From the NCBI RefSeq assembly GCF_001562115.1, contig NZ_CP013926.1, positions 4,154,001 to 4,218,000 on the forward strand: a stretch of DNA of 64,000 bases, given 5' to 3'. A model generated the notes under the pieces. The model was not told the origin of the DNA. It made no database searches and saw nothing but the letters and a program-made list of their open reading frames with translations. Below, piece after piece: positions 1-64,000 of this stretch (positions are counted from its first letter, which is position 1; every line of letters begins with the position of its first letter). Made by a program: the position numbers and the translations under genes. Source of the stretch: Alteromonas stellipolaris (lineage in GTDB: Bacteria; Pseudomonadota; Gammaproteobacteria; Enterobacterales; Alteromonadaceae).

Positions 1-292
1 GGCGGGTTAGCTGATTGGTATGCTTTAATTCAGGCAGGGTATCTAGCGATGTTTTAATACAGCAGTCTTTAGCGTTAAGCGTTGCTACTGTGTCTTGAAA
101 CGGCTCATGTAGGGTTAGCACATCTACCTGATCAGAAAATACAAGCACAATGGCAAAGGGCAAAGGGTCTACATAAGCAATAAGCCGCGCGCCTTTCAGC
201 GAAGCCATTCTGGCACCGCTGTCTGGATCTAACGCTAAAATTTTATTCGCTGCCGTTTCAATAACGGCGCTTACCAATGCTGACGTTGGCAT
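1..292 (-). CDS. ubiJ: Ubiquinone biosynthesis accessory factor UbiJ, 3' end cut by window
   Basis: The first 97 residues are visible, beginning [20 protein letters not shown], and the rest lies left of the window. UbiJ proteins carry an SCP2-type lipid-binding domain and support the aerobic ubiquinone-synthesis complex together with UbiK. The ATG overlaps the ubiE stop by one base (TAATG), which implies translational coupling. The gene is identified from that position directly after ubiE, as in the conserved ubiE-ubiJ-ubiB order, and from the general look of the N-terminus. ubiB would be expected next to the left. Confidence 0.82.
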   Translation of the reverse strand, partial: MPTSALVSAVIETAANKILALDPDSGARMASLKGARLIAYVDPLPFAIVLVFSDQVDVLTLHEPFQDTVATLNAKDCCIKTSLDTLPELKHTNQLTR

Positions 293-1077
293 TAAAACTT
301 ATAGCCTCGGTGCAGTGCCACAATTCCACCGGTTAAATTTTGGTAGTCACACTGGTCAAACCCAGCGGTTTCGAACATACCTTTTAAAGTTTCTTGATCA
401 GGATGCATACGAATACTTTCTGCCAAGTATTGATAACTCTCGGCATCGTTGGCCACTAGCTGCCCCATTTTTGGCAATATATGGAACGAATACGTATCGT
501 AAAGTTTGCTTAATTGCTCTGACGTCGGCTTCGAGAATTCCAACACCAAAAGGCGACCGCCTGGTTTTAGTACACGGTAAATTGAATTAAGTGCGTTTTG
601 CTTTTCGGTTACGTTTCTAAGGCCAAAAGCCATGGTAACTACGTCGAAGTGGTTATCAGGGAAAGGTAACGCCTCAGCATCTGCTTGAACGTAATCGATG
701 TTGCTGACTAATCCGCGATCTCTTAGTTTATCGCGGCCAACTTTTAGCATCGACAGGTTAATGTCGGCCAACGTTACGTTCCCCGTGGGGCCAACAAGAC
801 GAGAGAATTTTGCGGTTAAATCGCCAGTACCACCAGCGATATCAAGCACTTTTTGCCCTGCACGTACCCCCGAACAATCAATGGCAAAGCGCTTCCATAA
901 ACGGTGCACACCCATCGACATTAAATCGTTCATGACATCGTATTTAGCGGCAACAGAATCGAATACATTGGCTACTAACGACGCTTTTTGGTTTTTCTCT
1001 ACCTGCTTAAAGCCAAAATGAGTAGTAGGTGCATCCGATGCCTCAGTGGGCGATGTGTTGTTATGGTTGTCGCTCAT
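292..1077 (-). CDS. ubiE: Ubiquinone/menaquinone C-methyltransferase UbiE
   Basis: This 261-residue class I SAM-dependent methyltransferase catalyses the C-methylation step of ubiquinone (and menaquinone) synthesis. The SAM-binding motif I is clear as [10 protein letters not shown] near residue 78, and the family block [16 protein letters not shown] follows near residue 142. The first 20 or so residues are a polar, probably disordered extension; the conserved part starts at THFGFKQV, as in E. coli UbiE. It is the first gene of a ubiE-ubiJ operon transcribed leftwards. Confidence 0.96.
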
Positions 1078-1151
1078 GGCATTCCTGCATTAGTGATTCA
1101 TAGTAAAGGCTGAAGTGTATCGGATTGTCGCGCCCAGCAACAGTATTTACC

Positions 1152-1844
1152 TTACGCAAAATACTGGTTTGTGCCCCAACTGAACGCAATAATAACGCTT
1201 ATTTCTTGCAACGTGCGGCCACTTTCTTGATGCCACTGGGTAAACGCCGCATTTGCAGCCGTTAAGCTTTTCTTACTAGTGAGGCCGCCATCGATAATAT
1301 CGTTCTTTCTCAGGTAGTCCTCAACATCTCGTGAAAACAAGAAGGTATCTACGCCTAACGCCCGCAGCATGTAAGGACCTGTGTTACCCCCAAGACGAGC
1401 GCCACGTTTTTTCATCGTAGTCCATAAATCGGTAATATTACTGGCGTCGAATTTAGCCACAAACTGGCCAAAGCTGCCGTGCTCACGGGCAATATCTTTA
1501 ATGAACATGGCATTGTCGCGAACGGTCATTACTTTTTTGTAATTACGCACAATGCGCTTATCAGACGCTTTTTGCTCTAGCATTTCATCCGGCATAAGCA
1601 GCACTTTTTCGATATTAAAACCAAAAAACACGGTTTCGAACTCAGGCCATTTTTTTTCGATAACGCGCCAAACAAAGCCAGACTGAAATACTTGTTTCGT
1701 CATGGCTGCCAAAAACCGATCATCAGTTATTTTAGCGACTTGCTCAGAGGAAAGTGGCGCCGAAAGCATGCTTTCAAGCGCCTTTTCACCACCTTTTCGC
1801 TTACATGCCCGCTGATAAATGGTGGAGAAAGATTCTATTCCCAT
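1152..1844 (-). CDS. Tag-family DNA-3-methyladenine glycosylase I-like protein
   Basis: This 230-residue protein resembles the Tag (3-methyladenine glycosylase I) helix-hairpin-helix family, which removes alkylated adenine from DNA. The block FQSGFVWRVIEKKWPEF (residues 53-69) matches the family's Q-x-G-x-x-W region, and IVRNYKKVMTVRDNA matches the later 'IIRH..KI..I..NA' block of E. coli Tag. The Cys/His zinc ligands at the two ends of E. coli Tag are not evident, so this is a divergent branch that may have another alkyl-base preference. It lies 33 bp downstream of prlC on the same strand and is probably co-transcribed. Confidence 0.75.
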   Translation of the reverse strand: MGIESFSTIYQRACKRKGGEKALESMLSAPLSSEQVAKITDDRFLAAMTKQVFQSGFVWRVIEKKWPEFETVFFGFNIEKVLLMPDEMLEQKASDKRIVRNYKKVMTVRDNAMFIKDIAREHGSFGQFVAKFDASNITDLWTTMKKRGARLGGNTGPYMLRALGVDTFLFSRDVEDYLRKNDIIDGGLTSKKSLTAANAAFTQWHQESGRTLQEISVIIAFSWGTNQYFA

Positions 1845-1876
1845 GGTTATCTACCCTAATATTACCCTAATACTAA

Positions 1877-3913
1877 TTAGCCACGAATGCCGCTATGGCG
1901 AAGTAAGGCATCTACGTTTGGCTCCCTGCCTCTAAAGGCAACGAATAAATCCATGGGCGCGCGGCTTCCACCCATCTCAAGTATATTTTCCAAAAACGCT
2001 TTACCGGTCTCTTGATTAAAAATACCGTCTTCTTCAAATTTGCTGTAAGCATCAGCAGATAACACTTCTGCCCATTTATAACTGTAATATCCTGCTGCAT
2101 AACCACCAGCAAAGATATGCCCAAAGCTATGCTGAAAACGGTTAAATGCGGGAGGCGTATTAACCGCTACTTCAGCGCGCACACTGTTAAGAATAGCTTG
2201 TACATCAACATTGTCTCCAGACTCACTATGCAGTAAGAAATCAAACAAACTGAATTCCAACTGACGCACCATTTGCATAGCAGCTTGGTAATCTCTGGCA
2301 GCTAACATTCTATCAAGTAAATCTGCCGGCAAGGGCTCATCCGTCTCAAAGTGACCCGAAATAAAGTTAAGCGCGTCTTCTTCCCAGCACCAGTTTTCTA
2401 AAAACTGACTTGGCAGTTCTACGGCATCCCATGGCACACCATTAATTCCAGATACACCCGCCACCGACATTTTGGTTAGCATGTGGTGTATACCGTGTCC
2501 GAATTCATGGAAAAGGGTAACCACTTCATCGTGCGTGAATAAGGCAGGCTTATCCCCTACTGGGGCATTAAAGTTACAAGTTAGATACGCGACAGGTAGC
2601 TGCAATTCACCGTCTAATTTTTCGCGGCGAACACGGCACTCATCCATCCACGCGCCACCTCGTTTTTTAGCGCGGGCGTACAAGTCTAAGTAAAAGCTGC
2701 CACGCAGGGCATCTGCACTATCAGTAATAGTGAAATAGCGCACATCTTTGTGCCATGTATCAATACCTGGCTGCTCGATAATTTTAAGACCGTATAATCT
2801 ATGCACTACTTCGAACAAGCCCGACAATACTTTGTCTTCTGGAAAGTACGGGCGCAGCATTTCATCTGAAATGGTGTACTTTTCTTGTTTCAGCTTTTCG
2901 CTGTAATAAGGTAGGTCCCACGCATTAAGCTCAGTTACCCCGTGGGTATCTTTCGCATACGCACGTACTTCTTCTAACTCTCTTTCAGCCTGAGGCTTCG
3001 ATTTAGCGGCTAAGTCACGTAAAAATCCGGTAACTTGATCTGTCGATTCTGCCATCTTGGTAGCGAGAGAGCGCTCAGAATAACTACCAAAACCGAGCAA
3101 CTGCGCAATTTCACTGCGAAGGGCCAGTGTTTGTTGGATAATATCGGTATTATCCCACTTACCCGCATTAGGGCCTTGATCTGACGCCTTAGTCGCATAA
3201 GCGCGATACATTTCTTCACGTAACTCTGCATTGTCTGCATAAAGCATAACGGGTAGGTAAGAAGGAATATCTAATGTGAACAACCAGCCTTGTAAGTCTT
3301 TTTGATGCGCGGCTTGTGCTGCTGCATCGCGGGCTGATTCAGGCATACCAGATAAGGTAGCTTCGTCAGTGACATGCTTGCTCCACCCCATGGTGGCGTC
3401 CATTACATTATTTGAAAATGTGGATGACAGTTCGCTTAACTTCGCTTGAATATCTGCATAGCGTTTCTTTTCCTCGCTAGGCAGTGCCACCCCACTTAAG
3501 GTGAAATCGCGAATAGCATTATCAATCACTTTTTGACGCTGTTCATCAAGGTCAGCGTATTCGTTTGAGTCTTTTATCGCCACGTAAGCATTATACAATC
3601 CTTCGTGCTGACCTACCCAGGTGCCATATTCTGATAGTAAAGGTAGGCAGGCATCATGGGCTTCTCGCAACTCGTCACTACTCACCACTGAATTCATGTG
3701 AGAAACCGGTGACCACATCTTACTTAAATTGTCGTCTACTTCTTCTAAGCGCAATACTAAGTTCGCATAAGAGTAATCTTTAGATGCAACCACTTCATCA
3801 ATTTCAAGCTTACATTTTGCTATCGCTTTCTCGATGGCTGGCTTTATCTGCGCGGGCTTAATAGATGAAAATAAAGGCAAACCATCTACCAATTCAATTG
3901 CTGGGGTCGTCAT
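1877..3913 (-). CDS. prlC: Oligopeptidase A (M3 metallopeptidase)
   Basis: This 678-residue cytosolic zinc endopeptidase of the thimet-oligopeptidase (M3) family degrades short peptides, including cleaved signal peptides. The zinc site HEFGHGIHHML lies near residue 468 (HExxH with both histidines and the glutamate), and the conserved E ligand follows in the VELPSQFLENWCWE block. Its length matches E. coli OpdA/PrlC (680 residues) and no domain is missing. In E. coli prlC precedes yhiQ; here a Tag-like glycosylase gene follows. Confidence 0.96.
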   Translation of the reverse strand: MTTPAIELVDGLPLFSSIKPAQIKPAIEKAIAKCKLEIDEVVASKDYSYANLVLRLEEVDDNLSKMWSPVSHMNSVVSSDELREAHDACLPLLSEYGTWVGQHEGLYNAYVAIKDSNEYADLDEQRQKVIDNAIRDFTLSGVALPSEEKKRYADIQAKLSELSSTFSNNVMDATMGWSKHVTDEATLSGMPESARDAAAQAAHQKDLQGWLFTLDIPSYLPVMLYADNAELREEMYRAYATKASDQGPNAGKWDNTDIIQQTLALRSEIAQLLGFGSYSERSLATKMAESTDQVTGFLRDLAAKSKPQAERELEEVRAYAKDTHGVTELNAWDLPYYSEKLKQEKYTISDEMLRPYFPEDKVLSGLFEVVHRLYGLKIIEQPGIDTWHKDVRYFTITDSADALRGSFYLDLYARAKKRGGAWMDECRVRREKLDGELQLPVAYLTCNFNAPVGDKPALFTHDEVVTLFHEFGHGIHHMLTKMSVAGVSGINGVPWDAVELPSQFLENWCWEEDALNFISGHFETDEPLPADLLDRMLAARDYQAAMQMVRQLEFSLFDFLLHSESGDNVDVQAILNSVRAEVAVNTPPAFNRFQHSFGHIFAGGYAAGYYSYKWAEVLSADAYSKFEEDGIFNQETGKAFLENILEMGGSRAPMDLFVAFRGREPNVDALLRHSGIRG

Positions 3914-4232
3914 AATCCGTCTACTCTTTTCAGTTCGTATAGCAAGTTATGTTGGGGTTGTTTGCAATAAAAACAAGCGCTGTAATTGCGCAAGGCAACA
4001 GTGATATTTTTGGGTTCTATACTAGGATTACTGTAAACGGTAAGCGTGCAGATCAAATTTTGAATAATTCTTTCTTTTTAAGCGCTTCGTTAATAGTTAA
4101 GTAACTCACTCATTCAGCAGCTAAAAACCCTAAAGAAGAGTGTCACAAATGTCACATTCACTACTTTTGTCTAAATTGTGAACAACCCTATTCAGTGCTA
4201 TAACGTTATAAGTTGGCATTAGGAATTGAGCA
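3914..4232. other. Divergent intergenic region between prlC and the signalling cassette
   Basis: These 319 bases hold the start regions of two divergent transcripts. Visible elements are a direct repeat of TGTCACA (4141-4147 and 4150-4156), spaced 9 bp apart, and a sigma70-like promoter for the rightward genes. No credible coding sequence is seen. Confidence 0.5.
4176..4204 (+). promoter_or_regulatory. Candidate sigma70 promoter for the HTH-receiver gene
   Basis: TTGTGA (4176-4181) and TATAAC (4199-4204) are separated by 17 bp and lie 29 bp upstream of the ATG at 4233. The TGTCACA direct repeat just upstream is in a good place for an activator. The call rests on consensus matching only. Confidence 0.42.
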
Positions 4233-4793
4233 ATGAAGACATTAACATCAGGTGAAATCGCAACTTACTGCGATGTAAACCTTCGTACCGTGATCCGGTG
4301 GATAGAAAGCGGCAAACTCAAAGGGTTTAAGCTGCCAGGTCGTGGCAATAATCGCGTGTTAGTCTCGGACTTTGTTTCCTTTCTTGAACATCACAACATC
4401 CCTATTCCCGACGACCTCCAAAGTGAGATATCACCTTCAATTCTTATCGTTGATGATGAGATGCCGGTGGCGAAATCAATTCAACGAGTGGCACGCCGTG
4501 GTGGTTATGAAAGTTATATTGCTACGGGTGGGTTTCAAGCCGGCATTATGTTGAGCCAGTATAACTCCAAGTTAATGACCCTAGATTTAAGTATGCCTGG
4601 CATGGATGGTTACAGCGTTATCCAGTTTGTTAGAGAACAGCCTAAGTATAAAAATTTAAAAATTTTAGTCATTTCCGCACTTGACGATATCAGTCTTGAC
4701 CGAGCTATCGAACTCGGCGCAAATGCAGCACTTTCAAAACCATTTGCCAATGGCGAACTTATCGAAACCATCGAGAAGTTCATGCTTGAGTAA
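4233..4793 (+). CDS. Excisionase-type HTH domain fused to a receiver domain
   Basis: This 186-residue protein has the DNA-binding domain first. Residues 1-52 form a MerR/excisionase-like winged HTH (LTSGEIATYCDVNLRTVIRW). Residues 69-185 form a CheY-like receiver with acidic pocket D74/D75, phospho-acceptor D118 in LDLSMPGMDGY and conserved K169 in LSKPF. Most response regulators have the receiver at the N-terminus, so the order is reversed here. It sits immediately upstream of a PhnD-like/kinase/receiver set on the same strand and is probably phosphorylated by that kinase (inference). Direct targets are unknown. Confidence 0.88.
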   Translation: MKTLTSGEIATYCDVNLRTVIRWIESGKLKGFKLPGRGNNRVLVSDFVSFLEHHNIPIPDDLQSEISPSILIVDDEMPVAKSIQRVARRGGYESYIATGGFQAGIMLSQYNSKLMTLDLSMPGMDGYSVIQFVREQPKYKNLKILVISALDDISLDRAIELGANAALSKPFANGELIETIEKFMLE

Positions 4794-4812
4794 GTTCATA
4801 GTAAGTAAACTT

Positions 4813-4837
4813 GGCCAGTTTTTGCTATGGCCTTTTT
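4813..4837 (+). terminator. Weak hairpin with T-run after the HTH-receiver gene
   Basis: GGCCA (4813-4817) pairs with TGGCC (4828-4832) and is followed by TTTTT. With only a 5-bp stem it may give partial termination before the binding-protein gene. Confidence 0.3.
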
Positions 4838-4888
4838 AATTGGGTCGTTTGAAATGCGTCTTTTAAATGAGTGAGTTTGGGGTGAATC

Positions 4889-5728
4889 ATGGTCAAAAAA
4901 TCAATGTTTCAAGCTGCACATCGTATTTTTGCTTTTTTAGCACTCACGTTGTTCGCCACTTATGGTGCATGCAATACGTTGACGCTTGGGATAGTGCCAC
5001 AACAGTCAGCGAAAAAGCTTGCCGAAACTTGGCAACCGCTTATCAACTATATTTCGGAACATGCCAACATTGATGTTGTATTTAAAACGGCGAAAGATAT
5101 TCCTACCTTCGAACAACGACTGGCCGAGGGAGAATACGACATTGCCTACATGAACCCCTACCACTTTGTGGTATTTCATGACTCAGTTGGCTATCGCGCA
5201 CTGGCTCGCCAAATAGACAAGCGAATTAAAGGTATTATTGTTGTGGATGCGAACAGCGATATTGTGTCGCTTGACGATCTTAATGGCAAAGAAATCGCCT
5301 TTCCTTCTCCTGCCGCATTTGCTGCCACTATTATCCCCAGTGCATATTTGAAACAGCAGGGCATTCTTTTTACGCCACGCTATGTGCATTCTCATGATTC
5401 GGTGTACCTGAATGTACAACGAGGTTTTTTTAACGCTGGCGGCGGCATAATAAGAACCTTCAATGGTGTTGATGACAATATACGAAGTGCCCTTCGTATT
5501 TTATGGGAAAGTGATGGGTATACCCCCCATGCAATAGCTACCCACCCTCGGATTACCGACACGCAAAGAGATGCACTATTGACTGCGTTGCTTACTCTGT
5601 CAGAGGACGAAGACAACAAACAATTATTAAAAAACGTTGGCTTTAAAGGTTTTATATCATCAGTAGATGAAGATTGGGACGACGTACGAGCCCTAGGCAT
5701 CACCTCATTAGCAAGGCCGCAATTGTGA
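4889..5728 (+). CDS. PhnD-like periplasmic phosphate/phosphonate-type binding protein
   Basis: This 279-residue protein begins with a Sec signal peptide (hydrophobic FAFLALTLFATYGA, residues about 13-27). The body is of the PhnD / type 2 periplasmic-binding fold: LTLGIVPQQSAKKLAETWQP, then DIAYMNPYHFV and DLNGKEIAFPSPAAFAA. No transporter genes are adjacent. Instead its stop overlaps the start of a histidine kinase gene (GTGA), so the protein probably serves as the kinase's ligand-sensing partner in the periplasm (inference). The ligand cannot be read from the sequence; members of this family bind phosphonates, phosphite and other small oxyanions or organic acids. Confidence 0.87.
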   Translation: MVKKSMFQAAHRIFAFLALTLFATYGACNTLTLGIVPQQSAKKLAETWQPLINYISEHANIDVVFKTAKDIPTFEQRLAEGEYDIAYMNPYHFVVFHDSVGYRALARQIDKRIKGIIVVDANSDIVSLDDLNGKEIAFPSPAAFAATIIPSAYLKQQGILFTPRYVHSHDSVYLNVQRGFFNAGGGIIRTFNGVDDNIRSALRILWESDGYTPHAIATHPRITDTQRDALLTALLTLSEDEDNKQLLKNVGFKGFISSVDEDWDDVRALGITSLARPQL

Positions 5729-7425
5729 AAAGAGACGCGTCGCTCACACTATCGCTAAGAACCAAGACTATTGTTGGGGTAGCACTTATTGCTGCCATTC
5801 TGTTTTTAATTCTTATCACCACCGTATTTAAATTATTAAATGACTTAGTTGACACCAGTGTTGAAACCTCTGCCCAAACCACCACAACCTTGTTTGTCTC
5901 TACCGCGAAAAATGCCTTTTTAAGCTACGACCTCGCTTCGCTAGAGGCAGATGCATCAGAAATGCTTTCAAACCCCAATATCAGCTATGTTCGGGTTCTC
6001 GATAACAACAACAATGTGTATGTCGAAAAAGGTGAACATAGCGTACTTAACCGTCCTTTTAAGCAAGATAGAGATGTAATGAGTGCGGTAGACGGTATAT
6101 ACGATACCTCCGCTGACATTAAGGTTGGCGAGACACTCTATGGGCGTGTAGAGATAGGGCTGGAAGTTGATTCTATTAACAAGTCAGTAAAGCGAGTTCG
6201 AACATGGACACTCACTCTTGCATCCATAGAGCTCGCCCTTATCGCATTGTGTTCATTCTTGCTTGGGTCATACTTAATGTCGCAGTTAAAGCAACTAAGA
6301 GCGGGCGCTAGGCATTTAGGCGCGGCGGTTAAAGATAAAAACTATCAGGATATCTCTGTCAAAGTGCGTGGCAAAGATGAACTCAGTGAGTTGGCTGATG
6401 CGTTTAACCAATTAGTTGAACTTTTGAAAGACGAGAATATTCATCGTGAGCGTGTTGAAGATGAACTCAAAGAGCTCAACAGCTTATTGGAAGTGAAAGT
6501 AAGAGAACGCACCTCGTTGCTAAATCAGAAAAACTTTCAGCTTGAAGAAGCAAATAAAGATTTAAAAGAAGCACAGGTTCAATTGTTACAAGCAGAGAAA
6601 ATGGCATCAGTTGGCCAATTGGCCGCGGGGGTAGCGCACGAAATCAATAACCCGATTGGATTTGTGAATAGCAATATGCATACTCTCAGCGAATACGTAT
6701 CGACCTACCAAATGATATTCCAACAGCTGAACGATGTGCTTTCAAAAGATACCGCCACCCAACAAGATGAAGCGATAAAACAGTTGCGTAACATTATACA
6801 GCAGCAAGATATGGAATTTATCAACAGCGATATCTCTGAACTCATCACCGATTCGAAAGACGGCCTGATTCGGGTTGCCGAAATAGTCAAAGGGCTAAAG
6901 CTTTTCTCTCGTGTAGACAGTGATGAAATGCAGTCTTACAACTTAAATGACTGTGTTCGCACCACCCTAGCGATGGTGAACAACCAGCTAAAGTACATAT
7001 GTAGCGTAGAAACGCATTTAGGGTCGATTCCCCATATCATGATGAACATGGGGAAAATTTCACAAGTTGTAACTAACCTTCTTATTAATGCAGGGCAAGC
7101 CATCGAAAGTACTGGTATACATGGCACCATTACCATTACAACGCGGGAAATAGATGGCAACATTGAACTTACGGTGCAAGACACTGGCTGCGGTATTAAA
7201 TCGAGTCACCTAGATAAATTATTTAACCCCTTCTTCACTACCAAACCAGAAGGGCAAGGTACCGGACTTGGGCTTTCTATTTCTTTTGGCATTGCTCAAG
7301 AACACGGCGGCACCCTTCATGCTTCAAGTAACGATGGGGAAGGAAGCTGTTTTACGCTAAGCCTACCAATACATAATCCGTTAGACGACAACGCCGAAGA
7401 TTCTTTTCAGGACGATTCACTATGA
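5725..7425 (+). CDS. Membrane sensor histidine kinase with HAMP and coiled coil
   Basis: The 566-residue protein is read from the GTG at 5725, which overlaps the preceding stop as GTGA; an ATG 51 bases upstream lies inside the previous gene and is less likely. Order: TM1 (about 14-37), a periplasmic sensor of about 120 residues, TM2 (about 162-184), HAMP (about 185-236), a coiled coil (240-295), HisKA with H305 in AAGVAHEINNP, then HATPase_c with N-box LLINAGQAIE and G-boxes DTGCGI and GTGLGLS. It is a complete active-type kinase. Its partners are presumably the upstream binding protein and the downstream receiver protein, whose ATG overlaps this stop (ATGA). Confidence 0.93.
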   Translation: MKRDASLTLSLRTKTIVGVALIAAILFLILITTVFKLLNDLVDTSVETSAQTTTTLFVSTAKNAFLSYDLASLEADASEMLSNPNISYVRVLDNNNNVYVEKGEHSVLNRPFKQDRDVMSAVDGIYDTSADIKVGETLYGRVEIGLEVDSINKSVKRVRTWTLTLASIELALIALCSFLLGSYLMSQLKQLRAGARHLGAAVKDKNYQDISVKVRGKDELSELADAFNQLVELLKDENIHRERVEDELKELNSLLEVKVRERTSLLNQKNFQLEEANKDLKEAQVQLLQAEKMASVGQLAAGVAHEINNPIGFVNSNMHTLSEYVSTYQMIFQQLNDVLSKDTATQQDEAIKQLRNIIQQQDMEFINSDISELITDSKDGLIRVAEIVKGLKLFSRVDSDEMQSYNLNDCVRTTLAMVNNQLKYICSVETHLGSIPHIMMNMGKISQVVTNLLINAGQAIESTGIHGTITITTREIDGNIELTVQDTGCGIKSSHLDKLFNPFFTTKPEGQGTGLGLSISFGIAQEHGGTLHASSNDGEGSCFTLSLPIHNPLDDNAEDSFQDDSL

Positions 7426-8750
7426 ATGATACCACTGACCAAAACGCAGACGTGTACACTGTTTTATTTGTCGACGATGAACCTAATATTCTTCGTGCCA
7501 TTAAGCGCGCGCTCTTTTCTTTAAAAGTTAATTTATTGCTGGCTGACAGTGGCGCAAAAGCGTTAGAGATCATGAAGGAAAATGAAGTTCACGTGATCAT
7601 TTCCGATATGAAAATGCCACAAATGTCTGGTGCTGAATTACTTCAACAAGTCGCAGAATTGTACCCTGAAAGTTATCGGCTAGTGCTAACCGGTTATGCC
7701 GATATAGAATCGACTATCAAAGCGGTTAACGAAGGAAAGATTCATCGTTATTTGCAAAAACCGTGGGACAACAAAGAGCTTATATCTGCCATTGAAGATG
7801 GGCTAGAACGAGTAAAGTTAAAAAACGAAAATGCCCGCCTGCAGAAATTAACTCGACTACAAAATCGCAAGTTAAAAGAAGTGAATACGTCACTTGAACA
7901 AATGGTGCATAAGCGTACTCGCCAAATTAAAGCCGCGTTGAACAAGATTGAAAAGCATAATCTTGCAATGGAACAAGTACTGTTTAACGTTATTAGTATT
8001 AACCCCAATATAGACGGCAAGTTTGCCATTGAAGTGAGCGAGCTTGCCACTAAGTTAGCAAAATACCTTCAACTGAGCCCTGAAGACGTTAAACGGGTGC
8101 GCTATGCCGGGCTTATTTGTGAACTTGGTTTACTAGGGCTAAATACAGACGATTTTCTAGCCCCGTTTTCGAAACTAAAGTACCAGCAGCAACAGAACTA
8201 CTTAGATCAAACCAAACAAGCAGCGCTTATGCTGGCACCTGCAACAGAGCTACAGCCAGTATCAGACATGATTGAATTCCAATTCGAGCATTACAATGGT
8301 GCGGGACCACGTAATGTGGTGGCAAAAGAAATTCCAATTGGTGCTCGCATCGTGTCAATCGCAAGAGATTACTGGCGTTTAGTCACCGGCCGAATGAGCG
8401 GTGAAGAGATGACTCCCCGTGATGCAAAAGCAGAAATGAAAAAGCATACCAACACACGGTATGACGGTGAAATTCTGTCATTCTTGTTGGAAGATGATGA
8501 TGTGAGCACGTCAAAATACATTTACAACACTATGAAAGCCTCTCAGCTAAAAGCGGGCATGGTGTTAGCCAAAAATTTATACAACGACAGCCATATTCTT
8601 ATTCTGCCTGAAGGGCATATTTTCACCGACGCGACTATTCAAAAGCTAAGACAATTTGAGGAAGAACGTCGCCGTGAATTCAGTATTTTGATTGAGCCCG
8701 ATACGCCGTTAGATGACCCCGAAGAAGGTGCTGCGGCTCAAGACGCGTGA
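7422..8750 (+). CDS. Response regulator with degenerate HD-type output domain
   Basis: This 442-residue protein has an N-terminal receiver (residues 11-130) with D18/D19, phospho-acceptor D62 in IISDMKMPQMSG and the block TGYADIESTIKAVNEGKIHRYLQKPW, typical of RpfG-like receivers. A coiled coil (about 135-180) leads into a helical region resembling HD/HD-GYP proteins. The key 'HHE..DGSGYP' signature is reduced to FEHYNGAGPRN and no intact HD pair is visible. It is therefore probably not an active c-di-GMP phosphodiesterase and more likely a protein-binding output. It is translationally coupled to the kinase gene. Confidence 0.88.
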   Translation: MNDTTDQNADVYTVLFVDDEPNILRAIKRALFSLKVNLLLADSGAKALEIMKENEVHVIISDMKMPQMSGAELLQQVAELYPESYRLVLTGYADIESTIKAVNEGKIHRYLQKPWDNKELISAIEDGLERVKLKNENARLQKLTRLQNRKLKEVNTSLEQMVHKRTRQIKAALNKIEKHNLAMEQVLFNVISINPNIDGKFAIEVSELATKLAKYLQLSPEDVKRVRYAGLICELGLLGLNTDDFLAPFSKLKYQQQQNYLDQTKQAALMLAPATELQPVSDMIEFQFEHYNGAGPRNVVAKEIPIGARIVSIARDYWRLVTGRMSGEEMTPRDAKAEMKKHTNTRYDGEILSFLLEDDDVSTSKYIYNTMKASQLKAGMVLAKNLYNDSHILILPEGHIFTDATIQKLRQFEEERRREFSILIEPDTPLDDPEEGAAAQDA

Positions 8751-8791
8751 TCTTAAGCGTATCTGTAGTAGTACCCATAAAACTGGAATAG

Positions 8792-8826
8792 AGAAGCACT
8801 AAGGTAATTAGTGCTTCTTTGTTTTT
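8792..8826 (+). terminator. Terminator of the signalling cassette
   Basis: AGAAGCACTAA pairs with TTAGTGCTTCT across a 5-base loop and is followed by TTTGTTTTTTT, a strong rho-independent terminator 42 bp after the last stop. Confidence 0.88.
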
Positions 8827-8963
8827 TTGTAACTGATGCCTACGATAATGAAATCTTCTACCTTGAGCCTCGGTCTCTTAAACGCGTATACAGTGTGTAT
8901 TCCTTCAATTTCGTGTCACAATAAATGACAATTTTAGGCCTAACGGATAATAAGGCGGTTAAC

Positions 8964-10313
8964 ATGAAACATTTTGATTATATCTGCATAGGCGGCGGTA
9001 GTGGCGGCATTGCGTCTGCAAACCGTGCCGCCAAGCATGGTAAAAAAGCAGCCATTATTGAAGCAAAAGATATTGGCGGCACATGCGTTAACGTAGGCTG
9101 TGTGCCTAAAAAAGCCATGTGGTACGGCGCACAAGTTGCCGAAGCTATCCATCGCTATGCACCAGAATACGGTTTTGATGTGTCGGTGAACCATTTCAGT
9201 TGGGATAGTTTAGTGGCTAGCCGTCAAGCTTATATCGAACGTATTCATGCTTCATACGACCGCTCGTTAACCGCTAACGACGTAACCCTTATTCGTGGCT
9301 TCGCGAAATTTGTCGATAACAACACTATTGAAGTCGATGGCGAAACCTATACCGCTGACCATATTACTATTGCCACTGGTGGCCGCCCTGTTATTCCTGA
9401 TATTCCAGGAGCACAGCACGGTATTAACTCTGATGGCTTCTTTGCACTTAAAGAACAACCTAAAAAAGCTGTTGTAGTAGGTGCAGGTTACATTGGCGTT
9501 GAGCTTGCTGGCGTATTGCATAGCTTAGGTACAGAAACTCACTTGGTTGTTCGTAAACAAGCACCGCTTCGCCACTTCGACCCGATTATTCATGAAACCT
9601 TGGTTGATATGATTCATGCTGAAGGCTGCACATTGCACAACCACACCAGCGTTGAAAAAGTAGAACGCGGTGAAGGTAATGTGCTGTCTATTCACCTTAC
9701 CAACGGTGAAGTACTTGAAGCAGACTGCCTCATTTGGGCTATTGGCCGCGAACCATCAACTGATGTGATAGCGATTGAAAATACCGATGTTGAGCTTGCC
9801 GAAAATGGCACGGTGAAGGTGGATAAATATCAAAATACTACCGCCAAGAACATCTATGCTGTAGGTGATATTACGGGTGAAGCCGAATTGACGCCTGTAG
9901 CAGTAAAAGCAGGTCGCTTGCTTAGCGAACGCTTATTCAACGGCCAAGAAGACGCGCACATGGATTACACCATGATCCCTACTGTGGTGTTTAGCCACCC
10001 GCCTATTGGCACAATTGGCTTAACCGAACCAGAAGCGGTTGAACAATACGGCGAAGACAATATTAAAGTGTACTCGTCGAGCTTTGCTTCTATGTACACA
10101 GCAGTAACCCGTCACCGCCAAATGACCAAAATGAAATTGGTGTGTGCAGGTGAAGATGAAAAAGTAGTTGGCCTTCACGGTATAGGCCACGGTATGGATG
10201 AAATTCTACAAGGCTTTGCTGTAGCCATTAAAATGGGCGCGACCAAAGCCGATTTCGATGCATGTGTAGCTATCCACCCTACTAGTGCAGAAGAATACGT
10301 TACTATGACCTAG
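8964..10313 (+). CDS. gor: Glutathione-disulfide reductase
   Basis: This 449-residue FAD- and NADPH-dependent enzyme reduces oxidised glutathione in the cytosol. It shows the FAD Rossmann motif GGGSGG near residue 10, the redox-active disulfide [13 protein letters not shown] (about residues 38-50), the NADPH-binding [11 protein letters not shown], the second FAD motif YAVGDI and the catalytic C-terminal AIHPTSAEE. The start is set at the ATG at 8964, preceded by AAGGCGG 5 bases upstream; this gives the E. coli Gor length (450). An earlier in-frame ATG at 8925 would add 13 residues without a comparable ribosome site. Confidence 0.96.
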
Positions 10314-10389
10314 GTGGTTTTACATAGCTTAGTTTAGAATAAATTAGCTTTGCTAAGATTAGTAAAACCCTAGTGTACTTATAAAATGT

Positions 10390-10426
10390 AAGGCGATAAT
10401 CATTTGTTGATTATCGCCTTTCTTTT
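10390..10426 (+). terminator. Terminator of gor
   Basis: AAGGCGATAATCA pairs with TGATTATCGCCTT across a 5-base loop, followed by TCTTTT. It abuts the convergent oxidoreductase gene, whose stop codon lies in the T-run side. Confidence 0.85.
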
Positions 10427-12614
10427 ACATCCTCTCTAATGAAACGGGCACACCGTTTAATACACCATTTCCCGACAAGGTATCCACCTGCATTTCGTCT
10501 GTCAGAATATTGGTATTAACGCCAGGGTATTGGCTAGCGACACCCAGTTTTATCCCCTTTTTATTATGACCCCAGCCATGCGGAATAGAGACTACGCCTG
10601 GCATAATAGAATCGGTAATTTCAGCTTCCACTTGAACATGACCCACTCTTGAAGTGACTTTAACCCTATCACCCTCTTGAACTTGATATTTAGCAGCATC
10701 CACAGGGTGTAATTGCAAGGTACAGCGATTGTTTCCCTTCACCATTCTAGGGCTATTGTGTAACCACGAGTTGTTCGTTTTAATATGACGCCTGCCAATT
10801 AATACCATTTGATTTTCGTTACGCATTCGGTCGAAGAAGTGCGTCTTTACTCGAGCTATATCTGGCATAAAGTAATCGAAATCTAAATCGATTTTTTTAT
10901 TCTCGTGAAAAATAGCGTTAGGTAATGCACTCTGCAACGGCCCAAGATCAATGCCATGCGGATGCGCTTTAAGCTTGTCTAGCGACAAGTTATAGCCTTC
11001 CTTGCCACTGCTAGCATGCGCCCCATATTGGCCACTTTTTAATAACTCGTCTATCAGACCTTGTGGCTGCTTTTGCCATAGTGCTTGATAGTGTGCGGTG
11101 CTTTTTCCATTTAATTTATCTAGGCGCTCTGCCAATGATAAGTATATCTGCCAATCGGTTAATTGGTTGTCATCTATGTTTACCACTGCCTCAGAATAGG
11201 TGGCGTAGTTTCTTACAGCAAAGTTGTGAAAAACCACATCATAGTGGTCACGCTCTAACGGGGTAACGGGCGGTAATATAATATCTGCATGGCGAGAGGT
11301 TTCTGAAATGTAGAAGTCCACAGACACGACAAAATCAAGTTGCGAAAAGGCACGTTCCAGCTGCTCGGTATTCGGCGTTGTTACCACCGGATTACCAGCA
11401 CCGATGACCATGGCCTTAATTTGGCCTTCACCCGGTGTTAATATTTCTTCTGCTAAACATGCTACTGGGTATTCACCTGCAAAAGCCGGTAAACCTCTCA
11501 CCCTTGAACTATAGCCTCCTATGCTGCCCCTGCTTGATACGGGAAGAATATCGGCGGCAGGTTGGGTAAACATCATTCCCCCTTGCCTATCTAAGTTTCC
11601 AGTCAGCATGTTAAACAGCATGATGAGATATTGCGTGAGTGTGCCAAATGCTTGCACACTCGCGCCCATACGCCCGTAGCAAACTGCGGATTCAGCTTCG
11701 CAAAAGTCGGTGACCAATTTGGTTATTTGTGAAGCTTTAATACCTGTTAGTTCGCTAACGGTTTCGGGCGGAAAGTCTTTTACATAGCCTTCAACATCAA
11801 GTAAATCTTCGGCGTAAGGTAAAAGCGCTTCTGCACTATGCAATTGCTTTTCAAATACTGCATGTAACATAGCAAGTAATAGCAATACGTCGCTGCCGGG
11901 GCGAATAAAATGATGCTCGCAGCTTAAATCAGCAGTGTCTGTCCGTTTAGGGTCGATAACCACTACTTTACCGCCGCGTTTTTGCACGCCTTTTAAGCGT
12001 TTTTTAACGTTGGGCACTGTCATGATGCTGCCGTTTGAAGCCAGTGGGTTTCCACCGATAATCACAAAGTGTTGGGTACGATCGATATCTGGAATAGGAA
12101 TTTGCGACATATGCCCAAACAGTCTGCGACTCACGATATGATGAGGGAGTTGATCGACTGAGGTGGCAGAGTATCTATTGTGTGACTCAAGGGCGCGATA
12201 AAAATAAGGGCCGAACAAGATAGCCCCCATGTTGTGGGCATTCGGATTACCTAAATACACGCCAACCGCATCTTTCCCATGTGTAGACTGGATATGGTGA
12301 AGTTTTTCAGCAACGTAGTCAAAGGCCTCACTCCACGGTATTTCTTGCCACTCATCGCCCACCTTTTTTATCGGCCGTTTTAGTCTATCAGGATCGTCAT
12401 ACAAATCTTTCAACGCACTGGCTTTTGGGCATACGTGTCCTTCACTAAAAGGATTATCTTTGTCTCCCTTAATGGAGAGTATGCGGTTGCCCTGTGTTGC
12501 CACTTCAATGCCGCACATGGCTTCGCACAGCGTACAGGTTGAGTAATGGAGCTTTTGTTCTGGGCTGACCCCGCTCTGCTCTGAATTGCCCACGTTTTGC
12601 TCTGAATTGACCAT
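10425..12614 (-). CDS. Molybdopterin-dependent oxidoreductase (formate dehydrogenase/BisC-like family)
   Basis: This is a 729-residue Mo/W-bisMGD oxidoreductase. Near the N-terminus is a [4Fe-4S] binding pattern CTLCEAMC followed by GHVCPKASAL. The molybdopterin core and the C-terminal dinucleotide-binding domain (LIGRRHIKTNNSWLHN, VSIPHGWGH) follow. At the position where formate dehydrogenases carry Cys or Sec the sequence reads SATSVDQLP, with no Cys, so the substrate is probably not formate. No partner subunits or cofactor genes are next to it. The ATG at 12614 has AGGTG 6 bases upstream and is preferred over the GTG at 12623. The N-terminus contains a repeated NSEQ-type stretch. Confidence 0.88.
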   Translation of the reverse strand: MVNSEQNVGNSEQSGVSPEQKLHYSTCTLCEAMCGIEVATQGNRILSIKGDKDNPFSEGHVCPKASALKDLYDDPDRLKRPIKKVGDEWQEIPWSEAFDYVAEKLHHIQSTHGKDAVGVYLGNPNAHNMGAILFGPYFYRALESHNRYSATSVDQLPHHIVSRRLFGHMSQIPIPDIDRTQHFVIIGGNPLASNGSIMTVPNVKKRLKGVQKRGGKVVVIDPKRTDTADLSCEHHFIRPGSDVLLLLAMLHAVFEKQLHSAEALLPYAEDLLDVEGYVKDFPPETVSELTGIKASQITKLVTDFCEAESAVCYGRMGASVQAFGTLTQYLIMLFNMLTGNLDRQGGMMFTQPAADILPVSSRGSIGGYSSRVRGLPAFAGEYPVACLAEEILTPGEGQIKAMVIGAGNPVVTTPNTEQLERAFSQLDFVVSVDFYISETSRHADIILPPVTPLERDHYDVVFHNFAVRNYATYSEAVVNIDDNQLTDWQIYLSLAERLDKLNGKSTAHYQALWQKQPQGLIDELLKSGQYGAHASSGKEGYNLSLDKLKAHPHGIDLGPLQSALPNAIFHENKKIDLDFDYFMPDIARVKTHFFDRMRNENQMVLIGRRHIKTNNSWLHNSPRMVKGNNRCTLQLHPVDAAKYQVQEGDRVKVTSRVGHVQVEAEITDSIMPGVVSIPHGWGHNKKGIKLGVASQYPGVNTNILTDEMQVDTLSGNGVLNGVPVSLERM

Positions 12615-12886
12615 GTACAGCACCTACATCAAATTTTGTTAACAGCTTGTTGCAAATTAGCGCTTATCAATCTAATAGACAAGCATCATCGTGAGTGATG
12701 GATAAATAGGCGGGTGGGTGGTAAAACTGTAGTTTGGTCGTTAGATTTATACGTGAAATCTCATAAGTAAGGTGGCGTCCCACCGTTTCAGGTTAAAGTT
12801 AACGATAAATTTACAATTAGATGAGACGCTCAGAGGCATACTCATCACTAGACAGAAAACGCACTTCAAGTAATTGGAAATAGATT

Positions 12887-15800
12887 ATGATAAAAACAAC
12901 AAAAAGCTTATTAGCCGTCGCACTTGTGAGCGCGCTAGGCTTAAGTACGGCGTACTCCGCGTATGCCGCTGACGACATAAAAAAAGAAACATCCATCAAT
13001 GAAGAAAAATGGGATGTAAGTAACCCGCCATTTGCGCTTAACGAAGTCACTATCAATACTACCGAAACCACTTGGTCTAGCTTAGATATCGCACCTAACG
13101 GCAAGTACATGGTATTTGATATGTTAGGCGATATTTATAAAGTGAATATTGATGGCGGCGATGCCACACCCATCACGCAAGATTTCGCATGGAACATACA
13201 CCCAAGCATTTCACCGGATGGCTCAAAGATTGCGTTTATTTCTGACCGAGATGGTATTAACAATCTTTGGATAATGGATAGTAATGGCGAAAACCTACGC
13301 CAAGTAACCAAAGAAAAAAACAACCTTATCCACTCTCCTAAATGGAGCCCCGATGGGGAATACCTGTTGGTATCGAAAGGTATTATGTCTAGCCGCAGTA
13401 TTCCAGCGGGTGAAATTTGGATGTACCACAATACCGGCGGTGACGGCTTGCAAATTAAAGCTCGTAATCATGGTAAGAAAGACCAACAAAATATAGCTGA
13501 CCCTGTTTTTTCCCACGACGGTAAATATATTTATTTCACAGAGAACACCGTGCCCGGAAGTCGTTTCGACTATAACCGTGATCCTTTAGGTGGCATATTC
13601 GCTATTACCCGATTCGACCGTGAAAATGGTGATGAAAGCCGTTACATCAGTGGCACTGGCGGTGCGGTGGTACCCACTCCTTCACCCGATGGTAAATACG
13701 TCGCGTTTGTTCGCCGCGTAAAAGAAAAAACAGCGCTGTTTCTAAAAGACATTAAAACCGGTGTTGAAACACCGCTTACCACAGAACTTGAACGTGATAT
13801 GCAAGAAGGTTTTGGTTCTGAAGGTTACTTCGCTTATTTTGATTGGATGCCCGATTCCTCGGCCATTGTGTATTGGACGGGCGGTACTTTTCATAGCATC
13901 AATATTAACGATAAAACTATTTCAGATATTAACATTAGTGTAGAAGCTACCCTTCACTATGCTGATGCGCTGCGTTTTGATGTAGATGTTGCACCGGATG
14001 AATTTGATGTAAACATGATTCGCTGGTCGCAAATGTCGCCTGATGGCAAAACCCTCTTGTTTCAAGCATTGGGCAAACTTTACGTAAAAGACATTAAATC
14101 TGGCAAGATGAAACGCCTGACAAAGCAAAATGAACATGGTGAATATTACCCGCGTTTTTCTAACGACGGCAAAGCTATTGTTTACACCACATGGAATGAT
14201 GATGAGCTAGGCTCAGTACGCATTGTTTCTGCCCGTGGCGGTAAAGGTAAAATCATCACTCAGCAACCTGGGCATTATATAGAACCATCGTTCTCAAGTG
14301 ATCGAGAAAAAGTAGTGTACCGCAAGTTTACCGGCGGCTATTTGCTAGACCCTAAATACTCGGTGGACCCTGGTATTTATGTAGCAGACCTTGATAGAAA
14401 AACCGAAAAGAAAGTATCTGATGGGGGCATTAACCCACACTTTGCTGGTGACAATTCACGTGTATTTTTCACCGAATCTGTAGGCGGCACGCCGTATCGA
14501 GAGACACAACTTTCAAGCGTCAACCTACAAGGAAACGATAAGCGAACGCACTTATATGGCGCTGATGATGTAAGTGAGTACAAACTTTCGCATGATAAAA
14601 AATGGGTAGCATTCGTTTATCAGTTTAAAACCTTCGTGACCCCATTTGTTGAAAACGGCAAGAAAGTAACCATTGGCCCTAAAATGACATCACTGCCAGT
14701 TACTCAGCTTTCATCTAAAGCCGGAGAGTACTTAACATGGTCGCCGGATAACACGACGGTAAGCTGGTTTAATGGCCCAACCTTCTACAGTCGCTCGCTT
14801 AAAGAAGCCTTTGCGTTTGTAGATGGTTCGCCAGAAACATTGCCTGACCCTGTGGCTGACGGTATTAATTTATCGTTCACTACAGAAGCAGATAAACCTC
14901 GTGGTTATAAAGCCTTAATAGGCGGAAAAATCGTGACTATGCGCGATGCCGACAACACCCAAGAAGTCATTGAAGATGGCGTTATTATTATTAAAGATAA
15001 CCGCATTGAAGCTGTGGGTAAGCGCGGTGATATTGCTATTCCTGAAGGTGCTATGCAAATAGACGCCAGTGGCAAAACCATTATTCCAGGATTAGTTGAT
15101 ACCCATGCTCATGGCGCGCAAGGCAGAAACGAGATTATTCCAGATAAAAACTGGAGCCAATACTCGAATGTTGCCTTTGGAGTGACCACCATTCACGACC
15201 CATCAAATGATACCACTGAGATTTTTGCGGCCTCTGAGCTTCAACGTAAAGGCGACATAGTTGCACCACGTATATACTCTACCGGTACTATTTTGTACGG
15301 CGCAGAAGGCCTAGGCTATAAAGCCATTATCAATAATTACGAAGATGCGTACTTTCACGTAGAGCGCTTGAAAGAAAGTGGCGCGATTTCGGTTAAAAGC
15401 TACAACCAGCCACGTCGTGACCAACGCCAACAAGTGTTATGGGCGTCGAAAAATCAAGACATGATGGTAGTGCCAGAAGGCGGCGGTAAGCTTCAACAAA
15501 ACCTGACCATGTTAGTAGATGGCCATACCGGGTTAGAACACAGCTTACCTATTGAGCGCGGTTATAGCGATGTCACCCAGCTATGGAAAGCCACCGAGTT
15601 CGGTTACACACCTACATTTGTAGTTTCTTACGGCGGTATGATGGGTGAAGAGTATTGGTACGACCGTACTGAAGTATGGAAAAACCCACGCTTACTCCGC
15701 TACACACCAGCCACTATGTTACATGGCCGCTCGATAAGACGCCCGACCGCGCCCGATAACCAGTACAACCACCAAAACGTTGCCAGCTACGCCAAAGAGC

Positions 15801-16222
15801 TTCGAGATAATGGGGTCAGTGTACATATTGGTGCTCATGGCCAACGTGAAGGCTTAGCCGCGCACTGGGAGCTGTGGATAATGCAACAAGGCGGTTTCAC
15901 CGCGTGGGAAGCATTACGCGGCGGGACTATCGATGGCGCAAAACACCTAGGTATGGGTAAAGACATCGGCAGTATTGAAAAAGGTAAACTGGCCGACTTA
16001 GTCGTTATTGACGGCGACGTATTAGCAGACCTACGCCGCAGCGAATATGTGGAATTCACCGTACTTAACGGCCGCGTATACGAAGCCGCCACCATGAACG
16101 AAGTGGGCAGTAAAACCAAGCGCTCCCCTTTCTTCTTCGAAGAAAACAACGCCACCTTTATGCCAAGAGCCACCGCTGAAGCGATTGACGCTAAAGCCCA
16201 TCACTTCCACTGGAAACACTAA
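12887..16222 (+). CDS. Secreted amidohydrolase with N-terminal TolB/Tricorn-like beta-propeller
   Basis: This is a 1111-residue two-part protein. A signal peptide (residues 1-28, ending AYSAYA) directs export. Residues about 60-620 hold repeated PD40/TolB-type propeller blades (for example SPDGSKIAFISDRDG, SPDGKYVAFVRR, SPDGKTLLFQALG). Residues about 680-1085 form a metal-dependent amidohydrolase domain with GLVDTHAHG, a later histidine in IGAHGQREG and the C-terminal GKLADLVVIDGD. The substrate is unknown; the family includes peptidase- and imidazolonepropionase-like enzymes. It stands alone with its own terminator. The architecture is known from Shewanella and Alteromonas relatives. Confidence 0.9.
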   Translation: MIKTTKSLLAVALVSALGLSTAYSAYAADDIKKETSINEEKWDVSNPPFALNEVTINTTETTWSSLDIAPNGKYMVFDMLGDIYKVNIDGGDATPITQDFAWNIHPSISPDGSKIAFISDRDGINNLWIMDSNGENLRQVTKEKNNLIHSPKWSPDGEYLLVSKGIMSSRSIPAGEIWMYHNTGGDGLQIKARNHGKKDQQNIADPVFSHDGKYIYFTENTVPGSRFDYNRDPLGGIFAITRFDRENGDESRYISGTGGAVVPTPSPDGKYVAFVRRVKEKTALFLKDIKTGVETPLTTELERDMQEGFGSEGYFAYFDWMPDSSAIVYWTGGTFHSININDKTISDINISVEATLHYADALRFDVDVAPDEFDVNMIRWSQMSPDGKTLLFQALGKLYVKDIKSGKMKRLTKQNEHGEYYPRFSNDGKAIVYTTWNDDELGSVRIVSARGGKGKIITQQPGHYIEPSFSSDREKVVYRKFTGGYLLDPKYSVDPGIYVADLDRKTEKKVSDGGINPHFAGDNSRVFFTESVGGTPYRETQLSSVNLQGNDKRTHLYGADDVSEYKLSHDKKWVAFVYQFKTFVTPFVENGKKVTIGPKMTSLPVTQLSSKAGEYLTWSPDNTTVSWFNGPTFYSRSLKEAFAFVDGSPETLPDPVADGINLSFTTEADKPRGYKALIGGKIVTMRDADNTQEVIEDGVIIIKDNRIEAVGKRGDIAIPEGAMQIDASGKTIIPGLVDTHAHGAQGRNEIIPDKNWSQYSNVAFGVTTIHDPSNDTTEIFAASELQRKGDIVAPRIYSTGTILYGAEGLGYKAIINNYEDAYFHVERLKESGAISVKSYNQPRRDQRQQVLWASKNQDMMVVPEGGGKLQQNLTMLVDGHTGLEHSLPIERGYSDVTQLWKATEFGYTPTFVVSYGGMMGEEYWYDRTEVWKNPRLLRYTPATMLHGRSIRRPTAPDNQYNHQNVASYAKELRDNGVSVHIGAHGQREGLAAHWELWIMQQGGFTAWEALRGGTIDGAKHLGMGKDIGSIEKGKLADLVVIDGDVLADLRRSEYVEFTVLNGRVYEAATMNEVGSKTKRSPFFFEENNATFMPRATAEAIDAKAHHFHWKH

Positions 16223-16250
16223 TTACCGAATAAAGTATTAGCATTTATCA

Positions 16251-16276
16251 AGCCGGCGTAAATCGCCGGCTTTTTT
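16251..16276 (+). terminator. Terminator of the amidohydrolase gene
   Basis: AGCCGGCG pairs with CGCCGGCT, followed by TTTTTT, 28 bp after the stop codon. Confidence 0.9.
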
Positions 16277-16356
16277 ATGCCTAACGATTTCCCCGACTTC
16301 CCACATAAATTAGCTTTCGGAACTACCTCCCTCACGCCAACTCACTCCAACTACCA

Positions 16357-16571
16357 ATTTAGTTCAGAGGGTGGAAAGCACCATGACAGACCTTCCACCG
16401 CATGGATGCGGTGGCAGAGCCCCCATGGATGGGTTTATTGGGAGCTAGGGTTGCATTAGAAGTGTGGGGCACACAATAAGTAAGCCCTCCCCCTTCTAAA
16501 AAGTCTCCGATGACCGATGATGAGTATGGCTGGTGGGGCGATAGACTTACTCTCCCCAAAGTCAGCCACGG
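16357..16571. repeat. Tandem repeat copy 1 (about 215 bp)
   Basis: This is the first of two full and one partial direct copies. It begins ATTTAGTTCAGAGGGTGG and contains two hairpins with the same core: CCACCGCATGGATGCGGTGG (16395-16414) and CCCATGGATGGG (16422-16433). It differs from copy 2 by scattered substitutions, so the duplication is not recent or is under drift. No gene is supported; short minus-strand reading frames through the repeats are by-products. Confidence 0.93.
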
Positions 16572-16784
16572 ATTTAGCTCAGAGGGTAGGAAGCACCATG
16601 ATAGACCTTCCACCGCATGGATGCGGTGGCAGAACGCCATGGCAGGGCTTATTGGGAGCTAGGGTTGCATTAAAAGTGCGGGGCACACAATAAGCAGGCC
16701 CTCCACCTTCTAAAAAGTCTCCGATGGCCGATGATGAGTATGGCTGGTGGGGCGATAGACTTACTCTCCCCAAGCCAGCCATGG
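16572..16784. repeat. Tandem repeat copy 2 (about 213 bp)
   Basis: This copy is co-linear with copy 1 over its whole length. It keeps the 20-base hairpin (16610-16629), but the second hairpin has changed to a GCCATGGC palindrome. The conserved tail includes CTAAAAAGTCTCCGATG and GGGCGATAGACTTACTCTCC. Confidence 0.93.
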
Positions 16785-16863
16785 ATTTAGCTCAGAGGGT
16801 AGGAAGCACCATGATAGACCTTCCACCGCATGGATGCGGTGGCAGAGCCCCCATGGATGGATT
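16785..16863. repeat. Tandem repeat copy 3, truncated
   Basis: Only the first 79 or so bases match copies 1 and 2, including the 20-base hairpin at 16823-16842. The match ends at CCCCATGGATGG, just before the 3' end of the HMG-CoA reductase gene (16910). Confidence 0.9.
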
Positions 16864-16909
16864 TACGGCGTGCCTGTGCTTGTGTGCCCCAAACTTCGTA
16901 TTGTCTCCG

Positions 16910-18454
16910 TCAACGGTTACGTCCATATTGTTCGTGAGACGACACCCAATCAGATGAGCTAATGGCTGACGCTAACGAGATTTCCCCCGCTAAGGCCACC
17001 GCTGCAACAATTTCGGCAAATTTATACACCTTGTTTTTGCCATAGCAATCGATGAGCTCTAAACACTCGCGCTGAGTGCCCATTCCGGTGCCACCACCAT
17101 AGGTGGCTACGATTAACGAAGGAATGGTAATAGACACATACAAGTCGCCATCATCGGTAAGCTCTGAATACATAATAGCTGCCGATGATTCCGCTACGTT
17201 TGCCACATCTTGCCCCGTGGCAATGAACATGGCAGTAATGCCATTCGGCGAATGTAAACCCGTATTGTTCACACCTGATAGGAATGACCCAACACCCGCT
17301 ACCCTGCCGTGATAATCAATTTGCTTAGGCTCTACACGCATAATTTGCAGTAAATGCTCACGCTTTATCGTGGCCTCCGCGGTTACTCGTTTACCACGCG
17401 TACGCATAATATTTATTTGTGAGGCTTTCTTATCGGTGGCAAAGTTAGATTCTAAGTAGAAGTTCTCTATCCCTTCATAATTATCTAAAATCCACCCGCA
17501 CGCAGCGAAAGTAGCTCGCCCCACCATGTTCTGCCCAGCCGCATCGCCGGTTAAATAATTAAAACGTAAAAAGGCAAATTTGTTTGATAGAAAGTGGTCG
17601 ATATAAGTGAGTTTGGCAATGCTGGAAGTTGATTCAGCCTCTTCTCGAATTTTGCTGATGTTTTGGTTTACCCAAGTCACAAAATCCCTTGCGCCACGGG
17701 CATCGCTAAATATAAAAACAGGGGCACGCTGCATAGCATCATCAACAACGGTGGCCTTTACTCCACCGCTCATATTGAGTAGCTTCATACCACGATTATA
17801 TGACGCCACTAAGGTGCCTTCTGTTGTAGCCAGTGGCACAACAAATTCACCTTTCGCATGTTCACCATCAATTACCAATGGCCCTGCAATACCAATGGGC
17901 ACTTGAGCTACCCCAATGAAATGCTCAATATTGCCTTTTAATTTATCTGGGTCTATCGAGTATTTACCCACGTGATTGAGTTTGCCATCAGTGAAACTTT
18001 CAAAATACGACTGGCGCTTTTTGATAATGTCATCGCCATAATCGTCGTGGTCGTCACGGGGTATATGCAACTTGCGATTCGCTGGTGAGGTCACATTATC
18101 TTCTACTTCGAACTTAAGCTTTCCAAAAGGCGACGCTGAAAAACAGATGCCTATTTTGCGCTTTTCAGGACTTACTTCTTCATTGAGTTCTAGGTGTACC
18201 GTGATGACTTGCCGTAATGAAAACGGCATACCACCGGTGTCATTCAGTGCATCGACACTAATGTCACTGTCGTTGCTGCTTTGAATAGAGATTTTATGGC
18301 TTGGAACTTTCTCACCATCAAATGAAATCCATTTAAGCTCTTTTAATGTGGCATCTTTTAAACGGTTTTTAAGTGCGAAGGAAACGCCGTTGTCAGTTTT
18401 GGTTAGGCTTCCGTGAGTGTATAGCTGCTTGAGTAAAATACTTGGTACAAACAT
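16910..18454 (-). CDS. Hydroxymethylglutaryl-CoA reductase, class I type
   Basis: This 514-residue enzyme reduces HMG-CoA to mevalonate with NAD(P)H. Catalytic elements are present: E in ATTEGTLVASYNRGMK, K in the DKKASQ motif, D in GQDVAN and the C-terminal H507 in SSHEQ. The nucleotide loop GGGTGMGTQ is also clear. The conserved region starts near residue 160 (GVAQVPIGIAGPL); about 110-140 residues upstream form an extension of unknown fold. Gammaproteobacteria normally make isoprenoids by the MEP route, so the role of mevalonate here is unclear. No other mevalonate genes are in the window. Confidence 0.93.
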   Translation of the reverse strand: MFVPSILLKQLYTHGSLTKTDNGVSFALKNRLKDATLKELKWISFDGEKVPSHKISIQSSNDSDISVDALNDTGGMPFSLRQVITVHLELNEEVSPEKRKIGICFSASPFGKLKFEVEDNVTSPANRKLHIPRDDHDDYGDDIIKKRQSYFESFTDGKLNHVGKYSIDPDKLKGNIEHFIGVAQVPIGIAGPLVIDGEHAKGEFVVPLATTEGTLVASYNRGMKLLNMSGGVKATVVDDAMQRAPVFIFSDARGARDFVTWVNQNISKIREEAESTSSIAKLTYIDHFLSNKFAFLRFNYLTGDAAGQNMVGRATFAACGWILDNYEGIENFYLESNFATDKKASQINIMRTRGKRVTAEATIKREHLLQIMRVEPKQIDYHGRVAGVGSFLSGVNNTGLHSPNGITAMFIATGQDVANVAESSAAIMYSELTDDGDLYVSITIPSLIVATYGGGTGMGTQRECLELIDCYGKNKVYKFAEIVAAVALAGEISLASAISSSDWVSSHEQYGRNR

Positions 18455-18836
18455 GTGAGTTCCTATTCCGTTTTGGTTAAGCCACTGCGTGAATTAAGTA
18501 CACTACTTTTTATAGTACAACCTTTGTACAGTATCACTAACCTTTTGCATTTCCATCAATTTTTAACCACATTTAAATTTGAGCCATTTCATTAAAAATT
18601 CATCAAGTTTTGCGCCAACACCCTATGAATAAAGGGCGGCGAATGCCCTGACTTCTTTTTATTCGATATTCCGAGCCCGCCTCTTCTAACGTTAACAGCG
18701 TCAAGGCTTTTCCCAAGACCACTTGTCGGTATTCAGGTTTTCGCTGCTTAAAAAGTGTCGATTACTGATTAAGCGCTATGTCCACAGGGAAATGGCAACT
18801 GAATACCATTTTTTTAATTTCATGGGATGAACTGTT
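18455..18836. other. Divergent promoter region, HMG-CoA reductase / peptide cluster
   Basis: These 382 bases separate two divergent units. A 20-codon frame (18778-18840, beginning MSTGKWQL) ends by overlapping the HlyD-gene ATG as ATGA and could be a coupling leader, but its ribosome site is poor. Several GTAC-containing half-sites lie near the HMG-CoA reductase start. No other structure is convincing. Confidence 0.4.
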
Positions 18837-20087
18837 ATGAGAAAAGGACTATTCCGTCATCAGGCAATGCAGCCTACTTCGTCATTTCAAGGTGAATTGC
18901 TGATGACGCCTCGACCGTCCCATATGGGAATAACCGCGATACTACTTTTATGGATAGTGTGTTTGGGGGTATACCTCACTACGGGTAGTTATGCCCGAAA
19001 AGCCACAGTTGAAGGTTGGTTAGAGCCCTCTCATGGCGTACTAAGGTTGTACGCCGACTCCCGTAAAGGCCGCATTTCCCAAGTGTATGTCAGCGAGGGG
19101 CAAAAAGTTTTGAAAGGCGAACCATTACTATCGATTGAATACGGGGTTCAGCAGCCACAAGGTGAAACCGTAGAGCTAAAACTGCAACAAGAGCTTCTAG
19201 CTAAAAAGCAGCGAATAACCGACTCTTTGACGCGTACCATTACTATTCATAAAAACAGCCACGTGCAGCTAGTAAAGCAACTTGAGCACGCACAAACAGA
19301 CGCCGATTCAATACGCCATATTTTAGCGATTTCTCATCAACAGTGGCAGTTAGCGCACAATCATTTTACCTCACTTGAAGTGCTGCGCGATGCCGGCCAT
19401 GTAAGTAACGCAGATTTCGATAGTTATAAATTGGAGCTTTTGAGTAGCCAGCAACAATGGAAACAAGCTGAGCGGAACAACCTAAAAAGCGAAGCTGAAG
19501 TAAGCCGACTGACATATGAAATTGCCGGCTTACCCGAGATACAAGCCAATGAGCGCACTGCACACGAAAACCAACTGAGTGATATCAACCAACAGTTACT
19601 AACGTTAAATCGCGATCGGCAGCGCATTCTATATGCAACGCAAAATGGTGTGGTTTCAAGTCTGCAAGCAAGTACTGGATTAATGGTCGATCAGAACAGG
19701 CCGCTACTTAGCTTACTTCCAGAGAATTCACCAATAGAAGCACGATTGTTGGTGCCCGTGCGCGCCGCCGGATTTATTGCTAGCGGGCAACAACTCGCGA
19801 TTCGTTACGATGCCTTTCCCTATCAGAAATTTGGTTTGCAAGAGGGGCAGATAACGAGCATTTCTGAAACTATTTTACTGCCTGGTGAATGGGCGAACGC
19901 GCCTTTAACCGTAAGCGAACCCGCCTATTTGGTTACCGCTAGAGTAAGCAGCGACGCCATTATTGCCTATGGAAATCCGGTAATGCTTAAGGCTGGAATG
20001 ACATTTTCAGCAGACGTTGCGCTTAGCCAGCGTAGCTTACTGGAATGGATCTTAGAGCCGCTTCTAAGCGTCACTAAAAGGTTGTGA
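18837..20087 (+). CDS. HlyD-family membrane fusion protein of the peptide exporter
   Basis: This 416-residue adaptor spans the periplasm and links an inner-membrane ABC exporter to an outer-membrane channel. One TM segment lies at about residues 31-48, followed by a biotinyl/lipoyl half (GRISQVYVSEGQKVLKGEPLL), a long alpha-hairpin coiled coil (about 110-260), the second lipoyl half (GVVSSLQASTGLMVD) and a beta-barrel domain. Its stop overlaps the GTG of the downstream exporter gene. It resembles the adaptors paired with colicin V/bacteriocin-type C39 exporters. It is the first gene of the five-gene peptide cluster. Confidence 0.92.
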   Translation: MRKGLFRHQAMQPTSSFQGELLMTPRPSHMGITAILLLWIVCLGVYLTTGSYARKATVEGWLEPSHGVLRLYADSRKGRISQVYVSEGQKVLKGEPLLSIEYGVQQPQGETVELKLQQELLAKKQRITDSLTRTITIHKNSHVQLVKQLEHAQTDADSIRHILAISHQQWQLAHNHFTSLEVLRDAGHVSNADFDSYKLELLSSQQQWKQAERNNLKSEAEVSRLTYEIAGLPEIQANERTAHENQLSDINQQLLTLNRDRQRILYATQNGVVSSLQASTGLMVDQNRPLLSLLPENSPIEARLLVPVRAAGFIASGQQLAIRYDAFPYQKFGLQEGQITSISETILLPGEWANAPLTVSEPAYLVTARVSSDAIIAYGNPVMLKAGMTFSADVALSQRSLLEWILEPLLSVTKRL

Positions 20088-22303
20088 TTATGAATATTAC
20101 TCACGGTTTTGCTTCACCTGTACTCAGCGCTTTATCACCTAAAAACAAAGTACCAGTTGTGCTTCAAACTGAAGCCGCTGAATGTGGCTTAGCCTGTGTC
20201 AGCATGGTGGCACAATATTATGGTGACAAACGGGATATGACCCACCTTCGCCAGCGCATTAGCGTTTCACTTCGTGGTATTACACTTAAAGATATTATGG
20301 ATATCGCGCAGCAAATGGCATTTCAATGTCGTGCGCTAAAAATTGAGCCACAGGATTTATCTCAACTAACCCTGCCAGCAATACTACATTGGGACATGCG
20401 TCATTTCGTTGTTTTGACTAACGTAGGGCGTGAACGATTTACCATACACGATCCGAGTATTGGCAAACGCACCTTCACCTTCGACGAGGCAAGTAAACAT
20501 CTAACAGGAATAGCGTTAGAAATTACGCCTAAAGACAATTTTTCGCCGCCTCCGGTAAAGCCTTTACTAAAACTAAGAGACTTTTTTACCCGCACCATAG
20601 GGTTCAAACGTAACTTAGCGACCTTGCTTGCGCTGTCTGCCTTGCTGCAACTTTTTGCATTGGCATCTCCCTATTACGTACAAACCGTTGTTGATGATGT
20701 GTTGTTGCAAGGAAACCAAGCGCTGCTAACCGCACTTGCCATTGGGTTTACTTTCTTACTACTGATAAGCATCTTCACCAGAGTGTTGCGACGCTTTCTG
20801 ATCCTTGCTGTATCAAGCCGACTTCAACTTCAAATGTCCGCCTCGGTCTTTCAACATTTGCTTTCGCTACCGCTGGATTTTTTTGCTAAAAGGCACGTGG
20901 GCGATGTGGTGTCTCGTTTTGGCTCCCTCGCGCATATTCGTGAGTTTCTCACCACTGGACTTGTCACAGCCTTGCTCGACGGTGTCATGGCTATTATTAC
21001 CCTTGTCGTGATGGCACTTTACTCTGTAAAACTCACGCTATGTGTGGTGCTAGTAGTGGCGATATATCTACTTTTCCGCATTGCATTAATACCTATCACT
21101 AAGCGGCTCACAACAGAAAAAATTGCGTTAGGCGCCACCGAGCAAAGCCACTTTATGGAAAGCGTTCGAGGCATGTTGCCTATTCGTGTATACCGCCAAG
21201 AATCGCAGCGCCATAGCCAGTGGCAAAACAAGTTAGTCGCCACTTTAAATAAAGATATTAGTTTAGGAAAACTCAATATTGGCAGCGACGCGGTAAACCA
21301 AGTGTTATTTGGTCTTGAGAACATCGCTGTAATCTTTATAGCGGCCTCTTTGGTGATGGATAATATGCTGACCGTAGGAATGATGCTTGCCTTCATTGCT
21401 TACAAAACCAAATTTACTGCTGCGGTAGACGGGCTAGTGTCTAAATTTATCGAATTACGAATGCTGGCCGTTCACTTTTCTCGCCTGAGCGATATTGTAC
21501 TAACAGAGCCTGCTGAAACCACCTTGTTGTCACAACAACCTAGCGCTTATTCAAACGCAACCCCAGTACCTGCAGCCGCCACTTCTAATGCTATTGCCTC
21601 TAGTACTCCTGCTATTCATTTAAAAGCTCACAATCTTAGTTATCGGTATGGGGAGGGGTGTAACTGTATTTTTGAAAACCTTAATTTATCGGTTAAAGCA
21701 GGGGAAATCATTGCCATCGTTGGAGCAAGCGGAAGTGGAAAAAGCACCTTACTTAAATGTCTGATGGGGCTATATGCTCCCTCTGAGGGAACGGTTAGTC
21801 ACAATATGATTTCATCATCAAATCACGCGCCAACCATCGCTTCTGTGCTGCAAGAAGACATGTGCTTATCCGGCTCTATGGCTGAAAACATCAGTTGTTT
21901 TGATGAAATACCTAATCAAGAAAAGATCGTCCGGGCCGCCCAGTTAGCCTGTATCCATGACGAAATTTGTGCCATGCCTATGCAATATCACTCGTTAGTC
22001 GGTGATATGGGAAGCAGCTTAAGTGGTGGTCAGAAGCAACGGCTTTTATTAGCTAGAGCACTCTACCGCTCTCCCGATATTCTTTTTCTTGATGAAGCAA
22101 GCAGCCATTTAGATATTCAAAATGAGCACATCATCAATACTCATCTAAAGGCACTGAATATTACCCGCATTATGGTTGCCCATCGGCCTCAAACAATTGC
22201 CCTTGCGGATACTGTCTATCAGTTAGTAGACGGCACTCTGCAGCGATACCCAGCTTCTGAAATAGTAGAAGAAAATGATAATACCCCACTAGGAGATTCA
22301 TAA
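20084..22303 (+). CDS. C39 peptidase-containing ABC transporter (double-glycine peptide exporter)
   Basis: This 739-residue three-domain protein combines a C39 cysteine peptidase, six TM helices and an ATPase. The peptidase (residues 20-150) has the catalytic Cys in QTEAAECGLAC (C34), His in MRHFVVL and Asp in IHDPSIG. The TM region spans about 180-470. The ATPase has Walker A GASGSGKST, signature LSGGQKQR and Walker B ILFLDEASS. Such exporters cleave leaders after a Gly-Gly pair and export the core. The natural substrate is the precursor encoded at 22663. The GTG at 20084 overlaps the preceding stop; an ATG two codons later (20090) is the alternative start. Confidence 0.95.
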   Translation: MIMNITHGFASPVLSALSPKNKVPVVLQTEAAECGLACVSMVAQYYGDKRDMTHLRQRISVSLRGITLKDIMDIAQQMAFQCRALKIEPQDLSQLTLPAILHWDMRHFVVLTNVGRERFTIHDPSIGKRTFTFDEASKHLTGIALEITPKDNFSPPPVKPLLKLRDFFTRTIGFKRNLATLLALSALLQLFALASPYYVQTVVDDVLLQGNQALLTALAIGFTFLLLISIFTRVLRRFLILAVSSRLQLQMSASVFQHLLSLPLDFFAKRHVGDVVSRFGSLAHIREFLTTGLVTALLDGVMAIITLVVMALYSVKLTLCVVLVVAIYLLFRIALIPITKRLTTEKIALGATEQSHFMESVRGMLPIRVYRQESQRHSQWQNKLVATLNKDISLGKLNIGSDAVNQVLFGLENIAVIFIAASLVMDNMLTVGMMLAFIAYKTKFTAAVDGLVSKFIELRMLAVHFSRLSDIVLTEPAETTLLSQQPSAYSNATPVPAAATSNAIASSTPAIHLKAHNLSYRYGEGCNCIFENLNLSVKAGEIIAIVGASGSGKSTLLKCLMGLYAPSEGTVSHNMISSSNHAPTIASVLQEDMCLSGSMAENISCFDEIPNQEKIVRAAQLACIHDEICAMPMQYHSLVGDMGSSLSGGQKQRLLLARALYRSPDILFLDEASSHLDIQNEHIINTHLKALNITRIMVAHRPQTIALADTVYQLVDGTLQRYPASEIVEENDNTPLGDS

Positions 22304-22614
22304 TGATAACCCCCGAAGTTAGAGAATCTACACCCTTACTCACCGATATTGAGCGTCAACAAATCGTTGAGCATGTAGAGAACTTAAATAGTACTGCCCT
22401 TCCTATCGACACCTTGTCTAAACGCGAGCTTCAGGTTGCGCGAAAGATCATGGAAGGGCTATCGAATAAAGCGATAGCGACAGAGCTATTTATTAGCGAG
22501 CGAACGGTTAAGTTCCACTGTGCCAATATTTACAAAAAATTAAAAATAAGCAGCCGCACCGCGCTTATCGCGAGTTGCTTTCGATCGATTTACCACCCCT
22601 TAAGGTTGGCTTAA
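22303..22614 (+). CDS. Stand-alone LuxR-type HTH regulator
   Basis: This 103-residue protein consists almost only of a GerE/LuxR DNA-binding domain (residues about 38-95: LSKRELQVARKIMEGLSNKA, then SERTVKFHCANIYKKL). There is no receiver or autoinducer-binding domain. The start overlaps the exporter stop by one base (TAATG). Placed between exporter and precursor genes, it probably controls this cluster (inference). A phosphorylation-independent LuxR protein of this size may act by level or by pairing with another regulator. Confidence 0.88.
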   Translation: MITPEVRESTPLLTDIERQQIVEHVENLNSTALPIDTLSKRELQVARKIMEGLSNKAIATELFISERTVKFHCANIYKKLKISSRTALIASCFRSIYHPLRLA

Positions 22615-22662
22615 CCGCTAGCTTTTTAAATCACACTAAAACGCTTTTATAAGGAGCGAAAA

Positions 22663-22887
22663 ATGCAACATAACACGCAAAACCATACACACAAAAATAC
22701 ACAAAAACATGTACAAACTGCTACTGAATTTCACCTTGCAACCCAAGAACTACTGCAAGTGACTGGCGGCAAGTCTGGCGTATCAACAGGTGCAGATAAA
22801 GCGCCAATCCGTCTTATTAAACCACCTGTCTATATCACCCTAGCGATTGGTGAGGACGGCGGACAATTACCCGATTTATTGTCATAG
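22663..22887 (+). CDS. Precursor peptide with double-glycine leader (putative graspetide precursor)
   Basis: This is a 74-residue peptide with a very strong ribosome site (AAGGAG, 6 bases before the ATG). Residues 1-36 form a His/Thr/Gln-rich leader ending FHLATQELLQVTGG. It fits the double-glycine consensus: L at -12, E at -8, L at -7, V at -4, G at -2 and -1. The predicted 38-residue core (K37-S74) contains TLAIGEDGG and QLPD near its end, with T59 (also S38, S41, T42, K46, K53, S74) as possible donors and D45, E64, D65 and D71 as possible acceptors for ester or amide crosslinks. There is no Cys, and no microviridin TxKYPSD-type motif. The adjacent ATP-grasp gene is the evidence for modification; the ring pattern is not known. 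Confidence 0.85.
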   Translation: MQHNTQNHTHKNTQKHVQTATEFHLATQELLQVTGGKSGVSTGADKAPIRLIKPPVYITLAIGEDGGQLPDLLS

Positions 22888-22893
22888 CAGATT

Positions 22894-22918
22894 AAGGAGG
22901 TTAAGCAGTCCTCCTTTT
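22894..22918 (+). terminator. Attenuator-like hairpin between precursor and ligase genes
   Basis: AAGGAGG pairs with CCTCCTT across a 9-base loop and runs into TTTT, 6 bp after the precursor stop. It probably terminates part of the transcripts, so that precursor mRNA exceeds ligase mRNA, and it may also protect the precursor mRNA 3' end. The T-run is short, so read-through is expected. Confidence 0.55.
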
Positions 22919-22940
22919 ACCATTTAGAAAGGATATTTCA

Positions 22941-23858
22941 ATGCAGATTGCATTAATAGGGAGCGAGAATGACCCACAAATTCTTCATGTGGCTGAAGCC
23001 TTAATAGCCGATAAAAACGAGCCCTGTATTATCAACACCAACTACTTTGGTAAGCACTGGCAGCTCAGTTACGATCCGGATTATAATGATGGTCTTTTGC
23101 ATTTTAACCAGCCTACGCGCAACGGGCTTTTTCGAATTCCGCTATCAGACATCACATCTGCCTATTGGCACCAATATATTCCTCCCTCGGTGAGCGCCTC
23201 TGACAATGTGTCTTCGCAATGGTTAGATCAAGAATATGCCAGCACCTTGTTATGTTGGTTTTTATTCAGTGAAACTAAGTGGGTTAATGGTATTGACGCC
23301 ATTCGCGCTCATCACTGCAAACCCATTCAGCTGCGAATGGCAAAAAAGCTAGGGGCTAAGGTGCCATATACCTATATAGGCAACGCTAGTGATGTTGCTC
23401 TACAGTTTTGTGCGAATATAGACGAGGTGGTTTACAAGCCCGTGAAAGGCGGCGAAACAGCGAAATTCATGCAACAGGGCTATGATACTCGCGGTTTAGT
23501 ACAGGCTTTGTTAAAAGAGCGCCCTGTGACGTTTCAAGCATTTATTGAAGGGACAAACATTCGCAGTTACGTACTGGGTGATGAAGTCGTCAGTGTACAA
23601 ATAGACTCTCACGATCTCGATTTCAGGGACGATATAAACGCACGCCCTTTGCTGACCCCCCTTCCTAAACCAATGCAGGATTTATCACGAAAGATATGTT
23701 CCGGCTTAGGAATGCATTGGTGTGCTATTGATTGGCGTAAAAATACCAAGGGTGAATATTACTTTTTGGAAGCTAACCCTTGCCCTTTCTTCTTGTTTGT
23801 TGAAAACGAGACTGGCGTTGATATTACTGGGCGTTTAGTGAAATTATTAACCACATAA
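22941..23858 (+). CDS. MvdD-like ATP-grasp ligase, peptide-crosslinking (graspetide synthetase)
   Basis: This 305-residue ATP-grasp enzyme resembles the microviridin/marinostatin ligases (MvdC/MvdD, RimK-related). Matching blocks are the N-terminal domain ending SAYWHQYIPP (family SxWxRRP-like), QLRMAKKLGAKVPYTYI, the ATP-binding VYKPVKGG and the Mg-binding YYFLEANPCPFFLFVENETG. Family members join Ser/Thr or Lys side chains of a precursor to Asp/Glu side chains, giving omega-ester or omega-amide rings. AAGGA lies 7 bases before the ATG. There is a single ligase gene and no acetyltransferase gene, unlike typical microviridin clusters, which carry two ligases. Confidence 0.88.
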   Translation: MQIALIGSENDPQILHVAEALIADKNEPCIINTNYFGKHWQLSYDPDYNDGLLHFNQPTRNGLFRIPLSDITSAYWHQYIPPSVSASDNVSSQWLDQEYASTLLCWFLFSETKWVNGIDAIRAHHCKPIQLRMAKKLGAKVPYTYIGNASDVALQFCANIDEVVYKPVKGGETAKFMQQGYDTRGLVQALLKERPVTFQAFIEGTNIRSYVLGDEVVSVQIDSHDLDFRDDINARPLLTPLPKPMQDLSRKICSGLGMHWCAIDWRKNTKGEYYFLEANPCPFFLFVENETGVDITGRLVKLLTT

Positions 23859-23859
23859 A

Positions 23860-23891
23860 AAAAGAGCGCATTTAAATAAATGCGCTCTTTT
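23860..23891. terminator. Bidirectional terminator, peptide cluster / hslU
   Basis: AAAAGAGCGCATTT pairs with AAATGCGCTCTTTT across a 4-base loop, giving a 14-bp stem with A- and T-runs on both sides. It closes the rightward peptide cluster and the leftward hslVU transcript. Confidence 0.93.
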
Positions 23892-23912
23892 GTGTATTAC
23901 TCGTCCAGGGCT

Positions 23913-25241
23913 TTATAGAATAAAGCGAGACAGATCTTCGTTTTCTACTAGCGACTCTAAGTGGCTGTTTACGTAGTCTTCGTCAATCACAAAAGACTCA
24001 CCGCTTTTTTCAGACGCATCAAATGAAATATCTTCCATTAAACGCTCAAGCACTGTGTGTAAACGGCGCGCGCCGATATTCTCAGTACGCTCATTCACTC
24101 GCCATGCTGCTTCAGCAATACGCTGAATGCCCGATTCCACGAAATCGATGTTCACACCCTCAGTAAGCATTAGCGCTTTGTACTGTGCGGTAAGCGATGC
24201 GTTAGGCTCGGTAAGAATACGCTTGAAATCACCCACTTCTAATGCTGACAACTCAACGCGAATTGGCAAACGGCCTTGAAGCTCAGGAATAAGGTCTGAC
24301 GGCTTACTCATTTGGAAAGCACCAGAGGCGATAAACAAAATATGGTCTGTTTTTACCATACCGTGTTTAGTCGATACCGTTGAACCTTCTACCAAGGGTA
24401 GCAAGTCACGCTGCACACCTTCACGCGATACATCGCCTGACGTATTGCCTTCACGCTTACAGATTTTGTCAATTTCATCCACGAACACAATGCCGTGTTG
24501 CTCAACCGACTCAATCGCTTTTTCTTTTAAGTCTTCTTGATTCACCAAACGTGCGGCTTCTTCTTCCACCAGCATTTTCAGTGCATCTTTAATTTTTAGC
24601 TTCTTCTTTTTCTTTTGCGAACCTGACAAGTTTTGAAACATGCCTTGAAGCTGATTAGTCATTTCTTCCATTCCAGGAGGCGCCATAATTTCTACGCCTA
24701 CTTGTGGAAGTGCCACATCAATTTCAATTTCTTTGTCGTCTAAATCGCCTTGGCGAAGCTTTTTACGGAACGCTTGGCGTGTGCCTCTATCTTCAACGTC
24801 TTCTTTCTTACCCCATGCATCTTCAGGAGGCGGAATAAGTACGTCAAGAATGCGCTCTTCCGCCGCTTCTTCAGCGCGGAATTTCACCTTTTTCATTTCA
24901 GTTTCTTTGGTCATCTTCACGGCAATGTCAGCAAGGTCGCGAATGATGGTTTCTACTTCTTTACCCACATAGCCCACTTCGGTGAACTTAGTGGCTTCAA
25001 CTTTAATGAACGGCGCATGCGCTAATTTTGCCAAGCGGCGCGCAATTTCGGTTTTACCCACACCTGTTGGGCCAATCATAAGAATATTTTTAGGCGTTAC
25101 TTCTTGACGCAACTCTGGTTCAAGCTGCATACGGCGCCAGCGGTTTCGAAGTGCAATCGATACCGCACGTTTAGCATCTTGCTGACCAATAATGTGTCGG
25201 TCTAGCTCATGAACAATTTCTCTAGGTGTCATTTCAGACAT
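23913..25241 (-). CDS. hslU: HslU, ATPase subunit of the HslVU protease
   Basis: This 442-residue AAA+ unfoldase feeds substrates to the HslV peptidase. It shows Walker [10 protein letters not shown], the pore-loop region VGYVGKEVE, an I-domain (about residues 110-240), Walker [10 protein letters not shown], sensor region and the C-terminal tail DLSRFIL that docks into HslV. Length matches E. coli (443). It lies 79 bp downstream of hslV on the same strand. Heat-shock control by RpoH is usual for the family; rpoH is also in this window. Confidence 0.98.
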
Positions 25242-25320
25242 GCATAAACCCTTTTCTGTTTTGGTGCTACTGCATCGATAGCAGGCACAAGTCGCTGTTT
25301 ATTTTTAGTTAAACAGCCAC

Positions 25321-25845
25321 TTAGTAATCGAGTACGTCTACCGTTTGACTATGGTTAGTGAATACGCAGATATCACCGGCTATGGTCAAACTTTTCTCCG
25401 CAATTTCTTTTGCAGTCAGTTCGGTGTTTTCCAGCAAAGCAATAGCAGAAGCTTGGGCATAGTTGCCGCCTGAACCAATAGCAATCAGGTCATTTTCTGG
25501 CTGAACTACGTCGCCGTTACCGGTAATGATGAAAGACGCGGTTTCATCGGCTACGGCTAATAAGGCTTCTAGCTTGCGCAGCATGCGATCGGTTCGCCAA
25601 TCTTTGGCAAGTTCGACCGCCGCCTTGGTCAAATGACCTTGGTGGGCTTCAAGTTTTGCTTCAAAGCGTTCAAAAAGGGTGAAGGCATCGGCGGTGCCGC
25701 CTGCAAAGCCAGCTAATACTTTATCGTGGTACAAGCGGCGCACTTTACGTGCATTACCTTTCATTACGGTATTGCCGAGTGACACCTGACCATCGCCAGC
25801 CATCACAACTTGATTTCCACGTCTTACAGATACAATCGTTGTCAC
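25321..25845 (-). CDS. hslV: HslV, peptidase subunit of the HslVU protease
   Basis: This 174-residue proteasome-beta-like peptidase has its catalytic Thr exposed after Met removal ([10 protein letters not shown]). The family blocks [21 protein letters not shown] and [17 protein letters not shown] are present. It is the first gene of the hslV-hslU pair. Confidence 0.98.
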
Positions 25846-26099
25846 GTTTAATCCCCGTTTAAGGTGGGCGCTATCGCAGACTCGGGCGATAACTGAAAAA
25901 AGACTTTGTTATGAAATGGGGGAAGGGTTTTCGTTTTCAAGGGGGGAGAGATTAAAGGGTATATCGATTAGCGCGTTAATTGCCGTAGGTTAACTTCCAC
26001 CACAAATAATGGTGGAAGTGTTATTGGCTAAGTGACACTGAAGATTTAAAGCGTACCTTTACTCGTCGTAGGCTTGCTACCTTGATAATCTTGTACGAT

Positions 26100-26669
26100 T
26101 TATAAGTTCCAGTACCAGATTTGGCAGGTCGCGATATTCACTTTACGAAGGCTGTGCTTGGCTTTCTCGGCATCACGTTTCGATTCAAATGGCCCTAGAA
26201 TAACCCTGAACCACTCGCCGTTGCTGCCAGAGCTTTGGCGAATAAGGGCTTCTAAACCTTGGAAGGCGATTTTGGCTTTCATCTCTTCTGCTTGGGCACG
26301 GGTTCTGAACGACGCACACTGCATAAGGTATCGTTTGTCAGACTTTTCCTGTTCAGCCACGTCTACTTCTACTTCATACCCAGGCAGAGTACGAATATAT
26401 TCCCACTCTTCTTTCGGTAATTCGGGCAAGGCTTCTTGTATAGGCGCCACAGGGCGTACAACTTCGGTATCTACCTCAGAACTCGCGTTGTCTTTAATAG
26501 ACCATAAGAAAACCGCAAAGCCGATTAGTAATATCACCACGATGGCCAAACGAACAATAGGGAATGCGGCCGTGGGCGCACCTTTCACCTGAGATTTACC
26601 GCGCTTTTTATTATCCGGCTTCTTTTTTTGTGGTGCTTTACCACGAGATACATAATCGCGTTGAGCCAT
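26100..26669 (-). CDS. ftsN: FtsN-like cell division protein with SPOR domain
   Basis: This 189-residue protein has a basic cytoplasmic N-terminus (AQRDYVSRG, then Lys-rich), one TM segment (about residues 37-59) and a C-terminal peptidoglycan-binding SPOR domain (about 110-189, YLMQCASFRTRAQAEEMKAK then WFRVILGPF). FtsN activates septal peptidoglycan synthesis. The order priA, ftsN, hslV, hslU matches E. coli, where cytR also lies between priA and ftsN but is absent here. It is shorter than E. coli FtsN (319) because the periplasmic linker is short. Confidence 0.9.
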   Translation of the reverse strand: MAQRDYVSRGKAPQKKKPDNKKRGKSQVKGAPTAAFPIVRLAIVVILLIGFAVFLWSIKDNASSEVDTEVVRPVAPIQEALPELPKEEWEYIRTLPGYEVEVDVAEQEKSDKRYLMQCASFRTRAQAEEMKAKIAFQGLEALIRQSSGSNGEWFRVILGPFESKRDAEKAKHSLRKVNIATCQIWYWNL

Positions 26670-26798
26670 ATTCGGCAGTTTTCCTACTACTTATCGTTAT
26701 TTTAAACGGGGGATGCCATTGTACGAAGACATAGTGCACAACCCTGAAACACTTGTATACATCAGTGTTGAGATTTTACCGTAATCAGAACCCGTGTG

Positions 26799-29003
26799 CT
26801 AACTGAAATCGGTAGGATCGATATCTACCGACCACCGTACCTTTGCTGCCTGAGGTAGCCCTTGTAAATAAGGTAGTGCTAAGCGTAAAGCGTTATGTAA
26901 CGGCGCACGTTTTTCATGGCTGCACACCAGCATAAAGCGAAAACGCCCCTGGCGCTTTTCAATCAAGCAAGGAAACGGCCCCGTCATTTGCGGTACTAAG
27001 CCGCTCAGACTTGTGTTTGCAGCATTTGAGTTTAACAGCACACCTCTAGCCTGTTGCAGGAAAGCATAGGCCGATGAGCTCTCTGTTGCCTCAGCTCTGA
27101 TCACAAATTGGCTAATATAAGGAGGCAATGCAGACGCTTTTCGCTCCATCAAGGCATGGCGAGCAAAATGGGCGTAGCCGTTGTTCACCAAATCTTGTAG
27201 CAAAGGATGGTGAGGGTTGTGGGTTTGCAGCCACATTTCTCCTGGTTTACTGGCACGCCCTGCTCGCCCAGCAAGCTGTGTGACTAGCTGCGCTAGCTTT
27301 TCTGGCGCCCGAAAATCAGCACTAAATAGCGCGCCATCACAATCTAAAACCACCACGAGTGTAACGTGGGGAAAGTGATGCCCTTTTGATAAAATTTGCG
27401 TGCCCACCAGTATTTGGTGCTCTTGACGGTTAATCGCATCAAGGGTTTGATGTAGTTTGTCTTTGCCTCTTACTGTATCGCTGTCTATACGCACGTGTTT
27501 GGCATCAGGGAAGAGCTTCATTAACCCTTCCTCTACCTGCTCGGTGCCCGTCCCTGCCGTCACCATTTCATGGCTGTGGCAAGCTTCACACTCTTTGGGC
27601 ATAGATCGGGTTGCACCACAGTGGTGGCATTGCAGTCTGTTTTGCCCTTTATGCACGGTATAAGGTCTGTCACACCGCTTACACATCGCCGTGGTGCCAC
27701 AGTGATGACATAAAAGAGCTGGGGCATAGCCCCGTCTATTTACAAAAACCAGAATCTGATTTCCAGCATTCACATGCTGGCGCATAATCGTCAGCAAGCC
27801 TTCTGAAATACCGTAATGAATAGGCTGGTCTCGGGCATCTAGCAAGTACTGCTTAGTACTTTGTGCCCCTGCGGCGCGGCGAGTTAGCTGTAAATGCGCA
27901 AAGCGACCAGTCAATGCGTTGTTTAATGTCTCAAGCGCAGGTGTCGCACTGCCGAGTAGTAAAGGGATGCTGTGCTCCTTAGCACGCATGGCCGCTAAGT
28001 CTCGCGCATTATACCTAAGCCCGTCTTGTTGCTTGAACGACTCATCATGCTCTTCATCTACGATAATCATGCCAGGGTTTTTAAGCGGCGTAAAAATAGC
28101 TGAGCGCGTACCAATAATAATACCTAACTCACCTGCTCTAGCTCGCTGCCAAACAGACAATCGCGCTGCATCCGTCAATTGAGAATGCAATACGCCTACA
28201 GGAATATTAAAACGCTTTTCGAACCGTGAAACAGTCTGCGGCGTTAAACCAATTTCAGGCACTAAAATAAGCACTTGTTTACCGGCTTTAAGCAAAGGTT
28301 CGATTGATTGCAGATACACTTCAGTTTTACCGCTACCTGTCACCCCTTCAAGCAAGCTTATGGCAAAGGTACCATGCTGCTGGTTTAGTGCCGCAATCGC
28401 TACCCCTTGCTCTTTATCAGGCACCGGCTTTTCGCCAATGTCGAAGGTATCTAACCAGGCTTGCGCCGTGAGTTCAGGCGTAATGTCCACCCGCTCAATA
28501 AGAGCTTTATCTATTAACGCTTTCACTACTGCGGGTGAAAAGGTTTTGCGCGCTTCACTTGCAATTAGCGGCGAAGCGACGACAGCCTCTAAACAGGCCA
28601 TTTGTTTTGGCGCACGGCTTAGACTATCACTATCGGTAGTTCGACCTTCTGGGGTCACTTGAATGTATTGTGCGGGTGATGGCGTGGCTGGCTCGCCTTT
28701 TCGTAAAGGCACAGGAAGCATAGCATGTATCACTTCCCCCGGCGCATGGTGGTAATACTGCCATAACCAATGCGCCATTTTTCTTAGCGATTCATCAATA
28801 ACCGGCACGCTATCTATAACCTCATTAATGGCTTTTATTTTACTGGTGTCATCTATGTCTATACCGGATTCAATCACAATGCCGACCAATTGACGTGGGC
28901 CGAATGACACTTTCACCCGCACGCCTGATTGTAAGGTGTCGGTATGAGAATAGGTAAATAGCTGGCGAAGCGGCACAGGTACAGCCACCTGAATGAATAC
29001 CAT
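26799..29003 (-). CDS. priA: Primosomal replication restart helicase PriA
   Basis: This 734-residue superfamily 2 helicase restarts stalled replication forks. It has the N-terminal 3'-DNA-binding domain (FIQVAVPVPLRQLFTYS), Walker A GVTGSGKTE, DEEH box (IIVDEEHD), eight zinc-binding Cys in CHHCGTTAMCKRC and CHHCGATRSMPKECEAC, and helicase motifs VGTQILSKGHHFPHV and QLAGRAGR. The start is placed at the ATG at 29003, giving the E. coli length (732) and the conserved N-terminus; an upstream ATG at 29093 would add 30 non-conserved residues. Confidence 0.96.
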   Translation of the reverse strand: MVFIQVAVPVPLRQLFTYSHTDTLQSGVRVKVSFGPRQLVGIVIESGIDIDDTSKIKAINEVIDSVPVIDESLRKMAHWLWQYYHHAPGEVIHAMLPVPLRKGEPATPSPAQYIQVTPEGRTTDSDSLSRAPKQMACLEAVVASPLIASEARKTFSPAVVKALIDKALIERVDITPELTAQAWLDTFDIGEKPVPDKEQGVAIAALNQQHGTFAISLLEGVTGSGKTEVYLQSIEPLLKAGKQVLILVPEIGLTPQTVSRFEKRFNIPVGVLHSQLTDAARLSVWQRARAGELGIIIGTRSAIFTPLKNPGMIIVDEEHDESFKQQDGLRYNARDLAAMRAKEHSIPLLLGSATPALETLNNALTGRFAHLQLTRRAAGAQSTKQYLLDARDQPIHYGISEGLLTIMRQHVNAGNQILVFVNRRGYAPALLCHHCGTTAMCKRCDRPYTVHKGQNRLQCHHCGATRSMPKECEACHSHEMVTAGTGTEQVEEGLMKLFPDAKHVRIDSDTVRGKDKLHQTLDAINRQEHQILVGTQILSKGHHFPHVTLVVVLDCDGALFSADFRAPEKLAQLVTQLAGRAGRASKPGEMWLQTHNPHHPLLQDLVNNGYAHFARHALMERKASALPPYISQFVIRAEATESSSAYAFLQQARGVLLNSNAANTSLSGLVPQMTGPFPCLIEKRQGRFRFMLVCSHEKRAPLHNALRLALPYLQGLPQAAKVRWSVDIDPTDFS

Positions 29004-29315
29004 TAAATCTGATGCCCCAAAAATTGATAAACGTAAAGTGAGTAGACGTAAATTCAGAACCGCTAATGATCTGGCATTTAAACATAATGTCAAATAAGGG
29101 AAGGGAATTTATTCTCGCCAGTGAGTATAGTTAACGCCGCCTCTGTTTACTTCGCATACAAAAAATGCTTGATCACTTACGATGCTTCCTTTATTATGCG
29201 CCGCTCTTTTGCGGCTGACTGCAATTTCTGCGGTCGGTCATTGAATTTAAAGTTGCGTATGGTGTTTGGCTTCGGGCCAGATAGCGATACGGCCTCATAT
29301 TGAAGGTAATCCAAA
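29004..29315. other. Divergent intergenic region priA/rpmE
   Basis: These 312 bases hold the 5' regions of priA (left) and rpmE (right). One sigma70-like promoter facing rpmE is visible (separate entry). The 110-base untranslated leader of rpmE could carry an L31 control element, but no defined structure is recognised. Confidence 0.45.
29169..29197 (+). promoter_or_regulatory. Candidate rpmE promoter
   Basis: TTGATC (29169-29174) and TATTAT (29192-29197) are 17 bp apart and lie 119 bp before the rpmE start. The call is from consensus only. Confidence 0.4.
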
Positions 29316-29528
29316 ATGAAAGATGGTATCCACCCAGAATACGCTGAAATGACAGCAACATGTTCTTGCGGCAACGTAATGAAAATCCGTTCTACTCTAG
29401 GTAAAGATATTAACCTAGACGTATGTTCTGCATGTCACCCATTCTACACTGGTAAGCAACGTAACGTTGATACCGGTGGTCGTGTTGACCGCTTCAAGAA
29501 ACGTTTCGGTGCTTTGGGCGCTAAATAA
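29316..29528 (+). CDS. rpmE: 50S ribosomal protein L31, zinc-binding form
   Basis: This 70-residue protein starts MKDGIHPEY as in other L31 proteins. It keeps the zinc ligands C16, C18, C37 and C40 (CSC and CSAC), so it is the zinc-dependent (C+) paralogue rather than the YkgM type made in zinc shortage. It is divergent from priA, as in E. coli. Confidence 0.97.
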
Positions 29529-29560
29529 GCTCAGTACTCAGAAACACTATGTTTCTTTAA

Positions 29561-29586
29561 AAAAAGCGCCTATCGGCGCTTTTTTT
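29561..29586 (+). terminator. rpmE terminator
   Basis: AAAAAGCGCC pairs with GGCGCTTTTT across TATC and continues into a T-run, 32 bp after rpmE. A second small hairpin (AGAAAC/GTTTCT, 29540-29557) lies just before it. Confidence 0.9.
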
Positions 29587-29642
29587 GTGTCTGCGCTCCA
29601 TAGTAAGCTCTACCAATACAGTGCTCGGCGAGTGGAGTGCTC

Positions 29643-29957
29643 TTAGTGAAAAGCTCGGCGTTTTAAGTGCCGCTCCCAATTGCCGTTACTTTGCGAAGTG
29701 CACGCTTGCTCGCTGTCGTAGCGAACACTTTTAATCTGTACCTTCAACGTATCACACACATAAACGAGTTCATCTTCAAATGCTTGGTTCCAATTCGCTG
29801 TTAGCGCTTCGCTTTTCTGCTTTTCGGTTTCAAACACCGCAATAATTTCTGGTCTGCGCCAATGCCCCATATGCGTAAGCCATTCAAAGCCAACCGACTC
29901 AGATTTTGCCCACTCACACGCCGCCGTTAACGCTTCAATCAGTTTCTTTTCCGACAT
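29643..29957 (-). CDS. Conserved-looking hypothetical protein, 104 residues
   Basis: No family is recognised. The protein is soluble and acidic in its N-terminal half, rich in Trp (W17, W26, W33 and others), with a basic C-terminus ending RHLKRRAFH. Residues 1-20 (SEKKLIEALTAACEWAKSE) look like an amphipathic helix. It is single, facing away from maeB and converging on rpmE. Codon use resembles its neighbours, which supports a real gene. Confidence 0.6.
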   Translation of the reverse strand: MSEKKLIEALTAACEWAKSESVGFEWLTHMGHWRRPEIIAVFETEKQKSEALTANWNQAFEDELVYVCDTLKVQIKSVRYDSEQACTSQSNGNWERHLKRRAFH

Positions 29958-30329
29958 ATTAAGTTACGCTTTCCTTCATCATGTTTTCATTATACCTATT
30001 ACGTGAATCAGCACCTAAAACGGCCGGTTTAATGCCTATTTTTACAACGCTATCCGATTATCAGTTATGCCTTCATTAATATTCACTTCTATAAAATAGA
30101 AATAATGTATTAATTATTAAAGTGTCATTAATATGATGAATGGCAGATATTCGACGATGTCACTGGTCATACAAGCAAGTCTGTCCTAGATTAGAAGGTA
30201 TAAAAGGCAGATCAGATATGTACTCAAATGACCCTGTGATAGAGTCGAAGACATTCTACTGCGGCAACGCAGATTGCCCTTACGGTAACGAAGATTGCCT
30301 AACCCCTACATCGAAGGATATGTTTACTA
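29958..30329. other. AT-rich region upstream of the malic enzyme gene
   Basis: These 372 bases start AT-rich (30040-30140) and probably hold the malic enzyme promoter. A Cys-rich frame at 30218-30385 (C-x5-C-x6-C pattern) overlaps the malic enzyme start out of frame and is doubtful. Confidence 0.4.
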
Positions 30330-31571
30330 ATGTCAGATTTCAGACAACGTGCACTAGATTATCATGCCAAACCCACGCCAGGTAAAATCAGCGTGGAGCT
30401 ATCAAAACCAGCCGATAGTGTGGATGATCTTGCTCTGGCTTACAGTCCAGGGGTAGCTGAACCAGTACGAGAAATTGCTGAAGATCCTGATAATGCTTAC
30501 AAATATACTGCGAAAGGCAACATGGTAGCGGTCATCAGTAATGGTACTGCTATTCTAGGCTTGGGTAATTTGGGGCCGTTAGCTTCTAAGCCGGTGATGG
30601 AAGGTAAAGCACTGCTGTTTAAACGCTTTGCTGGGCTTGATGCTATCGATATTGAAGTAAAGCACCGCACCACAGAAGAATTCATTAATACCGTCGCCAA
30701 TATTGCAGATACGTTTGGTGGTATTAACCTAGAAGATATTAAAGCCCCAGAGTGCTTTGAAATAGAACAAGAACTCATTAAGCGCTGCAATATTCCGGTA
30801 TTCCATGACGATCAACATGGTACTGCCATTGTAACGGCTGCCGGCATGTTGAACGCCATTGAAATTCAGGGCAAAAATATCGAAAGCGCCAAAATAGTTT
30901 GTATGGGTGCGGGTGCAGCAGCGGTAGCCTGTATGGAATTGCTCATTAAATGTGGCGCGCAACGAGAGCGCATTTACATGTTAGATAGAAAAGGGGTTAT
31001 TCATACGCGCCGTGAAGACCTTACGGAACACAAACGCTTGTTTGCCAACAATACCGATAAACGCACACTTGAAGATGTGATGGAAGGCGCTGATATTTTT
31101 GTAGGCGTATCTGGCCCTGATGTATTACCTCCAGAAACGTTGGCGTTAATGGGGCCTAACCCGATTGTTTTTGCCTGCTCTAACCCCGATCCTGAAATTA
31201 AGCCTGAATTGGCGCATGAAGTTCGAAATGATTTAATTATGGCTACGGGGCGTTCTGATTACCCTAATCAGGTAAACAATGTGCTGTGTTTCCCGTTCAT
31301 TTTCCGTGGTGCGCTGGATGTACGCGCAACGGCCATTAACGACGAAATGAAAGTGGCCGCGGTAGAAGCACTTCGTGCTATTACCAAAGAGCCCGTACCA
31401 GAATCTGTGTTAGCGGCTAGCAACAGCAAAAGCTTAACCTTTGGCAAAGAATACATTATTCCTAAACCAATGGACCCCCGCCTCTGTGAACGCATAGCCT
31501 CTGCAGTGTCAAAAGCGGCGATTGAATCTGGCGTTGCACGACTTCCAGAAGTGCCTAACCGCGCCGAATGA
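30330..31571 (+). CDS. NAD(P)-dependent malic enzyme, short form
   Basis: This 413-residue enzyme oxidatively decarboxylates malate to pyruvate. The N-terminus FRQRALDYHAKPTPGKISVE and the block LALAYSPGVAEPV are typical of MaeB-like malic enzymes. The metal site appears in FHDDQHGTA and the nucleotide fold in VCMGAGAAAVA. It ends after the malic domain and lacks the phosphotransacetylase-like C-terminal domain of E. coli MaeB (759 residues). AAGGA lies 10 bases before the ATG. It stands alone and shares a bidirectional terminator with metJ. Confidence 0.93.
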   Translation: MSDFRQRALDYHAKPTPGKISVELSKPADSVDDLALAYSPGVAEPVREIAEDPDNAYKYTAKGNMVAVISNGTAILGLGNLGPLASKPVMEGKALLFKRFAGLDAIDIEVKHRTTEEFINTVANIADTFGGINLEDIKAPECFEIEQELIKRCNIPVFHDDQHGTAIVTAAGMLNAIEIQGKNIESAKIVCMGAGAAAVACMELLIKCGAQRERIYMLDRKGVIHTRREDLTEHKRLFANNTDKRTLEDVMEGADIFVGVSGPDVLPPETLALMGPNPIVFACSNPDPEIKPELAHEVRNDLIMATGRSDYPNQVNNVLCFPFIFRGALDVRATAINDEMKVAAVEALRAITKEPVPESVLAASNSKSLTFGKEYIIPKPMDPRLCERIASAVSKAAIESGVARLPEVPNRAE

Positions 31572-31620
31572 AGGCAATATAAGCGCATATACTGGCGTGT
31601 AATTCAGTGTAAAGATTATA

Positions 31621-31651
31621 AAAAAACGGCAATTTTCATTGCCGTTTTTTT
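31621..31651. terminator. Bidirectional terminator, maeB-like / metJ
   Basis: AAAAAACGGCAAT pairs with ATTGCCGTTTTTT across a 4-base loop. A- and T-runs on either side serve both convergent genes. Confidence 0.92.
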
Positions 31652-31976
31652 AATCTTCTTGTTCGTTCTCAATAGAAACGTCTATACCCATATCTTCCAT
31701 TATGCGCCTTGCCTCAGCAGGTACACGATTAGGGTTATCTTTTCTCAAATCTTCGTCATCCGGTAACGGCTGACCTGTAAATGCATGAAGAAACGCTTCA
31801 CATAACAATTCTGAATTCGTCGCATGACGTAAATTGTTTATCTGCCTACGCGTACGTTCATCGGTTAATGCTTTTAGCACATTAATAGGAATAGAAACGG
31901 TGACTTTCTTTACCTGTTCACTCTTTTTACCGTGCTCTGCGTAGGGATGAATATACTTACCGTTCCACTCTGCCAT
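31650..31976 (-). CDS. metJ: Methionine repressor MetJ
   Basis: This 108-residue ribbon-helix-helix repressor binds met boxes when bound to its co-repressor S-adenosylmethionine. The DNA-contacting strand [12 protein letters not shown], the helix [37 protein letters not shown] and the ending are close to E. coli MetJ (105 residues). It is divergent from metF with clear MetJ operators between, so it very likely regulates metF and itself. Confidence 0.98.
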
Positions 31977-32064
31977 GATGCTAACTCTGTCTGATCTTAT
32001 TTATGTTATGAAGAGAAATTCTAAACAAGTTGACGAAAAGGTCAATTGAGCAGTGTAAACCTCT

Positions 32065-32108
32065 TGACGTCTAGACGTAAATTCTTTAATTTAGACGTCT
32101 AAACGTCT
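32065..32108. promoter_or_regulatory. MetJ operator: two pairs of met boxes
   Basis: TGACGTCT-AGACGTAA (32065-32080) and AGACGTCT-AAACGTCT (32093-32108) are tandem 8-bp matches to the consensus AGACGTCT, with the third box perfect. They sit 20-60 bases before the metF ATG and about 90 bases before the metJ start on the other side. Confidence 0.95.
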
Positions 32109-32112
32109 ATAA

Positions 32113-33012
<900 letters not shown>

Positions 33013-33171
33013 TTTCGATTAAACCTTTGCTCCTATAGGGCAGACCAGTATACCATTTGCCTATTATCAGGTATTTGAACGACTCGTTTGCCTTGCTGTC
33101 ACTTTCCTTCGCTGTAAAAAGGTCAAGGTAAGCGGCGAATGGCCAAGGCGAGTAATAACTAGGAGTAAAGT

Positions 33172-34056
33172 GTGAATTGGGATCGGGTAAAAGCCATCTA
33201 TCATAAGCTCGCACCACAAGTTGTCGATCTTTTCACTATCTTCATCAAGCGTTGCCGTGAAGACAATATTACCATTTCCGCAGGCCACCTAGCCTACGTT
33301 ACGCTACTTTCTCTTGTTCCTTTCATCATGGTGACTTTCACCATCATGTCGGCGTTTCCTGCGTTTGCTTCCGTAAGAGGTAAATTAGAATACTTTATCT
33401 TTAATAATTTTGTACCTACCGCTAGCGATACAGTTCATGAGTATATGTCTGACTTTGTTGGCAACGCTTCAGAAATGGGCGCTATTGGTATTCTATCGCT
33501 ACTTGTTGTGGCGCTAATGCTGATATCCAACGTTGATAAAACCCTTAACCGTATTTGGCGTACACAAAGCGATCGTCCTATCGTGTATACCTTTGCCATT
33601 TACTGGATGGTGATTACCTTAGGGCCCTTGCTTATCGGCTCTAGCGTGATAATTAGTTCTTATTTAGCAGGTCTAGCTGCTTTCGCCGAAGAATATACCC
33701 CTGGGTTAGGCACGTTTTTACTTACTCTTGTACCTAGCTTTGCTGCCATGCTGGCTTTCTTTATTTTGTACATGATAGTACCTAACCGACGTGTTTTTGC
33801 CCGTCACGCTATTTCAGGTGCCATATTGGCGACGGTTGCGTTCGAATTAACGAAGTCTGGCTTTGCCCTTTATATTACTAATTTCCCCTCCTATGAGTTG
33901 ATATACGGTGCGCTAGCCGTAGTACCTATCTTATTTTTGTGGGTCTATATCTCATGGATTTTAGTGCTATTAGGCGCTGAGTTTACGTGTAGCCTGGGCC
34001 AAGCGTTTGAAAATAGAAAAGCCGAAGACGAGCCAAGGCAAATTCCAGAGGAATAA
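33172..34056 (+). CDS. yihY: YihY/BrkB family inner-membrane protein
   Basis: This 294-residue protein has about six TM helices (for example SLVPFIMVTFTIMSAFPAF, IGILSLLVVALMLI, FLWVYISWILVLLGAEF). The conserved start DNITISAGHLAYVTLLSLVP is the YihY family signature. Function is not established; family members are sometimes wrongly called ribonuclease BN. The start is a GTG with TAGGAG 6 bases upstream. In E. coli yihY is followed by dtd; here three other genes are inserted before dtd. Confidence 0.9.
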   Translation: MNWDRVKAIYHKLAPQVVDLFTIFIKRCREDNITISAGHLAYVTLLSLVPFIMVTFTIMSAFPAFASVRGKLEYFIFNNFVPTASDTVHEYMSDFVGNASEMGAIGILSLLVVALMLISNVDKTLNRIWRTQSDRPIVYTFAIYWMVITLGPLLIGSSVIISSYLAGLAAFAEEYTPGLGTFLLTLVPSFAAMLAFFILYMIVPNRRVFARHAISGAILATVAFELTKSGFALYITNFPSYELIYGALAVVPILFLWVYISWILVLLGAEFTCSLGQAFENRKAEDEPRQIPEE

Positions 34057-34091
34057 AAAAAGGCGTTGTAGGAAACTACAACGCCTTTTTA
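34057..34091. terminator. Bidirectional terminator after yihY
   Basis: AAAAAGGCGTTGTA pairs with TACAACGCCTTTTT across a 6-base loop, with A- and T-runs on both sides. It serves yihY and the convergent DUF2959 gene. Confidence 0.92.
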
Positions 34092-34165
34092 GTATCGTAT
34101 TAGCTTGTTAATAGTAGAAACAAGCTAACGACTGATAAGCGACACACTTATTAGTTAGGCACTCA

Positions 34166-34804
34166 TTAATTAGACATGGCAGCAATGAAGGCATCAGATT
34201 CAGCTATAGCTGAATTCATTTGCTCAATGAGTTGATCAACATCATTTTGAATAGTTGAAAGCTCACCTTGCAACGCGCCAATCGCGCTAGCGTTCAAGTT
34301 ATGCTTTAAATATAAAACATTGTCTTGAAATGCACTTAATACAGGTGCCATTCTGCTTTCTGCTTTACGCATGGTTTTAATCAGTGCGCTGTATCTGCGC
34401 TCTGTATCACGCAATTTCGCAGTACTTTCTCGTTTTAATGATGCATTTTGATACTTTTCTAACTCGTCTTCCCATTCATCAAATAACGCTTCAGCTACGC
34501 TTTCTACTTTATCGATACGATCAGTTACATCATTGGCCGCAGAAAGGCTGTTTTCATACTCGCTGTTAAGCTTGTTATAAACATCTTCTAGCTCGCCACC
34601 TTCAAAAGCAACCACGGCACTAAAAGCTTCCAGCGCAGAGCTAAACTCTTCCTGTGCGTCTTCTTGCGACTCTTTTGCGTTTTCAACACGGTCTACAAGA
34701 ATATCGCGCTTTTCAACGCCTACTTTCTCCCACGCTGCGTAATACGCAGACTGACAGCCAGTTAATACCAACATAGCAATAATAGCGGTTGCTATTAGCC
34801 TCAT
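34166..34804 (-). CDS. DUF2959 family lipoprotein
   Basis: This 212-residue protein has a lipoprotein signal (MLVLTGC, acylated C17). The remainder is almost entirely helical with long heptad-like stretches (about 35-125 and 165-210), suggesting a periplasmic coiled coil. It resembles the DUF2959 family of marine gammaproteobacteria, which has no known function. It overlaps the upstream small membrane protein gene (ATGA), so the two are co-translated and may work together at the envelope. Confidence 0.83.
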   Translation of the reverse strand: MRLIATAIIAMLVLTGCQSAYYAAWEKVGVEKRDILVDRVENAKESQEDAQEEFSSALEAFSAVVAFEGGELEDVYNKLNSEYENSLSAANDVTDRIDKVESVAEALFDEWEDELEKYQNASLKRESTAKLRDTERRYSALIKTMRKAESRMAPVLSAFQDNVLYLKHNLNASAIGALQGELSTIQNDVDQLIEQMNSAIAESDAFIAAMSN

Positions 34805-35043
34805 AACATCTCTCTCCCTCGATAGCGGGCCGCGCTAATAATACAAATAATGTGCAAAATAACGCCAAGTGGCCAAAATACAATTGCTAGTACTACGGTT
34901 GCGGCAAGCGCATAGCTCACTCCAACCACAATAAAATAAAACAGTGCGCCAAGTATTCGCCCTTGTACTAAATGCCCTAACCCTGGAATAAAAAAGTTAC
35001 AGATTGCAGCAATCACATTGCCGCCAGATCCTTGCCCTGACAT
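34801..35043 (-). CDS. Small integral membrane protein, 80 residues
   Basis: The protein has two or three hydrophobic segments (CNFFIPGLGHLVQGRILGAL, FIVVGVSYALAATVVLAI, PLGVILHIICIISAA) with a PGLGHL motif like that of TM2-type or YqaE/DUF small membrane proteins. Function is unknown. Its gene is the first of a two-gene operon with the DUF2959 lipoprotein. Confidence 0.75.
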   Translation of the reverse strand: MSGQGSGGNVIAAICNFFIPGLGHLVQGRILGALFYFIVVGVSYALAATVVLAIVFWPLGVILHIICIISAARYRGREML

Positions 35044-35141
35044 ATAAACTTCCTCGCAATTGTTATCAGAATATGATTATGTAGTATTTCATAAGAATAA
35101 ACTAAACTAAAACAGGCACCCGCACAACGCGCGGAAATAAA

Positions 35142-36116
35142 ATGAAACGACTTTACCCAGATGTTACCTGCTATCAAAATGGATTTATCGAGGTGGGATG
35201 TGGGCACTCTCTATATTACGAGCAGAGCGGCAACCCTGAGGGTATTCCAGTACTTTTTATACATGGTGGTCCAGGTGCTGGCTTACCGCCGAATTATAAA
35301 TGTTTCTTCGACAGTAACCGGTACCGTATTATCGGATTCGAGCAAAGAGGATGTGGACGTTCAACGCCATTAGCCAGCATCAAAGACAACGATACATGGC
35401 TAAATGTAGAAGATATTGAAATGCTCAGGCGACAGCTCAACGTATCGAGTTGGTTAGTGTTTGGAGGCTCATGGGGGTCAACCTTAGCGCTCCTTTATGC
35501 CTTTAGGTATGCTGATCATGTTAGCGGCCTTATTCTTCGTGGCGTATTTTTAGCGCGCCAGCAAGACAGAGACTGGTTTTTGTCACCACAAGGTGGTGCC
35601 GCTCAACTTTTTCCAGAATATTATCGCCAGTTTGTTAAAGGAATAAACGCCCCGCTAAGTACTTCGGCTATTTGTGCACATTATCTCAATATATTGAAAA
35701 CCGATAACGAAATACAACGACATGCGGCATTGAAGCGCTGGTATCAGTGGGAAGAGCGACTTTCTCGCGTATCTTTACCTCCTGGTACTGGCGATTCCAC
35801 CAGCCAATATCCCCTATCGCTTGTCACCAGCTTAGCCACTCTTGAATGTCATTTTTTAACTAACAAATGCTTTATTGATGAGGGCTATATACTTGATAAT
35901 ATAAATAAAATAAGCGATATTCCTGGCACTATCATTCATGGTCGATATGACATGATATGTAAAACTGAAGCGGCAGAATCATTACATAAGTCGTGGCCGG
36001 GAAGCCAACTTCAAATCATTCCTGATGCTGGCCATAGCACGTCTGAACCGGGCATTGCTTATGCGTTGTGCCGCGCAACCAGAGATATGGCAAGATTTTT
36101 AAAGGAGCAAAAGTAA
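35142..36116 (+). CDS. pip: Proline iminopeptidase (alpha/beta hydrolase, S33)
   Basis: This 324-residue cytosolic aminopeptidase removes N-terminal proline. It has the oxyanion motif HGGPGAG, the nucleophile elbow GGSWGS, the acid in GRYDMIC and the catalytic His in DAGHST. Its stop overlaps the dtd start by one base (TAATG), so the two are coupled. Confidence 0.93.
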   Translation: MKRLYPDVTCYQNGFIEVGCGHSLYYEQSGNPEGIPVLFIHGGPGAGLPPNYKCFFDSNRYRIIGFEQRGCGRSTPLASIKDNDTWLNVEDIEMLRRQLNVSSWLVFGGSWGSTLALLYAFRYADHVSGLILRGVFLARQQDRDWFLSPQGGAAQLFPEYYRQFVKGINAPLSTSAICAHYLNILKTDNEIQRHAALKRWYQWEERLSRVSLPPGTGDSTSQYPLSLVTSLATLECHFLTNKCFIDEGYILDNINKISDIPGTIIHGRYDMICKTEAAESLHKSWPGSQLQIIPDAGHSTSEPGIAYALCRATRDMARFLKEQK

Positions 36117-36553
36117 TGATTGGGTTGGTTCAACGAGTGTCTGAAGCTAGCGTGTCAGTGAACAATGAAATCATCGGTGAAATTGAACAAGGTATGCTAG
36201 TGCTGCTTGGCGTTGAAAAAGACGATGGCCCAGAACAAATCGAAAAGCTTGCTAACAAATTATGCCGCTACCGTATTTTTTCCGACAACGATGGAAAAAT
36301 GAACCTAAATGTTGAGCAAATCGGGGGGAAAGTATTAGTGGTGTCCCAATTCACTCTTGTGGCCGACACGCAAAAAGGTAATCGTCCTGGCTTTTCTAGA
36401 GGGGCAACACCTGAACATGGCAATGCTATTTATCTGCAATTTATAGAATCCCTTAGACAAAAGGGCATTGTGGTGGAAACTGGGCAATTCGGTGCTGAAA
36501 TGAAAGTCGCTTTAGTAAATGACGGACCCGCCACATTCCAGTTTCAGGTATAA
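36116..36553 (+). CDS. dtd: D-aminoacyl-tRNA deacylase
   Basis: This 145-residue enzyme hydrolyses D-amino acids mischarged on tRNA. The family motifs SQFTL and NDGPAT (Gly-cisPro region) are present. The start is the ATG at 36116, overlapping the pip stop, which yields exactly the E. coli length. An upstream ATG at 36068 lies inside pip and would add 16 non-conserved residues. Confidence 0.97.
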   Translation: MIGLVQRVSEASVSVNNEIIGEIEQGMLVLLGVEKDDGPEQIEKLANKLCRYRIFSDNDGKMNLNVEQIGGKVLVVSQFTLVADTQKGNRPGFSRGATPEHGNAIYLQFIESLRQKGIVVETGQFGAEMKVALVNDGPATFQFQV

Positions 36554-36636
36554 TGAACATGCTAGAATTAATCTTGTGCAGTTGAAAAGCGTAAGGTTAA
36601 ATAGATTTTCATTCTTTCATACGAGGCCTCTCTATT

Positions 36637-37545
36637 GTGTATAAGGTTGTAACCCCTAAAAGCGATACTGAATTCGAAGCCTATTTTCATTTTCGCTGGG
36701 CTCACCTTCGCCAGCCATGGAACTTTCCTCCTGGTTCAGAGAAAGATGAATATGAACAAGTGGCAGAGCACCGCACCATAGTGAACGGTAAAGGCGAAAT
36801 TGTTGCCTGTGGACGAGTACATTTAAATACCGCTGAAGAAGCACAAATTCGACATATTGCCGTACACCCTGATCATCTGCGCAAAGGGCTTGGGCAGATG
36901 ATAATGGACGCTTTAGAGAACGTGGCCAAAGAATTGGGTGCTATACGCGCGGTGACCAACAGCCGAGAAGTTTCTATCGACTTTTTTAGTTCATGCGGCT
37001 TCGTTGTTGAACGTGAAGCGCCTAACGAATTAGGCATGCTAAGACGCCAGCAAATGGTAAAAAAGCTAACTGAAAATAACACCTTAGTGCTGCATCCCAA
37101 ATGGTGTAAATCATTACAGCAAACCTGGACTGATACCATTCCCATTACAGAACATATGGGTATTAAATTATACCAATACACAGGCAGAACATTAGAAACC
37201 CGAGCGTCACTTAATAAAAATATTAATGTTCATGGCACTATGTTTGCCGGCAGTATTTTTTCGTTAGCCACATTAACTGGTTGGGGAATGATTTACTTAC
37301 AACTAAAAGAGCGCGGGCTAACAGGCGATATTGTATTGGGCGACGGCGATATTCACTATCATAAGCCCATTACTATGAAGCCTCGTGCAATCTGTAATAT
37401 AGAAACCTTATCGGGCAAATTTAAGCCTTTAGAAAAAGGTGAGAAAGCACGATTTGCTTTGAACGTAGATATCTTGGATGGCGATAATGCCGTGGCAGAG
37501 TTTGAAGGGGTGTTTTGGGTGCTTCCAGAGCAAACCGAGGCCTAA
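36637..37545 (+). CDS. yiiD: YiiD-like fusion of GNAT acetyltransferase and hot-dog thioesterase
   Basis: This 302-residue protein has two domains. Residues about 1-140 form a GNAT N-acetyltransferase with acetyl-CoA loop VHPDHLRKGLGQMIM. Residues about 155-300 form a YiiD-type hot-dog thioesterase domain (SLNKNINVHGTMFAGSIFS). It starts with GTG. In E. coli yiiD (fabY, a fatty-acid initiation factor) follows dtd, as here; that role can only be inferred. Confidence 0.88.
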   Translation: MYKVVTPKSDTEFEAYFHFRWAHLRQPWNFPPGSEKDEYEQVAEHRTIVNGKGEIVACGRVHLNTAEEAQIRHIAVHPDHLRKGLGQMIMDALENVAKELGAIRAVTNSREVSIDFFSSCGFVVEREAPNELGMLRRQQMVKKLTENNTLVLHPKWCKSLQQTWTDTIPITEHMGIKLYQYTGRTLETRASLNKNINVHGTMFAGSIFSLATLTGWGMIYLQLKERGLTGDIVLGDGDIHYHKPITMKPRAICNIETLSGKFKPLEKGEKARFALNVDILDGDNAVAEFEGVFWVLPEQTEA

Positions 37546-37596
37546 CGAGCAAAGGTATATTATTCGCTGTTTTTTACTTTCGTAAATGACACATAC

Positions 37597-37623
37597 AAAA
37601 AAAGCGCCAGTGGGCGCTTTTTT
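37597..37623. terminator. Bidirectional terminator, yiiD / rpoH
   Basis: AAAAAAAGCGCC pairs with GGCGCTTTTTT across AGTG, between two convergent genes. Confidence 0.9.
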
Positions 37624-37664
37624 CAATTATATTTGTTTAGCTTAGAAGCTTGGGCGGCGCTTGC

Positions 37665-38519
37665 TTACGCAACCATGGCAGCTTGAAGCTTTTTCATCGC
37701 GTTCTTTTCAATTTGACGAACACGTTCAGCAGATACTTCGTACTTATCAGCAAGATCTTGAAGTGTAATTTTGCTGTCGGCCAACCAACGAGTCTCGATA
37801 ATATCTTGGCTTCTGTCATCTAGCGTCTTAATGGCTGAGTACAAACGCTTGCTCGCATTAGTATCCCAATCGTTGTTAATAACGTCCATCTCAACATCAG
37901 TTGATTTATCTTCAAGAAATTGAACCGGTGCAAAGTTGCCCGTTTCGTCCTCGTCAGCAGAAAGATCGAATGCTTGATCTTGGCTGCTCATTCGCGCTTC
38001 CATTTGAAGCACTTCTTTCGTACTCACACCCAGCTCGCTGGCTACCGTTTGCACTTCTTCGTGGGTAAACCAACCAAGACGTTTTTTCGCTTTGCGTAAG
38101 TTGAAGAACAATTTACGTTGCGCTTTTGTGGTAGCAACTTTAACAATTCGCCAGTTCTTGAGTACGAACTCATGAATTTCAGCTTTGATCCAATGTACAG
38201 CAAAAGAAACCAAACGAACGCCCACTGTTGGGTCGAAACGCTTAACTGCCTTCATTAGACCAATATTACCTTCTTGGATAAGGTCAGCTTGTGGCAAACC
38301 ATATCCTGAATAAGATTTTGCAATATGCACAACAAAGCGTAGATGAGACATAACCAGCTTGCGTGCTGCTTCTAAATCTTCATCTTCACGAAGACGCACC
38401 GCTAATGCGCGCTCTTCTTCTGCAGTTAGCATATCAATACGACTCACAGCTTGTACGTAGCCTTCAATGCTACCGCTGTGAGGAACTGATAGTGCTAGGG
38501 ATTGCAATTTATTGCTCAT
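37665..38519 (-). CDS. rpoH: Heat-shock sigma factor RpoH (sigma-32)
   Basis: This 284-residue group 3 sigma factor has region 1.2/2 ([22 protein letters not shown], then [29 protein letters not shown]), the RpoH box [12 protein letters not shown] and the region 4 HTH ([19 protein letters not shown]). It directs heat-shock genes such as hslVU. It lies near ftsX, as in E. coli, but two EAL-HDOD genes separate them. Confidence 0.98.
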
Positions 38520-39113
38520 TATTCACCTCATTCTTTGCAACTTGATATTAGCAAAGTAACATCAGCCGCGCGAGACTTAATTGCGATGAGAAACTAAACC
38601 AGTTATTGGTATGTAGTACCCATCTTCTAAAGATCAAGACCACAATTGCAAAAAACAGTTCAATTAGTGTCTATCTCTTTCCAAATTTCTCAAACATTGC
38701 AAAACGAATTTATCATTACGCTACAACGCTCAATAAATATCACCGGAAGCTTCAAAGAAAAATAAGTGCTAACCCAGAGGAAACAGCTTATCGAAGCAGA
38801 TATTCACGGTATATGCCCATTATACATTCAAAATGTATATAAAACATGCCATTCATCTTTCAAAAAGTTATATCAAACTTAAATTCGGTCGTATTTTTGT
38901 TATATATCAACAAAACTATTTTACCCGCTCTTGAATACGCAGACTATTACAATTTTTCGATTGCTAGCATCGCTTTTTTACTTACAATGAGATATAAAAT
39001 TTATGCCTTAAAAGCGCTCGGCACTATAATAAATAACAAAATAATAATAAAAACTTTCATTTTTTTACCGACTTCAATCGCGTTTTTACGCGGCGAGAGC
39101 AAAGAGGCACTCG
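38520..39113. other. AT-rich intergenic region rpoH / EAL-HDOD genes
   Basis: These 594 bases are clearly more AT-rich than the surroundings, especially 38640-39080. They hold the rpoH 5' region on the left and the promoter of the EAL-HDOD pair on the right. A small palindrome TATACATT-CAA-AATGTATA lies at 38821-38839. Short frames here (for example 38606-38842) have no ribosome site or conserved look and are not called. Confidence 0.5.
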
Positions 39114-40343
39114 ATGTTCGCATACGTAGCAAGACAACCCATATTCGACGTAAATAGGAACGTTTACGCTTACGAATTACTTTTCCGAATAGGGGAAGAC
39201 AATTGCTTTCCAGATATTCCGCCCGATGAGGCGACCTCAAAAATTTTAACGTCTACGCATTTAAGCTTAGGTATTGAAGAAATAACAGGTGATAAAAAAG
39301 CATTCATTAATTTCCATCGCGATACCTTGATGTACCGATTTCCTACCTCATTAGACGCAAGTAAAGTGGTTATTGAGATTGTTGAAACCGTTGAGGTAGA
39401 TGACGCGCTTATTGCCGCATGCAAGCACATACGAGGGTTAGGTTACCCCATTGCACTTGATGACTATGATATGGAAGATAAGTGGGACGCTTTCGTTCCT
39501 TTTACCAGTATTGTTAAAATAGACATTACTGAAATTGCTCACGAAACTATTCCCTCATTAGTTAAACGCTTCAAATCGCACAACATCGAACTTGTGGCCG
39601 AAAAAATCGAAACCTACGAAGAATTTCACAAGTTCAAGGAAATGGGTTTCGACTATTTTCAAGGTTACTTCCTAGCTAAACCAGAAATTGTACGTCATCG
39701 CAAATTAGGCCCTAGCGCGCTTACCATGATGGAACTACTCACGTTAAGTAGCCAACCCAAGCTAAATTTTGATGAAGTAAATCGAATTATTGAGCGCGAT
39801 CCTTCCCTCACCTATTTGCTATTACGCTTCATCAATAATCCACTTATTAATAAGCGAAATAAAATTACATCCCTCAAGCATGCGCTTAACTTTATGGGCG
39901 AAGTTGAAGTTAAGAAGTTTATCGCGTTACTTGCATTGGCTAACTTAAATGACGGTCAGCCTCAAGAATTGATGCAGATGGCCCTTGTACGGGCAAAATT
40001 TTGTGAGCTTGTGTTTATCTCTTTTAAAGAAAGCGAAAATCCACTTACCGGCTTTTTAACCGGTCTTTTATCTATGCTTGATGCCATGATGGAACAACAC
40101 ATCGACGAATTGGTTAGTAAGGTACCTATTAGCGATAATGTAAAAGACGCGCTTTGTGGTGAGCCTGGCGTGTTGAAAGACTGTCTTACCTTGGCGAAGT
40201 ATTTTGAAAGGGCGAACTGGGCAGGTATTAAGAAGTTTTCTGGTAAATACAAAATTCAGCAAACTCTGCTTCATGGATACTATAATGAAGCGATGAAATG
40301 GGCTCACCACGTACATGTTTCAGCGCAGGTAGAGAAAAAGTAA
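39114..40343 (+). CDS. EAL-HDOD (YuxH-type) signalling protein, first paralogue
   Basis: This 409-residue protein joins a degenerate EAL domain (residues 1-200; AYELLFR in place of EALLR, and no DDFGTG loop) to an HDOD domain (about 205-400; IIERDPSLTYLLLRFINNP, LKHALNFMGEVEVKKF). Such proteins usually do not hydrolyse c-di-GMP and act as adaptors. The ATG is preceded by AGAGG at 6 bases and the N-terminus matches the next gene (MFA-[FY]-[IV]-ARQPI). The HDOD part is nearly identical to that of the next gene. Confidence 0.93.
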   Translation: MFAYVARQPIFDVNRNVYAYELLFRIGEDNCFPDIPPDEATSKILTSTHLSLGIEEITGDKKAFINFHRDTLMYRFPTSLDASKVVIEIVETVEVDDALIAACKHIRGLGYPIALDDYDMEDKWDAFVPFTSIVKIDITEIAHETIPSLVKRFKSHNIELVAEKIETYEEFHKFKEMGFDYFQGYFLAKPEIVRHRKLGPSALTMMELLTLSSQPKLNFDEVNRIIERDPSLTYLLLRFINNPLINKRNKITSLKHALNFMGEVEVKKFIALLALANLNDGQPQELMQMALVRAKFCELVFISFKESENPLTGFLTGLLSMLDAMMEQHIDELVSKVPISDNVKDALCGEPGVLKDCLTLAKYFERANWAGIKKFSGKYKIQQTLLHGYYNEAMKWAHHVHVSAQVEKK

Positions 40344-40482
40344 TTCAGGAATGTACGTTCACTAATATGAGTTGCATAATGTAATGCGCAAATTAACGCG
40401 ATTTTCGTAAATGCATGTTATGGTGGTGCAAATTACAGTAATATTCGTTGATAATTGTTCAACGTGCCAGTAGGGAACTTGT

Positions 40483-41724
40483 ATGTTCGCATTTATCGCT
40501 CGCCAACCGATTTTGGATAAAACAAAGGATGTATTTGCTTACGAACTTTTGTTTCGAGATGGCAAGGCTGGCGCGTACCCCGAGCACTCTCCTGAAAAAG
40601 CGCAATATATTTCTGAACACTTTCATCCATTAGGGCTAGATGACATTAGCGGTGAAAAGACCTCTTTTATTAACTTTTCCTCTGAAACCATTATTTCTCG
40701 CTTCCCTACCACACTGAACCCAGAATCGGTTGTGGTTGAATTGGCTGACAACCCTTTTGCTCAAACGGGCTTGTTAGAAGCTTGTCAGCACATAAAGCGC
40801 CTTGGCTTTCGTATTGCTATTGACGACCCTATGATGCTTAGTGCTAAGCATGAAATTCTACCCCTTGTTGATATCGTAAAAGTAGATCTCTCGCAAATTC
40901 GTTTCGAAAACATAGAGAAAAATATTCCAAGATTCCTAGATGCCAACGTTAAACTCATAGCTGAACAAGTAGATACGCAAGACCAATTTGCGACCAGCAT
41001 GGATCTTGGGTTTGATTTCTTCCAAGGCTATTTCTTTGCCCAGCCAGAAGCACGCATATTGCGCCAATTACCTGCGTCAAAAATGAATATTGTCGACCTT
41101 ATTGGCGAGTGTTCAAACGATAGTTTTGATATTGATAGAGTTAGCCAAATTGTTGAACGCGACGCCGCGCTAAGCTATCTGCTACTTAAATTTATCAATA
41201 ACCCACTGATTAATAAGCGCCATAAGATAACGTCACTCAAGCATGCCCTAAATTATATGGGTGAAGTAGAGGTAAAGAAGTTTATCGCGCTGCTCAGCCT
41301 AACTAATTTAGGTGATGATAAGCCATTAGAGATTATTCATATGTCTTTGGTTAGGGCCAAGTTTTTCGATTTGCTAGCGGCAAAACGAGGCTTAAAAGCG
41401 AACCCGCCTATCGGCTTTTTAGTGGGGTTATTTTCATTGTTGGATGCGTTATTAGACCAGTCTATAGATGATGTGCTTAAACAACTCCCGCTATCAGAAG
41501 AAATAAATGACGCCATCTTAGGAAAGACAGCAGAATTCAATAGCTACATGGGCCTAGTACGCGCTTTTGAAGGAGCGCTGTGGATGAATGTGATTAAACA
41601 AGCAAAAGTACTGGATATCGATCAAAAGCAACTTCATATCCTTTACAATCAAGCCATTGTGTGGGGTAACGGTGTGAGAAGCGCTATTTCTACGCACTTC
41701 CCTCGCGCCCCTGTTCAAAGCTAA
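40483..41724 (+). CDS. EAL-HDOD (YuxH-type) signalling protein, second paralogue
   Basis: This 413-residue tandem paralogue starts MFAFIARQPILDKTKDVFAY. The EAL half is degenerate and differs more between the two genes than the HDOD half. The shared stretches FINNPLINKR and GEVEVKKFIALL are identical in both. The 139-bp gap between the genes may hold a separate promoter. Confidence 0.93.
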   Translation: MFAFIARQPILDKTKDVFAYELLFRDGKAGAYPEHSPEKAQYISEHFHPLGLDDISGEKTSFINFSSETIISRFPTTLNPESVVVELADNPFAQTGLLEACQHIKRLGFRIAIDDPMMLSAKHEILPLVDIVKVDLSQIRFENIEKNIPRFLDANVKLIAEQVDTQDQFATSMDLGFDFFQGYFFAQPEARILRQLPASKMNIVDLIGECSNDSFDIDRVSQIVERDAALSYLLLKFINNPLINKRHKITSLKHALNYMGEVEVKKFIALLSLTNLGDDKPLEIIHMSLVRAKFFDLLAAKRGLKANPPIGFLVGLFSLLDALLDQSIDDVLKQLPLSEEINDAILGKTAEFNSYMGLVRAFEGALWMNVIKQAKVLDIDQKQLHILYNQAIVWGNGVRSAISTHFPRAPVQS

Positions 41725-41754
41725 GCCTATCAAAGCTAAACAGTAAGATAACGC

Positions 41755-42735
41755 TTATTTGGGTTCTATTTGTCGTACATGACGCTGTACTGAAATAAGC
41801 GACCCAAGCAACCCTAATGTAATAGATAGCCCCAACATCGTTAATAACGCCGTTCCCGTTAGGCCCGTAATATTAAAGTCTTTTTGATACATAGCAGCAA
41901 AGGTTTGAATACTGCTATCCATCCACCATAGAATTATTATAACGGCAAACCAAGCCATAAGCCCACCTAGTAAGCCGTACCAAAAACCGGTATATAGAAA
42001 TGGACGATGAATAAAGGCATCGGTTGCCCCTACTAGCTTCATCACTACTATTTCATCATGCTTATTAAGAATGTTCAGTCGAATAGTGTTACCTATAATC
42101 AGCACCACAGCGAAGAACAATAAAATGCCAATAAAGGTGACAAGGTCGCTGGCAATATCAATAACCGCATACAAGCGCTCCAACCATTCTATATCTAACT
42201 TACCTATATCAACCTCACGCTGCTGCTTTAGCTTATCGAGCAGTGTTTTAGCGGCATTCGGTGTGGCATGCTTATCAATGGGAGTCACTAAGACAACATC
42301 GGGTAGCGGGTTACTTTGCAAATACGCAATAGCATCGCCTAACCCTGATAAATGCTGAAACTCTTTTAACGCATCATCTGCAGGTATAAACACCACAGAA
42401 TCAATTTCTTCCCAAGTATTTAACCTGGCAACCAATTGCTGTGAACTGGCGGCTGATATATCAGGTTTCAAAAATAAAGAAATCTCTGAGGCTTGTTCCC
42501 ACCCGGCGGTAATTTTCTCGGTATTTTTAACCATAATATAAAGCGTGCTAGGAAGGGTAATACTTAAGCCCAACACACCAATAGTCATCAGTGAAGCCGC
42601 GGGCTGACGCCATAATTCGCCTAAGCTTGAAAGGGCTTGCCTTATATGGCTTACGAAGAACATCACAATAGATTGTACAAACCCTATTTTCCTAGACGAC
42701 GCGCCTTGGCTTCTACCTTTAAATAGAATACTCAT
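41755..42735 (-). CDS. ftsX: Cell division ABC transporter permease FtsX
   Basis: This 326-residue four-TM protein forms a complex with FtsE that regulates peptidoglycan hydrolases at the septum. TM1 lies about residues 45-68, followed by a periplasmic domain ([18 protein letters not shown]) and three C-terminal TMs (about 195-220, 245-270 and 295-315). Its start overlaps the ftsE stop by 4 bases (ATGA). Confidence 0.96.
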
Positions 42736-43421
42736 TGCCAGTTCCCATTTAAGTCATCAGTTAGCCCGTCGGTAATCATTTGGCCGTCTTTTAAAGTGAG
42801 TGTGCGATATTTCATTCGGGCAATTAGCCCTAAATCATGGGTAGCGATGAACACAGATACACCGGCTTGGTTGAAATCTTCAAACAAGCGAATAATTTCC
42901 ATAGAAAGTTTCGGGTCAAGGTTTCCGGTAGGCTCGTCGGCAAGAAGTAAGGGAGGCTTGTTAACAACAGCGCGTGCTATACCAACCCGTTGTTGTTCGC
43001 CGCCTGATAACATAATGGGTAAGTTGCGGCTTTTATCTCGTAACCCTACCATTTCTAGTGCGGCATCGACACGCTTACCAATTTCCTTGTGGGTGTACCC
43101 TTCTATCACAAGTGGAAGCGCCACATTGTCGAAAACCGACTTGTCCATCAACAATTGATGGCTCTGGAAAATCATGCCTATATCGCGACGAATGTAGGCA
43201 ATATCTCTTCGGCTAATAGCATTGAGGTCATGACCGTTTATCAGTACACGACCTACTGTAGGGCGTTCCATAATACTGATAAGTTTAAGCAGCGTGCTTT
43301 TCCCTGCGCCAGAGTGGCCGGTAAGAAAAGCCATTTCTCCAGGGGCGATGTGAAAATCGACTTTACTCAACGCCCGTTGTCCACCGGGGTAGGTTTTGCT
43401 TACTTGCTCAAACTTTATCAT
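42732..43421 (-). CDS. ftsE: Cell division ATP-binding protein FtsE
   Basis: This 229-residue ABC ATPase is the partner of FtsX. It shows Walker [11 protein letters not shown]-loop MIFQSHQLL, signature [15 protein letters not shown] and Walker [14 protein letters not shown]. Order is ftsY-ftsE-ftsX, all leftwards. Confidence 0.98.
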
Positions 43422-43467
43422 GCATGTTCCCTACTACCCTATTCCCGTAATTAGCTATTAATGCTGT

Positions 43468-45060
43468 CTACTCGCCGCTATCAATTTCACTAAATAGCGC
43501 ATCAATAAATTCTTGACCGTCGAACTGGCGTAAGTCATCAATACCTTCACCAACCCCTATATATCTGATAGGTATACCAAATTTATCCGCAATTGAGAAG
43601 ATAACACCACCTTTTGCGGTACCGTCTAGTTTGGTAAGGGTAATACCAGTTAAGCCAACCGCTTGATTGAATAACTTCGCTTGGCTAATAGCATTTTGCC
43701 CTGTACCCGCATCAAGGGTAAGCATGACTTCGTGAGGGGCATTAGGGTTCAGCTTTTTCATTACGCGAACCACTTTCTTAAGCTCTTCCATCAAGTTGTC
43801 TTTGTTCTGCAAGCGACCTGCGGTATCGGCGATAAGAATATCTGTTTTGCGGGATTTTGCAGCTTCTAGCGCATCGTAAAGTACTGACGCACTATCTGCG
43901 CCCGTATGCTGTGCAATAACTGGAATACTGTTTCGCTCACCCCATACCTGCAATTGCTCTACAGCAGCAGCCCTAAAGGTATCACCCGCTGCCAGCATTA
44001 CTTTTTTGCCCTGCTGCTGGAACTGCTTAGCTAATTTACCGATGGTGGTAGTTTTACCTACCCCATTTACACCAACCATGAGAATAACGAAGGGGCCTTC
44101 ATCGCTATTGTGGGCGTTAATGGCATCGCTCAGCGGTTCGTTAACCTTCGAGAGCATGCCCGCCATTTGCTGTTTCAGGATATCAAGCAAGGCTTCTGCG
44201 TCTTTAAGATCTTTACGGCTTGCACTATCCGTTAAGTGGGTAATGATTTTTTGCGTGGTATCCATTCCCACATCAGCAACCAATAATTGGGTTTCTAAAT
44301 CTTCGTATAATTCATCATCAATTGCCTTGCCTTTGAAAAGGCTAACTAGGCCGCTACCTAAGTTTGCTTTAGTGCGAGACAAGCTTTCTTTAAGGCGCGA
44401 GAATAGTGATTTTTTCTCTTTTGGAGCTGGTGCTGCCTCAACTACAGGTGCAGTTTCCACAACGGGCTCGTTAGCAATGTCGGCTGCTTCTGCTTCTGCT
44501 TCTGCTTCTGCTTCTGCTTCTGCTTCTGCTTCTGCTTCTGCTTCTGCTTCTGCTTCTGCTTCTGCTTCTGCTTCTAAAACGCTAGCTGTTTGAATTGGAA
44601 ATTCAACAGCAGGCGCTTCACTTTCTTGCTTTGATTCAAGTTCTTGAAATGGCGTTTCAAGCGATTTCTCGGCATTTTCACCATCATTTACTGACGCTGG
44701 CGAACTAGCTTCATCGGCTATTTCAACTGCATCTAACTTGTCAGGTACCACGCCCACTGGCGCAGCGTCTTCTTTCTCGACAGGTACTGACACCGGCTCA
44801 TTTGCTACTGGTGCTGCGCTTTCAGCTAAATCGCTCTGGGCAGGGTCTATTGAAGCGCTATTGGCATCTTCCGATAGGTCACTACCGGCAGTGTCTTTGA
44901 CCACTGGCGCGGCAGTGCTAGGTGGCTGCTCGGCGTCTGAAGTTTGTGATTCATCAGGTAAAACTGCGCTTTGATCAACTGACTTTTGATCTTGGTTTTC
45001 CTGTGCTTTTTGCTTATTTGCTTTTTTGTTCTTACCGAACCAGCCAAAAAGTTTCGACAT
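43468..45060 (-). CDS. ftsY: Signal recognition particle receptor FtsY
   Basis: This 530-residue SRP receptor targets ribosomes to the membrane. The N-terminal acidic A domain (residues 1-220) is long and low-complexity, with an uninterrupted Glu-Ala run near residues 162-192. The NG GTPase domain (about 225-530) has G1 GVNGVGKTTTIGKLA, DTFRAAAVEQL, G3 DTAGRLQ and G4 TKLDGTAKGG. The A domain contacts lipids in E. coli. The gene starts with ATG and is divergent from rsmD, as in E. coli. Confidence 0.97.
   Translation of the reverse strand: MSKLFGWFGKNKKANKQKAQENQDQKSVDQSAVLPDESQTSDAEQPPSTAAPVVKDTAGSDLSEDANSASIDPAQSDLAESAAPVANEPVSVPVEKEDAAPVGVVPDKLDAVEIADEASSPASVNDGENAEKSLETPFQELESKQESEAPAVEFPIQTASVLEAEAEAEAEAEAEAEAEAEAEAEAEAEAEAADIANEPVVETAPVVEAAPAPKEKKSLFSRLKESLSRTKANLGSGLVSLFKGKAIDDELYEDLETQLLVADVGMDTTQKIITHLTDSASRKDLKDAEALLDILKQQMAGMLSKVNEPLSDAINAHNSDEGPFVILMVGVNGVGKTTTIGKLAKQFQQQGKKVMLAAGDTFRAAAVEQLQVWGERNSIPVIAQHTGADSASVLYDALEAAKSRKTDILIADTAGRLQNKDNLMEELKKVVRVMKKLNPNAPHEVMLTLDAGTGQNAISQAKLFNQAVGLTGITLTKLDGTAKGGVIFSIADKFGIPIRYIGVGEGIDDLRQFDGQEFIDALFSEIDSGE
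44486..44575. repeat. Hexanucleotide repeat (GCTTCT)15 inside ftsY
   Basis: Fifteen perfect head-to-tail copies of GCTTCT (plus-strand reading) encode the Glu-Ala run on the minus strand. Because the unit is 6 bases, slippage changes length by whole dipeptides without frameshift. Confidence 0.97.
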
Positions 45061-45126
45061 TGTTAAGACAAATCCTTATAAATACTGGGCAATTTCGGCT
45101 ACACTTGCCGAATATTGAATAACCCC

Positions 45127-45786
45127 ATGATACCATTGTCAGCGACTATGAAGCGAGTTTCTCGCCCACTCAGGGCATCTTCAACTGCAAAAAAATCCTA
45201 TTCTACCCACGCAAAAGCGAAAGGCGGACATATTCGCATTATCAGCGGTCAATGGCGGGGAAGAAAGCTACCGGTTCTCGACGCAGAAGGTTTACGCCCC
45301 ACCACCGACCGAAATAAAGAAACCTTATTCAATTGGCTTATGCCTTATTTGAATGAAGCAAAGTGCTTAGATGTATTTGCAGGCTCGGGGGGCTTGGGAT
45401 TAGAAGCGCTGTCACGCTATGCCCTTTCTTGTGATTTTATTGAATTAGATAAATCGGCAAGTGCACAGTTAAAAAAGAATTTGGCGTTATTGACGGCTAA
45501 TAATGCACAAACTGCTAGCGTCCATCAGGGCGATGCCTTAGCAATACTCCCTACCTTTTCAGGTAAAAGCTTCGATATAATGTTTGTCGATCCGCCTTTT
45601 CACAAAGGGTTGGTAGCACCAACGTTATCGGCTATTGCCACTAATAACTTATTGTCAAACGACGGTGTGTTATACGTAGAGCACGAAGCGAACCTTGCGC
45701 CTATTTCCCTGCCGGACCACTGGCAAATTATAAAAGAAAAGCGCACATCGGCGCTTTGCTATTATTTGATAAAGGCTGTGTGGTAA
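45127..45786 (+). CDS. rsmD: 16S rRNA (guanine(966)-N2)-methyltransferase RsmD
   Basis: This 219-residue SAM-dependent methyltransferase has the N-terminal GGHIRIISGQWRGRKLPV and LRPTTDRNKETLFNWL blocks, motif I LDVFAGSGGLGLEALSR and the catalytic DPPF. The ATG at 45127 is taken, though the first 30 residues are not conserved and a later ATG (45148) or an upstream TTG (45115) is possible. It is divergent from ftsY. Confidence 0.95.
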   Translation: MIPLSATMKRVSRPLRASSTAKKSYSTHAKAKGGHIRIISGQWRGRKLPVLDAEGLRPTTDRNKETLFNWLMPYLNEAKCLDVFAGSGGLGLEALSRYALSCDFIELDKSASAQLKKNLALLTANNAQTASVHQGDALAILPTFSGKSFDIMFVDPPFHKGLVAPTLSAIATNNLLSNDGVLYVEHEANLAPISLPDHWQIIKEKRTSALCYYLIKAVW

Positions 45787-45834
45787 AACTGCATTGTCTC
45801 ACGATAAACGCGTTAAGCCCTTACTACGAGAACA

Positions 45835-46416
45835 TTAAGCCAAATCGAGACCGATATTCGAAATACCTTCTTCTAACGCAATCGCTTTTAGCGCATCAGC
45901 CGTGCTAGCAGGTGACTTTCCAGCTTCAACACAGTCAAGCAATGCTTCTTGCACTTCTACTTCAAACACCATAAGTGGGTGCTCTTTTACGGTTTCATCA
46001 TCGGCTTCGCCGCTTTCTAACAAGTAAGCTTCTACGCTACCTTGAGAAAGCTTACTAACAACTACCGCACCTTGTGGGTCGTCGCCGGCAATAAGATTAA
46101 GCACAGCGGCCAACCCAATTGCGGCATCAATCGCGGGATACACACCATAGGTATCAAAATCGCTAGTATCGGGCGTCGCCACTTCCACTTTTTCAAGCTG
46201 TACTGCAAGATTGAACTTACTTTTAGGTGCTTTTACCGACTCCCATACAAGATTGAGACAGTTACGAATACCTTCTTTATCACCAAATTCGGTGACATCA
46301 CAGAATAGCTCGTAGTTAGGAATCATTCGCTCAAGCAAAGCTGCACTAAAGGCAACCGCTCTGAATCCTTCGAGCGCGCGCACACGCCCAAATGTATTAA
46401 GTTTTTGCTTTGCCAT
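45835..46416 (-). CDS. yjaG: YjaG family protein (DUF416)
   Basis: This 193-residue protein matches E. coli YjaG in several blocks: ERMIPNYELFCDVTEFGD, the FDTYGVYPAIDAAIGL stretch, and the C-terminal SNIG. Its function is not known. Its start overlaps the yhgN stop (TAATG), so the two form an operon. Confidence 0.9.
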   Translation of the reverse strand: MAKQKLNTFGRVRALEGFRAVAFSAALLERMIPNYELFCDVTEFGDKEGIRNCLNLVWESVKAPKSKFNLAVQLEKVEVATPDTSDFDTYGVYPAIDAAIGLAAVLNLIAGDDPQGAVVVSKLSQGSVEAYLLESGEADDETVKEHPLMVFEVEVQEALLDCVEAGKSPASTADALKAIALEEGISNIGLDLA

Positions 46417-47018
46417 TAATCAGCTCCGGTGGCATGCATAAAGTATTGAGTAGCACCATCAAGAAGCATTTGAATGGCTATCATGACGAGGATCATCCCC
46501 ATTAGTCGTTCCATTGCAATAAGACCACGTTCGCCTAATAGCTTATGAAACACATTTGAAAACATCAAAATTACTGCACTTATTAACCATGAGGCGCCAA
46601 GCGCAAGTGCCCAGTCAGACATACGATCTGGGTTTTGGTTTGCCAGAAGAATGAGCGCCGCTAATGTTGAGGGCCCCGCAATCATTGGTATAGCCAGCGG
46701 CACCAAGAATGGCTCTTCGCCAACAGCGAGCCCACTAGGGTTACCTGCTGACGGAAAAATCATTTTAAGCGCAATCAAAAATAAGATAATACCCCCAGCA
46801 ATGCTGACTGTTTCTTGTTCAACATTGAGGAAATTTAACACCGACTGACCGCTAAATAGGAATAAAAACAAAATTCCTAATGCAAACAGTAATTCTCTGA
46901 TGAGAATCATTTGCCGTCTTCGAGGTTCTATCGACTTTAAAACCGACATGAACACAGGCAAATTGCCAAGAGGATCCATGATCAAGAATAACATGACGGC
47001 TGCTGACCAAGTATCCAT
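46416..47018 (-). CDS. yhgN: MarC/YhgN family inner-membrane protein
   Basis: This 200-residue protein has six predicted TM helices. The blocks LFLIMDPLGNLPVFMSVLK, SIAGGIILFLIALKMIFPSA and EEPFLVPLAIPMIAGPSTLA are those of E. coli YhgN. The transported substrate is not established. Confidence 0.93.
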   Translation of the reverse strand: MDTWSAAVMLFLIMDPLGNLPVFMSVLKSIEPRRRQMILIRELLFALGILFLFLFSGQSVLNFLNVEQETVSIAGGIILFLIALKMIFPSAGNPSGLAVGEEPFLVPLAIPMIAGPSTLAALILLANQNPDRMSDWALALGASWLISAVILMFSNVFHKLLGERGLIAMERLMGMILVMIAIQMLLDGATQYFMHATGAD

Positions 47019-47339
47019 TTTTTCTTATTCTCCAATAGCTTGCTAGTTATAACTGACAGCAAGAATATTTTTTATAATACCATTTTCTGCATTGTACAAA
47101 AAAGCATTCGTAATTTGTCAATTTTAGGCTTAAATATTAACTATAACGCTTTGAAACCGTTACGGACAAAAATACATCTAGTGCAAAGCTGTAAAATTAA
47201 GCTATTCTCATATTTCTGTATTGAGTCATTTTATTAATAATATGTACTTCAATAATTGAGCGCACCGAGGTATTGCAGCGGTAGCTGCGCTTACAACGAT
47301 AGTAAATTTAAAAACAAAATAACGTTGGGAACCAGCAGA
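47019..47339. other. Intergenic region yhgN / small HTH gene
   Basis: These 321 AT-rich bases hold divergent 5' regions. No clear operator, RNA or additional gene is seen. Confidence 0.4.
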
Positions 47340-47522
47340 ATGAGTTTGATGACTGTAAAAGAAGTAGCGGCCTATTTGGGTGTTCAGGAAGTTAGAGTAG
47401 AACGCTTGGAAAGAGAAAGCCTCTTGGTGGCAAAAGAAAAAGACACTGACGGCAATGCCTTGTTTGATAGCGCAGATGTAGAGCGTTACAAAGTGCTTGC
47501 TGAGCGCTTAGGCGGTATTTAA
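47340..47522 (+). CDS. Small excisionase/MerR-type HTH protein, 60 residues
   Basis: This short DNA-binding protein (MTVKEVAAYLGVQEVRVERL then FDSADVERYKVLAERL) consists of a single winged HTH of the excisionase/HTH_17 class. The start is set at the ATG at 47340; an earlier frame opening at 47256 has no support. No integrase or prophage genes are nearby, so it is more likely a small regulator than a true excisionase. Confidence 0.75.
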   Translation: MSLMTVKEVAAYLGVQEVRVERLERESLLVAKEKDTDGNALFDSADVERYKVLAERLGGI

Positions 47523-47602
47523 TTACCCGCAAACATTTATCTGTAAAGATAGACTGAATTAAGTGATGTCGCCACCTTAGAGTGGCGACATCCGTTTATG
47601 AC

Positions 47603-48904
47603 TTATTTAAAGTCTTGAAGCATTCTTGCAATGCTTCGAATTCCCTTGGCTGTTGCACCTACTGGCATTTCTGCCGTTGCGCCGCCATGATAAGCCGCCG
47701 CTAAATCTAAGTGCACCCATCCTTTTCCTTCAGGGTTTACAAAGCGTGATAAGAAGCCTGCCGCATTAGATGCACCGCCACCACCACCGCCTTTCATAGG
47801 TCGGCTGTTAGCGGTATCTGCAAAGGCAGACGGGCAACGTTCTGCATGAAAAGGTTCAATAGGCAATGGCCAAAAACGCTCATTTTCAGCGCTTGCTGCC
47901 GCAAGCATTTGTGAACGAGCATTGTCATCCATTGAAAATACGGCGTGATAGTCAGAACCTAGCGCTACCACTGCTGCCCCCGTCAAAGTGGCCGCATCGA
48001 TAATGAGTGGAGCGCCAGTTTCTGTTGCCGCCATTAGGCCATCAGCCAATACTAAGCGACCTTCCGCATCGGTATTGACGACTTCAACGGTCACGCCGTT
48101 TTTATAAGTAAGTACATCACCCAATTTATAAGCATGGCCACTAATTAAGTTTTCTGCACAGCATAAAATGAGCTTTAAACGCTTACTAATACCTTGGCTA
48201 ATGGCAAGGCCTAGTGCGCCGGTTACGGTAGCTGCTCCGCCCATATCACATTTCATATCAAGCATACCTTCACTTGATTTAATGCTGTAACCACCACTGT
48301 CGAAAGTTATTCCTTTCCCTACTAGAACCGCTTCAACGGGCGCATCAGGATCACCTGTCGGGTTGTAATCAAGCTCTAACATCACAGGGGGGCGTTCACT
48401 GCCTCTGCCCACGTTGTAAATACCTGTCCAACCCGCGTCTTTTAATTCTTCACCCACTGTCATGGTATAAGACACATGCTCTTTACCTAATTCAGACAAC
48501 CAAACTGCTGCACGCTGCGCTAAGGTTTCAGGGCTTAAATCTTCTGGTGTGTCGTTCACTAACTGACGGGTAAATAGTAAAGCTGCGTAGTTCTGCTCTA
48601 GCCACTGTTTATCGTCGTTATCGGCCCACTTGATAGTTGAAGGGTTGCGAGCTCGGGTAAAACTTAACGCGAAAGCCCATTGTTGTTCTTTGGTCCACTT
48701 GCCCGTTAAGGCCACTTCGGGAATGTTTAATCCATCAAGTTTTCGCGCGACTTGTTGAATTGTGCGCTCAAGCGCGCCACTGTCGCTATTATCGCCAATT
48801 GGCAAGTGGATTACTGCGCCATTTTCACTAAAAGAGAGCTTGGTATTTTCTCCCCACGCACTATTGGCTTTATCTGAGGATAAGCTTACGGTAAATTCTG
48901 CCAT
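47603..48904 (-). CDS. pepB: Aminopeptidase B (M17 leucyl aminopeptidase family)
   Basis: This 433-residue dimetal aminopeptidase has the metal-binding GKGITFDSGGYSIKS, DMKCDMGGAA and the signature NTDAEGRLVLADGL. The length and overall layout fit PepB (427 in E. coli) rather than the longer PepA. It acts on N-terminal residues of cytosolic peptides. Confidence 0.94.
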   Translation of the reverse strand: MAEFTVSLSSDKANSAWGENTKLSFSENGAVIHLPIGDNSDSGALERTIQQVARKLDGLNIPEVALTGKWTKEQQWAFALSFTRARNPSTIKWADNDDKQWLEQNYAALLFTRQLVNDTPEDLSPETLAQRAAVWLSELGKEHVSYTMTVGEELKDAGWTGIYNVGRGSERPPVMLELDYNPTGDPDAPVEAVLVGKGITFDSGGYSIKSSEGMLDMKCDMGGAATVTGALGLAISQGISKRLKLILCCAENLISGHAYKLGDVLTYKNGVTVEVVNTDAEGRLVLADGLMAATETGAPLIIDAATLTGAAVVALGSDYHAVFSMDDNARSQMLAAASAENERFWPLPIEPFHAERCPSAFADTANSRPMKGGGGGGASNAAGFLSRFVNPEGKGWVHLDLAAAYHGGATAEMPVGATAKGIRSIARMLQDFK

Positions 48905-49006
48905 TACGTTTTAATCCTTATATATTTTTGCGTTTCATTGCTGGGGTAGATGTTTAGTTCTAGCAACGCAATGCATGTAAATTTATGTCGTTATAGGCCA
49001 ATTGTT

Positions 49007-49708
49007 ATGTTTTTTTCGCCATCACTACTACGTGGCACCTTAATTAAACGCTATAAACGGTTTCTTGCCGACGTAAAACTTGAAGACGGCTCAATAGTCA
49101 CTGCGCATTGCCCTAATACGGGGGCGATGACAGGGTGCGCCGAACCTGGCTACACCGTCTATTTGAGCGAATCTGACAATCCTAAGCGAAAGTTAAAATA
49201 TACCTGGGAGCTTGCCCAAACCTTTGACGGCGATTTCATTGGCATTAACACTCACAATGCTAATAAATTGGTGGCAGAGGCACTAAATAACAAGGTCTTG
49301 TCTGCATTTTCTGATATTAATCATTGGAAAGCTGAAGTAACACCGCCTGGCGGTAATAGTCGTTTCGACTTTGCCTGCGGTCAAGGTGACACCCTTGAGT
49401 ATATTGAGGTGAAATCTGTCACACTGGCGCGGGGAAACCAAGGATTCTTTCCTGATGCAGTAACCGCTAGAGGTGCAAAACATTGTTTAGAACTTGCAGA
49501 ACTCTCTCAACAAGGTATAAGTACCTGCTTATTATTTTGTGTTCAGCATACGGGCGTGCATTCTGTACAAGTAGCGCGAGATATTGATCCTGTTTACGCC
49601 GACGCCGTACACACCGCGGTCACATCAGGAGTCAAGTTCCTCGCAGCAAGCTGTTCAATTGATGAACAAAAAATAGTTATAAATCAAACACTACCAGTAA
49701 ACGTGTGA
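49007..49708 (+). CDS. sfsA: SfsA family protein (sugar fermentation stimulation protein)
   Basis: This 233-residue protein has the family blocks RGTLIKRYKRFLADVKLEDG, HCPNTGAMTGCAEPG, the nuclease-like IEVKSVTL and FFPDAVTARG. Start at the ATG at 49007 aligns with E. coli SfsA (234 residues); an upstream ATG (48950) would add 19 residues that do not fit the family. SfsA has an OB fold plus a nuclease-like domain but no firmly assigned activity. It begins the sfsA-dksA-gluQ-pcnB-folK-panBC run. Confidence 0.95.
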   Translation: MFFSPSLLRGTLIKRYKRFLADVKLEDGSIVTAHCPNTGAMTGCAEPGYTVYLSESDNPKRKLKYTWELAQTFDGDFIGINTHNANKLVAEALNNKVLSAFSDINHWKAEVTPPGGNSRFDFACGQGDTLEYIEVKSVTLARGNQGFFPDAVTARGAKHCLELAELSQQGISTCLLFCVQHTGVHSVQVARDIDPVYADAVHTAVTSGVKFLAASCSIDEQKIVINQTLPVNV

Positions 49709-49925
49709 AAAATAGGTTGATTTTTTTCATTTCGCCTTCATATTTGCGCCTTGTTTTACTGGAAGTACGTGAAATACGTAAACTAGTAGCAGTGCTGACT
49801 TATAATCAATATCCTCAGCATAATAATTACATAGACACGAGCAATTGCTTGTAATGAACGACTTTGATTTAGTTAATCGATTCATTCAGGACAAGATGGA
49901 TGTCGTAGTGTAGGAGATGTGGCAG

Positions 49926-50375
49926 ATGCCAACAGGAAAAGAAACAAAATCCCTAGGGCTATTAGCACTAGCAGGATTGCAGCCGTACCAGGCTACCGCT
50001 GACGAAGAGTACATGGGCGAGCCGCAAATGGAGCACTTCCGTTTACTGCTTAAAGCATGGCGCAACCAACTTCGTGAAGAAGTTGACCGCACCGTTACGC
50101 ACATGAAAGACGAAGCAGCAAACTTTCCAGACCCGGTAGACCGCGCTGCGCAAGAAGAAGAGTTCAGCCTTGAATTACGTACTCGCGACCGCGAACGTAA
50201 ATTGATCAAGAAGATTGAGAAGACTCTTAAGCGTATTGAAGAAGATGACTTTGGTTTTTGTGACCAATGTGGCATTGAAATCGGTATTCGTCGCTTAGAG
50301 GCTCGTCCTACGGCCGATCTGTGTATCGACTGTAAGACCATGGCAGAAATCAAAGAAAAGCAACTACAAGGTTAA
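49926..50375 (+). CDS. dksA: RNA polymerase-binding transcription factor DksA
   Basis: This 149-residue factor works with ppGpp in the stringent response. The coiled-coil tip has [16 protein letters not shown] with the functional acidic residues, followed by the zinc finger CDQCGIEIG and CIDCK. The ATG at 49926 is chosen because AGGAG (49912-49916) lies 9 bases before it; the ATG at 49917 would have no spacing at all. Confidence 0.97.
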
Positions 50376-50391
50376 TAAACCTTCGTAGTAA

Positions 50392-50430
50392 GTTACACGC
50401 CTCATAGTATTTACTATAGAGGTGTGTAAC
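50392..50430 (+). other. Long imperfect hairpin between dksA and gluQ
   Basis: GTTACACGCCTCATAGTA (50392-50409) pairs with TACTATAGAGGTGTGTAAC (50412-50430) with one bulge and a G-T pair. No T-run follows, so it is more likely an mRNA processing or stability element than a terminator. It ends 13 bases before the gluQ ATG. Confidence 0.6.
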
Positions 50431-50443
50431 AGTATTTCTATTA

Positions 50444-51535
50444 ATGCCATCTAAAATCGACTCCTCACCTCAATATGTCGGCCGCTTCGCGCCTTCGCCG
50501 TCCGGGCAACTTCATTTCGGCTCTTTAGTTACCGCGCTCGCTAGCTACCTAGATGCACGCCATCACAATGGGCAATGGTTAGTTCGAATGGAAGACATTG
50601 ACGCACCGCGATGTTTACCTGGTGTCGACAGCGACATTTTGCTTACCCTTGAATGCCATGGCCTTCACTGGGATGGTAGCGTTTTATATCAACAACAGCA
50701 GCATACACGGTATCAGGCAAAACTTGATAGCCTACTAGCAGACAAATCAGCCTATTTTTGTGCCTGTACTCGCAAGCAAATAAAAGCAAACGGCGGGCAC
50801 GACAACCACTATTGTCGAGACCTAGGCCTAACCGCTCAGTCAGAAACCGAATCAGCATCTGATACCCGTAGCTTAGCAATACGATTAAAACTTGATTGCC
50901 AATTAGATGCCTTCGATGACGGTATTATGGGCGGTGTTGATAAAACAGGGGCACTATCAGTAGTGAATTCTGTAGCCCATTCAACATCATCTGGTTTAGT
51001 CGAAGCGGAACGCCACACAGTCAAACGCAGTAACAATAGTAATAGCAACGATGACTCAATAAGCGCAAGCAGAGTAACACCGTTAAGCACAGCACCAGAA
51101 GATGTAGTGATTAAGCGCAGCGATGGCCTTTTCGCCTACAATTTTGTTGTAGCGTTAGACGATGAATATCAGGGTGTAACAGACATTATTCGAGGCAGCG
51201 ACCTCTTAAATATCACCCCGCTTCAACGCGCTATTTATCGTTCATTGGGCTGCTATGTGCCAAAATATGGGCATATTCCAGTTGCTGCAGTGTCACCAGG
51301 GCGAAAGCTGAGTAAACAAAACCATGCAGCGCCTATTAACAACAAAAATGTGCTGGAAAATATCGTTAATGGCCTGTCTTTTTTAGGCCAAGGTGACTAC
51401 CACGCTAACGAATTTGAAGACGCCACACAACTGCTTACTATGGCAATATCGCGCTGGGATAGGAAATTAGTACCTAAAATAGCCGAAATTATTGTGGGCA
51501 AGCACGAATCCACTTATTATAGCCATCCTTTATAA
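50444..51535 (+). CDS. gluQ: Glutamyl-Q tRNA(Asp) synthetase with low-complexity insertion
   Basis: This 363-residue paralogue of glutamyl-tRNA synthetase attaches Glu to queuosine of tRNA(Asp). The class I motif is RFAPSPSGQLHFGS, the KMSKS-like loop is KLSKQN, and zinc ligands C106, C108 and C124 are present. E. coli GluQ is about 300 residues; the extra length is a Ser/Asn-rich stretch at about residues 165-219 between the FDDGIMGG and EDVVIKRSDG blocks. The insertion does not remove any known catalytic motif. Confidence 0.93.
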   Translation: MPSKIDSSPQYVGRFAPSPSGQLHFGSLVTALASYLDARHHNGQWLVRMEDIDAPRCLPGVDSDILLTLECHGLHWDGSVLYQQQQHTRYQAKLDSLLADKSAYFCACTRKQIKANGGHDNHYCRDLGLTAQSETESASDTRSLAIRLKLDCQLDAFDDGIMGGVDKTGALSVVNSVAHSTSSGLVEAERHTVKRSNNSNSNDDSISASRVTPLSTAPEDVVIKRSDGLFAYNFVVALDDEYQGVTDIIRGSDLLNITPLQRAIYRSLGCYVPKYGHIPVAAVSPGRKLSKQNHAAPINNKNVLENIVNGLSFLGQGDYHANEFEDATQLLTMAISRWDRKLVPKIAEIIVGKHESTYYSHPL

Positions 51536-51552
51536 CCTTCGGAGACTTCACC

Positions 51553-52950
51553 ATCATTCATCGTGTTTTCAATTCTGTTAAGCGAGCCTTTACTAAGGAA
51601 CATACCGCTGACAATGTACTAGAGCCTCGTGTTATGACTCGTGGGGAGCACGGCATCTCTCGCGAAGACGTGAGCCCTAATGCGTTGAAGGTCATGTATC
51701 GCCTTAACGGAGCAGGCTTCGAGTCTTATTTGGTCGGAGGTTGTGTTCGCGATATTTTGATGGGGCATGAGCCCAAGGACTTTGATGTGGCCACCAATGC
51801 CACACCGGAACAAATTAAAGGGCTGTTTAGAAACTGCCGTTTGATTGGCCGTCGTTTCAGACTAGCCCACGTTGTTTTTGGTCGTGAAGTGATAGAAGTA
51901 GCAACCTTCCGTGGCCATCACACCGAAGAGCCTGAAGCGAAAGAAGTACCGAAGAACAAAGCAGTGTCAAAGCGAGATGCCCACGGGCAACTGGTTAGAG
52001 ATAATGTTTTTGGTAGCATTGAAGAAGATGCCGAACGCCGAGATTTCACATTCAATGCCATGTACTACAGTGTGGCAGACTTCACCGTAAAAGATTTTGC
52101 AAATGGTCTAGAAGCGATTGAAAAACGTGAAGTACGTTTAATAGGCGACCCAGAAGTTCGTTATCGTGAAGATCCTGTTCGCATGCTTCGTGCTGTGCGT
52201 TTCGCAACCAAGCTTTCAATGCGTATAAGCAATGACACCGCCGCTCCTATCAAGCAGCTAGCGAGCTTGCTAAACAATATCCCGGCCGCTCGATTGTTCG
52301 AAGAAACCTTAAAGCTGTTCTTATCTGGTCAAGGTGAGAAAACCTTTATGATGCTTCGTGAGTACGGCTTGATTGCACCGTTATTTCCACAACTTGCACC
52401 GTTTATCGAAGACGAAAATAGTCGTGAAATGCAGTTTGTACGAAAAGTGCTGCAAAATACCGATGAAAGAATTAATAATGATCAACGAGTTACACCTGCA
52501 TTCTTATATGCTGCATTGCTCTGGTATCCGCTAGAAGAGCGCGCACAAATAATGCAGGCAGAGTCTGGGTTAAGCGCGCATGATGCATTCAACCTTGCGT
52601 CAACTGAAGTGATTGCGAAACAGACTCAACGCATTATGATCCCCAAGCGCTTTTCCACGGTTATTCGCGACATTTGGATTTTACAGCAACGCCTTCCTAA
52701 GCGTTTTGGCCGTCGTGCCTTTCAGCTGTTAACTCATCCTAAATTTCGTGCCGGTTATGATTTTCTACTCGTTCGCGGGCAAGTTGAGGGCGGAGCCCTA
52801 TTGGAACTTGCCCAGTGGTGGACGCATTTTCAGCACGGCGAACCTGGCAAGCAAAAGAAAATGTTAAACGACTTGCGTCGCCAAGAGGGTGATGGCCCCA
52901 AACCAAGGAAGCGTAAACGCCGCCCAGCATCGAGAAATACCGATGCATAA
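51553..52950 (+). CDS. pcnB: Poly(A) polymerase I, probable AUC/AUU start
   Basis: This polymerase adds 3' poly(A) tails that promote RNA decay. The nucleotidyltransferase block LVGGCVRDILMGHEPKDFDVATNATPEQ holds the catalytic Asp pair. The first ATG (51634) lies just before the conserved domain, but the frame is open upstream with codons similar to the E. coli N-terminus (HRVFNSVKR against TRVANFCRK). GGAG (51541-51544) is 8 bases before an ATC (51553) and 11 before an ATT (51556), and no ATG, GTG or TTG lies between. E. coli pcnB is known to start at AUU, so a rare start is likely here; 465 residues result. The C-terminus is Lys/Arg-rich. Confidence 0.93.
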   Translation: MIHRVFNSVKRAFTKEHTADNVLEPRVMTRGEHGISREDVSPNALKVMYRLNGAGFESYLVGGCVRDILMGHEPKDFDVATNATPEQIKGLFRNCRLIGRRFRLAHVVFGREVIEVATFRGHHTEEPEAKEVPKNKAVSKRDAHGQLVRDNVFGSIEEDAERRDFTFNAMYYSVADFTVKDFANGLEAIEKREVRLIGDPEVRYREDPVRMLRAVRFATKLSMRISNDTAAPIKQLASLLNNIPAARLFEETLKLFLSGQGEKTFMMLREYGLIAPLFPQLAPFIEDENSREMQFVRKVLQNTDERINNDQRVTPAFLYAALLWYPLEERAQIMQAESGLSAHDAFNLASTEVIAKQTQRIMIPKRFSTVIRDIWILQQRLPKRFGRRAFQLLTHPKFRAGYDFLLVRGQVEGGALLELAQWWTHFQHGEPGKQKKMLNDLRRQEGDGPKPRKRKRRPASRNTDA

Positions 52951-53440
52951 AGAGCACGTTTATATTGGTATTGGCAGCAACCTTGGCGACCCCGTTCAAC
53001 ACGTTGAAGACGCCTTTATTGCGCTGGGCTTGCTTGAAGGAACTCGGGTGCTTACGTGCTCATCGTTGTATTCTAGTAAGCCTATGGGTCCGCAAGACCA
53101 ACCGGATTACATTAACGCGGTATCCCTGATTGAAACGACCTTAGAGCCGCATAAACTACTCGGTGAGTTACAGCGTACTGAGCACGACTTTGGCCGAGAA
53201 CGTAAAGGGCAACGCTGGGGCGCAAGAACTCTCGATTTGGACATATTACTTTACGGTAGCCAAACTATTTCTACGCCTGAACTTACCGTGCCACATATTG
53301 GCATGTCTGAACGGGAATTTGTGTTAGTTCCTCTGTTTGAAATAGCCCAATCTATGGTTATGCCCGACGGAAAACCTATTTCACACTGGGTTGCTAAGTG
53401 CTCGCTTGATGGTCTTAAACGCCTGCGCGCTTCCATTTAG
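52943..53440 (+). CDS. folK: Hydroxymethyldihydropterin pyrophosphokinase FolK
   Basis: This 165-residue folate-synthesis enzyme transfers pyrophosphate from ATP to hydroxymethyl-dihydropterin. Motifs are VYIGIGSNLGDP, YINAV, RWGARTLDLDILLYG and PHIGMSEREFVLVPL. The ATG at 52943 overlaps the pcnB end by 8 bases and gives the family length; an upstream ATG (52889) lies within pcnB and is unlikely. Confidence 0.97.
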   Translation: MHKEHVYIGIGSNLGDPVQHVEDAFIALGLLEGTRVLTCSSLYSSKPMGPQDQPDYINAVSLIETTLEPHKLLGELQRTEHDFGRERKGQRWGARTLDLDILLYGSQTISTPELTVPHIGMSEREFVLVPLFEIAQSMVMPDGKPISHWVAKCSLDGLKRLRASI

Positions 53441-53490
53441 CTTCAAAATCCGTATAGTTCGCCCCATTATTCTTTCCCTGGAAGGTTGCT

Positions 53491-54285
53491 ATGAAGAAAA
53501 TTACCGTTTCTGGCTTGCTTAAAATGAAGCAAGCTGGCGAAAAAATTACCTCACTAACAGCTTACGATGCCAGCTTTGCAAAAATGTTTGATGAGCAAGG
53601 TATTGATGCACTGCTGATTGGCGATTCGCTAGGCATGGTACTTCAGGGAGAAAGCGACACCTTACCGGTTACCATTGAAGATATCGAATATCACACTCGT
53701 AGCGTAAGACGAGGCACCGAACGAGCCTTCGTATTAGCTGATATGCCGTTTATGTCCTACGCCACCCCAGAACAAACTTATGCGAACGCAGGCAAGCTAA
53801 TGGCTGCTGGTGCAAGCATGATTAAAATGGAAGGTGGAAGCTGGTTATGCGAAACCATTCAGGGTTTGAATTTGCGCGGCGTGCCTGTATGTGGTCATTT
53901 AGGGCTCACGCCACAGTCGGTTCACGTTTTTGGTGGATTTAAAATACAGGGCCGTGAAGCAGACAAAGCAGAAAAATTGCTAGCAGAAGCTAAAGCACTT
54001 GAAGCGGCAGGTATTCAACTACTAGTGCTAGAGTGCGTACCGTCCTCACTAGGTAAGGCCGTCAGCGAAGCGCTAACCATACCGGTAATTGGTATTGGTG
54101 CCGGAAATGATACTGATGGGCAGATATTGGTGATGCATGACATGTTTGGTATTAGCGCCAACTACATGCCGAAGTTTTCTAAAAACTACCTTGCCGAGAC
54201 GGGCGATATGCGCAAGGCAGTTCAGCAGTATATTGCAGAAGTACAAAGTGGTGCATTCCCGTCCCCCGAGCACAGCTTTGAGTAA
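53491..54285 (+). CDS. panB: 3-methyl-2-oxobutanoate hydroxymethyltransferase PanB
   Basis: This 264-residue TIM-barrel enzyme makes ketopantoate for pantothenate synthesis. It shows [10 protein letters not shown], the metal-binding [23 protein letters not shown] and the [10 protein letters not shown] block. It is followed 12 bases later by panC. Confidence 0.98.
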
Positions 54286-54297
54286 CGAGGTTTAAAT

Positions 54298-55146
54298 ATG
54301 AAGGTTGTTGACGACATTGCGTCATTACGAAAACTAACTACTGAATGGAAATTCAGTGGCAGCACCGTTGGGTTTGTTCCTACAATGGGAAACCTGCACA
54401 ATGGGCACTTAAAACTCGTTAAACGCGCCAAGGCGAACAATTCCCGTGTAGTGGTAAGTATTTTTGTTAACCCTATGCAATTTGGTGCTAATGAAGATTT
54501 AGATGCATACCCGCGTACGATCAAAGAAGATAAAGCCAAGCTCATTGAAGCAGGTGTTGATGCCGTATTTTTACCCAGCGTTAGCGATATGTATCCCGGC
54601 GGTGTTGAGCACCAAACGGTAGTAGAAGTACCCGACATTTCGGATATTCTATGTGGTGCAAGTCGTCCAGGGCATTTTCGCGGTGTAGCGACGGTAGTGA
54701 GTAAACTGTTTAATATGGTTCACCCTCACGATGCTTTTTTCGGTGAAAAAGACTTTCAGCAATTACAGGTTATTCGCACCATGGTGCGCGACCTCTCTAT
54801 GGGCGTGACCATTCATGGCATTCCTACTGAGCGTGATGTATCTGGTTTAGCTTTAAGTTCTCGTAATGGTTATTTGACTGACGAGCAGCGTCATACTGCG
54901 GCTACCATTTACAGTGAAATGACATCACTAAAAGCACGCATAGAGGCGGGTGAGCGAAATTATGTAGCGTTAGCGGCGGACCTTGCAGATATCCTAACCG
55001 ATTCAGGCTTTAATAATGACTATGTGCATATAGTTAATGCCGAAAGCCTAAAACCTGCGAAACAAACCGATAAGCACTTGGTTATTTTGGTGGCCGCTTT
55101 TCTGGGTAATACCCGTCTTATCGATAACCTCCAAATACAATTGTAG
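54298..55146 (+). CDS. panC: Pantothenate synthetase PanC
   Basis: This 282-residue ATP-dependent ligase joins pantoate with beta-alanine. The HIGH-like TMGNLHNGHL and the block FFGEKDFQQLQVIRTMV are clear, and KMSKS is represented by LSSRN. panD, the usual source of beta-alanine, is not here; a PLP decarboxylase gene converges on panC instead. Confidence 0.98.
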   Translation: MKVVDDIASLRKLTTEWKFSGSTVGFVPTMGNLHNGHLKLVKRAKANNSRVVVSIFVNPMQFGANEDLDAYPRTIKEDKAKLIEAGVDAVFLPSVSDMYPGGVEHQTVVEVPDISDILCGASRPGHFRGVATVVSKLFNMVHPHDAFFGEKDFQQLQVIRTMVRDLSMGVTIHGIPTERDVSGLALSSRNGYLTDEQRHTAATIYSEMTSLKARIEAGERNYVALAADLADILTDSGFNNDYVHIVNAESLKPAKQTDKHLVILVAAFLGNTRLIDNLQIQL

Positions 55147-55183
55147 CGTCAGCTATAGCTAACAAGCTCTAACGCATACCCAA

Positions 55184-55213
55184 TAAAAAAGCCCTCGCAT
55201 TCATGCGGGGGCT
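55184..55213 (-). terminator. Terminator of the convergent decarboxylase gene
   Basis: Plus-strand AGCCCTCGCAT pairs with ATGCGGGGGCT across TC (11-bp stem). The run of A residues on its left becomes a T-run on the minus strand, so it best fits termination of the leftward gene; panC may use it weakly. Confidence 0.78.
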
Positions 55214-55311
55214 CTTAATGTAAAGCGTTCAAAATAAAGATTTCTATCTTCTGTTTTTCATATTCTGACGATATCATCATCGCAAGTATAATTTACGCCA
55301 ATGGTATTGAC

Positions 55312-56934
55312 TCAATCATATTCACCAACCACCTTTACCAACTCTTTGTACAGCTTAGTTCCGGTAGCTATTTTATGCTGCTCATCAAGAATGTTACGCA
55401 AGTCTTGGGTGCTAGTAAGAGGATTCGCTAACACCACCCTAAACACAGTAATACAGTTGGTAGGGTATTCTGGCGCCTCTAAGCGTGTACGAGAGACAAA
55501 AGACTTCCCAGCCTCCCGTTGCTGCTTCTGTACAATTACAGTCAGCCTATCAAGCTTCTCGTTAATCTTATCTTTAGTGGCTTCATCTGCATGTTTAAGC
55601 TTTTCTTGCAGGCCAGCTGGGCAAACGCGGTAAGTCAGCAATGATAGTGTAGGCGAAGTGGTCAGTTCAAAGTCTGGGTGATTTGCAATCATATCGGCAA
55701 AAGTGCCCGCTTTTTCGATGCTTCTATCGATTAACAGCTCATAGCCCCTACGCCCAAATATATGCATGGCAGAATACACCATCATGGCCATGCCGTTACG
55801 CGAGCCTTCAAGGGTAGTCGCCCCTAAATCTTTAGAGCCCGCACGTAATATGTATTGTGCGTGATGGCGCACTGCATTGGCATCTTCAGGGTTTTTAAAT
55901 AACGCCATACCTGCGCCCATTGGCACATACATTTGTTTATGGGCATCAATTGTGACCGAGTCGGCACGCTCAATACCTTTTAAGCGATGTTTATATTGCG
56001 ATGAGAACAAAGTTGCCCCGCCCCATGCAGCATCCACATGGAACCAGCAACCTAGCTCTTTAGCTACGTCAGCCAATTCATGAAGCGGATCGACATGCCC
56101 AGTTTCAGTAGTACCACCAACGCCAACAATAGCCAGTAATTTGTTGCCTTCTTCCTGATAGCGTTTACCAGCGGCCAGCGCTTTTTCAGGGTCAAGGGTT
56201 TGATTCGGAGCAGGTAATGATAATAATTGATCGCGGCCTAAGCCTAAGGCATCAACCGCTTTTGATAAGGAGTAATGCCCACGTTTGCTACACATCACAC
56301 CAAGATGATTGATATCGTGGAAGCGATAAGCCGCAGCCAGCCCTGCTTTTGCTACACCAGCAAACCCCTCTTGCGGGCCCAAAATTTTATTTCTCGCTAC
56401 CCACAAGGCGGTAATATTGGCAATAGTACCACCGGAACAGAAGGCACCTAAAGAACGCTTTGCACTGTGTAAGTGACTATCGTAGAAGTCTTTCGATTCG
56501 TCATAAACAAGGTTATGCATCATGCCTAGCACTTGACGCTCAAGAGGCGTGAAGGCCTTAGAGGTTTCAATTTTCACCAGGTTCTGATTAAGCCCCACCA
56601 TCAATTTAGACAGAGGCAAATGAAAATAGGGTAGTGCAGAGGTCATATGACCGATAAACGTAGGCGAATAGGTATTTACCGAATGGGCAACTAGTTTATC
56701 TAGCAAGCTTTCAGCATGGGTTGACACAAACTCTGGTGATTCAGGTACTTTAGAATCAGAGAAGTCTTTCTCAATTTCTTCTAGCGAGGTTTTTTTGGTA
56801 ACAACGTGCTGCGACAAAAAATCTAAGATATTGTCAGATAAATGCTGTTCAATTTGAGCCATCTTTGAGTCTTTGTGTTCAGGCTTGGTAAAGACCCTAA
56901 ACAAGTGCTCTAGACTAACTTGCGCTTCACCCAC
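55312..56934 (-). CDS. panP: PLP-dependent aspartate 1-decarboxylase PanP (putative)
   Basis: This 540-residue group II PLP decarboxylase has the PLP-lysine motif TIDAHKQMYVPMG, the Asp-binding FHVDAAWGG and GTIANITALWVARN. It resembles glutamate decarboxylase-like proteins. In Vibrio, Shewanella and Alteromonas relatives a form called PanP supplies beta-alanine from aspartate where the pyruvoyl enzyme PanD is missing. Its place next to panBC supports that role (inference). The start is a GTG with GAGG 8 bases upstream; an internal ATG (56862) lacks a ribosome site. Glutamate or sulfinate decarboxylation cannot be excluded. Confidence 0.88.
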   Translation of the reverse strand: MGEAQVSLEHLFRVFTKPEHKDSKMAQIEQHLSDNILDFLSQHVVTKKTSLEEIEKDFSDSKVPESPEFVSTHAESLLDKLVAHSVNTYSPTFIGHMTSALPYFHLPLSKLMVGLNQNLVKIETSKAFTPLERQVLGMMHNLVYDESKDFYDSHLHSAKRSLGAFCSGGTIANITALWVARNKILGPQEGFAGVAKAGLAAAYRFHDINHLGVMCSKRGHYSLSKAVDALGLGRDQLLSLPAPNQTLDPEKALAAGKRYQEEGNKLLAIVGVGGTTETGHVDPLHELADVAKELGCWFHVDAAWGGATLFSSQYKHRLKGIERADSVTIDAHKQMYVPMGAGMALFKNPEDANAVRHHAQYILRAGSKDLGATTLEGSRNGMAMMVYSAMHIFGRRGYELLIDRSIEKAGTFADMIANHPDFELTTSPTLSLLTYRVCPAGLQEKLKHADEATKDKINEKLDRLTVIVQKQQREAGKSFVSRTRLEAPEYPTNCITVFRVVLANPLTSTQDLRNILDEQHKIATGTKLYKELVKVVGEYD

Positions 56935-57210
56935 TCAACCGACCTCACTTTAAAATGACTCTTTTTCAAGAAAACACAACCCAACTTCGTTGCCTACGCT
57001 GAAAGCGATCATAATACTTTCAGGGTCACGAACTTTACCTCAGATTGCCCACTACGCCAAGCGTATCCCGATGATTTGACCGTGTATCAACACAAGATAT
57101 CCTGTAGTGATAATTCGCTATCAATACTGTGAAGTCGGCTAAACTTCTCAAATGATGATGGGTAGTGCTATATTTTGCTTATACATAAGAATAAAAATAA
57201 AGGCTGCAAT

Positions 57211-57930
57211 GTGCCAATAAGAGCCGTAAGTGAAACCGTTTCTATCAATAATATCGTTCCCTACTTTCAACCCATAATGGATTTAAGGTCGAACCGTGTG
57301 TGGCGTTACGAGTGCCTGGCTCGTTTAATAACTGCCGAAGACAAAACCTTTTTGCCTAGCGAGTTTCTCTACCTGATTGAACGGGAACAACACGTTAAAG
57401 CACTTACCGAAGCGATGTTCTCCCAAAGTGCCCGTTACTTTCGCCATGTACAAGTGCCGTGGAGCATTAATATTAGTGCGCGAGATTTACTCAACGAAAA
57501 CCTGACCACCACGCTTCTTTCCCATTTAATAGACTACCCAAACCCAAAAAGAGTCAGCATTGAGATAAGTGCCGCCAGTGCATTAACCCACCCAGAACTA
57601 ATGCAAGCGTTTGTTGAGAGATGCGCAGAAGCAGGGCTTGGGGTTTTCTTAGATAACGTGGGTGAAAACCCAGGCAATATTAATGCAATATTGAATATGC
57701 AGATTAAGGGCATCAAATTAGCCGGTGGTTTGATAAGCCACTATGAACAAGATGACGCAGTGCAAGATTACGTCGACAATTTGCTCGCACTTTGCAAAGC
57801 GCGAGCGATTAGTGTGGTAGCAGAACATATTGAAACAGATTTACTGCTTGAAAGCGTGAACAAACTGCCCATTCAGTATGCACAAGGCTATGTCTTTAGC
57901 CCTCCACAACCGACTACCCCCCATCACTAG
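57211..57930 (+). CDS. Stand-alone EAL-domain protein, partly degenerate
   Basis: This 239-residue protein is a single EAL domain: IVPYFQPIMDLRSN, RYECLARL at the EAL position, NISARDLL, IEISAAS, IKLAGGL, VVAEHIE and QGYVFSPPQ. The DDFGTG loop is LDNVGEN, so the second metal Asp is Asn. Phosphodiesterase activity is thus doubtful, while c-di-GMP or protein binding is possible. Start is the GTG at 57211 with AAAGG 7 bases upstream, not the TTG at 57175. It converges on the TrmB-like gene with a 27-bp gap. Confidence 0.85.
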   Translation: MPIRAVSETVSINNIVPYFQPIMDLRSNRVWRYECLARLITAEDKTFLPSEFLYLIEREQHVKALTEAMFSQSARYFRHVQVPWSINISARDLLNENLTTTLLSHLIDYPNPKRVSIEISAASALTHPELMQAFVERCAEAGLGVFLDNVGENPGNINAILNMQIKGIKLAGGLISHYEQDDAVQDYVDNLLALCKARAISVVAEHIETDLLLESVNKLPIQYAQGYVFSPPQPTTPHH

Positions 57931-57957
57931 GCGTCGGTAGCTGTGCTCGCCCTTATT

Positions 57958-58638
57958 CTACGTGCCGCCTTCGGCCTCTTCTGAATTGCACTTGAGCGAC
58001 CAGCAGTGTTGCCCGCTAGCGCGATATTTGCGTTCAAAAGGGGTCATGGCGTCATCAGACGTAATTTCAGTCAAATCAGATACCAAACCGTATTGAGAAG
58101 CAGCTTTAGCAAATTCCATTAAATAAACCAACCAATTACTACGCACTTCAATATTGGGGGTAATGGCCATTAAGTCTGTCATTGCTGCACTACCGTGCCA
58201 GCGTTTTTGCACCTGGGTTTTCTTCGGATACGGGTTCGGATAGAACAAGCAATGCTGGCTCACCTTCCAATTGGCCCTGTGAACCAATCGCCAAAAGTCA
58301 TTCACATCGGCGCGGATAACCCGATAGTTATCTTGCCCAGCGGAATAATGCTGATGCTTATCCACCCGCTGCGCCGATTTGTCTAAACCAATAACACGGC
58401 ACTCAGGGTTCGCCTTAGCAATATTTGATGTGCTTTCACCCACGCCGCAGCAAGAGTCCAAAATAATATCGCCGGTAAACCCATCAAGCCATTCGGTTGC
58501 TTCATCGAAGGCGAGTTGCGTATGCTCGCCAATAGGGCGCTGGTTTTCTGATGACTTATACCGCTTTACCAAGTCATCGAGTTTTTCGTGCACACCTTCT
58601 TGATTCGTAGTGATGCTTCTAGAATTTCCACTTGCCAT
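57958..58638 (-). CDS. TrmB-like SAM-dependent methyltransferase
   Basis: This 226-residue protein resembles tRNA (guanine-N7-)-methyltransferase TrmB: motif I ILDSCCGVGEST and the signature YPNPYPKKTQVQKRWHG (family FPDPWPKK..HxKRR). It is divergent and may be a second TrmB-type enzyme with another target. Its start overlaps the yadH-like stop (TAATG), tying it to the ABC exporter operon, for which no functional link is obvious. Confidence 0.8.
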   Translation of the reverse strand: MASGNSRSITTNQEGVHEKLDDLVKRYKSSENQRPIGEHTQLAFDEATEWLDGFTGDIILDSCCGVGESTSNIAKANPECRVIGLDKSAQRVDKHQHYSAGQDNYRVIRADVNDFWRLVHRANWKVSQHCLFYPNPYPKKTQVQKRWHGSAAMTDLMAITPNIEVRSNWLVYLMEFAKAASQYGLVSDLTEITSDDAMTPFERKYRASGQHCWSLKCNSEEAEGGT

Positions 58639-59450
58639 TAACTACGTATTCCTTTGCCCGTTTTAAGCAGGTAATAAGCAACAGCAAACAGCACAACATT
58701 GAAGCCCACCAATAATACTAACGATAAAGTAACGTCAACATCTGAAACACCTAAGAACCCGTAGCGGAAACCATTCACCATATACACAACAGGGTTGGCC
58801 TTACTGACCCACTGCCAAAACTCTGGTAGTAAGCTGAGAGAATAGAATACGCCGCCAAGGTAGGTTAACGGTGTTAGTACGAAGGTGGGTACCACACTAA
58901 TATCATCGAACGTTTTAGCAAAAATGGCGTTGATTAACCCTGCCGTTGAAAACAGTGATGAGGTAAGTAGCACCGTAAGAATAATGATACCAATGTGGTG
59001 TATTTGCACATCAACGAAGAACAGCGATACCAAGGTAACAATAATACCAATTAGCACTGCCCTTGCTACACCGCCCCCTACAAAGCCTAGAATGATCACC
59101 GACGTGGGCACAGGAGAAACCAGTAACTCTTCAATATTTCGCTGAAATTTCGCACTGAAAAAAGACGACGAAACATTTGCGTATGAGTTGGTGATAACCG
59201 ACATCATGATCAAACCTGGAACAATAAACTCCATGTAAGAAAAGCCGCCCATTTCGCCTATTCGGTTACCGATAAGGCTACCGAAAATAACGAAATACAA
59301 GCTCATGGTAATAGCGGGTGGCACTAAGGTTTGGATCCAAATGCGTAAAAAGCGAGTGCACTCTTTTATCCAAATGGTGGTTAGTGCCACATAGTTTTGT
59401 TTGAACCAGCCAATCTTTTCGTCAGACTGTGTGTTTGCCTGTGAATTCAT
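58638..59450 (-). CDS. yadH: ABC-2 type export permease, YadH-like
   Basis: This 270-residue permease has six TM segments and the ABC-2 signature regions (ITMSLYFVIFGSLIGNRIG, SSSFFSAKFQRNIEELLVSP). It pairs with the upstream ATPase gene, 2 bases away. The exported substrate is unknown. Confidence 0.9.
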   Translation of the reverse strand: MNSQANTQSDEKIGWFKQNYVALTTIWIKECTRFLRIWIQTLVPPAITMSLYFVIFGSLIGNRIGEMGGFSYMEFIVPGLIMMSVITNSYANVSSSFFSAKFQRNIEELLVSPVPTSVIILGFVGGGVARAVLIGIIVTLVSLFFVDVQIHHIGIIILTVLLTSSLFSTAGLINAIFAKTFDDISVVPTFVLTPLTYLGGVFYSLSLLPEFWQWVSKANPVVYMVNGFRYGFLGVSDVDVTLSLVLLVGFNVVLFAVAYYLLKTGKGIRS

Positions 59451-59452
59451 GT

Positions 59453-60409
59453 TTAACCCTCTGCCTTTGCCGTTTCAACCAAACGTACAAACAGCTCTTC
59501 TAATCGGTTTGATTTATTACGCATACTCAGAACTTGAATACCTTGCTCGGTTAATTGAGCAAAAACAGGGTTTAACCCTTCTGCCTTTTCTACATCAACT
59601 TCCAAGGTATGGTCGTCAAGTAAACGACTTTCGTAACCTGTAAGAAGCGGCTTTTGCTGACCAAGATTGATATCCAACACAAACGTTTCTGTATTTAATT
59701 TCGACAACAAGGCCTTCATACTGGTGTTTTCCACAATGGTGCCTTTGTTGATAATGGCAATATTGCGGCACAGCATTTCTGCTTCTTCCAGATAATGCGT
59801 CGTTAAGATAATGGTAATACCTTGGCGGTTAATCTCTTCTAAGAAGCCCCACATTGAACGGCGGATTTCTATATCTACGCCAGCGGTAGGCTCATCAAGT
59901 ATTAATAAACGAGGCTCGTGCATAAGAGCACGGGCAATCATTAGCCTGCGTTTCATTCCGCCTGATAACTCTCGGGCTCTGGCATCACGTTTTTCCCATA
60001 AATCGAGCTGGGCTAAATACTTCTGTGCGCGCTCTTTCGCTATGCTTCTGGGAACCCCGTAATAACCCGCTTGGTTGAGCACTATTTGCATCACGGTTTC
60101 AAACTGATTGAAGTTGAATTCCTGTGGCACTAGGCCAATACACGCTTTGGCTTGCTCTTTTTGGGTATGAAGGTCGTAACCAAAAATCGATACCTTTCCA
60201 TCGGTTTGATTAACCAAAGAGCTAATAATACCGATGGTGGTAGATTTACCCGCACCATTGGGTCCAAGTAGGGCGAAAAAATCCCCTTTGTCGACAGTGA
60301 GATCGACGCCTTTAAGCGCCTGTACGCCACCTTTATAGGTTTTGGTTAAGCCTGATATATCCAACGCTTTCATGTGCTGCCCGTAAGTTGCTCGTAAGTT
60401 GCTCGTCAT
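59453..60409 (-). CDS. yadG: ABC exporter ATPase, YadG-like
   Basis: This 318-residue ATPase has Walker A GPNGAGKST, Q-loop VPQEFNFNQFE, signature LSGGMKRRL and Walker B LLILDEPTAG. The start is set at the ATG at 60409, which has a perfect GGAGG 6 bases upstream; a second ATG (60373) opens the conserved domain. Between them lies an 11-base tandem duplication that puts the first ATG in frame (see findings). Confidence 0.92.
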   Translation of the reverse strand: MTSNLRATYGQHMKALDISGLTKTYKGGVQALKGVDLTVDKGDFFALLGPNGAGKSTTIGIISSLVNQTDGKVSIFGYDLHTQKEQAKACIGLVPQEFNFNQFETVMQIVLNQAGYYGVPRSIAKERAQKYLAQLDLWEKRDARARELSGGMKRRLMIARALMHEPRLLILDEPTAGVDIEIRRSMWGFLEEINRQGITIILTTHYLEEAEMLCRNIAIINKGTIVENTSMKALLSKLNTETFVLDINLGQQKPLLTGYESRLLDDHTLEVDVEKAEGLNPVFAQLTEQGIQVLSMRNKSNRLEELFVRLVETAKAEG

Positions 60410-61188
60410 TTAAGGCCTCCATAAATGAAGTCCCTGTTAATCGAAAAGCTCTATAGATCGAGAGCTATGTAAATCAAGTGTGCTTTAAATTCGGTTGAGG
60501 TGATTACCAGTTAGTCATGATACACCGACAACAGTGATAACGTGACGGCATACCCACCGCCAGAATGTTTAAAGCACAGTGCTGGTAAATGCGATTAATT
60601 CAACCTTTGCCGCGACAGAGGTATTTAATGCCTATTCCGCCAATGCTATCACCAATTTAAAGACGTCATAAAAAAGGGGGTAATTATGTCACATTTATTG
60701 TCCTTTCGGTCTGCCACTCCCCTGTACTTGCCGATTATTTTGCTGTTCTTATCGATTTGTTTATCGAAGTCTTAACATAGGGCTTTTTATATACTGCGGG
60801 CACAGCGCGTTTTGTGCCTGATAGTTAGCTGACAACAGACTAATTAGCGCAAGAGGAGCGTGACCAGAACGAGAGCGTGCTGACCGAGATAAAAGTGGCT
60901 TAACTAGAGATAGATGTATAAAAAAGCACTGCACCTAATTGGGGGCTAGGCACAGTGCAAGGGGTTGGCGTACCAAAGTGAGTCATACTTGAGTCAATCT
61001 GTCTTCCCAAGCACAGATATAGTTAACCAAGCAGACAAGGCAATATCAGGGCACAATAATGGAAAAGCTATTTTGTTTAATGGCAAATATGGCGAAAAGC
61101 GGGCGACTTTATGGAATTTGCGCCGAACTCAGGCACGGGCGCTTTTGCCAAGGTATAGTAGAGACAAGAATGATTGAGAGAAGAATTC
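60410..61188. other. Intergenic region yadG / pdsR
   Basis: These 779 bases hold the 5' regions of yadG (left) and pdsR (right). One candidate 29-residue membrane peptide is listed separately. A frame at 60965-61177 starts with TTG, has no ribosome site and is not called. Confidence 0.45.
60686..60775 (+). CDS. Candidate 29-residue hydrophobic membrane peptide
   Basis: The frame starts MSHLLSFRSATPLYLP and continues with an uninterrupted hydrophobic stretch (IILLFLSICLS) before KS and stop. GGGGG lies 5 bases before the ATG. The composition fits a single-TM small protein. No family is recognised and chance cannot be excluded at this length. Confidence 0.4.
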   Translation: MSHLLSFRSATPLYLPIILLFLSICLSKS

Positions 61189-61878
61189 ATGCCTAAAACC
61201 ATTGCACTAGTAGAAGATGATGCTGCTATAAGAGAAAACTACCTTGTTGCCTTGAGATCACAAGGGTACAAAGTTAATGCATTTGAAGATCGCCCCTCGG
61301 CAACTCAGGCGTTTAACGAGGCACTGCCAGATTTAGCTATTATTGATATTGGTTTAAAAGAAGAAATGGAGGGTGGCTTCTTGTTATGCCAGCAATTGCG
61401 AGGTTTGTCGCCCACCTTGCCTATAATCTTCTTTACCGCCAGAGATAATGATGTAGATACCATTAGTGGGCTTCGCATGGGTGCTGACGACTACTTAACT
61501 AAAGATATCAGCATGGCACACTTACTAGCCCGTATCGCCGCGCTTTTCAGACGAAGCGATTTAATGTCAGCCCCTGTTGAACAAAAAGACGAGCTTCGTA
61601 TAGGTGAATTAAAAGTAGATGCCTCACGCATGACGGTAAGTTGGGGCACTGAGCCCGTCGCCTTAACCGTAACCGAGTTTTGGATGTTGCACGCATTGAT
61701 TAAACACCCAGGCCACGTAAAAAGCAGACAACAGTTAATGGATGAGTCTCGCATGGTGGTAGACGACACCACCATTACTTCTCATATAAAACGAATGCGC
61801 AAAAAATTCATTCAGTTAGACCCCCAATTCGACCACATAGATACCGTTTACGGTATGGGGTATCGATGGCAGTTGTAA
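61189..61878 (+). CDS. pdsR: Proteobacterial dedicated sortase system response regulator PdsR
   Basis: This 229-residue OmpR-type regulator has a receiver (D10/D11, phospho-acceptor D53 in AIIDIGLKEE) and a C-terminal winged helix (about 135-229, TSHIKRMRKKF, VYGMGYRW). Stretches such as FFTARDNDVDTISGLRMGADDYLTKDIS and AHLLARIAALFRR match the PdsR family of marine proteobacteria, which accompanies a dedicated sortase and its single target. The ATG at 61189 is preferred to one 15 bases upstream. pdsS follows after 12 bases. Confidence 0.9.
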   Translation: MPKTIALVEDDAAIRENYLVALRSQGYKVNAFEDRPSATQAFNEALPDLAIIDIGLKEEMEGGFLLCQQLRGLSPTLPIIFFTARDNDVDTISGLRMGADDYLTKDISMAHLLARIAALFRRSDLMSAPVEQKDELRIGELKVDASRMTVSWGTEPVALTVTEFWMLHALIKHPGHVKSRQQLMDESRMVVDDTTITSHIKRMRKKFIQLDPQFDHIDTVYGMGYRWQL

Positions 61879-61890
61879 GGTATTGCTAAC

Positions 61891-64000
61891 ATGCGATTAA
61901 GGTTCTCCATACGCTTACAGTTACTCGTGTTGTCACTGTTCTTTTTTGCCATTCCTTACCTTGGCTATAATTACGTATGGGAGCTAGAGCAATACCTTCG
62001 CACCGGTCAAGAGCAAACCATGATAGGTACAGCACGGGCTGTTGCAACCGCCTTACATGAGCGTCCTGCGTTATTCGACAGCGAATCGGCTTATTTAAAA
62101 GACGTTCGTCCAGGCACTGATTTATACGCGCCACCTATTCCCTATCCTATTCAACTTGATGGTGAACTAAATGATTGGCAACAAGTTGACGACTTGCTTA
62201 CCCACTATGGCGCTAACGAAATTGTTGAACGCTTTACTAGCGTGCAAACTAACGACGGAACCAAAAGCGCCGCTAGCGAAAATAAGGACGCCGCTAGCGA
62301 GGGCAAACAAACAAGCCTTTCATTCGAACATATGGTGGGCCGATATGATCAGTTCCTGTATGCCATGTTCAACGTTACCGACGATACCTTGTTGTGGCGA
62401 CAGGAAAATAGTTTAAGTGTTGAACGAGGCGACCATTTACTCATTGGTATGCAAACCCCAGCAGGTGATTTAGCACGATATGTGGTTGCCCCCTATGAGA
62501 GTGGCTGGGTAAATGCGTTTAAATTAGCAGAGTCTGGCGCGACTAATCGTGCGGTGGAAAATGCGTTAAGTATTCAAGGGCGCTGGCAAGAAACCGCTGC
62601 TGGCTACAACATTGAACTTCGCTTTCCCCTCTCCATGACCTCGGGTGCACTCGCCTTTGCCATTGTTGACGTAGACGACCCGGTAACAAGGCAGAAGCGC
62701 TATGCTATTGGTACCGCCAACACGAATAACATTGATGAACTAGGCACGGTAGTAACACCGTCACCAGAAATTGAGCGCATATTAGCAGGACTAAAATATG
62801 CCGACTCCCGCGTATGGGTAATAGACAATCATAAGCGGGTATTGGCGCGAGCAGGTGATATACAAACGGCTTCAGGGCTAAATACTGCCAAGCGAGAAGC
62901 AAGCGAAAACCTGATATGGCGCTGGGTAGAAACCCATTGGTTACTGCCCTTGTATTACCATATTCTCACTAAGCCACCCGCTGATTTTGTAGATGAACTA
63001 GAGGATGCCTATGCATTGGCGGGCCGAGACATTGGTTTAGCCCTTAACGGTCAACCAGATTCATTATGGCGCTTAACGCCAGATAACAAAGCCGTGGTTG
63101 TGTCTGCCGCTTACCCTATTTTTATTGAGGGTGCGGTAATGGGTGCAGTGGTTGTAGAGCAAACCACTAACGGTATACGCACATTAAGAAACCGCGCTTT
63201 AGAGCAGCTTTTTCATGTTATTTTGGCGGTAATGATACTAGGTACCCTAGGCTTATTGCTTTTCGCCAGCAGAATATCCAACCGTATCAGGCGACTTCGA
63301 GATAACACCGAAGCCATTATTGATGCCAATGGGAAGATTGTCGGTAAATTACCTGTTGCCAAAGAGGGTGATGAAATTGGCGATTTGTCGCGGGCGTTTT
63401 CCGATGTTTTATTGCGATTGCAGCAATACAACTCCTATTTAGAAAACATGGCTTCTCGGCTTTCTCATGAACTTAGAACCCCTATCGCCGTGGTAAAGTC
63501 ATCACTTGACGCCTTGTCTCAAGTGAGTGCTCAAGCCCATACCAGCGCTAGTCTAGAAGAGCAAGCAAACACGGTGGCGCAAAACAGTGCTCAGCAAGAA
63601 GTTTTCGTTCAACGTGCCCAGTCTGGTATCAGCCGTCTAAGTTCCATTTTAAATGCCATGAGTGAAGCCACCCGCTTAGAGCAAGCCATTGCGCAGGAAG
63701 ATGTGACCACCTTCAACATGATTGACGTGATTAAAGGCTGTGTGGGTGGGTATCAGCATGCTTATACCGACAGACAGTTTGCACTATCTTATTCACCAGA
63801 CGTAGCGATGCTAAAGGGCGCCCCCGATCTTATTGCGCAAATGTTCGATAAAATCATTTCTAACGCAGTAGATTTTAGTCAACCCGACAACATCATAGAT
63901 GTAGCCGTTTATGCCAAAGATAAAAGAATCATTCTCACCGTAAGCAACCCCGGCCCCCTATTGCCCGAAGGAATGAAACAACAACTCGTACAATCGATGG
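61891..64000 (+). CDS. pdsS: Dedicated sortase system histidine kinase PdsS, 3' end cut by window
   Basis: About 703 residues are visible and the frame stays open to the window edge. Order: TM1 (about 8-28), a large periplasmic region with a family-9 carbohydrate-binding-like block (PIQLDGELNDWQQ), TM2 (about 440-460), HAMP, HisKA with H526 in SRLSHELRTPIAVVKSS, and the start of HATPase_c. The N-terminus (LRFSIRLQLLVLS, then GTARAVATALHERP) fits the PdsS family. It presumably phosphorylates PdsR. The sortase and target genes would be expected to the right. Confidence 0.9.
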   Translation, partial: MRLRFSIRLQLLVLSLFFFAIPYLGYNYVWELEQYLRTGQEQTMIGTARAVATALHERPALFDSESAYLKDVRPGTDLYAPPIPYPIQLDGELNDWQQVDDLLTHYGANEIVERFTSVQTNDGTKSAASENKDAASEGKQTSLSFEHMVGRYDQFLYAMFNVTDDTLLWRQENSLSVERGDHLLIGMQTPAGDLARYVVAPYESGWVNAFKLAESGATNRAVENALSIQGRWQETAAGYNIELRFPLSMTSGALAFAIVDVDDPVTRQKRYAIGTANTNNIDELGTVVTPSPEIERILAGLKYADSRVWVIDNHKRVLARAGDIQTASGLNTAKREASENLIWRWVETHWLLPLYYHILTKPPADFVDELEDAYALAGRDIGLALNGQPDSLWRLTPDNKAVVVSAAYPIFIEGAVMGAVVVEQTTNGIRTLRNRALEQLFHVILAVMILGTLGLLLFASRISNRIRRLRDNTEAIIDANGKIVGKLPVAKEGDEIGDLSRAFSDVLLRLQQYNSYLENMASRLSHELRTPIAVVKSSLDALSQVSAQAHTSASLEEQANTVAQNSAQQEVFVQRAQSGISRLSSILNAMSEATRLEQAIAQEDVTTFNMIDVIKGCVGGYQHAYTDRQFALSYSPDVAMLKGAPDLIAQMFDKIISNAVDFSQPDNIIDVAVYAKDKRIILTVSNPGPLLPEGMKQQLVQSM

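Follow-up and report, generated by a model that had tools for sequence, protein, structure and literature searches.

A predicted single-macrolactone graspetide cluster in Alteromonas stellipolaris, a putative derived branch of the plesiocin group

In the stretch of 64,000 nucleotides of the Alteromonas stellipolaris genome analysed here (hereafter the window), five genes on one strand probably constitute a functional graspetide cluster of a derived group 2 branch, the product of which would carry one macrolactone between Thr59 and Glu64, be cut from its leader and be exported. The genes are intact and ordered, ligase and precursor are present or absent together across the genus, a T-x4-E motif is conserved in the core, and the ligase motif has decayed in relatives where this core is missing; from these observations we infer the ester, the cleavage, the export and the regulation.

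The ligase would turn the side chain of Glu64 into an acyl phosphate, and the attack of Thr59 on the activated Glu64 would close a six-residue macrolactone (T59-L-A-I-G-E64) through an omega-ester, with the loss of one water. Cleavage after Gly35-Gly36 by the exporter's C39 domain would follow, and the exporter together with the HlyD adaptor would release a 38-residue peptide bearing one small lactone near its C-terminus. The small LuxR-type protein is the probable regulator and would switch the cluster. The initial annotation had already read the locus as a complete path for making, modifying, cleaving and exporting a peptide, a reading with which the macrocyclase-like ligase, its intact DxR and metal sites and its conserved pairing with the precursor are all consistent.

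The gene cluster

The compact one-strand arrangement with overlaps or short gaps, described in the initial annotation, stands as claimed: all five open reading frames are intact and follow the order HlyD adaptor, ABC exporter, LuxR/GerE helix-turn-helix (HTH) protein, precursor, ligase (Table 1). The exporter gene starts either at a GTG that overlaps the HlyD gene by 4 nt or at an ATG at 20090, and the HTH gene overlaps the stop of the exporter gene by 1 nt. Against NCBIfam the adaptor matched TIGR01843 (3.5e-33, under its cut-off), and the exporter contains the Pfam domains Peptidase_C39 (2.6e-33, profile positions 1-132 of 133), ABC_membrane (6.5e-37) and ABC_tran (1.9e-27). The cluster is flanked by two genes on the opposite strand, those of HMG-CoA reductase (upstream) and hslU (downstream). 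Further upstream, between the HMG-CoA reductase gene and an amidohydrolase-like gene, the window contains an 84-nt repeat in three copies (16340-16851), with a spacing of about 214 nt and 81-100% similarity to the reference copy.

Table 1. Features of the cluster, in positions of the window
Feature	Position	Strand	Basis
HlyD-type periplasmic adaptor, 416 aa	18837..20087	+	HlyD_3 3.8e-11, HlyD_D23 9.2e-10 (Pfam)
Peptidase C39 - ABC exporter, 739 aa	20084..22303	+	Pfam matches
Single-domain LuxR/GerE HTH protein, 103 aa	22303..22614	+	GerE 6.6e-23 (Pfam)
Precursor, 74 aa	22663..22887	+	48-nt gap after HTH gene
Precursor leader, aa 1-36, double-glycine type	22663..22770	+	sequence; ends LATQELLQVTGG
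Precursor core, aa 37-74 (38 aa) with stop codon; predicted product	22771..22887	+	sequence
Thr59 codon, predicted ester donor	22837..22839	+	T-x4-E conservation
Glu64 codon, predicted ester acceptor	22852..22854	+	T-x4-E conservation
Hairpin between precursor and ligase, AAGGAGG/CCTCCTT	22894..22916	+	-10.5 kcal/mol
ATP-grasp macrocyclase (predicted), 305 aa	22941..23858	+	53-nt gap after precursor; RimK-like ATP-grasp 1.7e-5 (Pfam)
14-bp hairpin between ligase and hslU	23860..23891	.	folding and terminator scan

The initial annotation also had a strong terminator closing the unit. The hairpin behind the ligase gene is indeed strong (14-bp stem, -18.8 kcal/mol, z -6.4, with 0 of 200 shuffles as good), but the terminator scan recognised it for the - strand alone, where it would end hslU, and in the + strand reading the T run falls within the stem. 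Because the call concerns the hslU strand only, the hairpin may be shared, serving both hslU and the ligase unit, which it may end.

In the window, the hairpin that separates precursor from ligase does not reach significance (z -1.1). It was followed through 53 chosen loci, excluding the near-copy L003 and the short-gap loci L143 and L148, of which 51 (the window among them) could be used, one being too short and one having no sequence for the controls. The mean z of the gap was -2.57, with 29 loci below -2. Stretches of the same length gave -1.18 and 9 loci when taken upstream of the precursor, and -0.06 and 2 loci when taken within the ligase. The hairpin thus tends to recur, with a sequence that varies between lineages, and is likely a partial terminator holding expression of the precursor above that of the ligase.

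The ligase

Of the NCBIfam models, TIGR04187 matched the ligase best (5.9e-30), ahead of MvdC (8.7e-15) and MvdD (8.4e-13), all three below their curated cut-offs. The MvdC and MvdD scores, 54.6 and 48.2 bits, compare with cut-offs of 425 and 475, and the ligase does not qualify as a microviridin ligase. The label "MvdD-like" given initially was thus loose. Among ligases of solved structure, profile comparison ranked PsnB first (1.7e-50), followed by MdnC (1.1e-31) and CdnC (7.8e-28), and PsnB was also the first match in Foldseek (9.9e-25); by structural Z it scored 29.7, tied within 1 with AMdnB (29.0), MdnC (28.9) and PruB (28.8). The ligase is therefore nearest to peptide macrocyclases by both sequence and fold, and closest to PsnB among the solved ligases by profile and Foldseek, with a tie by Z. 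PsnB makes plesiocin-type peptides. Residues D227 and R229, which we take to be those of the catalytic DxR motif, and D264, E277 and N279, which we assume to be metal positions, are intact in the window ligase.

The precursor

The precursor matched no significant Pfam or NCBIfam family, and its tail found nothing in the PDB. Its leader ends in LLQVTGG and lies in one cluster with a C39 exporter, as expected of a double-glycine leader; a GG, GA, GS, AG or AA pair, a very loose pattern, occurs in the leaders of 41 of the 42 genus precursors.

The core, with a calculated monoisotopic mass of 3889.156 unmodified and 3871.146 with one ring, contains the motif ITLAIGED, with an inner T-x4-E formed by T59 and E64. 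In 42 of the 43 genus genomes with a ligase, the closest small reading frame ahead of the ligase has this inner pair within its last 25 residues, in a test free of bias since the choice of reading frame demanded neither the Thr nor the Glu; only 3 of 106 ATG reading frames of that size in the window have it. We take it as the donor/acceptor pair of a graspetide core on the strength of this comparison. All eight matches of a single-sequence search contained it as well; in a 28-row core alignment, the invariance is partly built in, the rows having been gathered by a pattern demanding [T/S]xAxGE.

The plesiocin (group 2) core pattern is TTxxxxEE, and its outer positions have been lost in the genus. 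Position 1 is I in 26 of the 42 genus precursors, F in 8, Y in 7 and T in 1, and position 8 is G in 21, D in 16, N in 3, T in 1, H in 1 and never E, so that the outer donor is gone in 41 and the outer Glu in all 42. Because the full TTxxxxEE pattern is not found in the window core, which is missing the outer Thr and the outer Glu, we file the core, as its sequence suggests, as a diverged plesiocin-type core, a derived branch and not a typical member of group 2.

The leader of the window precursor, like those of 40 of the 42 genus precursors, does not contain the HPF motif, which is present in 22 of 23 two-donor rows of the ligase tree described below vs 11 of 52 one-donor rows; an Aliiglaciecola precursor (L066) is of the HPF type. 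The HPF motif was how we sought the Phhx(1,2)h leader motif of PMC8939145. According to that paper, such Pro-hydrophobic motifs occur in about half of graspetide precursors and most likely activate the ligase. Since only about half of the precursors have the motif, its absence is no bar to membership of the graspetides, but we count it against the reading of the cluster as one that forms a single ring.

Spread and pairing among relatives

Among 59 genus genomes, 43 contained the ligase (E <= 1e-10) and 42 a match to the precursor profile (E <= 0.001): 42 had both, 16 neither, and one (G007) the ligase only, with no precursor in any of the 16 genomes without ligase. A want of conserved pairing in relatives had been named at the outset as grounds for giving up the reading; the pairing held, in 42 of 43 ligase-bearing genomes. 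Beyond the genus the distribution is patchy, with ligase matches at E <= 1e-25 in 49 of the 246 family genomes sampled.

Gene order was compared in 80 named loci, the top-ranking ones among 151 stretches that a ligase alignment retrieved; many of the 80 are the same contigs as the genus genomes, so that the two sets of counts overlap. Adaptor, exporter, HTH gene and ligase lay in order on one strand in 32 of these best 80 of 151, and a T-x4-E precursor stood at most 400 nt before the ligase in 31 of the 32, giving the full five-gene order in 31 of 80; because it recurs so often among these best 80, the arrangement is not due to chance. Of the 32 ordered loci, 22 have the same neighbours as the window, HMG-CoA reductase and hslU, and such a constant position suggests that the locus is old and has been passed on mainly by vertical descent. 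The remaining 48 of the best 80, many of them cyanobacterial and some on short contigs, missed at least one partner gene in the stretch.

Several loci in this survey present other arrangements. Besides a single-pair locus, genome G038 (L147, L153) encodes another graspetide-like ligase and, with it, two precursors of the MHPF kind that carry TTMALGEEGG and TTMAIGEEGG. In the cyanobacterial loci L064 and L077, precursors with seven T/S-T-x-A-x-GEEGG repeats lie beside the ligase. Five loci of Pseudoalteromonas and related bacteria (L072, L085, L079, L119 and L120) contain one to six small precursors, mostly with MHPF leaders, with V/I-T-x-A-x-x-E cores (e.g., VTMAIPEDG); in this group the loss of the first Thr seems to be an independent event.

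Joint decay of ligase and core

For a ligase tree, 78 rows were hand-selected out of 150 loci, without duplicate copies and with only some of the cyanobacteria. Of these rows, 75 keep D227 (DxR motif), all with a T-x4-E core; the other three (L009, L050 and L155), on separate branches, have lost it and are also the three without that core. In L050, D227 alone is changed among the sites considered, and the core reads TIFEFGE, with T and E one residue further apart. L155, from genome G110, has also changed R229, E277 and N279, and its place in the tree is unsure because of its very long branch.

L009 is the ligase of G007, a close relative that keeps the whole cluster (L152:9101-10264). Positions 227, 229, 264, 277 and 279 are there Q, A, N, D and D, and the precursor-ligase pair is probably disabled, as judged from these residues and the core. 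A sequencing accident is not the cause, since a protein entry made up of 53 database sequences (P0013) shares 303 of 305 residues with the G007 ligase; against Pfam, P0013 had no match with E under 0.019. In G110 the decayed ligase (L156:9198-11533) stands alone beside hslU: in the 19.5 kb around it, inspection of the starts of reading frames by eye revealed neither a T-x-A-x-G-E or HPF precursor nor any large exporter-, adaptor- or HTH-like reading frame, and the ligase is apparently a relic of the cluster.

The association of DxR and core is weaker in a wider set of 108 distinct ligases (L054 and L067 unreadable at the DxR and metal sites), because a scan of the same strand found no such precursor for 12 of the 103 readable ligases with an intact DxR: Fisher p is 0.0024, vs 1.3e-5 in the tree set, kinship being uncorrected in both. 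Of those 12, L093 and L102 have a precursor on the other strand, and in L076 the precursor is cut by the contig end.

In the 75 tree rows remaining after removal of the three without a T-x4-E core, the outer donor and the outer acceptor are present or lost jointly in 74 (22 with both, 52 with neither, one with the donor only), although on the tree this paired loss comes down to just three independent pairs and is not significant. Column 283 of the ligase is Met in 34 of 34 two-ring rows vs 5 of 45 one-ring rows; such differences look like lineage markers, because seven Pseudoalteromonas-type rows, which are also without the first Thr, keep the Met.

Relation to known graspetides

TTxAxGEEGG motifs occur in relatives of the precursor from other Alteromonadaceae, from Oxalobacteraceae and from cyanobacteria. 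The cluster thus resembles the plesiocin system (PsnA-PsnB) in that the cores of its relatives match TTxxxxEE and its ligase is closest to PsnB (tied by Z). It differs from plesiocin in having one motif copy in the window core and not several, in missing the outer Thr and Glu, and in the long variable linker before the motif and the GG-x-LPD-like tail after it; from its nearer relatives it differs by a leader without HPF. CdnC, the ligase of a Chryseobacterium graspetide, is less similar by profile than PsnB, and its core motif differs from that of the window. Compared directly, the precursor profile aligned with the PsnA2 peptide in 7drm over just 9 positions (E 1.7) and ranked it below chance matches to malate dehydrogenase, so that we give this match no weight. 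PsnA2 was not reached through P0152, a relative with another leader type, used whole or as a piece.

Membership of the microviridins (MdnB/MdnC) or marinostatins was rejected, MvdC and MvdD being far below cut-off and the core pattern differing from theirs; unlike them, the window family conserves no second Thr/Ser or Lys partner. The initial annotation had seen the same difference and proposed a possible new subgroup. The difference stands, but through its inner T-x4-E the core matches group 2, and what had been thought new is better placed as a derived branch of a known group, with a predicted single ring. The exporter is another likeness to that group: its nearest NCBIfam model is NHLM_micro_ABC1 (3.7e-138, under cut-off), and PMC13097080 gives NHLM-type transporters as common there.

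Closest in kind is Gra-5, a group 2 peptide of Glaciecola sp. KUL10, which belongs to the Alteromonadaceae like the window. According to PMC9576775, this peptide showed one dehydration on expression in E. coli and is said to be without one donor/acceptor set in comparison with plesiocin; the likeness, that of a reduced set in the same group and family, is drawn from this description. Its authors, who did not map the ring, thought the peptide inefficiently modified, two acceptors and at least two donors being conserved, a view that we count against a single ring in the window peptide. Single rings are not unheard of, given this dehydration and the precursor clusters 281 and 1028, for which PMC8939145 allows a single ester alone. 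The literature searched contained no description of an Alteromonas graspetide branch, although the member tables of surveys, outside that search, might list the family.

Alternative readings

The ligase could make at least two links, T59-E64 and a second one, for example from K53 or an upstream S or T to D65 or D71. Residues for this are at hand, since K53, S38, S41, T42, D45, D65 and D71 all lie within the window core, and the tail contains a D or E in 41 of the 42 genus precursors. None of the other possible donors (K53, S38, S41, T42) or acceptors (D65, D71) is conserved, however: neither L011 nor L030 has an S, T or K at position 1 or among the 12 residues that precede the motif, half of the genus precursors have G at position 8, and L010, L011 and L029 have V, N or P where the window has D71. 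We therefore regard a second link as unlikely.

Far less probable still is that the ligase adds an amino acid or a tag and forms no ring, as a RimK-like glutamate ligase or similar enzyme would; comparison with the solved ligases by profile and by Z led us to judge such tagging unlikely. There is just as slight a chance that the cluster is itself a relic, with an inactive ligase and a peptide exported unmodified. G007, with its changed ligase sites and its core without T-x4-E, may be in that state, and G110 retains only the decayed ligase, but in the window positions 227, 229, 264, 277 and 279 of the ligase are intact, and all but one of the 43 ligase-bearing genomes retain T-x4-E. We therefore continue to favour a working cluster whose product would carry the single T59-E64 macrolactone.

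Significance

Graspetide groups are distinguished by their ligase together with their core pattern, and the peptide is here assigned to the plesiocin line, which corrects the first reading of the locus. Plesiocin and microviridins are serine protease inhibitors according to PMC13097080, and by analogy one might guess that this peptide is a protease inhibitor too. As for the history of the cluster, a tentative scenario, possible though not one we would call probable, is that the lineage of this genus cut a two-ring hairpin graspetide down to one six-residue macrolactone and shed the leader motif, which ligases of this sort are believed to require, so that the ligase would now recognise the core (YxTxAxGE-GG) and the helix of the GG leader, while G007 would export an unmodified peptide beside a disabled in-frame ligase. 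If this is true, the genus would provide a natural series in which to study the purpose of the second ring and of the leader motif. The window ligase, provided that it is active, dispenses with the HPF motif that marks the leaders of its relatives and would offer a small single-ester pair of substrate and enzyme for work on mechanism and engineering, within one bacterial family that presents a natural series from two-pair through one-pair to no-pair cores, with matched ligases.
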